Assembly: GCF_041381155.1 (NCBI RefSeq)
Contig: NC_091138.1
Coordinates: 31,551,604 to 31,615,603 of the forward strand
DNA length: 64,000 nucleotides
Source: Argopecten irradians
Taxonomy: Eukaryota > Mollusca > Bivalvia > Pectinida > Pectinidae
Direction: 5' to 3'
Shown here piece after piece: positions 1 through 64,000 of this stretch; position 1 is the stretch's first letter, and every line of letters starts with the position of its first letter. The notes under the pieces were generated by a model that saw nothing but the letters and a program-made list of their open reading frames with translations, was not told where the DNA came from and did no database searches. A program made the translations under genes and the position numbers.

Positions 1-594
1 TATTGTATGCCCGGGCATCTCACTAGCATAATAAACTTTCCATAAAATTTTTAATTTTTCCAGCAGATATCAGTTCATATCATTCACCTCCATGATGATT
101 TTTCTGAATAAATATAAGAAAATAATTTACCTTCCCTGTTTTGTTCTAATGGTACAAATAGCTAGTCCTTGATTTGTTTTTGTGCATCTCACAAACAGGC
201 TCAGAAAACGAAGAGACTAGCCCAGGTGAAATAACTACTTGATCATGGATTAGACTGGGCTATCGTAAGAGCATAAGACACTCTGCTTTTGGCAATCAAC
301 AAAAACAATATCATTGAGAGGATGTTTAAAAGCAAACTTCCATGGAAATATAAATACTTTTACTTCTATTTAACTTCATCGGAATATATTTTACATAAAA
401 TCTATCAAAAAAAGGAGCAGTATTTCATATAATGTTTCATATATCCTCAATTTGATTTAAACACAGGTCCATATAATCACTCCGGAGTGATAATGAAGAT
501 CTGCAGTTTAATCAGATTGCATATATCCTCTGTATACTTCTGACTAGGTAATCAATATTCTATTTACCACCCTGTGGTCTTTTTAATAGGTTAC

Positions 595-3140
595 CTGTGA
601 AAAATTGTGCAATTTCTTCTTTAGAACAACCAAAAGGTAAGCCTCGCAGTCTGACAACAGCCTCGTTTGATCCTGACATTTGACCTTGTCCAGCTCTCTT
701 TATCACCCAATCCATCTCACTGGTTTTAGATCTAAACACTGAAAATGAAAGATTCTTCTTAAAATTTATTTTACAAACTTGTAGGAGTCAATGCGACATA
801 ACAGGACATATCTAATACAACCTTGTTTTTACCATTTTGAAATAACATAACAACCATTCACATAAATGTAAAATATTGTTTTTACCATTTTGAAATAACA
901 TAACAACCATTCACATAAATGTAAAATATTGGTCTTTTTGTGGTCTTGGAATTGAATAGCGTATAGTACCTTCAATATATCGATTTCCCATGTGTTGATT
1001 ATGCTTTTGTAGTGACTTCTGTACGTTTTCTTCATCGACCATTTGCACAAAGGCTTCTCCACTAGGTCTTCCTTCTCTGGAGAATGTAAAATTGACTCCA
1101 TTCTCGCCTCCAACAACAGCAACATCATCTGAATCATGAATTCATTACATAAGTTAAAATGATTGCAATATAGGCTAGTGTGACATACTGCTTTACTTTT
1201 AGAAGCAGCACCAACAAACTCTACCTTTGCTAACCTGGTAAGTGCACTATCTTCGTATATTACATCATGGAAGTCTCTTAGAAAGAGAATATGTAACCTG
1301 GTACATAAAATCTGAAAATTTGGTTACCTGACAACAACCCTTACAAGGACATTAGTGATAAGAATAATTTGCACTTTTTATACTAAGACAGATGGAAACC
1401 CGATTAATTATTAATATGAATCAGCTTATCGGAAATAATAATAAATAACTATTGCAAATTAATACACTACATTTTTATACACTAAAAATCTTATATTTCA
1501 TACCTAAGTTTTACAGTCCACTGACAGAAAGGTTACCTATGTACGAACTAAACTTTACCTCCAAAGAATTTAAGGACTTCCTGTGCTGTTGCTGACCAAG
1601 GCAGGCCTCTCAGACGTACCACACAACCATCATCATCACCCATCTGTATAAAATAGCAACAGAAATACATTCAAGGTGTACAAGGTCATATCTACTCATG
1701 TATCCTGTAAGTCAAGTATATGGAAAGAACAGGTACCCATAGCGTTTGAAAATAAAAAAGTACCATGGTAAATTTAGATCCGATAAATTTACGTGTTAAA
1801 TCTCGTGCTCATTCACATAGTAGGCGATACATGGGCGTGCACAGAAATCACAGTAACTTGGCATGGTACAGTGGGCCTACAGTTGTAGAAGAACAGGGAA
1901 AATACACATTCCTGTCGAGTGCCCCGACCAGGAATCGAACCCGGGTCTCCGGCGTGGAAATCTACGGCTCTACCGACTGAGCCAAAGAAGCATGCTCCGT
2001 CAGCTGAGTGACAGAGACCGTATTTAACACTATTTTACAAGTCACACCGACCCGCTCCTTTTACACTACTCCCCCTGTTTTTCTTGAGATTTCCTAAATC
2101 TCAACCCGAGACTCTTTAACCACCTACCATGGGTTATTTAGTTGGGCGCCAATATAGAAGAACAGGGAAAATACACATTCCTGTCGAGTGCCCCGACCAG
2201 GAATCGAACCCAGGTCTCCGGTGTGGAAATCTACGGCTCTACCGACTGAGCCAAAGAAGCATGCTCCATCAGCTGAGTGACAGAGACCGTATTTAACACG
2301 ATTTACAAGTCGCACCGACCCGCTCCTTTTACACAGTACAGCCATTTTCGATATATTCCAGGGGTTCCGATCACTTACGATTTCTACACCCCTGGACTAT
2401 CTCATAGTAAAACTGAAGGCAACAGAACAGTACAGGTAATTTAGTCCTTTGATGTACATCAAAAGAGCCGTATAATGGTACACTGTGGTTGACATCTTCG
2501 CTAGCCAAGGCTTTCTGATTTACGTTTACATTACACGTGTGGCATCTCTCTGTAGGCCTAGCTTCAAAGGAAATCAATTGCTAGCCTGTGATTGGTATGT
2601 TTTCCGCTGAGCTCCTTCAATTTCACTATGTGATAGTGTAGGGGTGTACCGTAGGAGATGTAAGTCCCAAGAAGTAACGAGGATGCAATCAGTAGGCCAA
2701 CAATATACCTACCGAAACGACTTTTATATGATAATGTACTGAAACAACCTGTTTTTAGATACCGAACATTCCTGTACCCGTATAGTGAGAATACTATTGA
2801 TCATTACACCACAGTTTACCTTATTGACAATATATTTAGTAGATCTAAATTATCATGCATGCCAATTTCCAAACGGAAATTTTAATGAGCACACACGTGC
2901 GTTATTGTTGGACACTAATCGATTTGGGCGAGAAAATAAACAAAGAATATAACCATAAAACGTTGTTAAAAATGAAATACACATTTTCGCAAAGTATCAA
3001 CATCAATGAAAGAACATACTAAACACAATAAATAAATGCAGATAATTGTTTTCATCGACACACTCACGATTTTAACACGATATGGTGCACAGGACGCGGC
3101 AAGTTTCGATCAAAAAGAAAATGGCGAAAGTAGCCGGAAA
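595..3140 (-). CDS. hnRNP H/F-like RNA-binding protein, 5' part (gene continues past left edge)
   Basis: Three coding exons are readable on the minus strand: 1641-1643 (ATG) down to 1559, 1128-970, and 738-595. They join in phase 1 with GT/AG borders. Together they give an N-terminus with the qRRM motif [10 protein letters not shown], then [10 protein letters not shown] and MGNRYIEVFRS, a linker with EMDWVIKR, and the start of a second qRRM ([20 protein letters not shown]). This order is that of hnRNP H/F/GRSF1 proteins, which bind G-rich RNA and regulate splicing in the nucleus. The ATG lies directly behind a splice acceptor, so the 5' UTR is on another exon. A likely one ends at 3068 with a GTGAGT donor, in the region shared with MOB1. 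The third exon ends in the middle of a Gly codon, and the rest of RRM2, RRM3 and the Gly-rich tail lie outside the window. No further exon was recognised in 1-590. Family assignment is firm; the choice among H, F and GRSF1 is not. Confidence 0.85.
824..927. repeat. 52-bp tandem duplication, two copies
   Basis: Two essentially identical 52-bp units (824-875 and 876-927) lie in the intron between the second and third coding exons of the hnRNP H-like gene. The near identity suggests a recent duplication or an assembly artefact. Confidence 0.85.
1887..2066 (-). repeat. tRNA-derived SINE, copy 1
   Basis: Read on the minus strand, the element carries a pol III A box (TGGCTCAGTCGGTAGAGC) followed by a B box (GGGTTCGATTCC) and an acceptor-like GGTCGGGGC. 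This is a tRNA-like head embedded in about 180 bp of non-tRNA sequence. A second copy follows at 2150-2334 with the same limits, so this is a SINE and not a tRNA gene. Confidence 0.75.
2150..2334 (-). repeat. tRNA-derived SINE, copy 2
   Basis: About 95% identical to the copy at 1887-2066 and in the same orientation. They are separated by about 80 bp that includes a CTCAACCCGAGACTCTTTAA stretch. The B box has one change (CAGGTC in place of CGGGTC next to it). The pair may represent two insertions or a duplication that included the spacer. Confidence 0.75.
2354..2676. mobile_element. MITE with CTCCAGGG-type terminal inverted repeats, copy A
   Basis: The left end (TTCCAGGGGTT...CTACACCCC) is the imperfect inverse of the right end, which reads AGGGGTGTACC...CCCAAGAAG, and TA stands at each border. 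Internal words shared with copies near 4098, 6652 and 12573 include TGGACTATCTC, AACTGAAGGC and CTTTGATGTACATCAAA. No coding capacity is seen. Confidence 0.6.
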
Positions 3141-3480
3141 TGCTTCATGGGAGTTTCGTATGAAAATACCGAAAATTAAAGAAAGTAGTTTTACACATTC
3201 GAACTCCTTTTAACTTCATTTTAATTTCTTTTGAAGAAAAGTATAATATTACATTTGACTTGAAATTAAAATAATATAAACATTTGACATATATTTACTT
3301 CCGCATTTCATTGTCATTTCCGGTCTCAGAACTTTGAGAAAGGATAATAACAAAACAATACCAAAAGAAATCGGTTGTCATCGATCCATCAGATGACATT
3401 TTTATTTTGGACGTGTTAAGTATTCAATTAAGAATACACAAAGATCACTTTCTATCGCACTTGGTGCCATATCTCTCAGG
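3068..3480. promoter_or_regulatory. shared promoter region between hnRNP H-like gene and MOB1
   Basis: The two genes are transcribed away from each other, and about 340 bp separate the probable 5' UTR exon of the minus-strand gene (donor at 3067) from the MOB1 start codon. A YY1-like AAAATGGC lies near 3118. No TATA box is seen, as expected for housekeeping genes. This is inferred from gene layout, not from a recognised core-promoter element. Confidence 0.45.
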
Positions 3481-6400
3481 ATGAGCTTTCTGTTGTAAGT
3501 TTATTTTGTTTACCATCCGTGAGTTTTGTGTATATTTTGTTTATATCAACTGATAAAAGGGGGTTTGGTTGTACTTTATGTATCTGACAAGTTGTTGTCA
3601 TAATAAGTCACATTTAAGAAAATATCTTTGATTATTAACATGTGATTTTACATAACCTGTTACCTCATTATTATTTGTCGTCAATCTAATAAATTGAACC
3701 CCTATCTGTTTCATTCAGTTTCGTTTCGTCTATATAGCACTCTTCTTAGGCGTAACAGGAACAACGTTTGAAGTTACTTTATGAGAAATTCATGACAAGC
3801 ATAAGTATTTTCTGAACAGCATAGACTTTCTCAGTGTCGGGTATCTAATATAGTTGATTTGTTTGTCACTGTATAAAATTTTGTTGAAATGTACATAATA
3901 CACTGGCATATTTGGGTACTGTACAGTACAGGAGAGATCATATTGGGGCTCGGACCTGGACCACTGAACAGTGAACACCCGATGGCCATTGATATATGCT
4001 CTACCTAATCCACTAGTAATCGATCCATGCCATTTTTCTACAATTATAATTTCATTCATGTTTCAAAATCCCCCCTTTGTTTCCGATTAATATATTACCT
4101 GGACTATCTTCTAGTCAAACTGGAGCCAGTTCAGTAGAAAAACAACTACCCAATCATAGGTCTGCAGAGACTTCCTTTGAAGATCACTGAAAGAGTATGC
4201 CCAACTTCAAAGAAACACAGTAAAGCACAGTGTATTGTTATACAATTCCTTTGATGTACAACAAAGGATCAAATTACCTGTGTCATCTGTTTCCCCCAGT
4301 TTTACTTTGAGATATACATAGCCAAGGGGTGGATATCACGTCAGTGATAGTAACCCCTGAAGTAGTAAGAAATACATGAACAAAATGTTGATGTAAGGGG
4401 CGTTTATACAACTCCAAATCTTCTCCAGAAAAGGGCAGGGGCATTTATTAGGGTGATTGGGTGCTAATTAGGGCGATTACGGTATTTATTTTTCAAAACT
4501 TACTCAAAACTTTTAAACACTCAAGTTGGACATAAACTGTTCCTGAAAAATACAGAAGATGATAGTAAAATTGACCATAGTCATGAGGTTCAGATTGACG
4601 GTGCGCCCGCGCCAATCCCGCATAGTTATTGAAAATGACGCACAATATTCCTTCTTCATGCGCCGATCGGCGCAATGCAAATATAAGCTTAAACGAAAGT
4701 AACTGCAGTCCGCAAGTTTGTGCCCATTCTGTAAAATCATGTAAACGTAGTCGGCACATGGCGAGTCTTGTCAGATAGATCCTGAAGGAACGTAATTAGT
4801 ATGTATAAATTTGTCACAGAATCGGTGAGTTACTATATAGAATTTGAAAAATCTAGTGTGTTTATTATTCCTAGACATGGAGACAGAAATTAAAATAGCT
4901 GTTAGCATTATTTTAAATTTGTTTTGACAAGTGACGACTTTATCCGTCAATGCAATTATATGGGTCAGTGGCGAGAGTTTGATTCTGTTTCTATTAATGC
5001 AGCATTTAAATGGCTACATGAGTGTTGAATGAAAAGAGTTCATAAACAAAACAAAAATGATATCTAACCAACATTACAGTATCAGAATTAAAGCGTAGAG
5101 TTTCCGTGCAACAGTATATATCGACTGAAAATTGCAGCCGACTGAACTGGGGGCACCGACATGACTTATAATGAACGATGTTTACATCCAGTATACAATA
5201 AAAGTTATTGAAAAATAGATACGCATTAATATAATAATATGTGTTAATTGAATAGTTTGACAGAAAATTAAACAACAAACTGCAAATGTTAAAATAAAAT
5301 CTATATAAATTTCCAAACCTTATCTAATAAGCTGCTCTTGTGTATAAATTTCCAAACCTTATCCAATAAGCTGCTCTTGCTATTGCAACACAGACACAGC
5401 AGATTGTGAAAGATCTTTCATTTCAGCGCCAAAAGTTACATTACAACATCAAAAAGAACAAGCATTTCGACAGAGACCTGTGTCAGATTGATGCTTGTTT
5501 GTAGTAACTGAGTTTGAGTTTGATAAAGCTGTATGTGTGGAAATGTAAGAAAAGAAGGGTCATTTTTTCTACTGAAACATAAACAGAATAAAAACAAGTC
5601 AAATCGGATACAAATTCTATTTCATTTTTTCATTAACATACATGTACAAAGTAACATGAGTAAACAATCACAAAAGAAGCTGGCCAATGGTTTTGAAAAA
5701 TGACCCCTCTTTTTGGCTGGGATGGGCCCGATGACCCATGCTCATGCAAAATCATCTGAAGCTCTGATAGTCAGTAGCTATTGCAAGAAAACATCTAAAT
5801 GTGAATCACTTAAATATTCTATGCACATGATTTGATTGCTTGCTTTTATTTCACAGTGGAAACAGAAACAATAAGACTTTTAAGCCCAAAAAGAATATAC
5901 CTGAAGGGACACATCAACATGACTTGATGAAACATGCAGCTGTTACTCTGGGAAGTGGAAACCTCCGTCAGGCAGTCATGTTGCCTGAGGGGGAGGATCT
6001 CAATGAATGGGTGGCCGTAAATAGTAAGCATTACGACATTTCAGTAATCGCTACATTATGATATATTCCTTAAATATATTGATACTTAACATTTATTTCA
6101 ATAACAGCTCTAGATAAAGGTCATGATCACTAGACAGAAATGTATATATATATCTTCTTGATCTAGGACATGTCATCACATAGAATTGATATAGGAATGT
6201 CACTTTTCAAAAATGGGAAGATGCAAATTAAATCCAACAGAAAATCATAATTTATATTGAGCCTAGCTGTTGCAAGTGGTCTTCTATTGTTTTAAGTAAA
6301 TTGCTGACACCAAATGTCTGTTATATATTAATGGATGGATGTAAATGCAACTCTGAAACTTTTCTTTTTCAGCTGTTGATTTTTTCAACCAAATAAATAT

Positions 6401-7445
6401 GTTATACGGCACAATTACTGAGTTTTGTACTGAAGAAACCTGTCCAGTAATGTCGGCAGGACCAAAGTATGAATACCACTGGGCCGATGGTCAAGCGGTC
6501 AAAAAGCCGATCAAATGCTCAGCACCAAAATACATTGACTACCTAATGTCCTGGGTACAAGATCAGTTGGACGATGAAAGCCTTTTTCCTTCCAAAATTG
6601 GTAAATTCTTTGTCTTGATAAAGTAATGTAGTTATCATTCAATTCTCAAAACTCCAGGGTTTATTATCACTGTCTATATATCCATCCATCCCTGGACTTT
6701 TGTTGAAGCAGAATTTTAGATATTTTAGGAGAAAAATCTGACCAATCGCAAGCCTACAGAGGGTTCTTTTAAAAATTTACAGAGAGTGATGTCCAGTTTC
6801 TGTCTCATCTGTTGCTGCATACAGAGCCTCACGTTTTGCTTTAAAGGGGTGAATATAACAACAGTGATAGTAATCACTGAAATATTGAGGATGCAATTTG
6901 ATGAAAATACAGCTCCTTTTTATCACTCTGTTACATAGAGGATCTGAAAACTTGCAATTAAAGTTCATGTTCTGGTGACCTTTCAAATTGGCCAATCAAA
7001 TACGGGATGTTATTAGGTCCTCTAAGAAACAGAACGATGATATTGGTTAATGGCATTTATAAACCAACTGCACATAAGACCAATTATTTAATCATGGGCC
7101 TCTTCTGTTTTAAAACTGTCATATTGAACTCATCAAACATTCACTTAACCATTAGCAGACACAACATTATTTAAATATTAACATAACTTGTCTTCCTTTG
7201 CAGGTATCCCATTTCCGAAGAATTTCCTATCATGTGCCAAAACAATACTTAAAAGACTATTCAGAGTGTATGCTCACATCTACCATCAACACTTTAAGGA
7301 AGTATGCCAGCTTGGAGAAGAAGCTCATCTCAATACTTCCTTCAAACATTTCATCTTCTTTGTGTACGAATTCAGTCTTATTGAAAAACGAGAGCTTGCC
7401 CCACTACAAGAATTGATTGACAAACTGACCAGCAAAGACAGATAG
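3481..7445 (+). CDS. MOB1: MOB kinase activator 1 (MOB1)
   Basis: Four coding exons, 3481-3494, 5857-6023, 6373-6600 and 7204-7445, give 216 residues, the same length as human MOB1A/B. The reading is MSFLFGNRNNKTFKP...ending in LTSKDR. MOB1 is the adaptor and co-activator of LATS/NDR kinases in Hippo signalling and mitotic exit. All four zinc ligands are present (Cys79, Cys84, His161, His166), as are the two threonines phosphorylated by MST/Hippo kinases (Thr12, Thr35). The protein is one compact Mob1/phocein domain without signal peptide or membrane segment. Every intron has GT/AG borders. The first coding exon is only 14 nt, so the start codon is separated from the body by a 2.36-kb intron that carries a MITE. 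The gene is head to head with the hnRNP H-like gene. Very strong identification; nothing is missing. Confidence 0.97.
4098..4363. mobile_element. MITE with CTCCAGGG-type ends, copy C (left end eroded)
   Basis: Shares TGGACTATCTTCTAGTC, CTTCCTTTGAAGATCAC and CTTTGATGTACA with copies A and D. The right terminus AAGGGGTGGATATCACGTC...CCCCTGAAGTA is well kept. The left terminus is not recognisable. It lies in MOB1 intron 1. Confidence 0.6.
6652..6884. mobile_element. MITE with CTCCAGGG-type ends, copy B
   Basis: Begins CTCCAGGGTTTATTATCACTG and ends with CAGTGATAGTAATCACTGAAA followed by TA, giving terminal inverted repeats of about 30 bp. Internal AAATCTGACCAATC is shared with copy D. It is internally shorter than copy D and lies in MOB1 intron 3. 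Confidence 0.65.
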
Positions 7446-10400
7446 AGCTCCTAACAGGCTTTCACACTAGTCCATTCGTTTTTACTGTGTCGGAGAATTT
7501 TTCGGTTGGTGCTTCCAATGTCACATAAACTGAAAATGTATTACGGAAGTAAATTATTTTAATGCATTGTGTGATTATATTAGCAGCAACCGGCATCACC
7601 AATATCATCAGTTTGTTCTGTCCTGTTTTTAAGGTCTCATTTATTGGGTGGATTCTGGTCATATAGTGAAAGTTTTGTGTTGCGAAGTTAATAAGTAGAT
7701 TTAAATATAAATGCAGGTTGATGTGATACTAAACCTTGAAATACTTTGCATGTTGCTTAGCTTCTTAAAAAACTTTTGGCACACTTCCATAAAGCACATG
7801 CTTAGTTTTAATCTGGGGAAAAAAACCAACACAGGTTTGGTATATATGCAGTGTGTTATTGATAAGAGTTTGGATGAGATTTTTTTCTTGCAAATTTTTT
7901 ATTACTATACAAGGCAGAATTGTTATAAGTGTATGGCTGACCTATAATTCAACCCTTCTGTGTATGTTCTCGTTGATCTATACCAGTTATGTATCGAAAG
8001 GATTATTTTCAATTGCAATTAAATTTCATGTATTTTGCAGGCAATCAGAATTCATGAAAATTAATTGCAATAGAAAAAAATTGCAACTACAACTACAATA
8101 GAGTCATTTAACATCAAAATGCAAAATAAGTTCGCTGTATAGTAGTAGCTTGCTACCATAATATTTTTTATAAACTACAAATCTACAATACTGGCCGTCA
8201 TGGTGTATTGGGTTTGATGCTGTTTTGTTGATTACTAAACTTCTACGGTTTTCAGTCTAGGTTTGACTTTGGAGGTCCCTGGGACTACAGATTTTGTATT
8301 CTCGAGTATCTTATACTGTAATGACTTGAAAAATATCAAATGCCAATTGTTGCTTGTAGTTCATTTCTATACTTGTAACTTTTCATTTTAAGTACCTTTC
8401 ACAAGAGTCCCAAGGACGCCAATCATTTTATTTTATGAGTCCCCAGCCTTTTTTTTTGTGTGTCAGTGACGCAGAAAAACAGTGTTAGGGAAAACTCTGC
8501 AGAACATGATGCCAACCCCTCTGTGATCATGTTCTAAACTATGATGTTTAATACCAACTGCCTTGAAAGGCTATTAATAACTAATTATTTAAACTTTTAA
8601 GCAATTAAGTGCAATAATACTCACATGGTGGAGATCTTCTCCATCAATATGAGTTATAATTTGACATAAATACACAGATAACTAATTTATGTTTAGTCTA
8701 ACTTTCCTGGGATAATCTTTGTAAAATTTGTCAGATTTATGAACGGGTCAATTTCTAGGATGAAAAAAAAAAAAAAATTATGATTACCACAATATTGGTA
8801 TTTAAAGCTAAAATCAATACAAGTTTTGATCATTGCTGATCTTATGTTATGTGATACATATATGTTTTTGGATTGGCCCTCTATCAGAAATTTGTCACTA
8901 ATTATGAAATCAATATCATAAAGTACAAAATGTATGTGTGTTACTTTCTACCAGACCTGTAAGGTTTGTGCCATATTATGTATTTGAAGGTGAGAGAATG
9001 TAATTTATCTCCTCGATTTTAGTTCTTACATTTGATGTGGGGGGGAAAACAGCAGCGCTGTTGTAGGACTTGGATAACTTCTTAAAAATTAGACATTAGA
9101 TAATATTTATTGTATGTGGATTCTTCCGTATTTGCATATTACAGAGTTATCCGCCCATGTTGATTGTGATGTCGTGTGTTTTTGAGGGTAACCTTATACT
9201 TCTCAGAGAAATGATGTGAATTGTGCTAAACCTTATGTTGTCATAATGGATACCTACTCAAATGGGAGGTAACTCGGTAATACGAAAGACGGAATTGACA
9301 ATGAAGTAGTTACAAATCTTTATAGCATAGTAGTTATTTTCTATTGAAACCACATTATCCTAAATTAGCCCTTTACCCAAGTTTGAGTGTTTGTGTTAGA
9401 AGTTGAGGAAGTGTTCATTTTGTGGAATTAAATGATTTAGATCTGCCAAAATAGATGAAAGGTGATTTTTGTGGGTAAGATTTTCTTTGAATGTGGTAAA
9501 ACTTTTTCTCAATTTCTGTCTCCTTGACGATAGAACTGGTAAATGTGTTTTATGAATGTGTTACTGTTAACTTTACAGCATATTTTACCTATCTGTTTCA
9601 TACCACATACATATTGTTATTGTCATAATAAGTTTATAAATATATATATATAATGTATATAAACATCTGATTGTATAAATACACTGTAAATATTTATATT
9701 ACTAATACATTTCACTGATCCTTTTTGTTGGCTTCAGCAAAATAGAATTTGATAATATTGGAGGTCAAAATATCCTTGAGAAAACATGAAAATGGAGGTA
9801 GGGGGGGTCATATAGTGTTGCCTATATGTCCATCCAACCCCATAACATCCCAGTCTAATTTCATGTAGAGATGGAGACATTTACCAGTTGTGTCTTATGA
9901 AACTTCTAGTTAAGGTACGCTTTGGGCAAGTCATATTGGCTATTCACACCTGAATAAAACTGACTGCAAGGAAAAATATTACGCCATTGGCCTGGGAAAC
10001 ATTCAACAATATTTTATTTCTCATGGGAAACTTTGATAAACTTAAAGTATGTAACATTCCGTGCAATTCTCTAACTTTTTGGCTACCAATCCGATGTTCA
10101 ATGTAAAACTCAATCTTGAACATATATTTCATTATTTTTTAAGTTTTAAAAATGTTTGCTAGTCTTTTGCTGTTAAAATGGCTAAGGAAGGTAGAAAGAA
10201 AACTCTTGTTGATATTTCTGTACTTGAAATTTGTGAGGCTTGAATACTTTTATTTCTAACGTTTTCCTGTGCGATATTCAATAATACATGTATGTCTCCC
10301 TTTTTCCTGTTAAACTTTACAATGAATATTTACTGTTTATAGACTTGTGCTGTATCATAACATAACACTTTCAGTTGTTTACTTGTTGATAATGTAATTA

Positions 10401-11839
10401 GAAGATTTTTTTTTTGTCTTCAAATGAAACATGGAAAATAATTCATGCTTTTTATCAGCTTTTCTCAAAAGCGATGAATATTTTAAAATGGATTCCCAAG
10501 TAATAATTCATGATTTTTCTTTTTGCATTTTAAAGGTAAACTTTACAATGCAAGGTTTGACACTTTGCTAATTAATGATTGGAAAATGAAAATTGAAGCT
10601 ATGTAAAGTGTTTACTGAACTTTAGGGTATTGTGCTTGGTAGTGCTTTATTGAAACTTAACCTTGTCTAAATGTGTTAGCTGTAAAACAACCCAATAGTC
10701 GGTGATCTTGCTCGTGTGATCTTGAATAGTGTTAGCATTAAATGCTGACACTACTTGATTTTTCGCTAGAATATAAAACGCTAGTGAATTGCTACATTAA
10801 CATACCATTGCTGGGTTTCGTTTATTTTGCAACCTATCCAAAATGACACTGCACTCCAACCATATTGCAAAACTAAATGCAAATAGAAACATTGACACCA
10901 TTTATTGATCTGTAAAAAATTGCTTTTAGAGGATTTGTTTACTAGAAATTAAAACCCTATTATTAGGTTCTGTTTACAAGACAATGAAATATGGACCCAC
11001 AGATTTAAAGCGCTATACAGTATTTGTTTACATATGTACATATTTTCCAAAAAAATCAGAAAGGTTCGAATGGCTATAATGAAAATAGATATTTTGGGAC
11101 AAATTATCACAATGAAGAATTTTTGCACTAAAAAAAAAGTGTTATTTCTGACATAAGATACATTTACGACTACAAAGCAGTCTGCATGTACATTTATAGT
11201 TATGTTTAAAAAGTCTCCTTTAGCAAGGTAATTTCATTATCATTTCTCATCTATATATATATATATTTGTTCTTATGTATTCATTCTTAGATGCCAAATA
11301 TCTTGAAGAAGTCTGTGTTATGTTAATCTGTTAGATGTGTGTGTTTTACATGTGTATCTGTAATTGTTAAGGACGAGTTCCCGTGTATTTTCGCTCAGTT
11401 TCTCACTCTCGGCAAGCTGATAACCTATCTATACAACACAGAAAAATATGTTTAAAAAAAATATGATAATTGAGGTGAGCGCAAATAATCTGGAACTTAT
11501 CTTTAATGTTTGTTTTATCCTTTCATTGAGTCTTTCTCAGTAGAGGTCGTCAGCACTAGGTTGCTAAGTTTGTCATAAAGGTTTTTATTTTGTTGCTTGG
11601 CTATCTAGCCCAACCAAGTTGTAACATGTTTCCAGTTTGGTGTCCATCAAGATGAATTGATATTCACTGGAAGTAAATTTGAATCTGGTCGCAACTTTGT
11701 TTCTTTATTTCTTTCATTACATTTGAGTACATAGATATGTATTACAATGCTTTTGTGAGTGGTAGGTGTAATGAGAATAGCAGTAAAAGTTTTTGTTAAG
11801 ATATGCTTGCAGGGTTTCTAATAGATCCAATGTCAAGAG
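7446..11839. other. MOB1 3' flank, AT-rich, no gene seen
   Basis: No exon with a recognisable protein, no tRNA and no organised repeat was found here. The first few kilobases could be MOB1 3' UTR, since long 3' UTRs are common for this family, but no single poly(A) site stands out. Homopolymer A runs (8762-8777) and short TA runs (9641-9653, 11253-11266) are the only visible structure. Confidence 0.5.
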
Positions 11840-12015
11840 CACAGGGACTTGGCACAAATTTCCAGCCAACGGTCAATACCCCAGGTATGTATATACCTGT
11901 ATTATAGTATACTGAGGGTCAAAGAAGTAATATCAACAGGAATTTCCAGATGACACAGGATACATATATACATGTATATTGACTGTTGTTTGGAAATTCA
12001 TGCCAAGTCCATATG
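11840..12015. mobile_element. hAT-type MITE, copy 1 (8-bp target duplication)
   Basis: The left end CACAGGGACTTGGCAC is answered by an inverted GCCAAGTCC at the right end. The element is flanked by a perfect 8-bp direct repeat, GTCAAGAG, at 11832-11839 and 12016-12023. An 8-bp duplication plus CA...TG ends is the hallmark of hAT transposition. The terminus matches the two shorter palindromic copies at 15761 and 16038. Non-coding. Confidence 0.7.
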
Positions 12016-12572
12016 GTCAAGAGACATAGGTTGTAAAGTCTAAATTTGTTATGTTGATTTCCATTTGCTGGAACATCTAGTGTAGCGTTTGATGAGGACC
12101 ACAGGATTCTAGAATTAAATAGACTCTTTGAATTGGTAATGAATTTCATTATAAATCTTAGTTCCCTTCAGTTTTTCTTGCAGAGATTTTGAACTCGGAT
12201 GATTTGCTTGTAAAGTAGATGATAACAGAGAAAATGTATTTAAATCTGGATGTTGCCTAAATTCTCATCTCACTCACAACCTTACAGAAAGGTCATCGTA
12301 GACATATCTCACATGATGAGGATCCAGCAGGTCCTGGTCAAAGCACATTGATTTGCTAAAATGTTTGGTCATTTAGATAGATAGCCAAGTTGGACAATGT
12401 TACCTAAGTTGATAAGGTATCTTTTTATTAAAATCCATGCAAGGATGTAATAAATAAAATGAATTCACAATAAACAAAATTTGTGCGTGTGTTTTTTGCT
12501 TCCTTCTAAAATTCATAGTTCTTGTTAATATTTTGCATAATTACATCAGAATTTTGACAAGCATCATCAATA

Positions 12573-12875
12573 CTCCAGGGGTTGCTTTCACAGTTATTAT
12601 ATCCACTCTTGGACTATCTCAAAGCAAACCTGAAGGCAGTTCAGGAAAAAAATCTGACCAATCACAGGCCAGCAAGAAACTTCCTTTGAAGATTACAGAG
12701 AGTGACGCCAAACTTCAAAGCCAAAAAATCAACCACAATGTACTGTCATTCGATTCTTTTAATGTACATCAAATGGCCTAATTAAATGCTCATCCGTTGT
12801 CGCAGACAGGACCTTCAGTTTTGCAGTGACATAGTACAGGGGTGGATATTATGACAGTGATTGTAGTCCCTGGAA
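12573..12875. mobile_element. MITE with CTCCAGGG-type ends, copy D (best preserved)
   Basis: 303 bp flanked by TA. The left end (CTCCAGGGGTTGCTTTCACAG) and the right end (read inverted, TTCCAGGGACTACAATCACTG) form terminal inverted repeats of about 38 bp that end at ATATCCACYC. A TA target fits a Tc1/mariner-mobilised MITE. Use this copy as reference for the eroded ones at 2354, 4098 and 6652. Confidence 0.75.
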
Positions 12876-13194
12876 TATCAAGGATGTATGAGTAGTGGTA
12901 ATGTGGAAAGTGATCAAGTCCAACGTTTACCGATTTTGATCTAGACCCCGAAAACATGTAAAATAGTTTATTGACGTTTAGTGACATATTTTCAAGAACT
13001 GTATCGTTAGATTGAAACATACTTGTCTCGTTAATTCGGATGGATCATCAATTTGACATGGATTATGTACCAATCATTTTGACCTTACCAATTATTGGGT
13101 CGACCAAGTGGTCAGATGTGCCTAAATTGTATTTAAATGTGTAGTGAGTGTTACCACAGGCGTCTGCATCTGGTTTTGGAAAATAAATAGTAGG

Positions 13195-14815
13195 GGTAGG
13201 TTATTAAATTTGTTGCCCACCATCATCAGATGGTGGGCTATTCAAATCGCTTTTTGTCCGTGGTCCGTCCGTTAACAATTCTTGTTATCGCTATATCTCA
13301 TAAAGTACTGAAGGGATCTGTCTCAAAATTCATATGTAGGTTCCTCTAGGGCCCTAGTTATGCATATTGTATTTTGGGACGGATCAGTCAACAAGATGGC
13401 CGCCAGTCGCCCATCTTGGATTTTGATAATTAAAGTTTGTTATCGCTATTTCTCAGAAAGTACTGAAGGGATCTGTCTGAAATTTCATATATAGGTTCCC
13501 CTATGGCCTTAGTTATTCATATTACGTTTTAAGACCGATCAGTCAGATTTTGATAGTTAAAGTTTGTTATCACTATTTCTCAGAAAGTACTGAAGGGTTC
13601 TGTCTCAAATTTCATATGATGGTTCCCCTAGGGCCCTAGTTGTGCATATTGTGTTTTGGGACTAATCGGTCCACAAGATGGCCGCCAGGCAGCCATCTTG
13701 GAATTTGATAGTTAAAGTTTGTTATCGCTATTTCTCAGAAAGTATTTAATGGATCTTTCTCAAATTTCACATGTAGGTTCCCCTAGGGCCCTTGTTGTGC
13801 ATATTGTGATTTGGGACCGCCAGGCGCCCATCTTGGATTTTGATAGTTAAAGTTTGTTATCGCTATTTCTCAGAAAGTACTGAAGGGATCTGTCTGAAAT
13901 TTCATATATAGGTTCCCCTATGGTCCTAGTTATGCATATTGCGTTTTAGGACCGATCGGTCAACAAGATGGCCGCCAGGCAGCCATCTTGGATTTTGATA
14001 TTCAAAGTTTGTTATCGTTATTTCTCAGAAAGCACTGAAGGGATCTGTCTCAAATTTCATATGTAGGTTCCCCTAGGGCCTTAGTTATTCATATTACGTT
14101 TTAAGACCGATCAGTCAGATTTTGATAGTTAAAGTTTGTTATCACTATTTCTCAGAAAGTACTGAAGGGTTCTGTCTCAAATTTCATATGATGGTTCCCC
14201 TAGGGCCCTAGTTGTGCATATTGTGTTTTGGGACTAATCGGTCCACAAGATGGCCGCCAGGCAGCCATCTTGGAATTTGATAGTTAAAGTTTGTTATCGC
14301 TATTTCTCAGAAAGTATTTAATGGATCTTTCTCAAATTTCACATGTAGGTTCCCCTAGGGCCCTTGTTGTGCATATTGTGATTTGGGACCGCCAGGCGCC
14401 CATCTTGGATTTTGATAGTTAAAGTTTGTTATCGCTATTTCTCAGAAAGTACTGAAGGGATCTGTCTCAAATTTCATATATAGGTTCCCATAGGGCCCTT
14501 GTTGTACATATTGTGATTTGGGACCGATTGATCAACATGATGGCCGCCAAGGAGCCATCTTGGATTTTGATAGTTATAAAGTTTGTTATCGCTATTTTTC
14601 AGAATGTATGTAATAGATCTTTCTCAAATTTCACATGTATTTTGATAGTTAAAGTTTGTTACTGCTATTTCTCAGAAAGTACTTAAGCGATCTGCCGCAA
14701 ATTTTATGTGTAGTATGTTTGAAAAAGTTGAAAAAGTAGAGAAAAGATCCATCTTTCTATAGTCAGACATAGATCATTCTTTGGTGGGCGCCAAGATCCC
14801 TCTGGGATCTCTTGT
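13195..14815. mobile_element. hairpin-ended tandem-repeat element (Helentron/Helitron-like non-autonomous), about 11 units
   Basis: It opens with a 23-bp hairpin (CCCACCATCATCAGATGGTG...), followed by AAATCGC and then about 11 units of 130-155 bp. Each unit has GTTATCGCTATTTCTCAGAA, GGTTCCCCTAGGGCCC, GCATATTG and AAGATGGCCGCCAGG. The block ends near CCTCTGGGATCTCTTGTTA. Shorter relatives end with the same hairpin in the opposite orientation at about 32.66, 33.66 and 42.23 kb. A subterminal hairpin, tandem core and lack of inverted ends resemble non-autonomous Helentron-type elements of bivalves. The class is inference. Confidence 0.6.
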
Positions 14816-14849
14816 TATCAAACCAGAAGCAGACGCATCTGGTGTTACC

Positions 14850-15320
14850 TATGTTCGACTTGTCCGTTTTACTATATTTGTATGGACTCGGCTGTTGGAC
14901 CTATATTTGTATAGACTGTCGTCTGTTTGACCTAGATTTGTATTGATTGTCATTTGTTTGACCTAGATTTGTATGGATTCGTCTGTTTGACCTGTATTTG
15001 TATAGACTGTCGTCTGTTTGACCTAGATTTGTATGGATTGTCATTTGTTTGACATAGATTAGTATGGATTCGTCTGTTTGACCTATATTTGTATAGACTG
15101 TCGTCTGTTTGACCTAGATTTGTATGGACTGTCGTCTGTTTGACCTAGGTTTGTATGGACTCGATATAGATTTGTATGTTTGACATAGATCTGTATGCAT
15201 GGACTCGTCCGTTTGACCTAGATTTGTATGGACTCGTCTGGATTTGTATGGAATGTGTCACCACTGTGATTTAGATTTGTATGGACTGTGTCGCCACTGT
15301 GACCTAGATTGACTCCGATA
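14850..15320. repeat. 31-bp minisatellite (GTTTGACCTAGATTTGTATGG core)
   Basis: About 14 degenerate units built on TTTGACCTAGATTTGTATGG followed by ACTGTCGTCTG or ACTCGTCTG. Unit length varies around 31 bp. No coding potential. Confidence 0.8.
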
Positions 15321-15760
15321 TGAAGAAGACTGATTTAACATATACTAATCTGACCTATATTTATATGGTGAGTAATCATATCATTAGTTTGACCTAAATC
15401 TGTGTGGCGAATATCGTCGATTTGACATCTAAACATAGGTGTACATCCGTTACTTAGTGCGTTTTAACTATACTTCATAGTCTAGAAAAGTGTTTACCCA
15501 CAGGGATATTAATATCAATTGACTGTCCATATGCATGTGGTACAGATATAGATGTTACTCTTATGAATTTCGACCAAATGTCTGTGTATTTGACAACGAA
15601 AATTGATCACGTCTCTCCTTATCTTAGCTTCACGTGACGTTTATTTATAAATGTGGTAAGTATAGAAGTCGACAACATTCTGAAACCAATATGGAATTCT
15701 TGTTTTGGGTATTGATATTTTGCACAGCCGTACAGACTGTATTACTGGAGTATGTGGACC

Positions 15761-15874
15761 CACAGGGACCTGGCACGAAATTTTTTAACCAATAGTATAC
15801 ATATATATATATATTATAGTATAATATATGTATGTATACTGTTAGTTTCAAAAAAATCGTGCCAGGTCCCTGTG
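15761..15874. mobile_element. hAT-type MITE, copy 2, inside lipase exon 1
   Basis: 114-bp palindrome with ends CACAGGGACCTGGCACG / CGTGCCAGGTCCCTGTG, flanked by the perfect 8-bp duplication TGTGGACC at 15753-15760 and 15875-15882. The centre is a TA-rich stretch. It introduces an in-frame stop into the signal-peptide exon of the lipase pseudogene. Confidence 0.85.
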
Positions 15875-16037
15875 TGTGGACCCACAGATCTATATGAGAG
15901 CGATAAAGAGGTTGTTAAGACGTTTTTTAAACGCTTGCTTGGCCGTATCCTACTCATCCTTTAAACCTTTTGTACATCCTACCGTATCTTCTGTACATCA
16001 CTTCCAACCTTCTGTATGGATGCCCTACCTTACCTTC

Positions 16038-16138
16038 CACAGGGACCTGGCACGAAAATTTTTAACCAACAGTATACATATGATACCATAGTATGTATGA
16101 ATACTGTTGGTTAAACATTTTCGTGCCAGGTCCCTGTA
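16038..16138. mobile_element. hAT-type MITE, copy 3
   Basis: 101-bp palindrome with the same ends as copy 2, except a final A for G on the right. It is flanked by near-identical 8-bp direct repeats, TTACCTTC (16030-16037) and TTACCTTT (16139-16146). It sits at the left edge of the 33-bp minisatellite. Confidence 0.8.
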
Positions 16139-16146
16139 TTACCTTT

Positions 16147-16933
16147 TGTACACACTACCCAGCCTTCCCTCTAAACACCTATATGCCCTACCATACCTTC
16201 TGTACATGCTACCCAGCTTTCCCTCTATACACCTATATGCCCTACCCTACCTTCTGTACACCCTTCTGTATGCCCTACCCTACCTTCTGTACACCCTTCT
16301 GTATGCCCTACCCTACCTTCAGTACACCCTTCTGTATGCCCTACCCTACCTTCTGTACACCCTTCTGTATGCCCTACCCTACCTTCTGTACACCCTTCTG
16401 TATGCCCTACCCTACCTTCTGTACACCCTTCTGTATGCCCTACCCTACCTTCTGTACACCCTTCTGTATGCCCTACCCTACCTTCTGTACACCCTTCTGT
16501 ATGCCCTACCCTACCTTCAGTACACCCTTCTGTATGCCCTACCCCCTACCTTCTGTACACCCTTCTGTATGCCCTACCCTACCTTCTGTACACCCTTCTG
16601 TATGGCCTACCCTACCTTCTGTACACCCTTCTGTATGCCCTACCCTACCTTCTGTACACCCTTCTGTATGCCCTACCCTACCTTCTGTACACCCTTCTGT
16701 ATGCCCTACCCTACCTTCTGTACACGCTACCCAGCTTTCCCTCTATACACCTATATGCCCTACCCTACCTTCTGTACACCCTTCTGTATGCCCTACATCC
16801 TTCTGTATACCCTACCCTACCTTCTGTACACCCTTCTGTATGCCCTACCCTACCTTCTGTACACCCTTCTGTATGCCCTACCCTACCTTCTGTACACCCT
16901 TCTGTATGCCCTACTCTACCTTCTGTACACAGT
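16147..16933 (+). repeat. 33-bp minisatellite, stop-free in several frames
   Basis: About 22 units of CTTCTGTACACCCTTCTGTA + TGCCCTACCCTAC. Because 33 is a multiple of three, the array reads as a perfect peptide repeat (PTFCTPFCMPY in one frame, LLYTLLYALPY in another) for nearly 290 residues. The peptide is a by-product: two overlapping frames are equally open, the sequence lies in an intron of the lipase pseudogene, and the same core appears in a non-multiple-of-three array at 17290. Not annotated as a gene. Confidence 0.9.
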
Positions 16934-17289
16934 CTGTGACGTTAACTTTTTTCGCTGCTAGTCATTTGGACTAGTTAATCCCAAAATTTTACAAGTCCCA
17001 CTATCTAATCACTAGGCCAAATTTAATATACAGCTGTTTTGTTTCAGCACTGAAGTCATGATCAGTTTACGATTTTTGAACGCAAATTCTCGCAAAATGT
17101 TGCATCCGGACCGAATTAATCGCATACAGAATGCACTCATAATATGTTGAAATCATAGATATAGTATATTTACGGATTATAATTGGTTATGGAGCCACTA
17201 GTCCAATCAGACTAGTTCATTACAATTACCACTAGTCCGGCCATAAAATTACTAGTCGTAGGCATCGGACTAGTGCTTAAAGTCGGAGA
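16934..17289. mobile_element. insertion of about 350 bp separating two minisatellites, with short inverted ends
   Basis: The left end CAGTCTGTGACGTTAA is the imperfect inverse of the right end TTAAAGTCGGAGACTG. The repeat pattern stops at TGTACA on the left and resumes at ACACTACC on the right. ACTAGT occurs at least six times within it. No coding potential; family not recognised. Confidence 0.5.
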
Positions 17290-19465
17290 CTGACACTACC
17301 AAGCCTTCCCTCTATACTATACACCATTCCCCACCTTCTGTACACACTACCAAGCCTTCCCTCTATACACCATTCCCCACCTTCTGTACACACTACCCAG
17401 CCTTCCCTCTATACACCATTCCCCACTTTCTGTACACACTACCCAGCCTTCCCTCTATACACCATTCCCCACCTTCTGTACACACTACCCAGCCTTCCCT
17501 CTATACACCATTCCCCACCTTCTGTACACACTACCCAGCCTTCCCTCTATACACCATTCCCCACCTTCTGTACACACTACCAAGCCTTCCCTCTATACAC
17601 CATTCCCCACCTTCTGTACACACTACCCAGCCTTCCCTCTATACACCATTCCCCACCTTCTGTACACACTACCCAGCCTTCCCTCTATACACCATTCCCC
17701 ACCTTCTGTACACACTACCCAGCCTTCCCTCTATACGCCATTCCCTACTTTCTGTACACACTACCCAGCCTTTCCTCTATACGCCATTCCCTACTTTCTG
17801 TACACATAACCAAGCCTTTCCTCTATACACCATTCCCCACCTTCTGTACACACTAACCAGCCTTCCCTCTATACACCATTTCCCACTTTCTGTACACACT
17901 ACCCAGCCTTCCCTCTATACACCATTCCCCACCTTCTGTACACACTACCCAGCCTTTCCTCTATACACCATTCCCCACCTTCTGTACACACTACCCAGCC
18001 TTCCCTCTATACGCCATTCCCCACCTTGTGTACACACTACCAAACCTTCCTTCCTATATTGCCATTCCCCACCTTCTGTACACACTACCCAGCCTTCCCT
18101 CTATACACCATTCCCCACCTTCTGTACACACTACCCAGCCTTCCCCTATACACCATTCCCCACCTTCTGTACACACTACCCAGCCTTCCCTCTATACACC
18201 ATTCCCACCTTCTGTACACACTACCCAGCCTTCCCTCTATACACCATTCCCCAACTTTCTGTACACACTACCAAGCCTTTCCTCCTATACACCATTCCCC
18301 ACTTTCTGTACACACTACCAACCTTCCTCTATACACCATTCCCCACCTTCTGTACACACTACCCAGCCTTCCCTCTATACACCATTCCCCACCTTCTGTA
18401 CACACTACCAAGCCTTTCCTCTATACACCATTCCCCACCTTCTGTACACACTACCCAGCCTTCCCTCTATACACCATTCCCCACCTTCTGTACACACTAC
18501 CCACCTTCCCTCTATACACCATTCCCCACCTTCTGTACACACTACCAAGCCTTTCTTCCTATACACCATTCCCCACCTTCTGTACACACTACCCAGCCTT
18601 CCCTCTATACACCATTCCCCACCTTCTGTACACACTACCAAGCCTTTCTTCCTATACACCATTCCCCACCTTCTGTACACACTACCCAGCCTTTCCTCTA
18701 TACGCCATTCCCTACTTTCTGTACACACTACCCAGCCTTTCCTCTATACACCATTCCCCACTTTCTGTACACACTACCCAGCCTTTCCTCTATACGCCAT
18801 TCCTCACCTTCTGTACACACTACCCAGCCTTCCCTCTATACACCATTCCCCACCTTCTGTACACACTACCCAGCCTTCCCTCTATACACCATTCCCCACC
18901 TTCTGTACACACTACCAAGCCTTCCCTCTATACACCATTCCCCACCTTCTGTACACACTACCAAGCCTTTCCTCTATACACCATTCCCCACCTTCTGTAC
19001 ACACTACCAAGCCTTCCCTCTATACACCATTCCCCACCTTCTGTACACACTACCCAGCCTTCCCTCTATACACCATTCCCCACCTTCTGTACACACTACC
19101 CAGCCTTCCCTCTATACACCATTCCCCACCTTCTGTACACACTACCCAGCCTTCCCTCTATACACCATTCCCCACCTTCTGTACACACTACCAAGCCTTT
19201 CTTCCTATACACCATTCCCCACCTTCTGTACACACTACCCAGCCTTCCCTCTATACACCATTCCCCACCTTCTGTACACACTACCAAGCCTTTCTACCTA
19301 TACACCATTCCCCACCTTCTGTACACACTACCAAGCCTTTCTTCCTATACACCATTCCCCACCTTCTGTACACACTACCAAGCCTTTCTACCTATACACC
19401 ATCATCCCCGATCTCTGTACACACTACCAAGCCTTTCTTCCTATACACCATTCCCCGACCTTCTT
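17290..19465. repeat. 46-bp minisatellite, about 47 units
   Basis: Unit: CCACCTTCTGTACACACTAC, CCAGCCTTCCCTCTATACAC, CATTCC, with CCAAGCCTTTC variants and single-base slips. It shares CTTCTGTACAC with the 33-bp array, so the two probably have a common origin. Long open frames of about 490 and 513 residues run through it because the unit contains no stop in any forward frame. They cycle every three units and have no protein-like composition. The array fills intron 1 of the lipase pseudogene. Confidence 0.93.
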
Positions 19466-19763
19466 TTCACCATACAAATCATTCTGTTACCCCCATAACA
19501 CACTGTCTTTACCATACCTTATGCCGTATCCAAACTACTTTACTGCAAACATGTACTTCCAATCTCTAAAACAGCAAAAATTGTCCTAAGTCTACTGCAC
19601 ACACAATTCCCTTTCATGGCAAACCATGATTGCATGGTCATGATAGAGGGTGGATATTTGTGCAGTCGACTGACTGTGGTAGCAAGTGCTGTTCACCTCG
19701 TACGTACCTTATGCATATGAATAACAAACTTGTAGCTAGACTAAGCTTACTTGGTCGAACATC

Positions 19764-19835
19764 AGCGACCAGATCAAACGGTTGAGAAACTGGCTAGTGT
19801 TCGGAGGTCTCTGGTTCAAACTCGGTCTGGTCGCT
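19764..19835 (+). other. tRNA-like relic (7-bp acceptor-like stem, B-box-like motif)
   Basis: 72 nt begin AGCGACC and end GGTCGCT, a perfect 7-bp stem, with a B-box-like GGTTCAAACTC at the expected place. The anticodon and T arms fold poorly, and no anticodon can be assigned. Possibly a tRNA pseudogene or the head of a SINE; the stem could also be a chance foldback. Confidence 0.3.
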
Positions 19836-20071
19836 ACATTTTCTCTTCTCCTGTTTTATCTAACTAAATACTATTCTTGACCATTTTACCACTCAACTTC
19901 CAGCCGGAAATGATACGATACAACGGCTATCTTGTGGAGGTCCACAATGTGACGACCAAAGACGGGTACATCTTGGAGACACATCGGATTCCGCATGGCC
20001 GAACGTCAAACAAACCAGGTACCGTATACCGGATGTTTCAATTACTATATTTCGATACTGTATGAAGTAGC

Positions 20072-20152
20072 ACGCTAAGCCTGCCTATATTATAAGGCTC
20101 TTTTGTCTTATATATAGGAAAAAATCTCATAATATAGGGAGTCTAGCGGAAG
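20072..20152. repeat. short foldback repeat in lipase pseudogene intron 2
   Basis: CGCTAAGCCTGCCTATATTA on the left is inverted on the right as TAATATAGGGAGTCTAGCG. A related left end (CCTGCCTATATTATCAGGC) occurs near 41158. Confidence 0.4.
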
Positions 20153-20446
20153 TCCTATGTATAAAGATAATCACTATTTTGCATAATTTTCATTGATAGT
20201 CTCCAATAAACCGGTTGTACTGTTCCAACATGGCTTAAATGCCGGGTCGGTGTGTTCATCGAGAATGGGGCCAATGGGAGTTTGCCTTTTATACTGACTG
20301 ACCAGGAAATGGACGTATGGTTGTCGAATAGCCGTGGAAACGTGTATGGTTTGAGGAACACCCATTTAAACAATTCACAGGACGAATTCTGGGCATGGAG
20401 GTAAAGTAAAAATATTTGTCACAATATTTTTTTAGTGCAACTTTAT

Positions 20447-20794
20447 TTTAAAGTGAATAGTCGGGCAAAGAAAACCAGTCTTAATGCGTTCATTGGCCTT
20501 CCAAAAGTTCTCATATATAAATACGACGCTCAAGTTCTGCTTACGTTTACCAGTTCTGACCATTGAAATAAAGAAAAGTTGAAAGCATTGAAAGCGAGGC
20601 TGCGTGGAAATGTAACCACGGACATAGTCAGCCGGGAGGACGTTTTAGCATTCGTATACTTTAAATAAATTTCTACGTACGCAGACAGATTTTGACGAGA
20701 AAATTTATTTTTCTATTCCATAAGAAATTATACTGGATACATTCACACCATTTTTACCGACTTCAGCCATCCTTGCTCGACTGTTCACTTTAAA
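20447..20794. mobile_element. MITE with TTTAAAGTGAAYAGTCG ends, 348 bp
   Basis: The left end TTTAAAGTGAATAGTCGGGC is answered by the inverted right end GCTCGACTGTTCACTTTAAA. Its left half (CATTGGCCTTCCAAAAGT, CAAGTTCTGCTTAC) recurs near 59650-59890. It lies in intron 3 of the lipase pseudogene. Confidence 0.65.
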
Positions 20795-21172
20795 TAAGTA
20801 AGCATGGCGATGAAATCGCACATGATCACGATAATTGCTATACCTTTGTATTAGCAATATAGAGAAATGCGCTAAAATATAATTTACCGCTAAATACGCG
20901 CGTACGGGATATGAATGTTTATGATAATGGTCAAGATATATACTAATAACCGAAATTTATCTGTCCGTAGTTGGGACGAAATGGCGTCACGTGACCTACC
21001 GGCGGTGGTTGACCATGTCCTTACTGTGACCAATGTGTCCCAGCTGTATTACGTAGGCCACTCACACGGCACCACATCCATGTTCGCCCAGCTCAGCCAA
21101 GACCCCGAGTTCGCCAAAAAGATCAAATTGTTCGTCGCTTTTGCACCTATTGGTAAGCTTGGCTGGCCACAT

Positions 21173-22164
21173 TAAAGGGATACTTAAGGTTCATGTAAAG
21201 GCTTTAAACAGTGATATTTTGCAAGCCTAAAACTCATTACTGTGCTGCAATTGAATAGAACTAATTTCATTAATTGTTGGTATATACCCTGGCTAACTGT
21301 CAATCTTACTGTTGATATGTATTTTGTGAAGCTGCTTGTAAAACTCAGTAAAATATGAGAAAAATGTATATTTCTGGAGAAGACATAGAACTCGTGTGAA
21401 TTGCAATGATGGAACCAAATAATCAAGCCATCGTGTTCAGTTGTGAATATGCCAAGTACTCCAACAGTTTGTTTGGCAAAATCGGACCAGCAAATAGCGC
21501 AGGAGCCTATTGTAGTAAATGCAAATGGCTGCTATAAATGGCGGATCACAAATATCGCATATAAGAAGCCATCTCAATTGATACAAATGGTCTTATAGGC
21601 ACCATAAGGTACTCTGAACATGACAAGAAGTTCAACCGATCTGTTTGGGGCGAAAAATGCAAATTTCCGGAAAGAGCCTCAAAGTCCACATTTTAACTAT
21701 TTTTTCGTAAGTAGTCTTCTTGTCATGTTCAGAGTACCTTATAGTGTATATAAGAGCACTTGTATCAATTAAAATGTCTTCTTATATGCTATATTTGTGA
21801 TCCGCCATTTAAAGCAGCCATTTGCATTTACAACAATAGGCTCCTACGCTATTCGCTGGTCCGATTTTGCCAAACAAACTGTTGGAGTACCTGGCATAGT
21901 CACTACTGAACACGATAGCATGCTTATTTGGTGCCATCAATGCAATTCACACGAGTTCTATGTCTTCTCCAGAAATATACATTTTTGTCTTATTTTACTG
22001 AAATTTACAAGCAGCTTCACAAATTACATATCCACAGTAAGACTGACAGTTAGCCAGGGTACATACCAACAATTAATGAAGTTAGTTTTGTTCAATTGCA
22101 GCACAGTAATGAGTTATAGGCTTGCAAAATATCACTGGTTAAAGCCTTTAAAGGGATACTAAAG
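21173..22164. mobile_element. about 1-kb foldback element inside a lipase exon
   Basis: Two arms of roughly 450 bp (21195-21650 and 21716-22150) are inverted copies at about 85-90%, with a loop of roughly 70 bp (21650-21715). Matching words include AAAGGCTTTAAMCAGTGATA, CCAAACAAACTGTTGGAGTA and TTGTCATGTTCAGAGTACCT. The direct word AAAGGGATACTWAAG occurs at both borders (about 21174 and 22151) and may be a target duplication. No transposase is seen, so it was mobilised in trans. It replaces the region between [10 protein letters not shown] and LIADITPNAS of the exon. Confidence 0.75.
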
Positions 22165-22975
22165 CTAATAGCAGACATCACGCCGAATGCCTCCGTAAGT
22201 ATTCTGTATAATTATGCTTAATTAAAGGAAAGGGGTTTCTTTTGCTAATTATATCACCATCGGCACATGGACAAGTGGTTCTAAAGAGTCCTCTCCCTTC
22301 AAAGCGAACCATGCATTTCAATATGATTGCCGCCTTTCAAATAGAAGCGTTTGACACGACCCTCTACACGTCTTCAAAGAAAACATTTCAAATGACCACT
22401 GTCCTTTAAAATTTCAAAGCAAAAACGTAAACATTATAGCTCCTACATCCAGATGACTACCATATATTTACTATAACACCCATGTCCAGTCCTGTTCTTT
22501 GGTAATGCAGCAATATATTGGTGTCCATATATCTGAAGAGTCAAAACCCAGAGGACTCCTAACTCAGCAATATGATTCATTGGGAAAAGAGAAAGAAAAC
22601 GTTGAAAGTAAAATTGTCTGAAACAACATGACTACTAAGTATATGAAATTGAAATTATCTCTTAAAATTAGCCTGTTTGTCTGAATAATTTGAACTATGA
22701 TCTATAGGAGCTAACAGGTAACAGTTTATGAGATTTATCGTGGTTTTCAGGACGTGTATGAGTTATTCGGCCGGAAGTCCTTCATGATGAACTCCTCTTT
22801 CGCGACGTTCCTTGCCGCCAAAGTGTGTAACGAACAGCAAGTCACATTCATCTGCATAGTTGCCTCAAGTATAACGGGATTGGACATCCGACAGACTAAC
22901 TGGGTAACCATCACCTGAAAATAACACATAAATTCATAAGGTAGCGTTAATTTACAAAAGAAACAAAAGAAAGGG

Positions 22976-23160
22976 TTCGCGGTGGCCGAGATGTCCTGAC
23001 ATATTACCACAAGCCCTCCGACAATGGGTTGACAGTTGCAAAATACTGACCGCTGGTCGATAGTTTTCTCCGGATACTCCGGCTTACCTCAACCAACAAA
23101 CCTGGCACCTCCTTAAATGACACTAACTGTTAATAGGAGTTAAACTAATAAACAAAAACA
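22976..23160 (+). repeat. tRNA-headed SINE with ACTCCGGCTT body
   Basis: An A-box-like GTGGCCGAGATG is followed by TTTTCTCCGGATACTCCGGC, AACAAACCTGGCACC, CCTTAAATGACAC and a TTAAACTAATAAACAAA tail. This layout matches tRNA-derived SINEs with a conserved central domain in molluscs. A relative lies at 59155. It lies in intron 5 of the lipase pseudogene. Confidence 0.6.
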
Positions 23161-23541
23161 AAGAAGGACATGAATTGCTATCCTTTTGTATGTGCTTTAT
23201 ATGTGGTTATTTACAAACCCAAACATGTAATCAAATGCCATCTAACATTATTTACTATTACTGTTACTACAGACAAGAGTACCGAGGTACCTGGCACACG
23301 CCGCCGAAGGAACATCGGTCCAGAACATGGTTCATTACATTCAGGTTAGTGTTGGATGGTTTACCATAGCAGCTGCAGCGGCAACTATACACATCATCAT
23401 ACCTATTGTACTCCATATTTGAAATTCAACAATTGAATCCCTAAATACACTGTAACAGGTTTGAATTTGACAGATTTGGGGACCACAAAAGGACACAAAT
23501 CATACTTCCTGTAAAACTACAAAACTATCACGTGTAATATA

Positions 23542-25052
23542 CTGAGCGCCGATGAAAACGCAACACTTTTTAATTGAATATTTTTCAATTAAATTTTTTG
23601 TTCATATCAAACAAATTAATAATGTAAAACTTTGAGCACCTTACCTATGTATACAATAATGATTCGCATGACTGAACTTGCTCTCGGGCCGTGAAGCAGT
23701 CGATTGTCGAAAAAGTACCTATCTGCATGTGCACTCGGTATCAATGCGCGCTTGGTTTACCCATTACATGTGTACAGTCCATGTGGATAGGAAGACTGTT
23801 TTCCACATTCAGATTTTGAAATCGCCGTTTAGTTTGGAAAACGATGCCACGACTTACGGATACCCAGCGTCACGAAGTTAGGGGTATGTTTGCAGGCGGT
23901 CTTCCGCGGCGTGAAATTGCGCGTAGAATGAGATGTTCGCCTTCTACTATTGTGAGACTTCATCAGCAGTACGTTCAAACGGGTTCTTTGAATGATAGAA
24001 CGCGCCCTGGGAGGCAACGAGTGACGTCGGATCGACAGGACCGTTACATTCGGGTCACCCATCTCCGTGACCGCTTCCAAACTGTCTCCCAAACGGCCAG
24101 AACAACGATCGGTATCAATGGAAAATGAATTTCGGTTTCTACTGTCCGTCGACGTTTGCGTAGCGCCGGTTTGAAAGCCTGTATACCCTTCCGTGGAAAA
24201 ATGTTGACACAACGTCGACGTCAAAATCGCCTGACGTGGACCCGGAGGCATCGACGTTGGCTCATGCGCCAATGGAGACGCGTACTGTTCACGGATGAAT
24301 CCCGCTTCCATCACCGTAATAGTGACGGTAGAATTCGCGTGTGGAGACGACGGGGAGAGCGTTACGTCGATTCGTGCGTCCTCGAATGTGACCGTTGGGA
24401 TGGTGGAAATGTCATGGTGTCGGGCGCGATATCCTTCGACCGCAAGACGCCCCTTGTTATCGTGGACGGTAATCTGACGGCACGGCGTTACATCGACGAA
24501 GTCATACAAACTACCGTTGTACCCTTCTTTCGTAATCACCCCGACGTCGACATTCTACAGCAAGGCCATGCTCGTGCGCAATCAGCAAGGTTGACCACAT
24601 TCTTCCTTTATCAACAGAACAATTCAAACACTGTCCTGGCCTGCCTTCTCCCCTGACCTTAGTCCGATTGAACACTTTTGGGACCAGTTTTAGGTCAAGC
24701 TGTGAAACAATGTTAGCCACAACCGCAAAATCGACGTGAACTTAAAATTGCCCTTCAGGAGGAGTGTAGGAACATACAGCCAGTTAGAATTGAGCGTCTG
24801 GTTCAGTCCATGTCACGTAGGTGTCTTGCTTGTGTGGAGGCAAAAGATGGTCACATCAGATATTGAAAGTGTGAAAATGAATTTGGGGGTAGTGTTGAAA
24901 CATTTGTCTCATCCCCACTAACTCACTGGTAGGAAACGACTCTCGAAATGTATACCTTTGTAGTGAAATAAAGTTGGGGTTTTTTCTGTTATTGTTTTGT
25001 TACCATTAATTTTTGCATATTATAACAGTGTTGCGTTATCATCGGCGATCAG
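23542..25052 (+). mobile_element. Tc1-like DNA transposon, whole but inactive
   Basis: 1511 bp between TA target duplications, with inverted ends CTGAGCGCCGATGAAAACGC and (right, inverted) CTGATCGCCGATGATAACGC. It holds one transposase region on the plus strand. It lies in intron 6 of the lipase pseudogene and has slightly higher GC than its surroundings. Confidence 0.85.
23844..24740 (+). pseudogene. Tc1-like transposase remnant
   Basis: The N-terminal part (MPRLTDTQRHEVRGMFAGG...) is a paired-type helix-turn-helix followed by an RPGRQRVTS linker. After an in-frame TGA at 24126 the same frame continues with STVRRRLRSAGLKA and the DDE domain: FTDESRF with the first Asp, then GGNVMVSGAIS. The second Asp position of the family motif (LQQDNARPH) reads LQQGHARAQ, so a catalytic residue is lost. 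The last block SPDLSPIEHFWDQF, with the Glu, is in another frame. At least three lesions make it inactive. Confidence 0.85.
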
Positions 25053-25859
25053 TATATATAATTATAATGTTCAATATTTGCTGGTATTGACAGGTATTCA
25101 CAATAGCAAACTTGATTTTCTAAGTAAATTGTATTTAATCTCTTCTTAGGAGGTTCATTCGGATCTGTACCAGAAGTATGACTACGGATCACCCGAGCTG
25201 AACATGGCGAAATATAATCAGGAAGGGATTAAGTAGATTGACATCATGTTCAAACTTTTAAGAGTGCGCCAAAAGTTTACCGTATATTGGGTTGTTCAGT
25301 AAACCAAACTTTGTTAGGGTTACATCATCCTCGATACGATCACTGTCGTCACATTCACACACGACAGTTATAAAAGATAAAAGCCTCATTTATATTTCAC
25401 TTTATCAGCCAATCAAAACACGTGTATACTGTTACACCGTGCATGGTATGCATCTGTTCAAGGTTGTAATTCAAGTTACAATGTTGGACGTCTTGTGTTT
25501 TTCAGACCACGCCACCACAGTACGTTGTCCAAAACATCAAGACACCTGTAGCTTTATATATCGGGAGCAAGGATTGGCTGGCTAATCCGACTGACGTCCC
25601 TTTCCTCGTGGACAACCTACCAAATATTATCCGAAAGAGGACATTCCCGGAATGGGACCATGTAGACTTCATACTAGCTATGGACGCTCCTAAATTATTA
25701 TACCCGGAAGTGCTTCAGCTGATCAAAGACTCACATGCAAATAAATGAATTATTTTAATGTCTGCTATAAATGTTTTGTTTTACTGTTGAAGATGAACTA
25801 GCATTATATCGCTATTCTATAGTAGCTAGGGAGTTTATTTGTCTCAATTTCTCCTACCA

Positions 25860-27205
25860 GCCCTCCATCTATGGGTCATGGTGACGGAGTCGTTAGAGCA
25901 TCATACATTCTTCCATCCACCCTCCATCCCTGGGTCGTGGTGGCTGAATCGTTCAGGTATCAGATATTATTCCACCAGCCCTCCATCCCTGGGTCATGGT
26001 GACTGAGTCGTCAATGTGTCTGACATTCTTCCATCCACCCTCCATCCCTGGGTCATGGTGACGGAGTCGTTACAGCATCATACATTCTTCCATCCACCCT
26101 CCATCCCTGGGTCGTGGTGGCTGAATCATTCAAGTATCAGACATTATTCCTGCCACCTTCCATCCCTTGGTCATACTGACCGAATAGTTAAAATTTCAGA
26201 TATTCTTCCATCCACCATCCATCCATGGGTCATGATAACTGAATCGTTACAGTATCAGACATTCTTCCACCCGCCCTTCATGTCTGGGTCATGGTGATTG
26301 AATCGTTATGGTATCTGACATTCTTCCAATCGCCTTCCATGTTTCGGTCATGGTGGCTGAATCGTTACAATACCAGGCATTCTTCGACCCGTCCTCCATC
26401 GCTGAGTCACGGTTGCCGCCAAGTCGCAATAGTATCAGACATTCTTCCACACACCCCATTCCTGGGTCATGGTGACTGAATTGTTACGGCATCAGACATT
26501 CTTCCACCCGCCCTCCATCCCTGAGTCATAATGAGTGTTTTATTACGGTATCAGACATTCTTCCACCCGACCTCCATCCCCAAATGAATATTTATTACTG
26601 ACATTCTTCACCGTCATCCCTAATAAGTGATTTATTACGGTATCAGACATTCTTCCACCCGCCCTCCATCCCTGAGTCAAAATGAAATGATTTATTACGT
26701 TATCAGACATTCTTCCCCCGACCTCCATCCCTGAGTCATAATGAGTGATTTATTACGGTATCAGACATTCTTCCACCCGCCCTCCATTCCTGAGTCAAAA
26801 TGAAATGATTTATTACGTTATCAGACATTCTTCCACCCGACCTCCATCCCTAAGTCATAGTGACTGAATCATGACTATATCGAACAATATTCCACCCGCC
26901 CTCCATTCCTGGGTCATAATGACTGAATCACGACAGTGTCAGATATTCTTCCACCCGTCTTCCATCTCTGGGTCTTGGTGACTGAATCGTTACGGTATCT
27001 GACATTCTTCCAGCCGCCCCCTCCCCATTTCTTGGTCATGGTGGCTATTAGTTACCGTACCAGACATTCATCGACCCATCTCTGAGTCATGGTAACTGAA
27101 TCATGACAGTATCAAATAATCTTCCACCCGTCCTTCATCCCCGAGTCATGGTCACGGAGTCGTTAAAGTGTCTGACATTCTTCTACAATCCTCCACCTCT
27201 GGGCC
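25860..27205. repeat. 59-bp minisatellite, about 22 units
   Basis: Unit: CTCCATCCCTGGGTCATGGT, GACTGAATCGTTACGGTATC, AGACATTCTTCCACCCGCC. Around 26540-26830 a variant with TGAGTCATAATGAGTGATTT is itself repeated, a higher-order pattern. It starts about 110 bp after the lipase pseudogene stop. Confidence 0.9.
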
Positions 27206-28090
27206 ATATGTATAGGGACTGGGTTAAGGCATTTAACTGTTAGGTGGTCAATCAACCTCTAGATGGGCCAGTATGATCAGACTAAAAGGACCGACAAAAT
27301 ATTTTTGCCATTACCTTCCAGACGATAGCTGGTAATGGCGGATGTCAATTTTTTTTAGGTTTAGGGAAACTGAAATCTTACATGGGTTGTGTACCCCTGT
27401 ATACATTACAATAGATACATATATATTACCGTATATATAATAAATAAATGTTAAATATCATTGTGATGAATTTAAATCTTAAAAAAACTAAAACAAATCT
27501 ACGATCGATCTCCTAGCTTCCGCTGTTTTTCCTGAGATGTTTTATATGTATATATATATTTATGAACACACAATATCTCGGAAAAGTAGCTGTAATTTGT
27601 CGCAGAAAAAAATGTAATACGAAAATTACAATGTCTATGTGGGACGTTTAAACACTAATTACACTTACTACATGTATTTAGAAAATGCATGCACGCGTGC
27701 AAACAGTATTTCTTCACGTGAATTCCATGCATGTATTTAGAAATCGAAAATACATGCACACGTGCAGACAGTATTTCTTCACGTGAATTCCATGTGAATT
27801 TCACGTGAAATACCTGTGAAGAAATATTGCCAGTGTAGTAATTTGGAATTTTAATTGCTTCCAGTCAAAACTTATGAAAATGGTGTGAATACGTTTGATC
27901 ATTTTAATTGCTTCCAGTCAAAACTTATGAAAATGGTGTGAATATGTTTGATCATCAAAACAGTAACAAAACTGATGCTAGAAAAGTCAGACCATTAGCC
28001 GAGTATCTGCACTTTAAGCCCAATCGACATAAACGTAAATCAAGTTGATAAAACAACAGTGAGAACAGGCCATGTGTGTGGTAGATAACA
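27206..28090. other. intergenic region with small tandem duplications
   Basis: Two near-identical segments with TGCACRCGTGC and ATTTCTTCACGTGAATTCCA lie at about 27685-27730 and 27747-27795, and a 53-bp tandem pair starts at 27849 and 27902. No gene is seen. The last 100 bp resemble the sequence upstream of the lipase gene at 34047. Confidence 0.6.
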
Positions 28091-28099
28091 TGTACTACT

Positions 28100-28105
28100 T
28101 ATAAG
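28100..28105 (+). promoter_or_regulatory. possible TATA box of first tandem lipase
   Basis: TATAAG lies about 60 bp upstream of the ATG at 28163. The paralogue has TATAT at the same distance (33983). Confidence 0.35.
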
Positions 28106-28162
28106 ACAATGCACTGATCAAATCAGACCACCAGAGGACCACACGGAGGTTCCATCACAATC

Positions 28163-31100
28163 ATGGGGTTACTGCTACTAATCCTGGTTACTATGGTGAC
28201 TGCTGGTCATAGTACGTCCATACGACACCCTTCTCGAATCAAATACGACCCAGAGGTTTACATGAATGTTGTAAGTAGGTATCATTTTTGCTTGCATTGA
28301 GACTGTAAAATCTTATCAGTTCGACTGACCATTGTCCATATCATTCCAATCGGTAAGTGAGATGATAAGATTGCTCAACGTTATACTGTAATGATATAAA
28401 ACTTCTCATAAGTGTTCAAAAGGGAACCTAAGTTACAATGTTAATTTAATATTAACCGTCTGTGTTGGAGCAGAAACGGACAGAGACGGTTTATATTATG
28501 AATATTGTATAAAGGTATATAATATTTTTTTCGTTTTATAACTTATCAGTGAAAACTATATCTAAAATGCTGCATATGATCATCATCATTTCCATACTTT
28601 TCTCTTTTGAGGTCAAGATCCATTACCTCCAAACAGTTGCAATATCGGTTAAAAGATCAGTATCAGTTTACGACCCATGACACCCATGTAGCTGTCCTAA
28701 TTGTTCACAACCTCACAACACACGATCCTCACTTGCCATGATAATGGTCTATTTTTGAGATAATCACTTTGTTCATCCTCAGTCCTCACAAGATTTGTTT
28801 TCTTTCGCGTATGTAATGTTATCCTCGTCTTAAATGCCAATAAAACTAATGCTTGTTGGTGATTGTTGCAGAGCCAGTTGATTACCAGTAAAGGCTATCC
28901 ATGTCAGGAGCACCAAGTACCGACCGATGACGGTTTTATTCTCGGAGTACAGAGAATACCTCATGGCAAACTCGAGAACCAGAAAGGTACAACACTGTTT
29001 CACTATGTATCCATGACATCTGACTATTCAGTCATTAGCTTTCCCAGTATATTTTCCCTTAATAGATCAGCTCGTGGGTCTGTTCCAGCATGGACAAATG
29101 TCTATAGAGCCAAACACTCGTGGCTCAATTCCCTGGCTGCCCAGTCTTTTGTTTTCCGAGTATAGTATCCCAAGAAAGAGCAGCCCGTGGTCCTGTTGCA
29201 GCATCGTCCAATTCCCTGACTACACAGTCATAGTTTTCCTTTCCCCAGACAAGACCAGCCCATGGTCCTGTTGCAGCATCGTCTAATTCCCTGACTACAC
29301 AGTCATAGTTTTCCTTTCCCCAGACAAGAACAGCCCGTGGTCTTGCTGCAGCATAGTCTAATTCCCTGACTATTCAGCCATTTTTTTTCCAGTATATTAA
29401 CCCAAAGACAACCAGCCCGTGGTCCTATTGCAGCATGGCTTGCTCTCCTGCTCAGATTGCTGGGTTGATAACCTCGTGAACGAGAGTCTGGGGTTCCTAA
29501 TGGCGGACAACGGCTTTGACGTTTGGTTGGGAAACAGTCGTGGAAACACTTACTCGCGGAAACATAAAACACTCAGCCCAAAGGACCCCAAGTTCTGGGA
29601 ATGGAGGTATGTACAATATCCAATCCACTTCATTATTTTTCGGTCGTGTCAGTTCTTACCATTTAACTGTCGTAGTGAGACTCATAGAATCAACGCAAGC
29701 TCTAAATGACGCAGTATTCTTTTTGCCTGCTGTATTAGTTGGGACGAGATGGCTTTGCATGACTTACCGGCCATGGTTGACTACATTCTGAATGTGACCA
29801 ATCGGAAGCAAATTTACTACTTAGGGCACTCACAAGGTACACAGATCGCTTTCTCCGGCCTTGGTCAGTCCTGGAACACAGATAAAGTGAAGATGTTTTT
29901 CGCGTTAGCACCTGTTACTACTCTCGGTGGTATTATCAGCCCTATCCGACTCCTGGCCCCCTTGGCTGAGCAAATACAGGTAAACATTGATGTGGTATAT
30001 TGTGTAGCATGAGTGAGTGCTTGACCAATATAGATGTGCGTGTGAATTATTGTATAGCTGTACAATTTTCATATCGTTTAGAAATATAACTTACTCGTTA
30101 TAACTTTATTATTTCTTTATTAACCTCCAAAATAATTTTTTTAACAATCTATGATGATGCTAAACTTTGCATAATGAATATAACCCTTCGTTTTACCGCC
30201 ACATTTTGTCCAGCGCCGATTATGGCGGTATAAAGGGAGTAGTGGTGCAACGGAATTTACATTAGTAATAATTTGAAGAAACATGATGTCTATTGAATAT
30301 TTGTACAATTTTTCAGACCCTTTATGAGATATTTGGAAAAGGTGAGTTTTTGCCCAGCACAGACTTCATAAAGTGGCTTGGCCGGACATCTTGTAGCAAA
30401 TCTGGGATAGACTTCCTTTGTGAAAACGTATTTTTCGTCCTTGGCGGTTACGACTTCAAACATTTAAACGAAGTACGTATTTAATTGGGAAATATTTTTT
30501 TCTAAAGGCATCATACTTCATTACCAGTTCCATGCATCACTAATTAGAATGCATCACATGTGAATTTTCAATATATAATCCAAAGAAACACATATCTCGC
30601 CTGTAAGATATTAATAGTGGTAAATTGTGTTACAGAGTCGAATTCCTGTGTATGTAGCTAGTCATCCGGCCGGCACTTCAGTACAGAACATTATCCACTA
30701 CGCTCAGGTCTGTTTGCATATTCATACATACATCAACCAGACGCACTTTTTATTGAACTATATTGAATAATGTAATTTCATGTTTCGCCATGTAGGTACA
30801 ATGTACATGTAATATTTACCTCTACTTAAATGTATAAAAGGTCCATATTTTCCATTTTCAAAAAAGCAATGATAACATCTATTATAAAATTTATAATGAT
30901 GACCGAGGAACGGAGCCCTGAAGAACTCCACATTTGGACAATATAGTGTGGGATCACAGGCACAATATTCCCTGCGTTTCTAAAAAAGCGAAGAGAGATA
31001 AGCATTTTCGCTTGACTTTAATATCCAGTCAATAAGAATCTTGGATTGTCTATTTCCTGATAAAGTTGTCCATTTTAATGACAATTCTTTCGGAAAGAAA

Positions 31101-32139
31101 AAATTACGTGATACATAACGGTGATAACGTTATTAAAAAGAAATGTATGGTTGCATGAATTGACACACACTTCTGTTTAAGAAAAAAATCTCTCCATTCT
31201 AGTCTGTCCGTCATAACCAGTTCTTGATGTTCGACTTTGGTTCCGAGCAGGCAAACCTCGACCATTATAACCAGGTAGACATAAGATTTTATCAGTATAT
31301 ATATATATATATATTTCTGTAAAGCACTTTTCATAAAGATAAAATGAACACACACACACAATAAAACAACAATTTAGACTATTGGCTGTAGGCATGTTTC
31401 AACTGCAAGCTGCGAACCGTTTTACTCTCGGTTGGCATTAAGCCTTTGATAAATGATATCAAATATTCTATTAGGTGATAGCACTTTGGAATTCGCCGAT
31501 CCAATAGCGATAAAGTTACAAAGTTTCAATCCGTAATGGCTTACTTTTTGCCACATAGACTACAATTATTGTAATGATAAATGAGTGAATAAAGGGAAAC
31601 ATGATGTAGTAATATCTTATAAATGAATGAGAGTGTTTATAGAGACTTTTTTTTATCACATTGACTAAATGTTTGAAGCGGAAATTCAAATGACCATTTG
31701 AATCTAAAATATGGTTTACTGTGAAATAGTGGGTTATTTTGAACTAGAAAACATGTAAATATAACAATTAAAGGATTGTAGATTGCAATAATTGGAGATA
31801 TAAATGCAATCTGAAAGACAGATAAATACTTATATATATTGCTTTAGTCATACCTGTGATTTTGAAGTTTGCGTTTTCTTGCAGACGACACCGCCCGCAT
31901 GGAATGCGTCCCTTGTGACGACTCCAACCGTTGTATACTCCGGCTCAAAGGACTGGTTAGCTGACCCAACTGATGTTCAAACCCTCCTCCCCAAAATTAC
32001 AAACTTAGTAGCCTCAAAAGTCATAGACGGATGGGAGCATCTGGACTTCCTATGGGCAATGGATGCACCCCAGCAAGCGTACAATGACGTTATTAGACTT
32101 ATCCATGAACAGGAAGCAGTCGATCAAAACTCGACATAG
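28163..32139 (+). CDS. acid lipase-like gene, tandem copy 1 (in-frame stop in exon 3)
   Basis: Eight exons: 28163-28270, 28872-28986, 29393-29606, 29739-29979, 30317-30472, 30636-30707, 31203-31274 and 31885-32139. The total is 1233 nt, identical in every exon length and phase to the neighbour at 34047. The product is a lysosomal/gastric acid lipase family member: signal peptide [49 protein letters not shown], nucleophile [16 protein letters not shown] with WLGRTSCS in the lid/cap, [15 protein letters not shown], and the [10 protein letters not shown] aspartate and [11 protein letters not shown] histidine. TAA at 29398-29400 falls in frame four codons into exon 3, where the sister gene has TAC (VYYP). 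With the neighbouring acceptor this truncates the protein before the active site. It is therefore a young pseudogene, a null allele or a base error; everything else is intact. Intron 2 holds four decoy copies of the exon 3 start. AATAAA follows at 32220. Confidence 0.85.
29060..29392 (+). repeat. four tandem copies of the exon 3 start in intron 2
   Basis: Copies centred at 29078, 29186, 29260 and 29334 each carry the exon 3 coding start (CCCGTGGTCCTGTTGCAGCA), followed by an ATTCCCTGACTACACAGTCA-type spacer and a pyrimidine-rich CCCCAG acceptor. The true exon 3 follows at 29393. Confidence 0.8.
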
Positions 32140-32277
32140 ATCCTCGCTTCACTGAATTAATAAGTACTATCAATAGCACTTCCAATTATATGCTTACGAT
32201 GCATGTCATTATTGAACAAAATAAACACCACGTGACCAGAAGCCATCATGAAGTGTGTTTTATCCCAGAGGGTTCTT

Positions 32278-32692
32278 AGCGCCCCGAGGGAAAGAGGGAA
32301 TAATCGTTTGCTTTCTCATCTTTCCATTTACTATCAAAATCCAATTAGGTCACGTGCCGGTCATCTTGTCTTCCAATCGGTCGTCCCAAAATTAAATCCA
32401 ATGCGTAAGGCACGAAGGGGCGCTTATGAAATTTCAGAAACCCTTCCGTATTTTCTGAGAACTAATGCTTACACCAATGGAAACATATACTTCAACTGTC
32501 AAATATCAAGATGACTGTCGGTCGGGCATCTTGTTGACATATCAGTCCCAAAATTTCGTATAACTATAGAGCACAGATACCTACATATGACATTTGAGGG
32601 AGATCCCTTTAGTAGTTTTGATTAAATAAGTATGGACTGCAGACCACAAGGCGACTTGAACAGCCCACCATCCGATGCTTGTGGGCTAATAA
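32278..32692. mobile_element. hairpin-ended tandem-repeat element, short copy downstream of lipase copy 1
   Basis: Two eroded units (TCTTGTTGACATATCAGTCC, GAGGGAGATCCCTTTAGTAG) end with GCGACTTGAACAGCCCACCA and the GATGCTTGTGGGC hairpin. This is the same terminus as at 13195 in the opposite orientation. Its flank TACGTAGACTGTT matches the flank of the copy at 41990, so it predates the lipase duplication. Confidence 0.6.
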
Positions 32693-33359
32693 AAATCATG
32701 TACGTAGACTGTTTTGCGTTTATGCGATAAATCTGCAATGACATTACAATTGGATCTAGCTTGAACTCTTTTGCAAATCGGTGCAACATCTATAGCCACA
32801 ACCAGTGTTCTCTCTTAAAGTATTTTTCTCGGGACCAGCTGACCCTAAAAGTAACTGGTCCTGACTGAAAGTTACTAGTCCTTAAATAGATAATTTTTCC
32901 TTGTGGTTTATATAATTACTAGCAAAGCACTTCATGTAGTTATGCGAACAAAAGGTATCTGCATATCATGATGAGTATCGCACACTCTCAACAAAGTTGA
33001 AAACCAGAATATTACAAAAAAAATATTTTGTAGATTGATCTTCAAATTTTTCTACAATTCTACTTTTTTTGTATATCCTTTATCTGCACCAAAAAGAAGC
33101 CTGCCAAAGGACCAACTACATAGGAAAAAATGTCTAACCGACTATAAAATCACCGATCACGGGCAGACGAACAGGCTTTAATTTCGAAAGCTGACCCCAA
33201 CATCTTATACTTATGTTGAATTGTAAAACTAACAAAAGCATCCTCTTGGTCAGATATTGACCTACTAGTTTTTGAAATCAGTTACCTAGAGTGAAGGTAA
33301 ATGCTATTTTTAAAATACATTTTGTATCATATCCCTTTCCAGCGTGTTAGATGATTATC

Positions 33360-33692
33360 ATGTCTAGGGTATCCAATATAATGACAGATTTTGACCCCCT
33401 CACGTATGAAATTTGATAGAGATCTCCTTAGTAATTTCCGAGAAATGGCGGCAACAAAATTCAACTATCAAAATCCAAAACGGCTGCCTGGCGGCCATCT
33501 TTTTGACCGATCAGTCCTCAAAATGCAATATGCACATCTAGCTATAGGTTCATATGAAACCTGACTACATATGAAATTTGAGAAATATTCCTTTTTCGAT
33601 ACTTTCTTAGAAATTGTGGTTAATCATATGGATGGATAGATTAAAGGCGATTTTAAAAGCCCCGCCATCTGATGGTGGTGGGCTAAAAACTT
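33360..33692. mobile_element. hairpin-ended tandem-repeat element, second short copy
   Basis: Contains AACTATCAAAATCCAAAACG, CTGCCTGGCGGCCATCTT and a terminal CCCGCCATCTGATGGTGGTG hairpin. Its left part and flanks correspond to 42490-42700, the same insertion in the duplicated unit. Confidence 0.6.
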
Positions 33693-33982
33693 CTTGTTTG
33701 TTTTCATGTAATTACCAATCAATGAGTACATTTGACCAGCATCTGGTAAGTTGTTACATGTAAGAATATTGAACTTGTCATTATGTTAGTTTCGAAATAT
33801 CTGAGCCTGGTTGGTTTGATCATAAAATCAGTTACAAATGCTCGTAATGTTTGCAGTGCGTGGAACTTCCGTACGACAAATCAAGCATTTGTGTTATATG
33901 CCTCACCGATATAAATAAAGTTGACAAAAATAATGTCAACAGTGAGAACTGGACACGTGTGTCGTAGATAACGAGTTCTACT

Positions 33983-33987
33983 TATAT
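33983..33987 (+). promoter_or_regulatory. possible TATA element of second tandem lipase
   Basis: TATAT about 60 bp before the ATG at 34047, in sequence alignable with the region before 28163 (GACCACCAGAGGAC shared). Confidence 0.3.
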
Positions 33988-34046
33988 CTCCAAAGCTCTG
34001 GTCAAATTAGACCACCAGAGGACTAAACTGAAGTTCCATCGCTATC

Positions 34047-37000
34047 ATGGCGTTACTGCTACTCCTCCTGGTTGCTATGGTGACTTCTGGTCATAGTACG
34101 TCCATAAGACATCCTTCCGGAATCAAATATGATCCGGAGGTCTACATGAATGTTGTAAGTAGGTATTATATTCGCTTGTATTTAGACAGGAAACCTTGTC
34201 AGTTCGACTGGTGTTCATAACTGTCCAATCGGTTAGTGAGACGATATGATGGCATAACGTTATACTATAATGGTAAATATTATGATTTTATTTCATAACT
34301 GAATACTTTCTTTGAGGTAAAAAACCATTACCTCCTAACGGCTGCAACATTGGTTTGCATACTATGGCCTATTGACGGTTGCAATGTCAGTATCAGTTTA
34401 CGATCCATGATATCCATTCATACACACGATCCTCACTTACCGTGCGTTCCATTTGCAGTTGTATCGATACGAATCTGCTGTATCTAAAATGGAATGCGCT
34501 GTACCAGCAGAACTGTACCGGTACAAATGGTTCGTTTTCAGAAGCGTACCACTTGTATCCAAGAATGTTTTCTTTGTTGAACACAAGGCAGAGTATATTC
34601 ATATCCGATAAAATTATATGGATTGTTTATTTCAATATATGCCGAAACTATTTAGGTATTATTTTATATCCATTTCATTGTTAACACCGAAAATACTTAG
34701 CTTTTATATTCGAATCGTATCTTTCATATGGGTGCCGCCATCATGGAAAAATCCAAACGCGTTCCATAAGGCGGTGCCGTATCACTTTAGTACAACTGGT
34801 AAGAATCCGCAAATGGAATGAACGATTAATGTCACTTGCAATATTTAGGCGACCATGATAATGGTCTCTCTTTTTGAGATAATCACTTTTGTGCCTCCTC
34901 ACAACAACTTTTGTTTTCTTTCGCGTATGTAAATGACAATGAAACCTATGCCTGGTAGCAATTTTAATAGACGCCCATATAACTTGTTTGTTGCAGAGCC
35001 AGTTGATTACCAGTAAAGGCTATCCATGCGAGGAGCACGAAGTACCGACCGATGACGGTTTTATCCTTGGAGTACAGAGAATATCTCATGGCAAACTCGA
35101 GAACCAGAAAGGTACAATACTGTTTCATTGTGTAACCATGCCAACTACATCGCAACAAAGACAGTGACTCATGTCCTTACTGCGTACAGATATGTACGTT
35201 ATTGTTTGAAAACTAACCCAATGCTATCAATGTGGTCGAATTGTTCTTATTATAGATGTTTCTCTGGTAAATATATGTAATACTATGTCAGACTTTTTTT
35301 CAATAACCATTCGTCAATTACATTTTAGTACTGCAAGATATGGATTTTTTGCTCTGCGTATCTGCCGTTAGGTGTTTTTTTGTGACTATCACCGTTTTTT
35401 TCCGTCGTCAGACATGCCCCACGTCCAACATCAACGTGTTGTTATGCAGTAAATGTTAGGAAATGAACACTAGCTTTATGTTAGTGAAATGAATTTTTTA
35501 TTAATCTGGTATGTCCGTGGTCCTGTTGCAGCATCATCTCATTCCCTGACTACTTGGTCCAATGTCTATGAAGCCAAAAGCCTGAAGTACAATTCCCTGG
35601 CTACCCAGTCTTTTGTCTTCCCAGTATGTTACCCTAAAAAGATCAGCCCGTGGGTCTACAGCAGCACGGTCTAATTTTCAGTCGTTTGCCTTCCCAGTAT
35701 ACTTTCCCAAAGAAGACCAGTCCGTGGTCCTGCTGCGGCATAGTCTAATAACCTGACTATACCGACATTTTTTCCTTCCCAGTATACTACCCCACAGGAG
35801 ACCAGCTCGTGGTCCTGCTACAGCATCGTTTAATTCCCTGACTAAACCGTCATTTTTCTTCCCATTATACTATCCCAAAGAAGACCATCCCGTAGTCCTC
35901 CTGCAGCAAAGTCTAATTTCCTGACTATACCGTCATATTTCCTTTCCAGTATACTATCCAAAAAAAGACCAGTCCGTGGTCCTGCTGCGGCATAGTCTGA
36001 TATCCTGACTATATCGTCAGTTTTCCTTCCCAGTATACTATCCCAAAGAAGACCATCCCGTAGTCCTCCTGCAGCAGTCTAATTTCCTGACTATACCGTC
36101 ATTTTTCCTTTCCAGTATACTATCCCAAAGAAGAACAGTCCGTGGTCCTGCTGCAGCATCGTCTAATTCCCTGACTAAACCGTCATTTTTCCTTTCCAGT
36201 ATACTATCCCAAAGAAGAACAGTCCGTGGTCCTGCTGCAGCATCGTCTAATTCCCTGACTAATCCGTCATTTTTTTCTTCCAAGTATACTATCCCAAAGA
36301 AGACCAGCTCGTGGTCCTGCTGCAGCATTGTCACATTCCCTGACTATTTGGTCCAATGTCTATAAAGCCAAACCACTGAGGTACAAGTCTTTTGTCTTCC
36401 CAGTATGTTACCCTAAAAAGATCAGTCCGTGGGTATACAGCAGCGCGGTCTAATTTTCAGTCATTTGCCTTCCCAGTATATTTTCCCAAAGAAGACCAGT
36501 CCATGGTCCTGCTGCAGCATAGTCTAATACCCTGACTATACCGTCATTTTTTCCTTCCGTGACTACTACCCCAAAGAAGACCAGCTCGTGGTCCTGCTGC
36601 AGCATAGTCTAATAACCTGACTATACCGTCATTTTTTCCTTCCGTGACTACTACCCCAAAGAAGACCAGCTCGGGGTCCTGCTGCAGCATCGTTTAATTC
36701 CCTGACTTAACCGTCATTTTTCTTCCCAGTATACTATCCCAAAGAAGACCATCCCATAGTCCTCCTGCAGCATAGTCTAATTTCCTGACTGTACCGTCAT
36801 TTTTCCTTTCCAGTATACTATCCCAAAGAAGACCAGTCCGTGGTCCTGCTGCAGCATCGTCTAATTTCCTGACTATACCGTTATTTTTCTTCCAAGTATA
36901 CTATCCCAAAGAAGACCAGTCCATGGTCCTGCTGCAGCATAGTTTAATTTTCTGACTATGCCGTCATTTTTCCTTTCAGATATACTATCCTAAAGACCAG

Positions 37001-40000
37001 TCTGTGGTCCTGCTGCAGCATCGTCTAATTTCCTGACTTCACCGCAATTTTTCTTCCCAGTATACAATCCCAAAGAAGACCAGCACGTGTTCCTGCTGTA
37101 GCTTAGTCTAATTTCCTGACTATCCCGTCTTTGCTGCAGCATAGTCCAATTATCAGACTATACAGTCATTTTTTTTCCTTCTCAGTATACTACCCTAAAA
37201 AAGACCAACCTGTGGTCCTGCTGCAGCATGGCCTGATCTCCTGCTCTGCTTGCTGGGTTGATAACCTTGTTAACGAGAGTCTCGGGTTCCTAATGGCGGA
37301 CAACGGCTTTGACGTTTGGTTGGGAAACAGTCGTGGAAATACTTACTCGCGGAAACATAAAACACTCAGCCCCAACGACCCAAAGTTCTGGGAGTGGAGG
37401 TATGTAAAAGTTTCAACCAACTTCATTATTTTTCTGTCTTGTCAGTTTATAAGAATCAACACAAGCTCTAAATGACGCAGTATTCTTTTTGTTTGCTGTT
37501 TTAGTTGGGACGAGATGGCTTTGCATGACTTACCGGCCATGGTTGACTACATTCTAAATGTGACCAATCAGAAGCAAATCTACTACTTAGGGCACTCACA
37601 AGGTACACAGATCGCTTTCTCCGGGCTTGGTCAGTCCTGGAACACAGATAAAGTGAAGATGTTTTTCGCGTTAGCACCTGTCACTACTCTCGGCGGTATC
37701 ATCAGTCCTATCCGACTCCTGACCCCCTTTGCTGAGCCAATACAGGTAAACATTGACGTGGTATATTGTGTAGCGCGAGTGATTGCTTGATGCTGTTGAA
37801 ATATTAAAATTGAATTGAATTAATTTATACATTATGTGTAAATCTGGTGTTTAACTCGATGAAGCTATATTGAAAGCAAATACTTCATATTTAATTAAAG
37901 TCTCGCCTTTTGCAACTGTCTCTAAACGCTACACATCTTTATATATATACAAGTATATTTGTTTGTTTGTGATTTTTTTGTAAAATTTTCCAGACCCTTT
38001 ATGATATATTTGGGAAAGGTGAGTTTCTACCCAGCACAGAGGTCATTAAGTGGCTTGGCCGGACAGCTTGTAGTAAACCTGGAATTGACTTCCTTTGTGA
38101 AAACCTATTATTCGTGCTTGGCGGTTATGACTTCAAACAATTAAACGAAGTAGGTATTTAATTGAAAAGCTAATCAAATTTGGATTTTTTTTCTTTCGAA
38201 AGGTATCATCCCTCATTACGAAAAAATATCCAGTTCATTTCATGAAACGTTTGAATATTTGTTCCGATATTTAATCCAAAGAAACTCATAACTCGCCTGC
38301 AAAATAAACTATGATCTATAGCTTAAGTTTGTGTTACAGACTCGAATTCCTGTGTATGTGGCTAATCATCCAGCCGGCACTTCAGTACAGAACATTGTCC
38401 ACTACGCTCAGGTTGGTTCGCACACTCACCACACTTTAATGTACATACATGTACCGCATTTGAATTATGTAATTTCTTATGTCGCCATGATGGTGTATGT
38501 AATTTGTATATCTCACAAGCTTTTGTTGGGTGCAATACCCAAATGAAGAAAGGTCCTTAACTTTCAATAATATTCATATTTCTTGATTTCTTCGGATTAA
38601 AATTATAAAAATTAATAACGATGACCTAAGTACGGAGCCCTGAAGAACTCCACATTCGAATACTATAATGTGTGGTCACAAGCACAATAAGATCTCTACG
38701 TTTCTGTAAAAACAACGAGAAATAAGACGCGACGCAGGACGTTGCACTAGCCTGACGTATTTTCATGTGATTATAATATTCCAGTCAATCAGAATAATAG
38801 AATGAATATGTTTTAAGTTGTACATTATACAATGACATTTTTTTCCGAAAGAAAAATTGATGTGAAACACAACTATGAAAACGCATGAATTTATACGAAC
38901 TTCTGTTTAAGAAAAAATTCTTTCCATTCTAGTCTGTCCGTCATAACCAGTTCTTGATGTACGACTTTGGTTCTGAGCAGGCAAACCTCGACCATTACAA
39001 CCAGGTAGACATACGATTTTATCAGTAAATATATTTCTGTAAAGCACGTTTGATAAAGATAAAATGAACGCACATACAATAAAACAACAATTTAGACTAT
39101 TGGCTGTAGGCATGTTTCAGTTTCAAGCTGTGAACCGTTTTACTCTCAGTTGACATAAGTCGTATGATAAATGATATCAAATATTCGATTAGGCCTAGGT
39201 GATGCCACCTTGGAATTTTCGCCGATTGAATAGCAATAATCGAATATGTGAAGTCAAATAATGATATTTAAAGATTTTATCTATTAAAAACAGGAGCAGA
39301 CGAATGAGATTTTTTTTAGTTACAAAAGTTACTTACTTTACACCATTACCACCTTTGAAAAGTTTGGGCATCTTCTTTTAATTCAAAATAAAAAATATAA
39401 AAAAAATAATTCATTGCTTGAGCCTTCCCGAAAAAAGTCCGTGGCACTTTGCTTTATATAATCTATATGGAATTAAGTACTGATTCCGCATGCACCCAAA
39501 GCAAACTTACTTATTTTATATGCATTTTTGTGTTCATTAGACACATATGAACACGAATAAGCTTCCGTTATAGTTCAAACGATGGGTATCGTTTACGCTG
39601 TGTCAGCGGTGGATCGTCTTGTAAAAAGTCCACGGTTCCAGAGCATGGCATACACATTAGCTTGACAGTTTTAGGTTTGATATCAGGTACCGATGGAATC
39701 GCGGGACTTGTGTTACAATATAGCAAACCACTATGGCTTATACATTTTGCCACATTGACTTCCGATGTTTTAATGATAATCATGATCTGAATTATGAGTG
39801 AATAAATGTAGACTTGGTGTGGTAATACCTATATACATGAATGTGCGTCCTGTTAACTGACACAAAGTCATTACGCATGTAGTTAAATGAACCAGATTAT
39901 TTATAAAAAATCTTTTAAACACCTGGATATATTTTCGCGGATTGAATAGCAATAATCGAACATGTGAAGTCAAATATATATATATAAGATTTGTCGTCGT

Positions 40001-40489
40001 TTCAAATGAAGTCTAGGGACTATTTTTATTACTTTGACTAAATGATAGAATTGGGACATTTAAATGTTCACTTGTATCTAAAATATGTTTACTGTGAAAT
40101 AGAAAATATCTAAAAATAGCAATTGAAGGATTGTACGATTGTAATAATTTTTGCAGATACAAGTGCATTCTGAATGGCAGATACATATTATACATAGCTT
40201 TATCATACCTGTGATTTGAATTTTTTTCTCGCAGACGACACCGCCCGCCTGGAACGAGTCCCTTGTGACGACTCCAACCGTTGTATACTCGGGCTCCAGG
40301 GACTGGCTATCTGACCCAGCTGATGTTCAAACCCTCCTCCCTAAAATTACAAACTTAGTAGCCTCAAAAGTCATGGACGAATGGGAGCACATGGACTTCA
40401 TATGGGCAATGGATGCACCCCAGCAAGCGTACAATGACATCATTAGACGTATCCATGAACAGGAAGCAGCCGACCAAAACTCGACATAG
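34047..40489 (+). CDS. acid lipase-like protein, tandem copy 2 (intact)
   Basis: Eight exons with clean GT/AG borders: 34047-34154, 34997-35111, 37186-37399, 37505-37745, 37994-38149, 38340-38411, 38933-39004 and 40235-40489. They give 410 residues, close to human lysosomal acid lipase (399). A signal peptide ([15 protein letters not shown]) implies secretion or lysosomal delivery. The N-terminal DPEVYMNV and [18 protein letters not shown] blocks match the family, followed by the oxyanion-hole region VVLLQHGL (84-91), [17 protein letters not shown], and nucleophile Ser177 in GHSQGT. The cap region [18 protein letters not shown] comes next, then Asp349 in [10 protein letters not shown] and His378 in EWEHMDF. 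The expected reaction is hydrolysis of triacylglycerols or cholesteryl esters; which substrate cannot be read from sequence. Intron 2 is expanded to 2.07 kb by about 19 copies of the exon 3 start. Intron 7 has a repeat-flanked insertion. AATAAA lies at 40516-40521. Confidence 0.93.
35510..37150 (+). repeat. array of about 19 copies of the exon 3 start, about 83-bp period
   Basis: Each unit runs pyrimidine tract - CCCAG - TATACTATCCCAAAGAAGAC - CAGTCCGTGGTCCTGCTGCA - GCATCGTCTAATTCCCTGAC - TATACCGTCATTTTT. The middle is the first ~45 nt of lipase exon 3 and the rest is intron. Copies fall near 35514, 35650, 35722, 35803, 35889, 35969, 36057, 36139, 36223, 36311, 36426, 36503, 36588, 36672, 36756, 36838, 36922, 37003 and 37085. 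A longer segment with TTGGTCCAATGTCTAT recurs at 35557 and 36349, a higher-order duplication of about 790 bp. In exon frame most units hit TGA at ATTCCCTGAC. Confidence 0.9.
39216..39976. repeat. 45-bp direct repeats flanking about 670 bp in lipase copy 2 intron 7
   Basis: GATTGAATAGCAATAATCGA and its surroundings (39216-39260) recur at 39932-39976 with two to three differences. Lipase copy 1 has only one weak counterpart at about 31492. Sequence between them that is absent from copy 1 includes CCGTGGCACTTTG, which is shared with 52640-52665. A minus-strand stretch near 39568-39783 is open (…[19 protein letters not shown]) but was not recognised. Confidence 0.55.
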
Positions 40490-40810
40490 ATAAATATCCC
40501 CGCTTCACTTGAATTAATAAATACTAAAAGTAACGATTATATGCTAACGATACATGTCATTAATGAACAAAACAAACATCACGTGACCAGAAGCTATAGT
40601 GATACTGCTTATTGTTTGGATCCCTTTGGTCTCCCACACAGCTCGGCGACGATCAGTTTGCTCCGCCTCGGGAAATAGACAAATCTCGGAAAACCAGAAA
40701 CTTGCTATATCCCTCAACCCCATACTTTGACTGTATACTGTTGGACCGGAGTGACGTCACACATACAATTCATGACGTCAATGCATTGTTTTGAGTCAAT
40801 GTGTATAACA

Positions 40811-40922
40811 AAACAGTTATCGACTGGGTTTTCTCACACAAGCTGTTGCCCTCGGGCAACAGATTGTTTTCGGGTCCAACAAATCATCTGTTGCCCTCAA
40901 ACCCAGTCAACAACTGTATATT
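40811..40922. repeat. foldback repeat with CTGTTGCCCTCGGGCAACAG core
   Basis: ACAGTTATCGACTGGGTTT on the left is inverted as AAACCCAGTCAACAACTGT on the right, with a perfect inner palindrome CTGTTGCCCTCGGGCAACAG. Non-coding MITE-like relic downstream of lipase copy 2. Confidence 0.55.
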
Positions 40923-41500
40923 GTGTTTTTAGGGTTGTCGCATGACGTCGTTTCCCCGATTGTTTTTTTTCACGATTTCATTATTTACATGTTAATATAG
41001 AAATAATAAACATAAGGAAAGAATACGACTTGTGAATAAAATATTTTAGCCTACTTGCATCCCCCCGTGACCTTGATTGAAGGTCAAGGTCGTTTATTTG
41101 AACAAATTGGATGGGTAGACCTTCATCCCAGCATGCCGCAGGCTAGTCCGCTTAACCTGCCTATATTATCAGGCTTTTCCAATTTTTTTTTTTTTTTACC
41201 TAATATATAGTCAGCTCGCGGTACCTCTTAAAAATGTGAAATCGTAGGACAGATTTGGCCTACGCTACGTCAGCGGTATATTTCTAATATAACGTCCATG
41301 TAATGCCGGGAAAACGTACACATACCTATTCATTGGGATCTTATGTACTCCACTGCCCCCATGTTACATCCCATTTATGAAATTTAACAACCCTGCACAA
41401 TGAAATACTTCCGAGACCCTTCTATTTCACACATTTGTAATGGCCGCCGTATAGGCTACACATTAAGTAGAGCACACAGTAGCCAATCAACGTCGCTTCC

Positions 41501-41740
41501 GGTTTTATTTTTTTTAAAAACACCACGTGTAGTTGAAAGATAAACAAAATGCTAGCCAGTAAGAGTTTTATAGTGAAATTATGGTAGACATATACGACAA
41601 GTTGTCAAATATTCAAATTGAACACGACTATTGCTGGTACCGCATCACTTTCGCGATATTCACGTTGCATATACATGTAGCATATATATGGTAGCATTTT
41701 GTTTATCTTTCAACTACACGTGGTTTTTTAAAATAAAACC
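41501..41740. mobile_element. MITE with long terminal inverted repeats, 240 bp
   Basis: A perfect 32-bp inverted repeat (41523-41554 against 41692-41723, beginning CCACGTGTAGTTGAAAGATA) extends outward imperfectly through GGTTTTATTTT to about 50 bp. The interior is unrelated AT-rich sequence. The intact arms suggest recent mobility. Confidence 0.75.
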
Positions 41741-41989
41741 TTGCGGTTATTGAGAAGAAGTCGTTTGAATGAAAAGTTTACGCACGGCGGACGGCACACG
41801 ACAAGGGACGATGCATGATGACAATAGGTCATCCTGACCTATCCTGTAATTTTTGTCCAGGGCAGTTATTGTCAGTTTAGATTGTAAACTGAAAATTCTG
41901 CTTCATATATATAAAAGTGTACCAATTTGGGTTTTTACCAATAATTAGTTTCACGTTTATTAGGCACCAAGGGAAACCTACATTTGAGT

Positions 41990-42255
41990 TCGAATACAGT
42001 GTTTTCCAGGAAAATAGCGATATCAAATTTCAACTATCAAAATTCAAGATGGTAGCTGTCTGTCGGCCATCTTGTTGACATATCGGTCCCAAAATGTATA
42101 TATATATTAGCATCAACGGAAACCTTCATGTGAAATTTGAGGGAGATCCCTTCAGTACTTTTCGATATAATATATATAACGATAATTGTTGGACGAATGG
42201 ACAACTGACCACAGGCGATTTAATAAATAGCCCCTCATCTGATGATTGTGGGCTA
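41990..42255. mobile_element. hairpin-ended tandem-repeat element, copy downstream of lipase copy 2
   Basis: AACTATCAAAATTCAAGATG, GGCCATCTTGTTGACATATC and GAGGGAGATCCCTTCAGTAC, ending GCGATTTAATAAATAGCCCC with a CATCTGATGATTGTGGGC hairpin. It is the paralogue of the element at 32278. A further piece without hairpin lies at 42490-42700. Confidence 0.6.
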
Positions 42256-43048
42256 ATAAAATCATTTACGTAGACTGTTCTGCTTTAATGCTATAAATCT
42301 CTCTTGATCTTGCAATTAGAGATAACGTGAACATATTTTGCAAATCGTTGCAACTTACTTACATCTTATACTTCTACTTATGTTGAAACAAACTTTTAAC
42401 AAACATGTCCTCTCGTTCAGTGTTTTTGCAATCAGTTGCCTTGAGTGAAGATCAATGTCATTTTTAAATATTTTATTTTTTACATTACTTTTCCAGTGTG
42501 TCAATTGATTATCATATCTATAGGGTATGCAAGCTTAAGATTATTATGTTTTAAACCCTCAAATATGAAATATGATAGATCCCTTCAGTAATTCCGCGAA
42601 ATGTCGGCAACAAATTTCTACTATCAAAATCCAGAACAGCTGCCTGCATTGGAGACCATCTTGTTTGACCGACAAGACCGGTCCCAAAAACGCAACGTTT
42701 GTTTTCATGAACTACAAGCTGATTGGTACATTTGACCAGAATTTGGTTAGTTGTTACATGTAATTGATATAAAGAATATTGATGGTCATGAGCAAATCCT
42801 TGAATTTCGTTTTTGACATTTTTCCATTTATTAGTAGCCTCATCCTTAGGCCTAGCTACATGCTACTGACGTAGCGCGCGGTATTGGTGACGTCGTCTCA
42901 AAATACACACATCCTTTACTTAAAGCGTGTGGTTTTCTTTTCTTTTCAAATAACTGCATCGTATTATATATCACTGAAAACGGTTTTTTAATGTACTTTG
43001 ATTTTATTGGTAATAAAGGCGGAAAAGCGAATCATAAAAACATTTTAA

Positions 43049-43613
43049 GGGACAATTCACTCAGGCTAATTCTTTTACATAACCAAGAAGCAAAATATGA
43101 CATGTATTGTTCTACATTTCTTATGAAACATATAACATAAAATATTGACAAATTCCACGTCATTGTTTAGTATTTTAATCTATACCGTTGTAATTATAAA
43201 TCGTTGATCAATACGATTCAGCAGGTAAAATATGTTCGCTGTATCTATACCCGAGCCAACGTCACGCACGTTTAACAAATGAACTACATAACCACTGTGG
43301 AGGTGATAAAATGATTTTTTTAGACGAGCCAATTCACCTAATAAGGTAAACACACTATTGTCAGAGCGATTTGAGCAGTTCTAGACAAAAGTAGCATTAC
43401 TCTACGAGCAAGGGACAGGGTTCGGCATACAAGAAGTTCGACCACAATGTGTAATGGCGGACAGCGAGCGAGTTTGAACACTCCACACGCATTTCACCAC
43501 CATGGGCTTTTCTGGCATATTACAGTAAAACCAACTGATCTAATTTCCATTAGAACTGGTTTTTTCCGATATATGTACAAATTTTAATGTTCTTTTAGCC
43601 TGAATTGTCCCTT
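43049..43613. mobile_element. MITE with GGGACAATTCA ends and TTAA target
   Basis: TTAA stands on both sides (43045-43048, 43614-43617). The left end GGGACAATTCACTCAGGCTAA matches the inverted right end AGGGACAATTCAGGCTAA apart from one extra base and a 3-bp gap. A TTAA target fits piggyBac-type mobilisation. 565 bp, no transposase. Confidence 0.6.
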
Positions 43614-43617
43614 TAAT

Positions 43618-45890
43618 CACGTTTAGTTTCTCCAAAACACCAAGATAACGGCATGTAACGCGTAACATTTACCGGAGTGGTCGTTTCTAAAAATGATCTA
43701 AAATCGCACTAAACATACGCAAAATTAAATGAACATGATTCAAAGATGCGTTATTATATGTCAAATGACATTTATGATCTTTCAATGGTGTTAGATAATT
43801 ACGATGTGGTAAAACCGTCATTATTCGCCTTTACCAAAATGTAACGCTTAACCCAGAGAAAACGATGTTCAATTTCATAGTAATATTGAGAGAAAACTGT
43901 AAGTAATTTCAAGTATTTGAAATAATATACTATATGTGTTTTTATTGAATTTATCACACATATGATATAGCTCAGCTATAATGACACTTTCACTTAAAAC
44001 AGAGAAAATGAAAAAATTCCGTAATTTGTCCACCAAGTGATTTTCTATATTACTTTTTGCAAATATAGCGATTTTAGGGGCATTTATCAGCATATTAGGA
44101 AATATTGAATATAGATATAAAATCAAATTCGCAATGTCTCCCAACTGAAAATTTTATAACACTTTTTAGTTTGATTGTGCGATCAATAATAAAAAATAAT
44201 TGCGTATTTTAAAAATTCCGTAAATTGTCCACTTATAAAACGACGTAAGACCAAACGTCACGACGACGCGTTACGTAACGTCAGTTTGAAACATGTCAAA
44301 TTACATCTAGGTCTAGCTAAAATCGGATTTCATAAAAACAATTACTTAACATTTGAAAACTCACTTCTACTATTAGATTTATAGAAAAAATATGCGTTGT
44401 CATACAGGTAAATGTTTCTTCTATACACAATCATTTCACTTGTAAAGAGATCTAGAATGTATACAAAATTGCCACGCGCGTGATGCATGCTGGAAAATGT
44501 CCTTGTGACTGCATATCTGGTGCGACCTAACGGTGTAGTTTGCCAGTGAACATTTATTCAATTTAACGTAAAAATTATTTTTGATTATCCGAATGTAAGT
44601 GGCCTTGAAGAAGATAAACCTTAGGAGTCTGTAGTTGAAAACTAGAAATGTGTTAAACTCTAGAAAAAGACTGCGAACAAAAAGAGTATATTTTAGCGTC
44701 CAATGCATAACACAGGGATCTGAGATATAGTTACAGTTATTACATACATATATTTAGACACACCAGAGTGTCCACACTCCCTTTTTAGATGTGTTGGAGT
44801 ATAGATAAAAATCAGGAAATTTCATTCTCTTCGTGGTGTATTATACAGTGTACATGTAGAATACGAATTTTACCGATTTTTATCTAGATAAATGATATAT
44901 GGACACTCTGTTAGGTCCAAATTGATATACATTGTACACTGTACTGTTTCTCAGACCCCTGCGATTCATAACTTCAGGCACGCCATTTAAAAAGTGTGAT
45001 TAGAAATCGATCTGCAATAAAATAGAAAGAAAATTATCAATATCGGTCATAAGTGCGTTAATATTTATAGTCAAATCCGTGACGACGACGCGATGATATT
45101 ACAGGTATGTCCCGATCGGTACACCTTAACCACTCGGTCATCATGGCTGCGCAAGTTCCAGTAAGCCTCAATAAAAATAGTGAACATAGTCATGAGGAAA
45201 TTGAAATTCACTCCTACATGTATATGCATAGCCTAGCCTGTACATGTTCGTTATTAATAATAGTGTATCATTCTTTTATTAATGGTACATGTATATTTTG
45301 GATAACGGTAATACATGAATTATAATGATAACTTATCAGAAAAACACCGTCAAAACGACGTCATTTATGTGTTACGCAATATGTCACCAACATCGCGTGT
45401 TACATCATAATTGCTTTATGCTACTGTCTTTCATAAAAATGCAAGATATTGATAAGGACATTTGCATTGCAGCTTCTCCAATTTGAAAATTACTGACCCT
45501 TGGCCATGGCCTGGTCACTCATCAGGTCTCCCGACATACTTATACATAGTTTCCATCTTATGATCCAGAGTGAAGACATTGTATATTTATGTATACAAGT
45601 ATTGATACTTATAAGGACATATCTACCAATCCATCATTTGTCCACCTACGTATTCTACCACTAGCTAATAGCCTTTCACTTATATCTAGGTCAAGTTATA
45701 CACCTTAATATTTTCTCTTTAAACCTATATACCCATTATCCCAAATCAGTGAGGCATGTATTATGATATGCATGATCTATATATGCATCCAGTGGTAAAT
45801 GATCATGAGCAACAGTGCAATTTTTAATTTTTTGTGGAGGACTACTGCATATCAACCGAGGGAAAACACACACCATATACTCCTTTATGA
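43618..45890. other. intergenic AT-rich region between lipase cluster and H2A.Z
   Basis: No gene is seen. A possible small foldback at 44762-44926 has CAGAGTGTCCA inverted as TGGACACTCTG, without a convincing target duplication. Confidence 0.5.
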
Positions 45891-45896
45891 TATAAA

Positions 45897-45902
45897 TTTA
45901 TT
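45897..45902 (-). terminator. possible poly(A) signal of H2A.Z gene
   Basis: AATAAA on the minus strand about 490 bp past the H2A.Z stop codon. This is the first clear hexamer in a region without other genes; the site itself is inference. Confidence 0.35.
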
Positions 45903-46391
45903 ACAATGTTAAATGATAGACATGAAAATATTAAAACCAAGGGGGAAATGAACACATACATTTAAAACCAAATACACATTTAATCTATCATAATTCCAGT
46001 CTGGTGACCATCTATGAACCTACATGTATACAAGTCGAGAAGAGGAAGGACAGAAAAGATGGAAATATTTGTCAAGCTTTATAAGTATTTGTTCCCAATT
46101 GATCTGCTTCCATGCATTTTCCTGTCACTAATAAATCCACTTGCACACTGACAAGGATACATCACAACTGGTCAGTCAACAGCTGCCCAAGAAAAGTTCA
46201 CATGTTATTTTTTACATGAATAGTCAAAATGAAAATTTCCAGACTGGCAATGCATGGGTTAAAATCCAATGGCTTGATGATGAAGTCAAATGAGAAATGA
46301 ATTGAACGTCCATTCGTGAAGCTTGATGGTGCACACTTGACACGACATCCTAATACACTAGACAGCAAACATACAGAAGGAGACGGACAGA

Positions 46392-49300
46392 TTACGTAGG
46401 TTTCTGTGATCCCTTCTTTCCGATGAGGGACTTGTGGATGTGAGGAATGACACCTGAAACGTAGACAAACCAAGCATTACCAATTTGTAAACAATTTAAA
46501 AGAAAAGTTGAATTCATACAACAGAGGATCATCAAAATAACTGTTTTGTTTTATAATTATATATTTTACAAGATACAAGCATGGCTTTCAACAAATACTT
46601 GTCAAAATTAAGTCTCATTCAACCAATTGTTATAACTGTTGGTAAAGATTTACGACTCAACTCCTGGCAGAACCAATCAGATGAAGATTTGACAATTGAT
46701 GAATTATTCATGATACTGCAGCAATATCATTAAAATTAGACTTGTAATTCCGCTCTACTCTAATCAGTGTTTCGTATATGAAATCTTTATTGTGATTGAA
46801 TGTCTCGAAAGTATGAACAGCTACTAGTATGTCCAGAGATGTTCCCATTCAAGGCTAGGGGGTCATGCTTAGGTAGCCCGGAAGGAATGAAGAGTTGTTA
46901 GATTTTGTATTGGAGCCGATTTTAGAGCTCTCTGAACTGCAGCAAATTTGGTCTACATACCCATGATGGGTAAACACAATTTGTGATTTCAACATTGGAT
47001 TGAGGATGCTGACAATGTATTCGAGGTGTACAATATACATACCACCACCAGCAATTGTAGCTTTAATAAGGGAATCCAATTCTTCATCTCCACGGATGGC
47101 CAACTGCAAGTGACGGGGTGTGATACGCTTTACTTTCAGATCCTTACTGGCGTTTCCTGCCAATTCCAGTACCTGTGAAGTTCAATTGTTGTTAAGTATA
47201 CATCTAAAATAGTGACAAAATCAGGATACACAATGCATTAATTCCATTGGTGAATAGACTGGGTCTGAGGGTTTGCAACAAAATTTATCCTCACCATCAC
47301 ATACTTCAATTGTATTGATCATGCACAAATTTTCAGATAAATGTATGTGGAAAAATACTGGAAATCAACATGGTAGTGTTCCATCAGAAGATTCAAGGAT
47401 TTATAAGCGAGAAGGATTCGTGACCGTGTCTTTACATTACTAAACACCACGCGAGACGCCTATGAAGCGGGAATAAAAACCATTTTTCTCAACAAATACT
47501 TGTCTTATCAAGTCAAAGGCAACACCAATGTAAAGTTTATCAAATTTCACAACGTTTACTACTTGCTTAAAGGACAGAATATTTAGAGGATATGTCTTAA
47601 TTTTTCGTTAAAAAAATATGTAAGCTCATGAAATGACGGCCAGTTTCAGAAAGTAAGACTATAACCCTCGCAACCGCAAAATCCGTCGTCGTCCAACGTC
47701 ACAGTCAGTGAACAAATACAAAAGCTCCTGCCTTGTACTTCCCCAAAACCCAGTGTGACTAATCCTTCTAATATACGTCCTTGGAAGATTACTTAATTTA
47801 CAACTATTTGTGTGTATTTTAAACAGTACAAATACAATGTATTGTAATGGCGAGAATGGGTAAGTCTGGGGTTAGTTGTCCACTGGCAGGCAACTAATTC
47901 TCACCATTACATGTGCATATGAATGGTTGAACACAAATTTTCCTAAAATAAAGTCATATTCTGATAGTTGCTTTCATGCAGGTTTTCAGTGGGTTTTTTT
48001 TCACCAGTCCATGCCTTTTCAATTGGGAAAATAACCGAATTTGGAAAAAATTTCAAGAGTATAAATTTTTTTCAAAAAGCACTACCCTTGGGCAAGTAGA
48101 GCCCAATAATTTCCTTGCAGTGGTCCGAAATTAAATTGTTTTTATCAGCTTGAATGGCTGTAAAACGTCTCTGAATTGGAGATGCACCTAGCGACCTATT
48201 TATGCTCATTTCGTTTTTGTTTTCATTTTTTGAAATAAAAATTATTTCTAATCCCAAATTGTTTGTCTTTGGTAATGTAGACGATATCAGGCCTATTTTG
48301 TGTTTTGTTTTGAAGATTACATTTACAATATTTAATAATATCAACTGGACGATTTATAACCCTTACAGCATTCACTATGTACACATAATTTGGAAACATT
48401 TATTTCCTATTATCGTCCCCGAAGGACCCCAACAAAATCATCGAAACATTTCATATGAGGATAGCATTGCAAAATTCCTCGACTCAACTGCATTTACTTT
48501 AATAGTGACTGTCAAATTTAGACGCATATCTCTTATATTCCGCAAAATTCGATAGATATTTGCCGCCTTAAAAATTAAATGAAATGGTAAATCACACTGG
48601 ATCATTTTTGATACCAGGTATGCTAGCTGAAATGTACACAACAATAGATTTCATCAATCGAAGGGAGATAACATCAAAATCGATCATGGCGGTTGGTCCG
48701 CCATTTTGACTGCCCGCGAAATTCTAACTAATGTAAACAATAACACTTATTGTGTTGTTTTGTACCGTGGATCAACCATTTAAGAGTGAAACATTATTAG
48801 ATTTATTCAAAGATTGTATACAAACAGAAAGACCATATACAAAATGAACAAATCAACACGGTTTGTAAATGTAAACATTGCTAAATCGGCATTCACTACA
48901 CAACTGTACTGTACAGTATAGACAACGGAAACGTATCTATTGCATCATTAATTTCAGTTTGAAAGCAACTATCTAATTTGGGATTTCTTATACAATATCA
49001 ATACTTACTTCAGCGGTCAAGTATTCCAAAATTGCAGCACTGTACACAGCGGCTGTTGCACCGACACGGCCATGGCTTGTTGTTCTGTTTTTCAAATGTC
49101 GATGAATACGACCTACTGGAAACTGTAACGGAACGATTTGAATGATAGTATCGTGTGCTGAATACATGCATTATTTCAAATAGTTTATAAACAAAATATT
49201 TCTTCGTCGATAACATATCCGGGTAAACAAACTCGATATCAATATTTACCTGGAGTCCAGCCCTTGCAGAACGAGATACTGCCTTTGCCTTCGCCTTTCC

Positions 49301-49475
49301 AGAGTCTTTTCCTGCTTTACCACCTGCCTATAAATTTAAAATAAAAATATTTCTGAACATTTTTTCCAAAAAATTAAATTAAAAATGTATTAATGAAATA
49401 TCTAGCTATCAAAATACCAATAATTTAACATCCGATGACAAACGATTAATTAGATTTTTAACCGATACATACCAT
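46392..49475 (-). CDS. H2A.Z: histone variant H2A.Z (H2A.V)
   Basis: Five coding exons on the minus strand: 49475-49473 (ATG only), 49327-49250, 49122-49009, 47172-47043 and 46453-46392. They join with GT/AG borders into 128 residues, the length of vertebrate H2A.Z. The N-terminal tail is [20 protein letters not shown]; the histone fold contains [14 protein letters not shown], the variant-specific [20 protein letters not shown], the acidic-patch region [20 protein letters not shown], and the tail [15 protein letters not shown]2A.Z replaces H2A in nucleosomes at promoters and is placed there by SWR1/SRCAP complexes. Introns and expected polyadenylation distinguish it from intronless replication-dependent H2A genes, and no such histone cluster lies nearby. 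The 5' UTR begins upstream of 49476. Complete and intact. Confidence 0.97.
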
Positions 49476-49539
49476 CTTTCTTCTGATAGTTCTCTCGTCC
49501 TGTTGACTGACTGACGCTCACACTGTAAAACCGCCAAAT

Positions 49540-49610
49540 TACAGCGTATACACAGAGAGTCACGTGACGCTATTAACCAATAGTAGGCGTGCTCTCACGG
49601 ACAAAGAATA
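49540..49610 (-). promoter_or_regulatory. H2A.Z promoter motifs: CCAAT and E-box
   Basis: AACCAATAG (CCAAT) at about 49577 and CACGTGAC at about 49562 lie 90-105 bp upstream of the start codon. CCAAT boxes are usual in histone promoters. Motif-based, untested. Confidence 0.35.
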
Positions 49611-49907
49611 GTTGTAAATCTATGCTCAATGGGGTACCATTGGCTTACTTGGCAGAAATGATGTAATTAGACTTATTCATTTTTGAGCAATAGATATCAA
49701 ATCGATTTGGAGACATTTGATTTTGACATGACATCGGAAAATCTGATTTAATAATGTTGAAGTTATTTTGTGGAAGATGGATATTAACCCAGAACTCGAT
49801 CGTTTTATCAATTAATTATATTGACGATTTAAACTATCCTTTTAGAACGTAGTATGTTAATTAATATATCAAATCATATTGTATAATATCAAACTTTCAA
49901 ATGTCAA

Positions 49908-49932
49908 CACTCACACACACACACACACACAT
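49908..49932. repeat. (AC)n microsatellite with adjoining (TA)n
   Basis: ACTCACACACACACACACAC... runs into ATATATATA. Simple sequence, probably length-variable. Confidence 0.85.
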
Positions 49933-52280
49933 ATATATACCATTTATATATATTTACAATTTATATATATATGTAATTTTAAAATGATTATATTCTCTAG
50001 GGAAATGTGCAGTATAGACACTTATAAATACATAATGTACATGTAATATACTGTAATACATGTACATGTATTTCCATTTTATTATAACAGCAGCATCAAA
50101 AATGTATGAATTCAGAGGGAAACGCTATTTATTTTATATTTCAGATATAGGCCTGTTTCAATAAAAAAATGTACACTGTATAATATACATTTATTATTGA
50201 CCCATACATTTATTATAGCTATATTCTAGGGAATATATACGGTATGTATTATAACGGTCTTTGAAATGAATTACATATACATATAGGCCCACTTTTTGTA
50301 TTGACAGTTCAAATTATATTAACAGATATAAAACAATTTGAATCGATCGAAATGAATCTCCCTTCATATATACATTATGTAATTATGTTTCTGATATTTC
50401 ACAAAGAAACGTACGTATACAATCTGTGGTTTAATTAAAACCATTGAATTTTGTGTAATTAAGCCAGCAGGAAGACATATACGGGTGTCGTTTTGAGGTC
50501 GATTGGAACGAGGCGTTTTTTAACTAGCCTTTGAAATACCATAAATATCAAATAATTCAGATTGGTCGCGTTTTTGTTGAACCTTGCTCGAGGCATACAT
50601 TTGCGTAATAGTAGTTGGCATAATTGGACGAAACAGCTGGACTTCCTGCCTGACCAATACAAAAGGCGCCCAATTAAACTCACCATGCTTCATGTGTTTA
50701 CCGCCGAAGCTGATAGATACCACCTAATTATATTAGAATCAATCAGTTAGCCGTAGGTTCCATATTTCTCTGTCTTTTAACAGATATTGTGCACATGCGC
50801 TTATCAGATTTTAAATATAGCACCAAAACGAACAACTTAAATTGTGTGCAGAATAAGATACAAGAATGTTTTAATAAGTATGGACATGTATATCGCAAAC
50901 ATCTAAATATTGTATGTTTTCTGAGCATATATAAATATACATATATATAACAAGGACGTAGACGATTTAATTTTTTCTTCTTAAAAATCCATTATATATA
51001 GCGAAGAATTTGAAACAGGGATTTATATGTGATCATAAATTTTTGCTTTGAACAGAAACATATATTATATTATAAATATATGTTTCTGCTTTGAACTTGA
51101 GAGGAGAAAAGGGTATTGATTTTTCATGTAGAAGTCGGGTTTCGTTACAAATACAACTTCTGTCGATCTTAAACAGAATTCTATATCCAAAATGCTTACA
51201 GAGTAAAACGTTAAAAGTAAATACGTGTATGAGTAAATTCATAAATAAACTGCTTTTGTTATTCCTTGATCACACCAATATACAATACTACAGTCGAACA
51301 TTGGGGTGTCATTCAAACGGGGCTGTAATTTGCAAGACTTAATGATTTCATTGTCAGTGCCATTCGCATGCTAATTGTCAAAAATTAAATGTCTAAATAA
51401 GTTTGTGTCAAAAACGTTGTTGTGACTCCATGCGCTGCAGGGGTCGTTCCTGGGGACTGAGTTAGGTGTGACACAGGGATAGCCCCTGCAGCCAAAATAT
51501 ATAGATAATGACATGTGGACGTTATTTCGGAAATCTATGATCTCATTAGGTGAAAATGTCAAACTATTACGCTGCCACGAAAAATTGATGGGTATTGGAG
51601 ATAAACGTGTAAATAATTAATTCTGTGACAATGTAATTTTATCTAATTTTCTATTTTTGTCAATGTCCAATTTTTGCAAATAATTTAGGAAATCAATTAT
51701 GCAATTACATACAAGTGTGCTACACAGTAACAATACTTTTTTGTACCGTTAAAACCAGTTCTCACAACAAATTGTGGACTCGAGCTGCCACAATTTGTAA
51801 AATTTTGTTTACTTTTAAAAGTTTTTTTAACTTCAAAGGTATCATTTACAAATACCAAATCATATAATGAAAAATATCTTGTGGTAACTGAATTTTTGTG
51901 TTTAACTTATTTCAAGAATTATATTAAAGATTATAAGACATATTGTATTTTGTTATTTCAAATCACTTTATATAAGTTTTCACATCTTACCATCATTGAC
52001 AAAGAATGTGTTTCTCTATAAACACAACATACATAACATTTCTTGAAATTGATTTCATTCCGAAAAAAAGCCGTTTCGATTATATGTATAATTCCATGTT
52101 CTTATATTTTCGTTTTAAGGCCTAGATCTGGTTAATTTACCTAATATTAAACGTTTGATTCTTTAAGCGATATCGAGTTTAGATTTTCAGTGATTGAAGT
52201 CGTTAGTTTGTCGATTACCATGGACACGTTATAAAGCGGAACTTCATTAAACCAGCACATGGAATATATACAGGACATAA
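49933..52280. other. intergenic AT-rich region, no recognised gene
   Basis: A minus-strand stretch near 50723-50520 reads FGGKHMKHGEFNWAPFVLVR and on for about 65 residues with coding-like composition, but it matches no family I recognise and lacks neighbouring exons. Otherwise only AT-rich sequence is seen. Confidence 0.4.
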
Positions 52281-52349
52281 GCCCCTCCGGACAAAAGCCT
52301 CTCTGGACAAAAGCCCCTCTGGACAATAGCCCCTGTGGACAAAAGCCCG
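52281..52349. repeat. 16-bp tandem repeat, four to five units
   Basis: GCCCCTCYGGACAAAA repeats with small changes, then stops at GCCCGCCC. GC-rich against an AT-rich background. Confidence 0.8.
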
Positions 52350-53189
52350 CCCTTCTTTATAATATATAATGTATTTTCTTCTTACATCCTTCCGGATGAT
52401 AGGGTTGATTTAGACCGAGATTGGCTGATCAATATGTTGTTCTCCGGAGTAAAATATTATATTTATAATGCAATTAAAGATGTTCCATCGTCAAACAAGA
52501 CTTTTTTCTCAATAAAAGACAGGAGACGAATGAGTATTTTTTCTTCATTAAAAACTTACTTACTATACATCATTACCACTCTTTAAAAATTTGAGCTTCT
52601 AATCTTACTTCAAGAATAATAACAATGATATTAATTGCATCCCGAAAAAAATCCGTGGCACTATGTTTTAAATTAGGTACAAGTGTATATGACCCAGTTA
52701 TGCTCTGTCAGTGGGGGTTTGTACCGAGATAGAAATCGGAGTTAACTCCCTTTGGCCATAGATTGGCATATAGTTCACATTCGGTACATGTTTTCGAATG
52801 CCCGACCAATTCTCAGTATTAGATGTATCTGTGTTTTATTTCTTGGACGAAAAAATATAATAATTAACAAATTATCACGGTGGCTATAGTCAAGGATTTG
52901 TAATTCATATACGTCCTTCATATAACTTATTTTTTTTTGCATATCAAGATTAGAGATATTTATATCCCAGACTATGCCAAGTTTTCGGCATAATGATTTC
53001 TTCTAGGAACCCAATCAATCACTATCAATTCTTTTATTCCTTAAAGATGAGATTAACAAAACAAAAGAATTTACAAAATATTTTACAATGCCTGTATCTT
53101 ACATTAAATGTTATTTATATTTTATGTGTAAATGGTAGATTGGTACTGGCATTCTCTAATTAAGGTTTGTTGTAGAGAATCACTTTTTG

Positions 53190-54470
53190 TGTTTTTAAAA
53201 CTTTCTAGATGTGATTTCCAAAAATTCTGCGCTGTCATTTAAGAAAAGTTCGTATTCCTCATGTGATTGTAGCTTATTCTTGAATGCTTCACAATCCATT
53301 CCAAGTAGTATTCTCAAAGAATGTTCATGTGAAGATTATCTATTTACTGTAGTACATAGTTCGGGTCCATATGTTGCGAGAATCTTTACAATGAAATTAA
53401 TTTTGTCCGCTTTTGTAAAATGGCACTTAGATGTGAAATGGAGTATGGGATCGATATACAGTTCCTCGCAGATTTTACATACAATGTACTTCCTCATTCC
53501 ATGATGGAGTATAAGTAACATTTTGGTTACATATCGTGTTGTATGCGTGCAGGGTATTTTCCACAGTATAAGCGATGAATTGTACGTACAGTGTATATTT
53601 GGGAAGCGAAGAAAATCTCCACCAGCAAGCATTCGGTCCCTTACGGTAACATATTTCCATAGTGATATATCGACGAATTTACCAGTCTTTCCCACACAAT
53701 TTTGGAGGTAAATTGTGCTGTCTTGACATATTTAATCAAATGTTTTTGAAGATTATAATCTTTTAAAGTCTTAATAATATTGGGTATAAATCCAGGATGT
53801 ACAGATGAATGATCAAGATACTGGTATAAACGAGACAAAAATATCTGCTTGGTTAAAGTTTTTGGCGGCAAGGCAATTAGCTATAGAGAAAAAAGAGTTT
53901 CTTTTTGTCTATCTCCGTACCAATTCGTAGTATTCCGAGCAATGGCTCTGCAATGTCTGAACGAGTACGTTTCTGAAAACACTGAATTCTTTTTACAGTT
54001 TCGTGTTGGAATATATTGAGTTTATCTTTATGAATTGTATTGTTCCAAAATTGCGACAATATAGAGCCGATTCTCTTACTACTAGAAGAAAGAGAATCGG
54101 ACTAATACCCTTGGCTAGCGAAGTTGGTCCAAACCTTGTCATAAGATTGAATGATTTCCGTTCTTTTTGACATCCGTTTTTATTGTGTTACCGACACTAG
54201 TTATCAGCATTCCAACATGTTTGTACGATTTTTGCATAGTTATGCTGGCTCTATCCAAGGTCCAATTGGAGTTTAGGTTGGTATTTGGTTTTCCGAAAAA
54301 TTATAATTGCGCTCTTGCTTGCATTGTATTCGAACTTCCATATTTTCGAGTTCTGATCACATACATTTAAAAGTACTTGTAATGACGCAGGATGTAGCCA
54401 ATAGGGCGAGGTAAAAAAAAAAATCGTCTATACAATCAAATGGCAGTCCCAGAGCTTTTAAAACGTGTGA
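53190..54470 (-). pseudogene. decayed LINE reverse-transcriptase fragment (3' part)
   Basis: Read on the minus strand from about 54470: PFDCIDDF (a relic of the YADD active-site box), then WKFEYNASKSAIIIF (the post-catalytic fingers), then NIFQHETVKRIQCFQKRTRSD...AEPLLGILRIGTEIDKKKLFFL. A C-terminal region of about 200 residues follows, with a Cys-rich HGMRKYIVCKICEELYIDPI stretch. This order is the tail of a non-LTR retrotransposon ORF2. Several stops and frame changes interrupt it, and the 5' part (endonuclease, RT core) is missing, as expected of a 5'-truncated insertion. The clade was not determined. Confidence 0.65.
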
Positions 54471-55440
54471 ACGGTTCTCAAAAAATCATGTGGTGCTAAA
54501 ATTAGAATATTTCTAATTTTGACTTTACAGATTATTTAAATGATGGTCTATACCCATCACAACAATTACATTCTAAAATTATTGTATAAATCAATATCAG
54601 TTGTTACGGATTACAGCATTTCAACACTTGCACCAACCTTCCGACGTCAACGCCAGGGTGCTTCCATAAGCCCCCTCTTGTTGAGAGGCGATCAAAAAAC
54701 TCTGCCACTATTTCATACCGGAATGCAATTATGAGTACAGTACATACGAAATATCTTCAACATGTTATTTTTTTTTGTAAAATTATAACCCATCTTTCTT
54801 CAAAAAATAAACTTATTTTTGTCCTGACTTAGGATCATGCCGAAACCATAATTTTTAGACAATTTAATTTTGCAATTGATAATTCAAACATTTCTGCAGC
54901 AATTATATTTTGCAAATTCTTTTGAAGTCAAATAAATTTGTTTACAATATGTGTTTTGCGTCCATTGGATAGCTTTTGCCACATCAGCACAAACCAGATT
55001 TTGGTGGTCTCTGGGAAACAATACTTTTGGTTTGTACCTTTTAACTGCCATACTTGGCCTCCATCTTGCAACACAAAAATTAATAGTTAGAATGTCCACA
55101 AATTCCATCCACTAGGTCCTGGCATCCATTTTTATTACCGTAATCAACCCAATAAGCACATTTGAGGCTTAAAAAGTGAAATAAATAAAGCACTTTATAG
55201 AACCAAATTTAGACTAGCCTTTCATATATATTGCACAAAGTAAGCAAAAATCCAATTTGCAAAAGAAATTAAAAGACACCTATATTTACATAGGACAGTT
55301 TTCATATTTTCAGTCTGCATTGAATTTGATGTAATTTAAGTGCTTATAAATGGAGGTTGGGGGTGAAGGCATGCTTATAATGGATCAAATAGGTATGTAT
55401 CCTCCTGGTTACTTGTTCAAATGAATTCATTCAACAACAA
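54471..55440. other. intergenic region, no recognised gene
   Basis: Short open frames on both strands have no recognisable domain. No tandem structure is seen. Confidence 0.4.
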
Positions 55441-55466
55441 AATACTGAAATACAGATAACAACATT

Positions 55467-55472
55467 TTTATT
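55467..55472 (-). terminator. possible distal poly(A) signal of DDIT4-like gene
   Basis: AATAAA on the minus strand 3.1 kb beyond the stop codon at 58620. It would imply a long 3' UTR containing the hairpin at 56188 and a transposon end at 58319. Nearer hexamers may be used instead. Confidence 0.25.
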
Positions 55473-56187
55473 GCACAAAAATATCTACATTTGTTCCATT
55501 TGTTTCTATTACAAAACAGTAGAACATGTACACATTTCATATCACAAGAAATCATCACAAATATTTACTTGTAGTTTGTAACAAGGTTTCATTGATAAAA
55601 CAGTAGCTATATCCTTGTCTTAATTTATTTACGTAACAGAACACACTATAACTAGGATTTTAACACTGAAACGTATAAATATAACCCATGGAAGTCGCAT
55701 CAAAATAGTACCACATCTTAAAAAAAAAATTGCTCTAACTTGCAATTGTATTTAGTTTCATTTCAGTCTGTGGCCATGGTCTGTATTACCCTGCTGTTCT
55801 ATGAGACATTCATTGGCTCAAGGCCTATATAAAAAGGATATATAGAATGGCAGAATAATTTGAACTAGTATGGTCACTGGTTACTTTTTTCCTCTTGATA
55901 ACTTTATCTTCAGGTTTTAGTGCATTTATCAAACGATTGGTCAGGAAGAAAGAAGTGGTACACCAGCTAAACCAATCATATCACAGGATTTAAGATTGTA
56001 TACATTTTTTTAGCTATTTTTATAGATATGTTTGCATATTATGTGCAAAATAATTGTTACATTGGCTAGACTAGAACACATGTATTGTAATTATCTATGA
56101 AATAAACATCACAGTAAGGCATTTTAAACTGAAACTAGACACTGTATTTGCTGTAATTAGCGTCGAAGGCGAATAAAATACTGTAAC

Positions 56188-56340
56188 AAAGAGTTAAGAT
56201 ATGGATGACTTAAAAAAGAAAAAGAAAAAAAAGGCTTACATTTTTTATATCTATTAAGTTACAACTGTAACTTAATAGATAACGAAAATGTGAAATTTAT
56301 TTTTCTTTTTCTTTTTAAGTCATCCATATTTTAACTCTTT
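56188..56340. repeat. 153-bp near-perfect foldback
   Basis: AAAGAGTTAAGATATGGATG, ACTTAAAAAAGAAAAAG on the left return inverted as CTTTTTCTTTTTAAGT and CATCCATATTTTAACTCTTT on the right. The two arms meet at GTTACAACTGTAAC around 56264. If transcribed with the DDIT4-like gene it would form a long RNA hairpin. Confidence 0.8.
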
Positions 56341-58319
56341 CATCAGACACAGTAAACCCTGATATGCCTTCTTCCTATTGACACGTATAACTACCTCATG
56401 ATAAACATAACACAGTTGTAAGATAACGTTTGATCCATGGGATGGGGAGCATTTAATATATTTCCAACACCTCTAGCGCTAATAACGGCAAATACCGAAA
56501 CTATCTTTGCAGATGCAAAACCCTTGACAATCTATCAACCACATATTACGCGGACGGTAAACAAAATCTCATTGAACGATAATGCAGGGGGAAAACTTTT
56601 GATCATTATCCATGGAATAGGCATCTAGACCAATTCATTGAAATTGGGGCATTCGATAGGATAACAAAAGCTGAATGGAACACTATTTTGACAATAGGCC
56701 TTATATCTATAATTTCAATTCTTTACAGAAGCGGAGATATGTGTAGTAATTATAGTAAGTTCTTAAATTTCAATATCATATTATGTTGATCACTATAATA
56801 TCAATATTATATAAATAATGAAACATTTTCATTTGTGTAGTACTTGAAAAATCACATTTGTCATTCATTTAAAAACTTCCAACTTAATAAGCACAAAATG
56901 ATCATATTAGGTCACCAAAATCCAAGATTCAATTTATTAACAAATCTTCTTTTCTACAAATTGATTATAGATCATTATTCTCCATAAAGCATGGTGTAAT
57001 TGAGCACAACAGTACATAGAGAATGTTATACAGTTGAATTGGAAAACAAAGGAAATTAATTTATTCTTTATCTCCATTTTCAAAATCATGTTGGAATATT
57101 AAGTGATCCACAAAAAGTTAACACACTTCAATCTTCAGTGTGCACTTAAAAATTTGTTATACCTGGAATAATTCACCTTTGGCACGGCATAAAATATTAT
57201 AGGTAATATACAAAAATGCATATATGAATATATTGATCAGATCAACCATGCAAATGAGTTTCATCGTAATTTTCACCAATGATAAAATAAGCACCAATTG
57301 ATAACAATTTTCAAATTTCAAGTCACACCTAATCCATGTTTTAAAGATTGAGATTTAGTACCAATATTAAAAGTTTTGTACCATATTTGATCCAATAAGA
57401 GCCCTCAGTGCTATTGATATATGTATACTTTTTTTCTCCAAGAATTTTTTTATCTTTCACAAAAAATATAACACAAAATTAACTAGAAATGTGTTTGAAA
57501 ATGAAACCAAAAATGAAACTAATTTGTTGTAATTATCAGTCATTATTACCGTAAATAAAGATTAAAATTCAGTTATTGAACTTCAACTAGGCAGAGAGTG
57601 TTTCCAGATGGGGCCCTAATTGGGTCAAATACAGTATTTTGGTACATTTGTTGAAAGCACTAAGTGGACATAATAAGGTGGCATTTATTAAAATTTGATA
57701 ACAATTGTCTGGCATAACTTTCACTAAGCTTTATATCTTGCCAAGCTCTTTGTCAAAATAAAGATCTAAATCACATCATTCTTGCATCAAAATCACTCTA
57801 TCCAACTTTCATACAGCCAATTCACCAGACTCTTTTTTTCTTGTTGATTATTCAATAAGGTACCTCTAATCCCTCCATTCTCAAGTGTGCATGGTAAATG
57901 TTGAAACATCTCTCTCACTAGACGGGCAAGTCAAAATTTGGTATAGAACATTATGCCATACAGTGAAATCTACCACTGACCGACAGACAAGGGTACATAT
58001 ATACCCTACACAAGCCGATCTCTTACAAAATATATCACATCCTCTCATACACACACACAGATACACAATATCATCTCTTATTCTTGTAAGCCTTGGGACA
58101 TTCAAATTGTCAATAGCTGCAAAATTTTGACTTCTCAGTCTAAAATTGTTGAATCTCTCAGGGCACATTCCACTATGTACTAACAGTAACCTCTCAGCTC
58201 TCAACAAGATCACTTCTCTGCATGTATCACATGTATATCAACCCATTTAGCACACTTTTTTGCATCATTTTTAATTTGTATGATAGCCAATTGGACTAGG
58301 AACACTAATAATAAGTTGA

Positions 58320-58433
58320 TTCACAGGCGTTTGACTTTATAGATAGTTTTCTCTGTATGTGTAATACTGTCAATTATATATCTGTATGTAGAGAAAAATA
58401 TCTAGAGAGTCAAATGCCTGTGGTTGAATCACA
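58320..58433. mobile_element. short MITE with CACAGGCG ends, copy 1
   Basis: TTCACAGGCGTTTGACTTTA is inverted at the right as GAGAGTCAAATGCCTGTGG, with further pairing through TAGATA and TTTTCTCT. The flanks (GTTGATT / GTTGAAT) resemble a decayed 7-8-bp target duplication, so a hAT origin is likely. It lies just downstream of the DDIT4-like stop. Confidence 0.6.
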
Positions 58434-58619
58434 TCACATGACTGATATGTATATATATATTGCTGTCATTTTCAAAATAAAAAAAGACAAAAGAAATCAA
58501 CTTGGCTGCTTGGCTGCTGACACAGCATGCATAGAATGCATAGAAAAAAAAACCCCAAAAAAAACCCCCAAAAAAAGAGTATGGAATGTAACAGAGTTTT
58601 TCAGGCCTTTTTGAACACC

Positions 58620-61600
58620 TCAGTTATTTAGCCTATAGAGCTTCTTCTTCTCCAGTTCATATCCAGAACACAATAGCTTCAGATCTAAAGTTGTCTTTTT
58701 GTCCAGGTACCCACTCATGAAAATGAAGAACTTTTTTAACATGCACCATCCTCGTGTGTCCTCCTTCAAAGTCAAGTACAGTTCAAATGTTGATACAGTG
58801 GCTGGGTCACAGTCCAGTTTCACCAGGTTCTGGCACTTACTTTTGTCCTGTAGGTTTATAAACAGTACACATCCCCGAAGTCCACATGGTTCATTCCGAG
58901 CTGAAGCCATAATGTCCCTTGCTATACGCATCACCAGACCACATGGAATGAGCATCTCGTACCCAAATTTATCGTCCCTCACAGATGAAAGCGCATGTTT
59001 GATGAGGCCTACGAGATCTTTCCATTGGTTCTTTTCCATCATGTTCTCAAATAGGTTCGGAGAAGTGAAGTGAGAAAGGTCTGCTTCGTCTGTAACAGCA
59101 AAAAAGAAAATTCTGATTTTACATGCTGAAATAACAGAGTAAATTATATATTTCCTGTCTGATGGCCGAGTGGTAATGATATCTCTATATACTATACTAC
59201 AAGCCCTCCACCTCTGGGTAAAGAGTTTGAATCCCATGAGGGGCAGTGGGTTTTTTCCAGGTATTCCGGCATTCCTTTACCAACAAACCTGGCAAGTCCT
59301 TGCATGACCCTGGCGTTAAACTAATAAAACCACTTGTTCTAAAATGAAGATATTTCTAGAATCATCAAGTTTCCATAACATTATCAGTTGTTAATTACTA
59401 GAATACAATGCACTGTGTTTATTATTTTATTTGTAAACTTGTGTCTCATTGGGTAGATTATCTCCCCTTTGACTATCTATGGTGATATACTAGTATAGAA
59501 AGCAGCAGATTGTCTCCCCCTAGATAGATGCTTGTAAGAACAGATTGTCTCCCCTTCTTTGTATGACACCTATTACACAAATTATTACAACTGTATTGAA
59601 TTTAATAATTTTATAAATTGTATACACATTGAATTAAATGAAATGCAGTTATATAAAGTGAATTGGCAAAAAAAGTTTAAAATACATTCATTGACCTTCC
59701 AAAAGTCCTTAAATATTAAAGCAACGGCCAAGTTCTGCTTACATTGTCCAGATTTGACTAGTAAAATTACAGAAAAGCCTAGTGTAAACTAAGCATAGTT
59801 CTAAAAATAAATTTACTTAACTCTTTGGAAGTAAAGTTGCGTGGAAATTTGAACATGAACAAAGCCAGTAGAAAACTGGTAGACTAGGAATTAAAAGAAT
59901 GTCCAAGAATAAAATCCATTTTCGAGAATTAATTTGCTTAGAGATTCAAAATATTCAATTTTCATTGCCAAAGAGACCCATATTCAACCTAAGAACCCTG
60001 TTAATTAAAAATGGTAAATCTATTTATTTGTGGTTTACAATTACATAAAGTTTTATGCAAGATTTTGCTAAAGATTGATCTGAATTTGTTCATATCTAAT
60101 TTACACACTTGGATATTTCCGCCATATATATTTAAATGCATTTGACCATTTCAATTGATTTTACAGCTTTGCCTATTAACAGACTTTATTGAATACACAT
60201 ATACTGGTAGAGAATTCTTTGCCTTATCGGTATAAATTATTTTGAAACAAACTTTAACTTGAAATCGAAAAAAACCAACTTTTACCAATAAATTTTGTAC
60301 TAAAGGCCCACTACTATCCCAAAGTGATGGCTTTACATTTCAAAACAAGAATGTTAAATGATATATAATTTTGCAGAGTCGCAAAAGTTATTAGCTTACC
60401 GTTAATACAACATCACTTATTACATTCTGTAACTTTTTTTTATAAAAATTAAACAAATGTTAATTTTCATAATTCTGGTAATCTTATGTTTCCCGTCGTT
60501 GTCCCAATTACTGCATGCTAATTGCCTTATCATTTCATCAAAACAGATCACAAAACAGCAAAATGAATCTTCACCATTAACATAGATTACTCAGGAAATC
60601 ATCACTTTTTTTTAACTAATTGTAACCTAATCTAAGGCAATAAAAATCTATTTTTTTGTTCTTAAATCTAATAAGGTATTAAAAAAATAATCTTTTCTTA
60701 ATTTTTTAGTTGTTTCGGAAAGGTATAAGGCCTTTAATGAGCTCATAGCTGTGTCTAGATTTTAAAAAAATATATAAAAGTCTGTGAAATTTCAATATAA
60801 ATATTAATACAATATTAATCTTGTTTTACATTTCCATTTTAAAAATTAAAAGCTGTTCCGGAAAGGTACCTAGTGACCCTATTTAATTTACCCGGTATTT
60901 TAATCAAAATTTATTATGTTTATACTGATAATGCGGTCCTCTTATGCTCATCATTAACATAGGTTACAGTGATTGTTGCATATTTTTGACTAAGATGAAG
61001 CGAGTTTACAACACCACTTTTGATTTTTTTTTTAATTTTATCTTGGTATAGCTAGGAGTTAATTAATTAAAAAAGAGTTGAAGTCTCCAAAAGGCCTGAA
61101 CAATATTTATTTTTTACAGTAAAATAATAATCATAATGGAATTTGTTCTTTTTTTGTTTTGTTTATTATGTAAATGAAAGCAGTTAATTGCTATACTGCG
61201 CATCAACCATCATCTTTCAATATGTTCCAGAAAAGAAAAGAAAAACATTGTGACCAAAACCTAAATTTGATTTGAACATCTTTCTTGAACAAAGAAAAGT
61301 TTGAAGTCTTCATAAACAAAGAAAGGAAATATTCCCACTTTTAATTGCTGCTTATAGCTGTGTAAACAGATTTCTTAATCGGTTAATGGCATAAAATAAT
61401 TATTCATCTGACTCATTGAGATTTATTTTTAAAGATGAGTTGGCTTAGTCAGCTTTTCAGTGACAAACTTAAGTTATGTTCGTTCACTCACCAATGCATT
61501 CTCGTGTGAAGTAATTCCCAAAGATAGCCAGAATTTTGTCATACTCACCCATACTCTCGTCGTGTTGTTCTTGGGCATGTTTTACTGTTGGTGAATCTGT

Positions 61601-61780
61601 TGCCGGTGAATTTCGTTGTCCCTTTATTTTTGTCAATCCTTTCACAGCGGTCGACTTTAACTTGTGTAGCATACGTTGAACTTTCGTCTGCCTATTCGAA
61701 CTCCCAGATTCGAACACTGCGTCTGATTTCTTGTTCGTAACTGCACACAGGTTGTGGTAATTTGCTTTTGTTTCAACCAT
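58620..61780 (-). CDS. DDIT4/REDD1-like protein (RTP801 family)
   Basis: Two coding exons on the minus strand, 61780-61492 and 59089-58620, join in phase 1 with GT/AG borders to give 252 residues (human DDIT4 has 232). The N-terminal half (MVETKANYHNLCAV..., rich in Lys, Ser and Gln) is family-typical low-conservation sequence. The C-terminal RTP801_C domain covers roughly residues 110-250, with the diagnostic ARNEPCGLRG at 160-169, LDCDPATVSTFELYLTL and the ending ELEKKKLYRLNN. REDD1 and fly Scylla/Charybdis are cytosolic proteins induced by hypoxia, DNA damage and energy stress that restrain TORC1 through TSC1/2. No signal peptide or membrane segment is seen. The single intron (2.4 kb) is AT-rich with a SINE and a MITE relic. 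Complete; assignment to the family is strong, to DDIT4 rather than DDIT4L not decidable. Confidence 0.92.
59155..59335 (+). repeat. tRNA-headed SINE with ATTCCGGC body
   Basis: A box TGGCCGAGTGG and B box AGTTTGAATCCC at normal spacing, then TTTTCCAGGTATTCCGGC, CCAACAAACCTGGCAAGTCC and GTTAAACTAATAAAACC. Same family as the copy at 22976. It is in the DDIT4-like intron, antisense to the gene. Confidence 0.7.
59648..59890. mobile_element. MITE relic related to 20447-20794
   Basis: AAAGTGAATTGGCAAAAAAA, CATTGACCTTCCAAAAGTCC, CAAGTTCTGCTTACATTG and GTTGCGTGGAAATTTGAAC follow the same order as in the element at 20447. The right terminus is not preserved. Confidence 0.5.
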
Positions 61781-61990
61781 TTCGTTTCAGGAAGATGTTG
61801 ATTTTGAAAGAAATGTGCAAACTGATCGAATATGCACTCATATATTTCTCAGAAACAAAATGTCTCCGAGAACTTTTCCTTCTATTCGACCAGACGTCAA
61901 CCAACCTTCTGCGCTCTGTCAGCGAAATCAGCTGACTACCATACACGAGGTCGTGACCTTTACGTCACTTTTCCAAATAAGGAAAACAGG
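61781..61990 (-). promoter_or_regulatory. DDIT4-like promoter: CRE-like and CArG motifs
   Basis: Upstream of the ATG lie ACGTCA at 61894-61899, TTACGTCA at 61960-61967 (minus strand TGACGTAA, an ATF/CREB site form) and a perfect CArG box CCAAATAAGG at 61973-61982. DDIT4 genes are known to respond to ATF4/CREB-type factors; occupancy here is inference. Confidence 0.4.
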
Positions 61991-62089
61991 GTTGAGTCTT
62001 ACTTCGGTGTCAACCAATCAGGTTAGAGTATTGATCGATCGCATACCCTTATGTTACCCGGCTTGTCAAAGCAGGCTTTTAACATTGTA

Positions 62090-63690
62090 ATATAAATAGA
62101 CATTCTGTAATAACACGAAGACTTGCAAGTAAATGGCTTTTAAAATTAACTTTATAAATTATAAGTGCTCGTCATTCATTACCCTGCAAGTTTCACATAC
62201 ATCGGCCTTGAACATGTTTCTGTATAGATTTTTTTTCTTTTTAGTGAATCAGTTTGTTCCCTTCACTATCCAGACACACAGATTGTGTATTAATGGTGTA
62301 CATCTATAAAATTATGTAAGTACGTATATCAATAAAACATGTTTAAGATTAGCAGATATTTACAATAAATTTTACTGCTTTTTATTAGCCTACATACATG
62401 TATTCTGTATCTCAATTAAGGATTTTTTTCTCGTATACGTCCCTGATCCAATGCATATCTTTCAAAATATGTTACTTGGTTTTTGCAAGGATTTATAAGT
62501 GATCGACGTCCTTGGAGTTTTTATTTTAGCGGTAGGCCATATAAGGTAATCTGAAATATTTTATTACCTTTATCAGGGAACGACCATCTCTTTTAACAAC
62601 TTTAACGATCCAACAAAAGTGGCATGGCCATTGTCAAAGTAATCGGTTCCGTCTGTCTGTCTATGTCCCTACCAACTGGCGAGGCGGCTGCTATTTGATC
62701 TCATATCGCGATCAAAGCCACATACATTACTCCTACAGTGTTTTGACAACATTTGCTAATTGTATTGACAAAAGTTTTTCTCACACAACTGATAAAGAAT
62801 ATAAATACAGACGAAAAGCAAATCAGGAAATTTCGAACTTCAAACAGATTCTCGCGAACCTAGATCCACTAGTGCATATTCTTTTATTCAAAAGCTTGGT
62901 TATTATATATAACTGTTTTAAAAAGCAACAATAAAACAAACTATTTTATTGACTTGCATAATTTCATGCATTTGGATAAATTTTTAATTGGGTTTGAAGA
63001 TACCATTTGTTCTTGTTACATGAAGGAAAATTGTTATAAATAATTCAATATGGTTTTAATTTAGAACATTTTTTGTTTGTTTAGTTTTTTTAAAAATATG
63101 TTATTATATGGTAAGAGCTACAATGTGGTGAAGGTAAGTGCATAGATTGGGTAAGTGCATGAAGGCATCTGAATTAAAAAATGCAGACCAGCGGGGTTAA
63201 GAATCATACATTTGCAATCGACGATTACTTTTTCTCTATTTCTAAATTCATTAACAATAACCTGTCTGTTCCCCAGTTAAGTATTTGAAAATTGACAATC
63301 TTTTGTCATTTTAACTAAGGAAATGTGATTTTACTATAAGAATCACTTTTAAACGAGGAAGATAAAATGGCGTCCCGAATTTCACATATATTCTTTTGAT
63401 GTATCAAGCAAAACTTGTACGAAGAATTTAAGACGTCTTAGTAGTTGGAACTCATTAAATTAGATGCAAGAGATATAACAGAATTACAAAAGGTGTTTTT
63501 AACAGCGATTTTGAAATATTGTGTTTTCTTGTACTAATGTTTCTCTAATGAAGATTTTATTCATGAATTGAGAATCGATTTATAATTGACATTGTTTCCA
63601 TCTGCAATAAATGAACATAATGTAAGCAATAAGCTAAATTGAAACTTGTAATAAACTAGGTCCCGTAAAATCTTGTAAATTGTATGGCTC
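62090..63690. other. upstream flank of DDIT4-like gene, no gene seen
   Basis: AT-rich sequence without a recognisable exon or repeat. A plus-strand open stretch at 62695-62934 has no known domain. Confidence 0.45.
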
Positions 63691-63698
63691 AAATCACA

Positions 63699-63824
63699 GG
63701 CGTTTGCATATATAAAGCTGTCAAAAAACTAACCCATTAAGTGTATTGGTAATTTTATAGGGTTATAGATTCTCTAAAATCCCCTGTTTCGTTAATCTTT
63801 AAGAGAACTTTATAAAATACAAGC
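63699..63824. mobile_element. short MITE with CACAGGCG ends, copy 2
   Basis: CACAGGCGTTTGCATATATA matches the inverted right end CACAGGCGCTTGTATTTTAT. The flanks GCTCAAAT and TCTCAAAA share CTCAAA, a possible decayed 8-bp target duplication. Confidence 0.6.
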
Positions 63825-63865
63825 GCCTGTGTCTCAAAATGGACTGAATGGACGTCATCATATGG

Positions 63866-64000
63866 ATTGGTTCTTTGGGCAAAAGGTGTAGAAATTGAGC
63901 GTGGTTTCTTTGGACCAATGATGTAGAAACTGAGTGTTGTTCCCTGAGGCCAAAGAATAGCCAATGGTGAAGAAACAGAGGTGGTTCCTTGGGGCCAAGG
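63866..64000. repeat. minisatellite entering the right edge
   Basis: About three and a half degenerate units of TGGTTCYTTGGGSCAAWGRT + GTAGAAACTGAG, 35-45 bp long, cut by the window end. Confidence 0.7.

Follow-up and report, generated by a model that had tools for sequence, protein, structure and literature searches.

Minisatellites termed mirages have been described in the amphioxus Adh3, globin, troponin C and PGBD5 genes, and the genes that carry them are reported to be spliced regularly. We have analyzed a 64,000-nucleotide stretch of DNA (the window) from the bivalve Argopecten irradians (contig NC_091138.1), in which intron 2 of an acid lipase gene, gene B, contains an array of this known kind. 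An earlier note on the window knew of no named system of this type, and the amphioxus examples require that to be withdrawn. We conclude that the gene B array is a mirage-type minisatellite that is most likely spliced out passively, with a probability of a little over three in four.

Anatomy and origin of the lipase arrays

Gene B lies on the forward strand, as do all the features of the window described here, and its spliced model encodes a predicted lipase of 410 amino acids. Exons 1 and 2 (34047–34154 and 34997–35111) are followed by the repeat-bearing intron, the 214-nt real exon 3 (37186–37399) and exons 4 to 8 (37505–37745, 37994–38149, 38340–38411, 38933–39004 and 40235–40489). The product matches the Pfam families Abhydro_lipase and Abhydrolase_1, and human lysosomal acid lipase (6v7n) with E = 7.9e-119.

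Tandem Repeats Finder identifies 17 copies of period 84 at 35685–37129 with a score of 1037, far above chance. Together with an exon-start probe and a unit alignment and tree, this places 18 decoy units that span the intron–exon boundary at 35590–37129, ahead of the real exon. Their exon starts lie at 35624, 35698, 35783, 35866, 35950, 36034, 36116, 36200 and 36285 (B01 to B09) and at 36403, 36477, 36562, 36647, 36730, 36814, 36897, 36980 and 37061 (B10 to B18); those of the first and tenth (35624 and 36403) were taken one base later in the scoring of acceptors. Two fragments are also visible in the sequence, one on the 5' side without its own acceptor start (35516–35580, matching 27 of the 44 letters of the probe) and one between the last decoy and the real acceptor (37130–37160). 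The earlier note had the exon 5' end and its acceptor multiplied about 19 times, a fair count of the decoys, fragments and real copy at 37186. In the spliced model the authentic boundary copy at the end of the array is joined to the whole of exon 3, which has the donor GAG/gtatgt.

The decoys from 35624 to 37061 match 27–44 of the 44 letters of the probe, and the same probe matches 31–38 letters in gene A, at 29048, 29161, 29236, 29311 and 29393. Elsewhere, the 5' fragment aside, the best matches are of 24–25 letters (four on the forward strand and one, of 24, on the reverse). The units are spaced by 74–85 bp, with one step of 118. The exon-derived part of each is about 58 nt rather than the 45 nt given previously; homology to exon 3 stops at TCCTG, after which the next unit runs on as CCTGACTA. 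Each decoy is 84–98% identical to its nearest relative, and the array contains higher-order inner repeats. In mirages the core units are homogenized and those at the edges left out. In gene B the two units at the edges, B01 and B18, rank with the most diverged (84% and 86%), but divergence is seen inside the array as well, at B10 (84%) and B09 (89%). Searching the genome with the repeat unit gave at least 19 matches; all those listed fall within genes A and B, the real B exon among them, and on these matches an origin as a transposon or dispersed repeat is rejected.

Gene A (28163–32139) is the sister gene, with eight exons in the same structure and one in-frame TAA at codon 77 (29398–29400). 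Its four decoys, correctly reported before, occupy 29020–29392, at 29048 and 29161 and with acceptors at 29249 and 29324, and exon 3 follows at 29393–29606 with the TAA inside its repeated part. The decoy at 29048 keeps its CAG and is read for about 80 codons before a stop, that at 29161 has GAG, and the other two have a moved acceptor, CCCCAG. Two of the decoys outscore the real acceptor (6.3 versus 5.6, using a matrix that was not trained on scallop). PF04083 matches exons of four genes. The diverged gene C has an intron 2 of just 181 bp (20019–20199) with no tandem array listed, and gene D, on C1, has exons 2 and 3 fused and no array. The array is therefore not a general property of acid lipases.

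In the unit tree A02 groups with B01 and B10 (support 90/88), A01 groups with B02 and B11 (91/86), and the remaining 14 B decoys form one group with weak support. Two decoy lineages thus probably predate the duplication that gave genes A and B. Of the two histories proposed earlier, a start before that duplication or a recurrence after it, the former is probable because of these cross-gene groupings. The array would have arisen when a stretch was duplicated in tandem, probably where intron 2 and exon 3 have a short TCCTG/CCCTG match in common. Besides the acceptor and its pyrimidine tract, this stretch would have included the branch-point-like CTGAC found in most units and about 58 nt of exon 3. 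Its earliest copies are probably older than the separation of A and B, and unequal exchange may afterwards have enlarged and homogenized each array independently.

Divergence in the repeated part of exon 3

The units might also exchange sequence with the real exon, and so be a source of faster change in the loop that immediately precedes the HGL motif of the lipase, perhaps with a moved acceptor. Of the differences between genes A and B, 12 fall in the initial 60 nt of exon 3 and 85 in the remaining 1173 (Fisher p = 0.0016). The most divergent 60-nt window, with 14 differences, begins 4 nt into the exon, and an equal value was reached in 318 of 20000 shuffles. The gene A TAA falls in the same region, although dN/dS for A versus B is 0.18 with the TAA codon left out. 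The concentration of divergence and the TAA in the repeated part of the exon suggests exchange between array and exon. Human lysosomal acid lipase is four residues shorter at this place, and an AAAG located 15 nt into gene A exon 3 would bypass the TAA in frame, but it scores poorly as an acceptor (−5.1 with the same matrix). Moreover the comparison is of one gene pair, the divergence has no demonstrated sharp-ended conversion tract, and weak constraint on the loop could also raise it. We therefore regard such exchange as possible though rather doubtful. It is compatible with passive removal of the array, and both can act together.

Decoy acceptors of gene B

An AG is found at the expected site or one base from it in 15 of the 18 decoys, and has been lost from the expected place in three (35866, 36562 and 36647). 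Two decoys have AAG, and in one the AG is shifted by 1 nt. The statement that every unit carries CAG is thus too strong, while the multiplication of acceptors stands. From all 15 decoy acceptors a stop is reached before the real exon and none is open into it, so that use of a decoy is predicted to truncate the protein, as the earlier note had it. Fourteen stop within about 20 codons, and the one at 36034 is read for more than 100.

These stops raise the alternative that the array is a regulatory ladder, in which a share of transcripts would be spliced to decoys, meet a premature stop and be lost by nonsense-mediated decay, giving less lipase. In a poison-exon or decay switch, decoy junctions are present in RNA and increase when decay is blocked. 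The donor of exon 2, AAG/gtacaa after 35111, is the weakest of the gene by a donor matrix likewise not trained on scallop, and would favor such a scheme. So would the CTGAC found in 14 of the 18 decoys, where the real acceptor reads CAGAC; some decoys may have a better branch site than the real one. However, across the 14 core decoys the AG columns (two only) are the most variable region, at 0.33 with the next at 0.196. The decoy AGs show no sign of conservation, and selection for decoy acceptors is not supported. Across all 18 decoys variation is lower in the exon-like part than in the intron-like part (0.163 versus 0.264, permutation p = 0.004) and highest at third codon positions (p = 0.049), a possible hint of constraint. 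Both signals weaken when only the 14 core units are considered (p = 0.32 and 0.12 respectively).

Passive removal of the array would follow from the position and strength of the real acceptor. By the acceptor matrix, not trained on scallop, it scores 9.9, the highest among the units of the intron, versus 7.5 or less for the decoys. Four of the 114 GT dinucleotides in the array reach the level of the weakest real donor and one reaches the median; the latter lies at the 5' edge, before the first decoy. This shortage of good donors is not special to the array, since in the control intron 7 of gene B none of 64 GTs is at the median level. The decoys imply exons of 339–1775 nt, and only the last acceptor is separated from a good donor by the length of a normal exon, 214 nt. 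Because the decoy exons would be so long, and array GTs are almost never at the level of real donors, exon definition would favor the last copy, aided by the strongest tract. On these features exon definition and a better tract probably lead to selection of the real acceptor, although it has no CTGAC.

Two other forms of splicing are rejected. In a mutually exclusive exon cluster of the Dscam type every copy forms a complete exon bounded by an acceptor and a donor, and the donor counts above (matrix not trained on scallop) speak against this. A recursive splice site has a donor directly after the acceptor (AG/GT). The units read AG/TATAC or similar, a weak donor: joining a decoy to exon 2 would give AAA/gtatac, and a like site, CAA/gtatac, scores −2.8, whereas the weakest real donor is at 0.0 by the same matrix. 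Moreover, re-splicing from the regenerated donor would drop one base and shift the frame.

Mirages in the scallop and in other genomes

Among 37 further exon loci inspected in this genome, five have duplicated boundaries (L033, L039, L050, L051 and L055), comprising five of 30 myosin-head and none of seven light-chain loci. Exons for about residues 23–156 of the myosin regulatory light chain match the Argopecten chain, differing from it at the ends of the matches alone, and an amphioxus host is rejected on this basis; exons for roughly the first 20 residues were not found. The listed family hits, all but one (on C390), map to contigs C1–C16, in keeping with the 16 chromosomes of Argopecten. 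One of the five has 25 decoy acceptors. A sixth covered edge, at L047, was left out of this count, its repeat beginning about 15 nt inside the intron; also not counted as mirages were hits at L035, L052 and L066, which fall beyond the matched exon, and one at L045, which is 25 bp and more than 1 kb away. The array is thus not exceptional in the scallop genome, where this kind of repeat is apparently common. Tandem duplication covers six of 74 matched exon edges versus 1901 of 20868 flank windows (9.1%; Fisher p = 1.0). The process looks blind to splice sites, because exon edges are covered no more often than flanks. It is a tentative proposal, at somewhat under even odds, that duplicated splice sites are pervasive, with about one in seven of the sampled exon loci carrying a mirage at the rate of tandem duplication in the flanks, and that the arrays may feed mutations, including the gene A stop, into coding exons.

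In the myosin mirage L055 reading would stay in frame from the 11 nearest decoys, and truncation is therefore no general feature of mirages. This, the flank-level rate of duplication and the unconserved decoy AGs leave the earlier suggestion of a role in lowering output unsupported, and aberrant mRNA is reported to be absent for the amphioxus mirages. We therefore consider a regulatory ladder unlikely. That the repeat was collapsed or expanded in assembly is very improbable: tandem arrays are hard to assemble and one amphioxus mirage was misassembled in a draft genome (according to an Additional file 4 legend), but the divergence of the units, their higher-order repeats and the related units in gene A argue against it, the exact copy number being that of one assembly.

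The occurrence of mirages in a bivalve, apparently often, suggests that duplicated splice sites are widely tolerated. In genes where 18 or 25 decoys accompany a single true acceptor, the contributions of exon definition, site strength, branch site and position could be weighed using ordinary RNA data. If duplicated splice sites are pervasive, scallop genes would offer a natural experiment, on a large scale, in the choice that the spliceosome makes among many near-identical sites. If the arrays exchange sequence with the adjoining exon, they would be a local source of protein change and loss.

Related repeats are known in other animals. In human recent duplicates, internal tandem repeats (PMC2812944) likewise involve expansion of boundary minisatellites in duplicated genes, but they are tied to new introns and have transcript support, whereas the lipase array lies in an existing intron. 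Intron gain in Drosophila by tandem duplication and intron sliding (PMC2891723) also duplicates splice motifs, and introns of this type have premature stops in all 18 sequences; the lipase array, however, formed no new intron. The closest likeness is to the amphioxus mirages of Adh3, BflGb6/BflGb9, troponin C and PGBD5. These are reported to have tandem units across the intron–exon boundary with the authentic copy at the end, and many but not all units retain the splice signal, as in gene B. In BflGb6 the 3' end of the intron and the 5' part of the exon are repeated, just as in the lipase. The amphioxus unit is longer, at 150–160 bp versus about 84 bp, and BflGb6 haplotypes have six and three units versus the 18 decoys of the single scallop assembly. 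Apart from its bivalve host, the lipase mirage differs from those described in amphioxus in being present in two paralogues, with older and younger units.

Anatomy and predicted splicing of the gene B array

Gene B (34047-40489, + strand) is an acid lipase gene of eight exons, whose spliced model encodes 410 residues with Pfam Abhydro_lipase and Abhydrolase_1 domains. Among solved structures the closest relative is 6v7n, the lysosomal acid lipase of human (E = 7.9e-119). Intron 2 (35112-37185) contains 18 decoy units, i.e. copies of the end of the intron and the start of exon 3, with exon starts from 35624 to 37061, plus a 5' unit fragment at ~35516 and another fragment at ~37130. The typical unit comprises a pyrimidine tract, AG and ~58 nt of exon-3-like sequence. 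The branch-point-like motif CTGAC lies upstream in 14/18 units, and the TGA closing most decoy frames is the in-frame one within the CTGAC of the following unit. The AG is in register in 14 of the 18 and 1 nt upstream in one more; these 15 units have CAG (13) or AAG (2), and AG is gone from those at 35866, 36562 and 36647.

It had been proposed in the earlier note that use of a decoy would truncate the protein, and this is borne out for gene B. When exon 2 is joined to each of the 15 decoy acceptors, all 15 frames meet a stop before the real exon, within ~20 codons for 14 of them and only after >100 for decoy 36034.

Splice sites were scored with generic matrices rather than scallop-trained ones. 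On these the real gene B acceptor is the highest at 9.9, compared with ≤7.5 for the decoys, and it has no CTGAC. In gene A two decoys at 6.3 outscore the real acceptor (5.6). An exon defined from a decoy would be 339-1775 nt long, against 214 nt for real exon 3. Of the 114 GTs in the array, 4 score as high as the gene's weakest real donor or higher, and one attains the median, but this shortage is ordinary, since control intron 7 of gene B has none at the median score (0/64; both on the generic matrix). We infer that the array is removed passively, the last acceptor being chosen by exon definition.

Column variation among the 14 core gene B decoys gives no sign of selection to keep them, because the AG is the most variable part (0.33, versus 0.12 for the tract and 0.13 for the exon-like part). 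Over all 18 decoys the exon-like columns are less variable than the intron-like (p = 0.004) and variation is highest at third positions (p = 0.049), yet both effects fade when four old units are removed (p = 0.32 and 0.12 respectively).

Gene A and the history of the units

Gene A, the sister gene at 28163-32139, shares the exon structure of gene B and, as the earlier note had it, carries four decoys. With stop codons excluded, comparison of A and B gives dN/dS = 0.18, from 55 differences that are synonymous and 41 that are nonsynonymous. In exon 3 of gene A, however, codon 77 is a TAA stop in frame (29398-29400), the remaining exons being open. Splicing to an AAAG that lies 15 nt inside the exon would bypass the TAA in frame, but this site has a poor score of -5.1 (generic matrix). 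This leaves three readings of gene A, as a null allele, as a pseudogene of recent origin or as a gene whose acceptor has shifted. The A-B differences cluster in the stretch of exon 3 repeated by the units, with 12/60 nt compared with 85/1173 elsewhere (Fisher p = 0.0016). The top 60-nt window starts 4 nt into the exon and has 14 differences, matched in 318 of 20000 shuffles.

The homology between decoys and exon 3 stops at TCCTG, where the following unit continues CCTGACTA. Tandem duplication between short matches would place the end of homology at this point. The unit tree places A02 beside B01 and B10 (90/88), and A01 beside B02 and B11 (91/86); an 86-nt stretch ahead of A02 and B01 is common to both at 77%. 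At least two decoy lineages therefore probably predate the A/B gene duplication, in keeping with the earlier proposal that the process began before the duplication or recurred after it. Alternatively, the cross-gene groupings may come from exchange between genes A and B after duplication. Beyond these probably older lineages, the sequences point to array growth that was largely separate in A and B after the split. A03 and A04 have a shifted acceptor private to them (99/99), and the remaining 14 B decoys form one group with weak support.

The window has other repeats, some of them at the diverged lipase gene C. This gene contains a 435-nt inverted repeat (21196-21630 and 21716-22150; arms 92% complementary, 85 nt apart), and at 23829-24656 it has open frames on both strands, that of the + strand looking transposase-like by eye (mariner/Tc1). 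Directly downstream of its last exon is a 59-bp array of ~19 copies in two blocks (25861-27019). A minisatellite at 17317-19464 (46-bp unit, ~46 copies) is strongly GC-skewed, and several of its reading frames stay open over long stretches.

Boundary duplications at other exons

The assembly comprises 846 Mb in 1508 contigs. Its exons for the myosin regulatory light chain on C11 are identical to the Argopecten chain 1b7t_Y apart from the match ends. One exon hit 9 distinct solved sequences (E ≤0.001), of which 8 are scallop myosin regulatory light chains and one is a designed protein without relation to them. The host is accordingly a scallop and very likely Argopecten. In this assembly we surveyed 37 exon loci (L029-L065) out of a set of 72, some overlapping, 30 from a Myosin_head search and seven from a light chain search. 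Tandem duplication was called from self-matches of ≥25 nt with E ≤1e-4, an offset between 15 and 600, and a distance of ≤300 nt from each other. Edges, which are profile-match ends approximating exon ends, lay inside a tandem duplication in 6/74 cases, compared with 1901/20868 (9.1%) of overlapping flank windows, which are intron in large part but perhaps not throughout. For exon interiors the value was 2.5%. Edges and flanks do not differ significantly (Fisher p = 1.0 for all six edges and 0.68 if five are counted), the flank windows and neighboring loci in these statistics being non-independent.

On inspection by eye, five of the six covered edges are boundary duplications, of acceptors at L033, L050 and L055 and of donors at L039 and L051; L039 resembles a ladder of decoy donors. 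The sixth, L047, was rejected as its repeat begins within the intron. L033, L039, L050 and L051 are at myosin loci and are smaller than L055, also in a myosin gene (G000:C5:36365841-36366026, minus strand, and its flank). There, 25 decoy TTAG|ATGT acceptors precede the exon within 1.5 kb, spaced mostly by 60 bp, in an array that reaches the end of the stretch analyzed. The nearest 11 read in frame into the exon, with stops further upstream. With its 25 decoys, the L055 array is thus larger than that of the lipase gene.

Comparison with known systems

Among the papers listed by literature searches we found no mollusc report of such boundary repeats, judged by titles and abstract openings, which is weak evidence of absence. 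The earlier note knew of no named system of this kind, but that view does not hold. Such repeats have already been described in amphioxus, as mirage minisatellites, in BflGb6 and in PGBD5, Adh and troponin C (PMC3087553, PMC3902484). BflGb6 has two haplotypes with 6 and 3 units, and RT-PCR suggested regular splicing (PMC3087553); the further cases are reported without aberrant mRNA (PMC3902484). Boundary repeats have been tied to new introns in human (PMC2812944) and Drosophila (PMC2891723).
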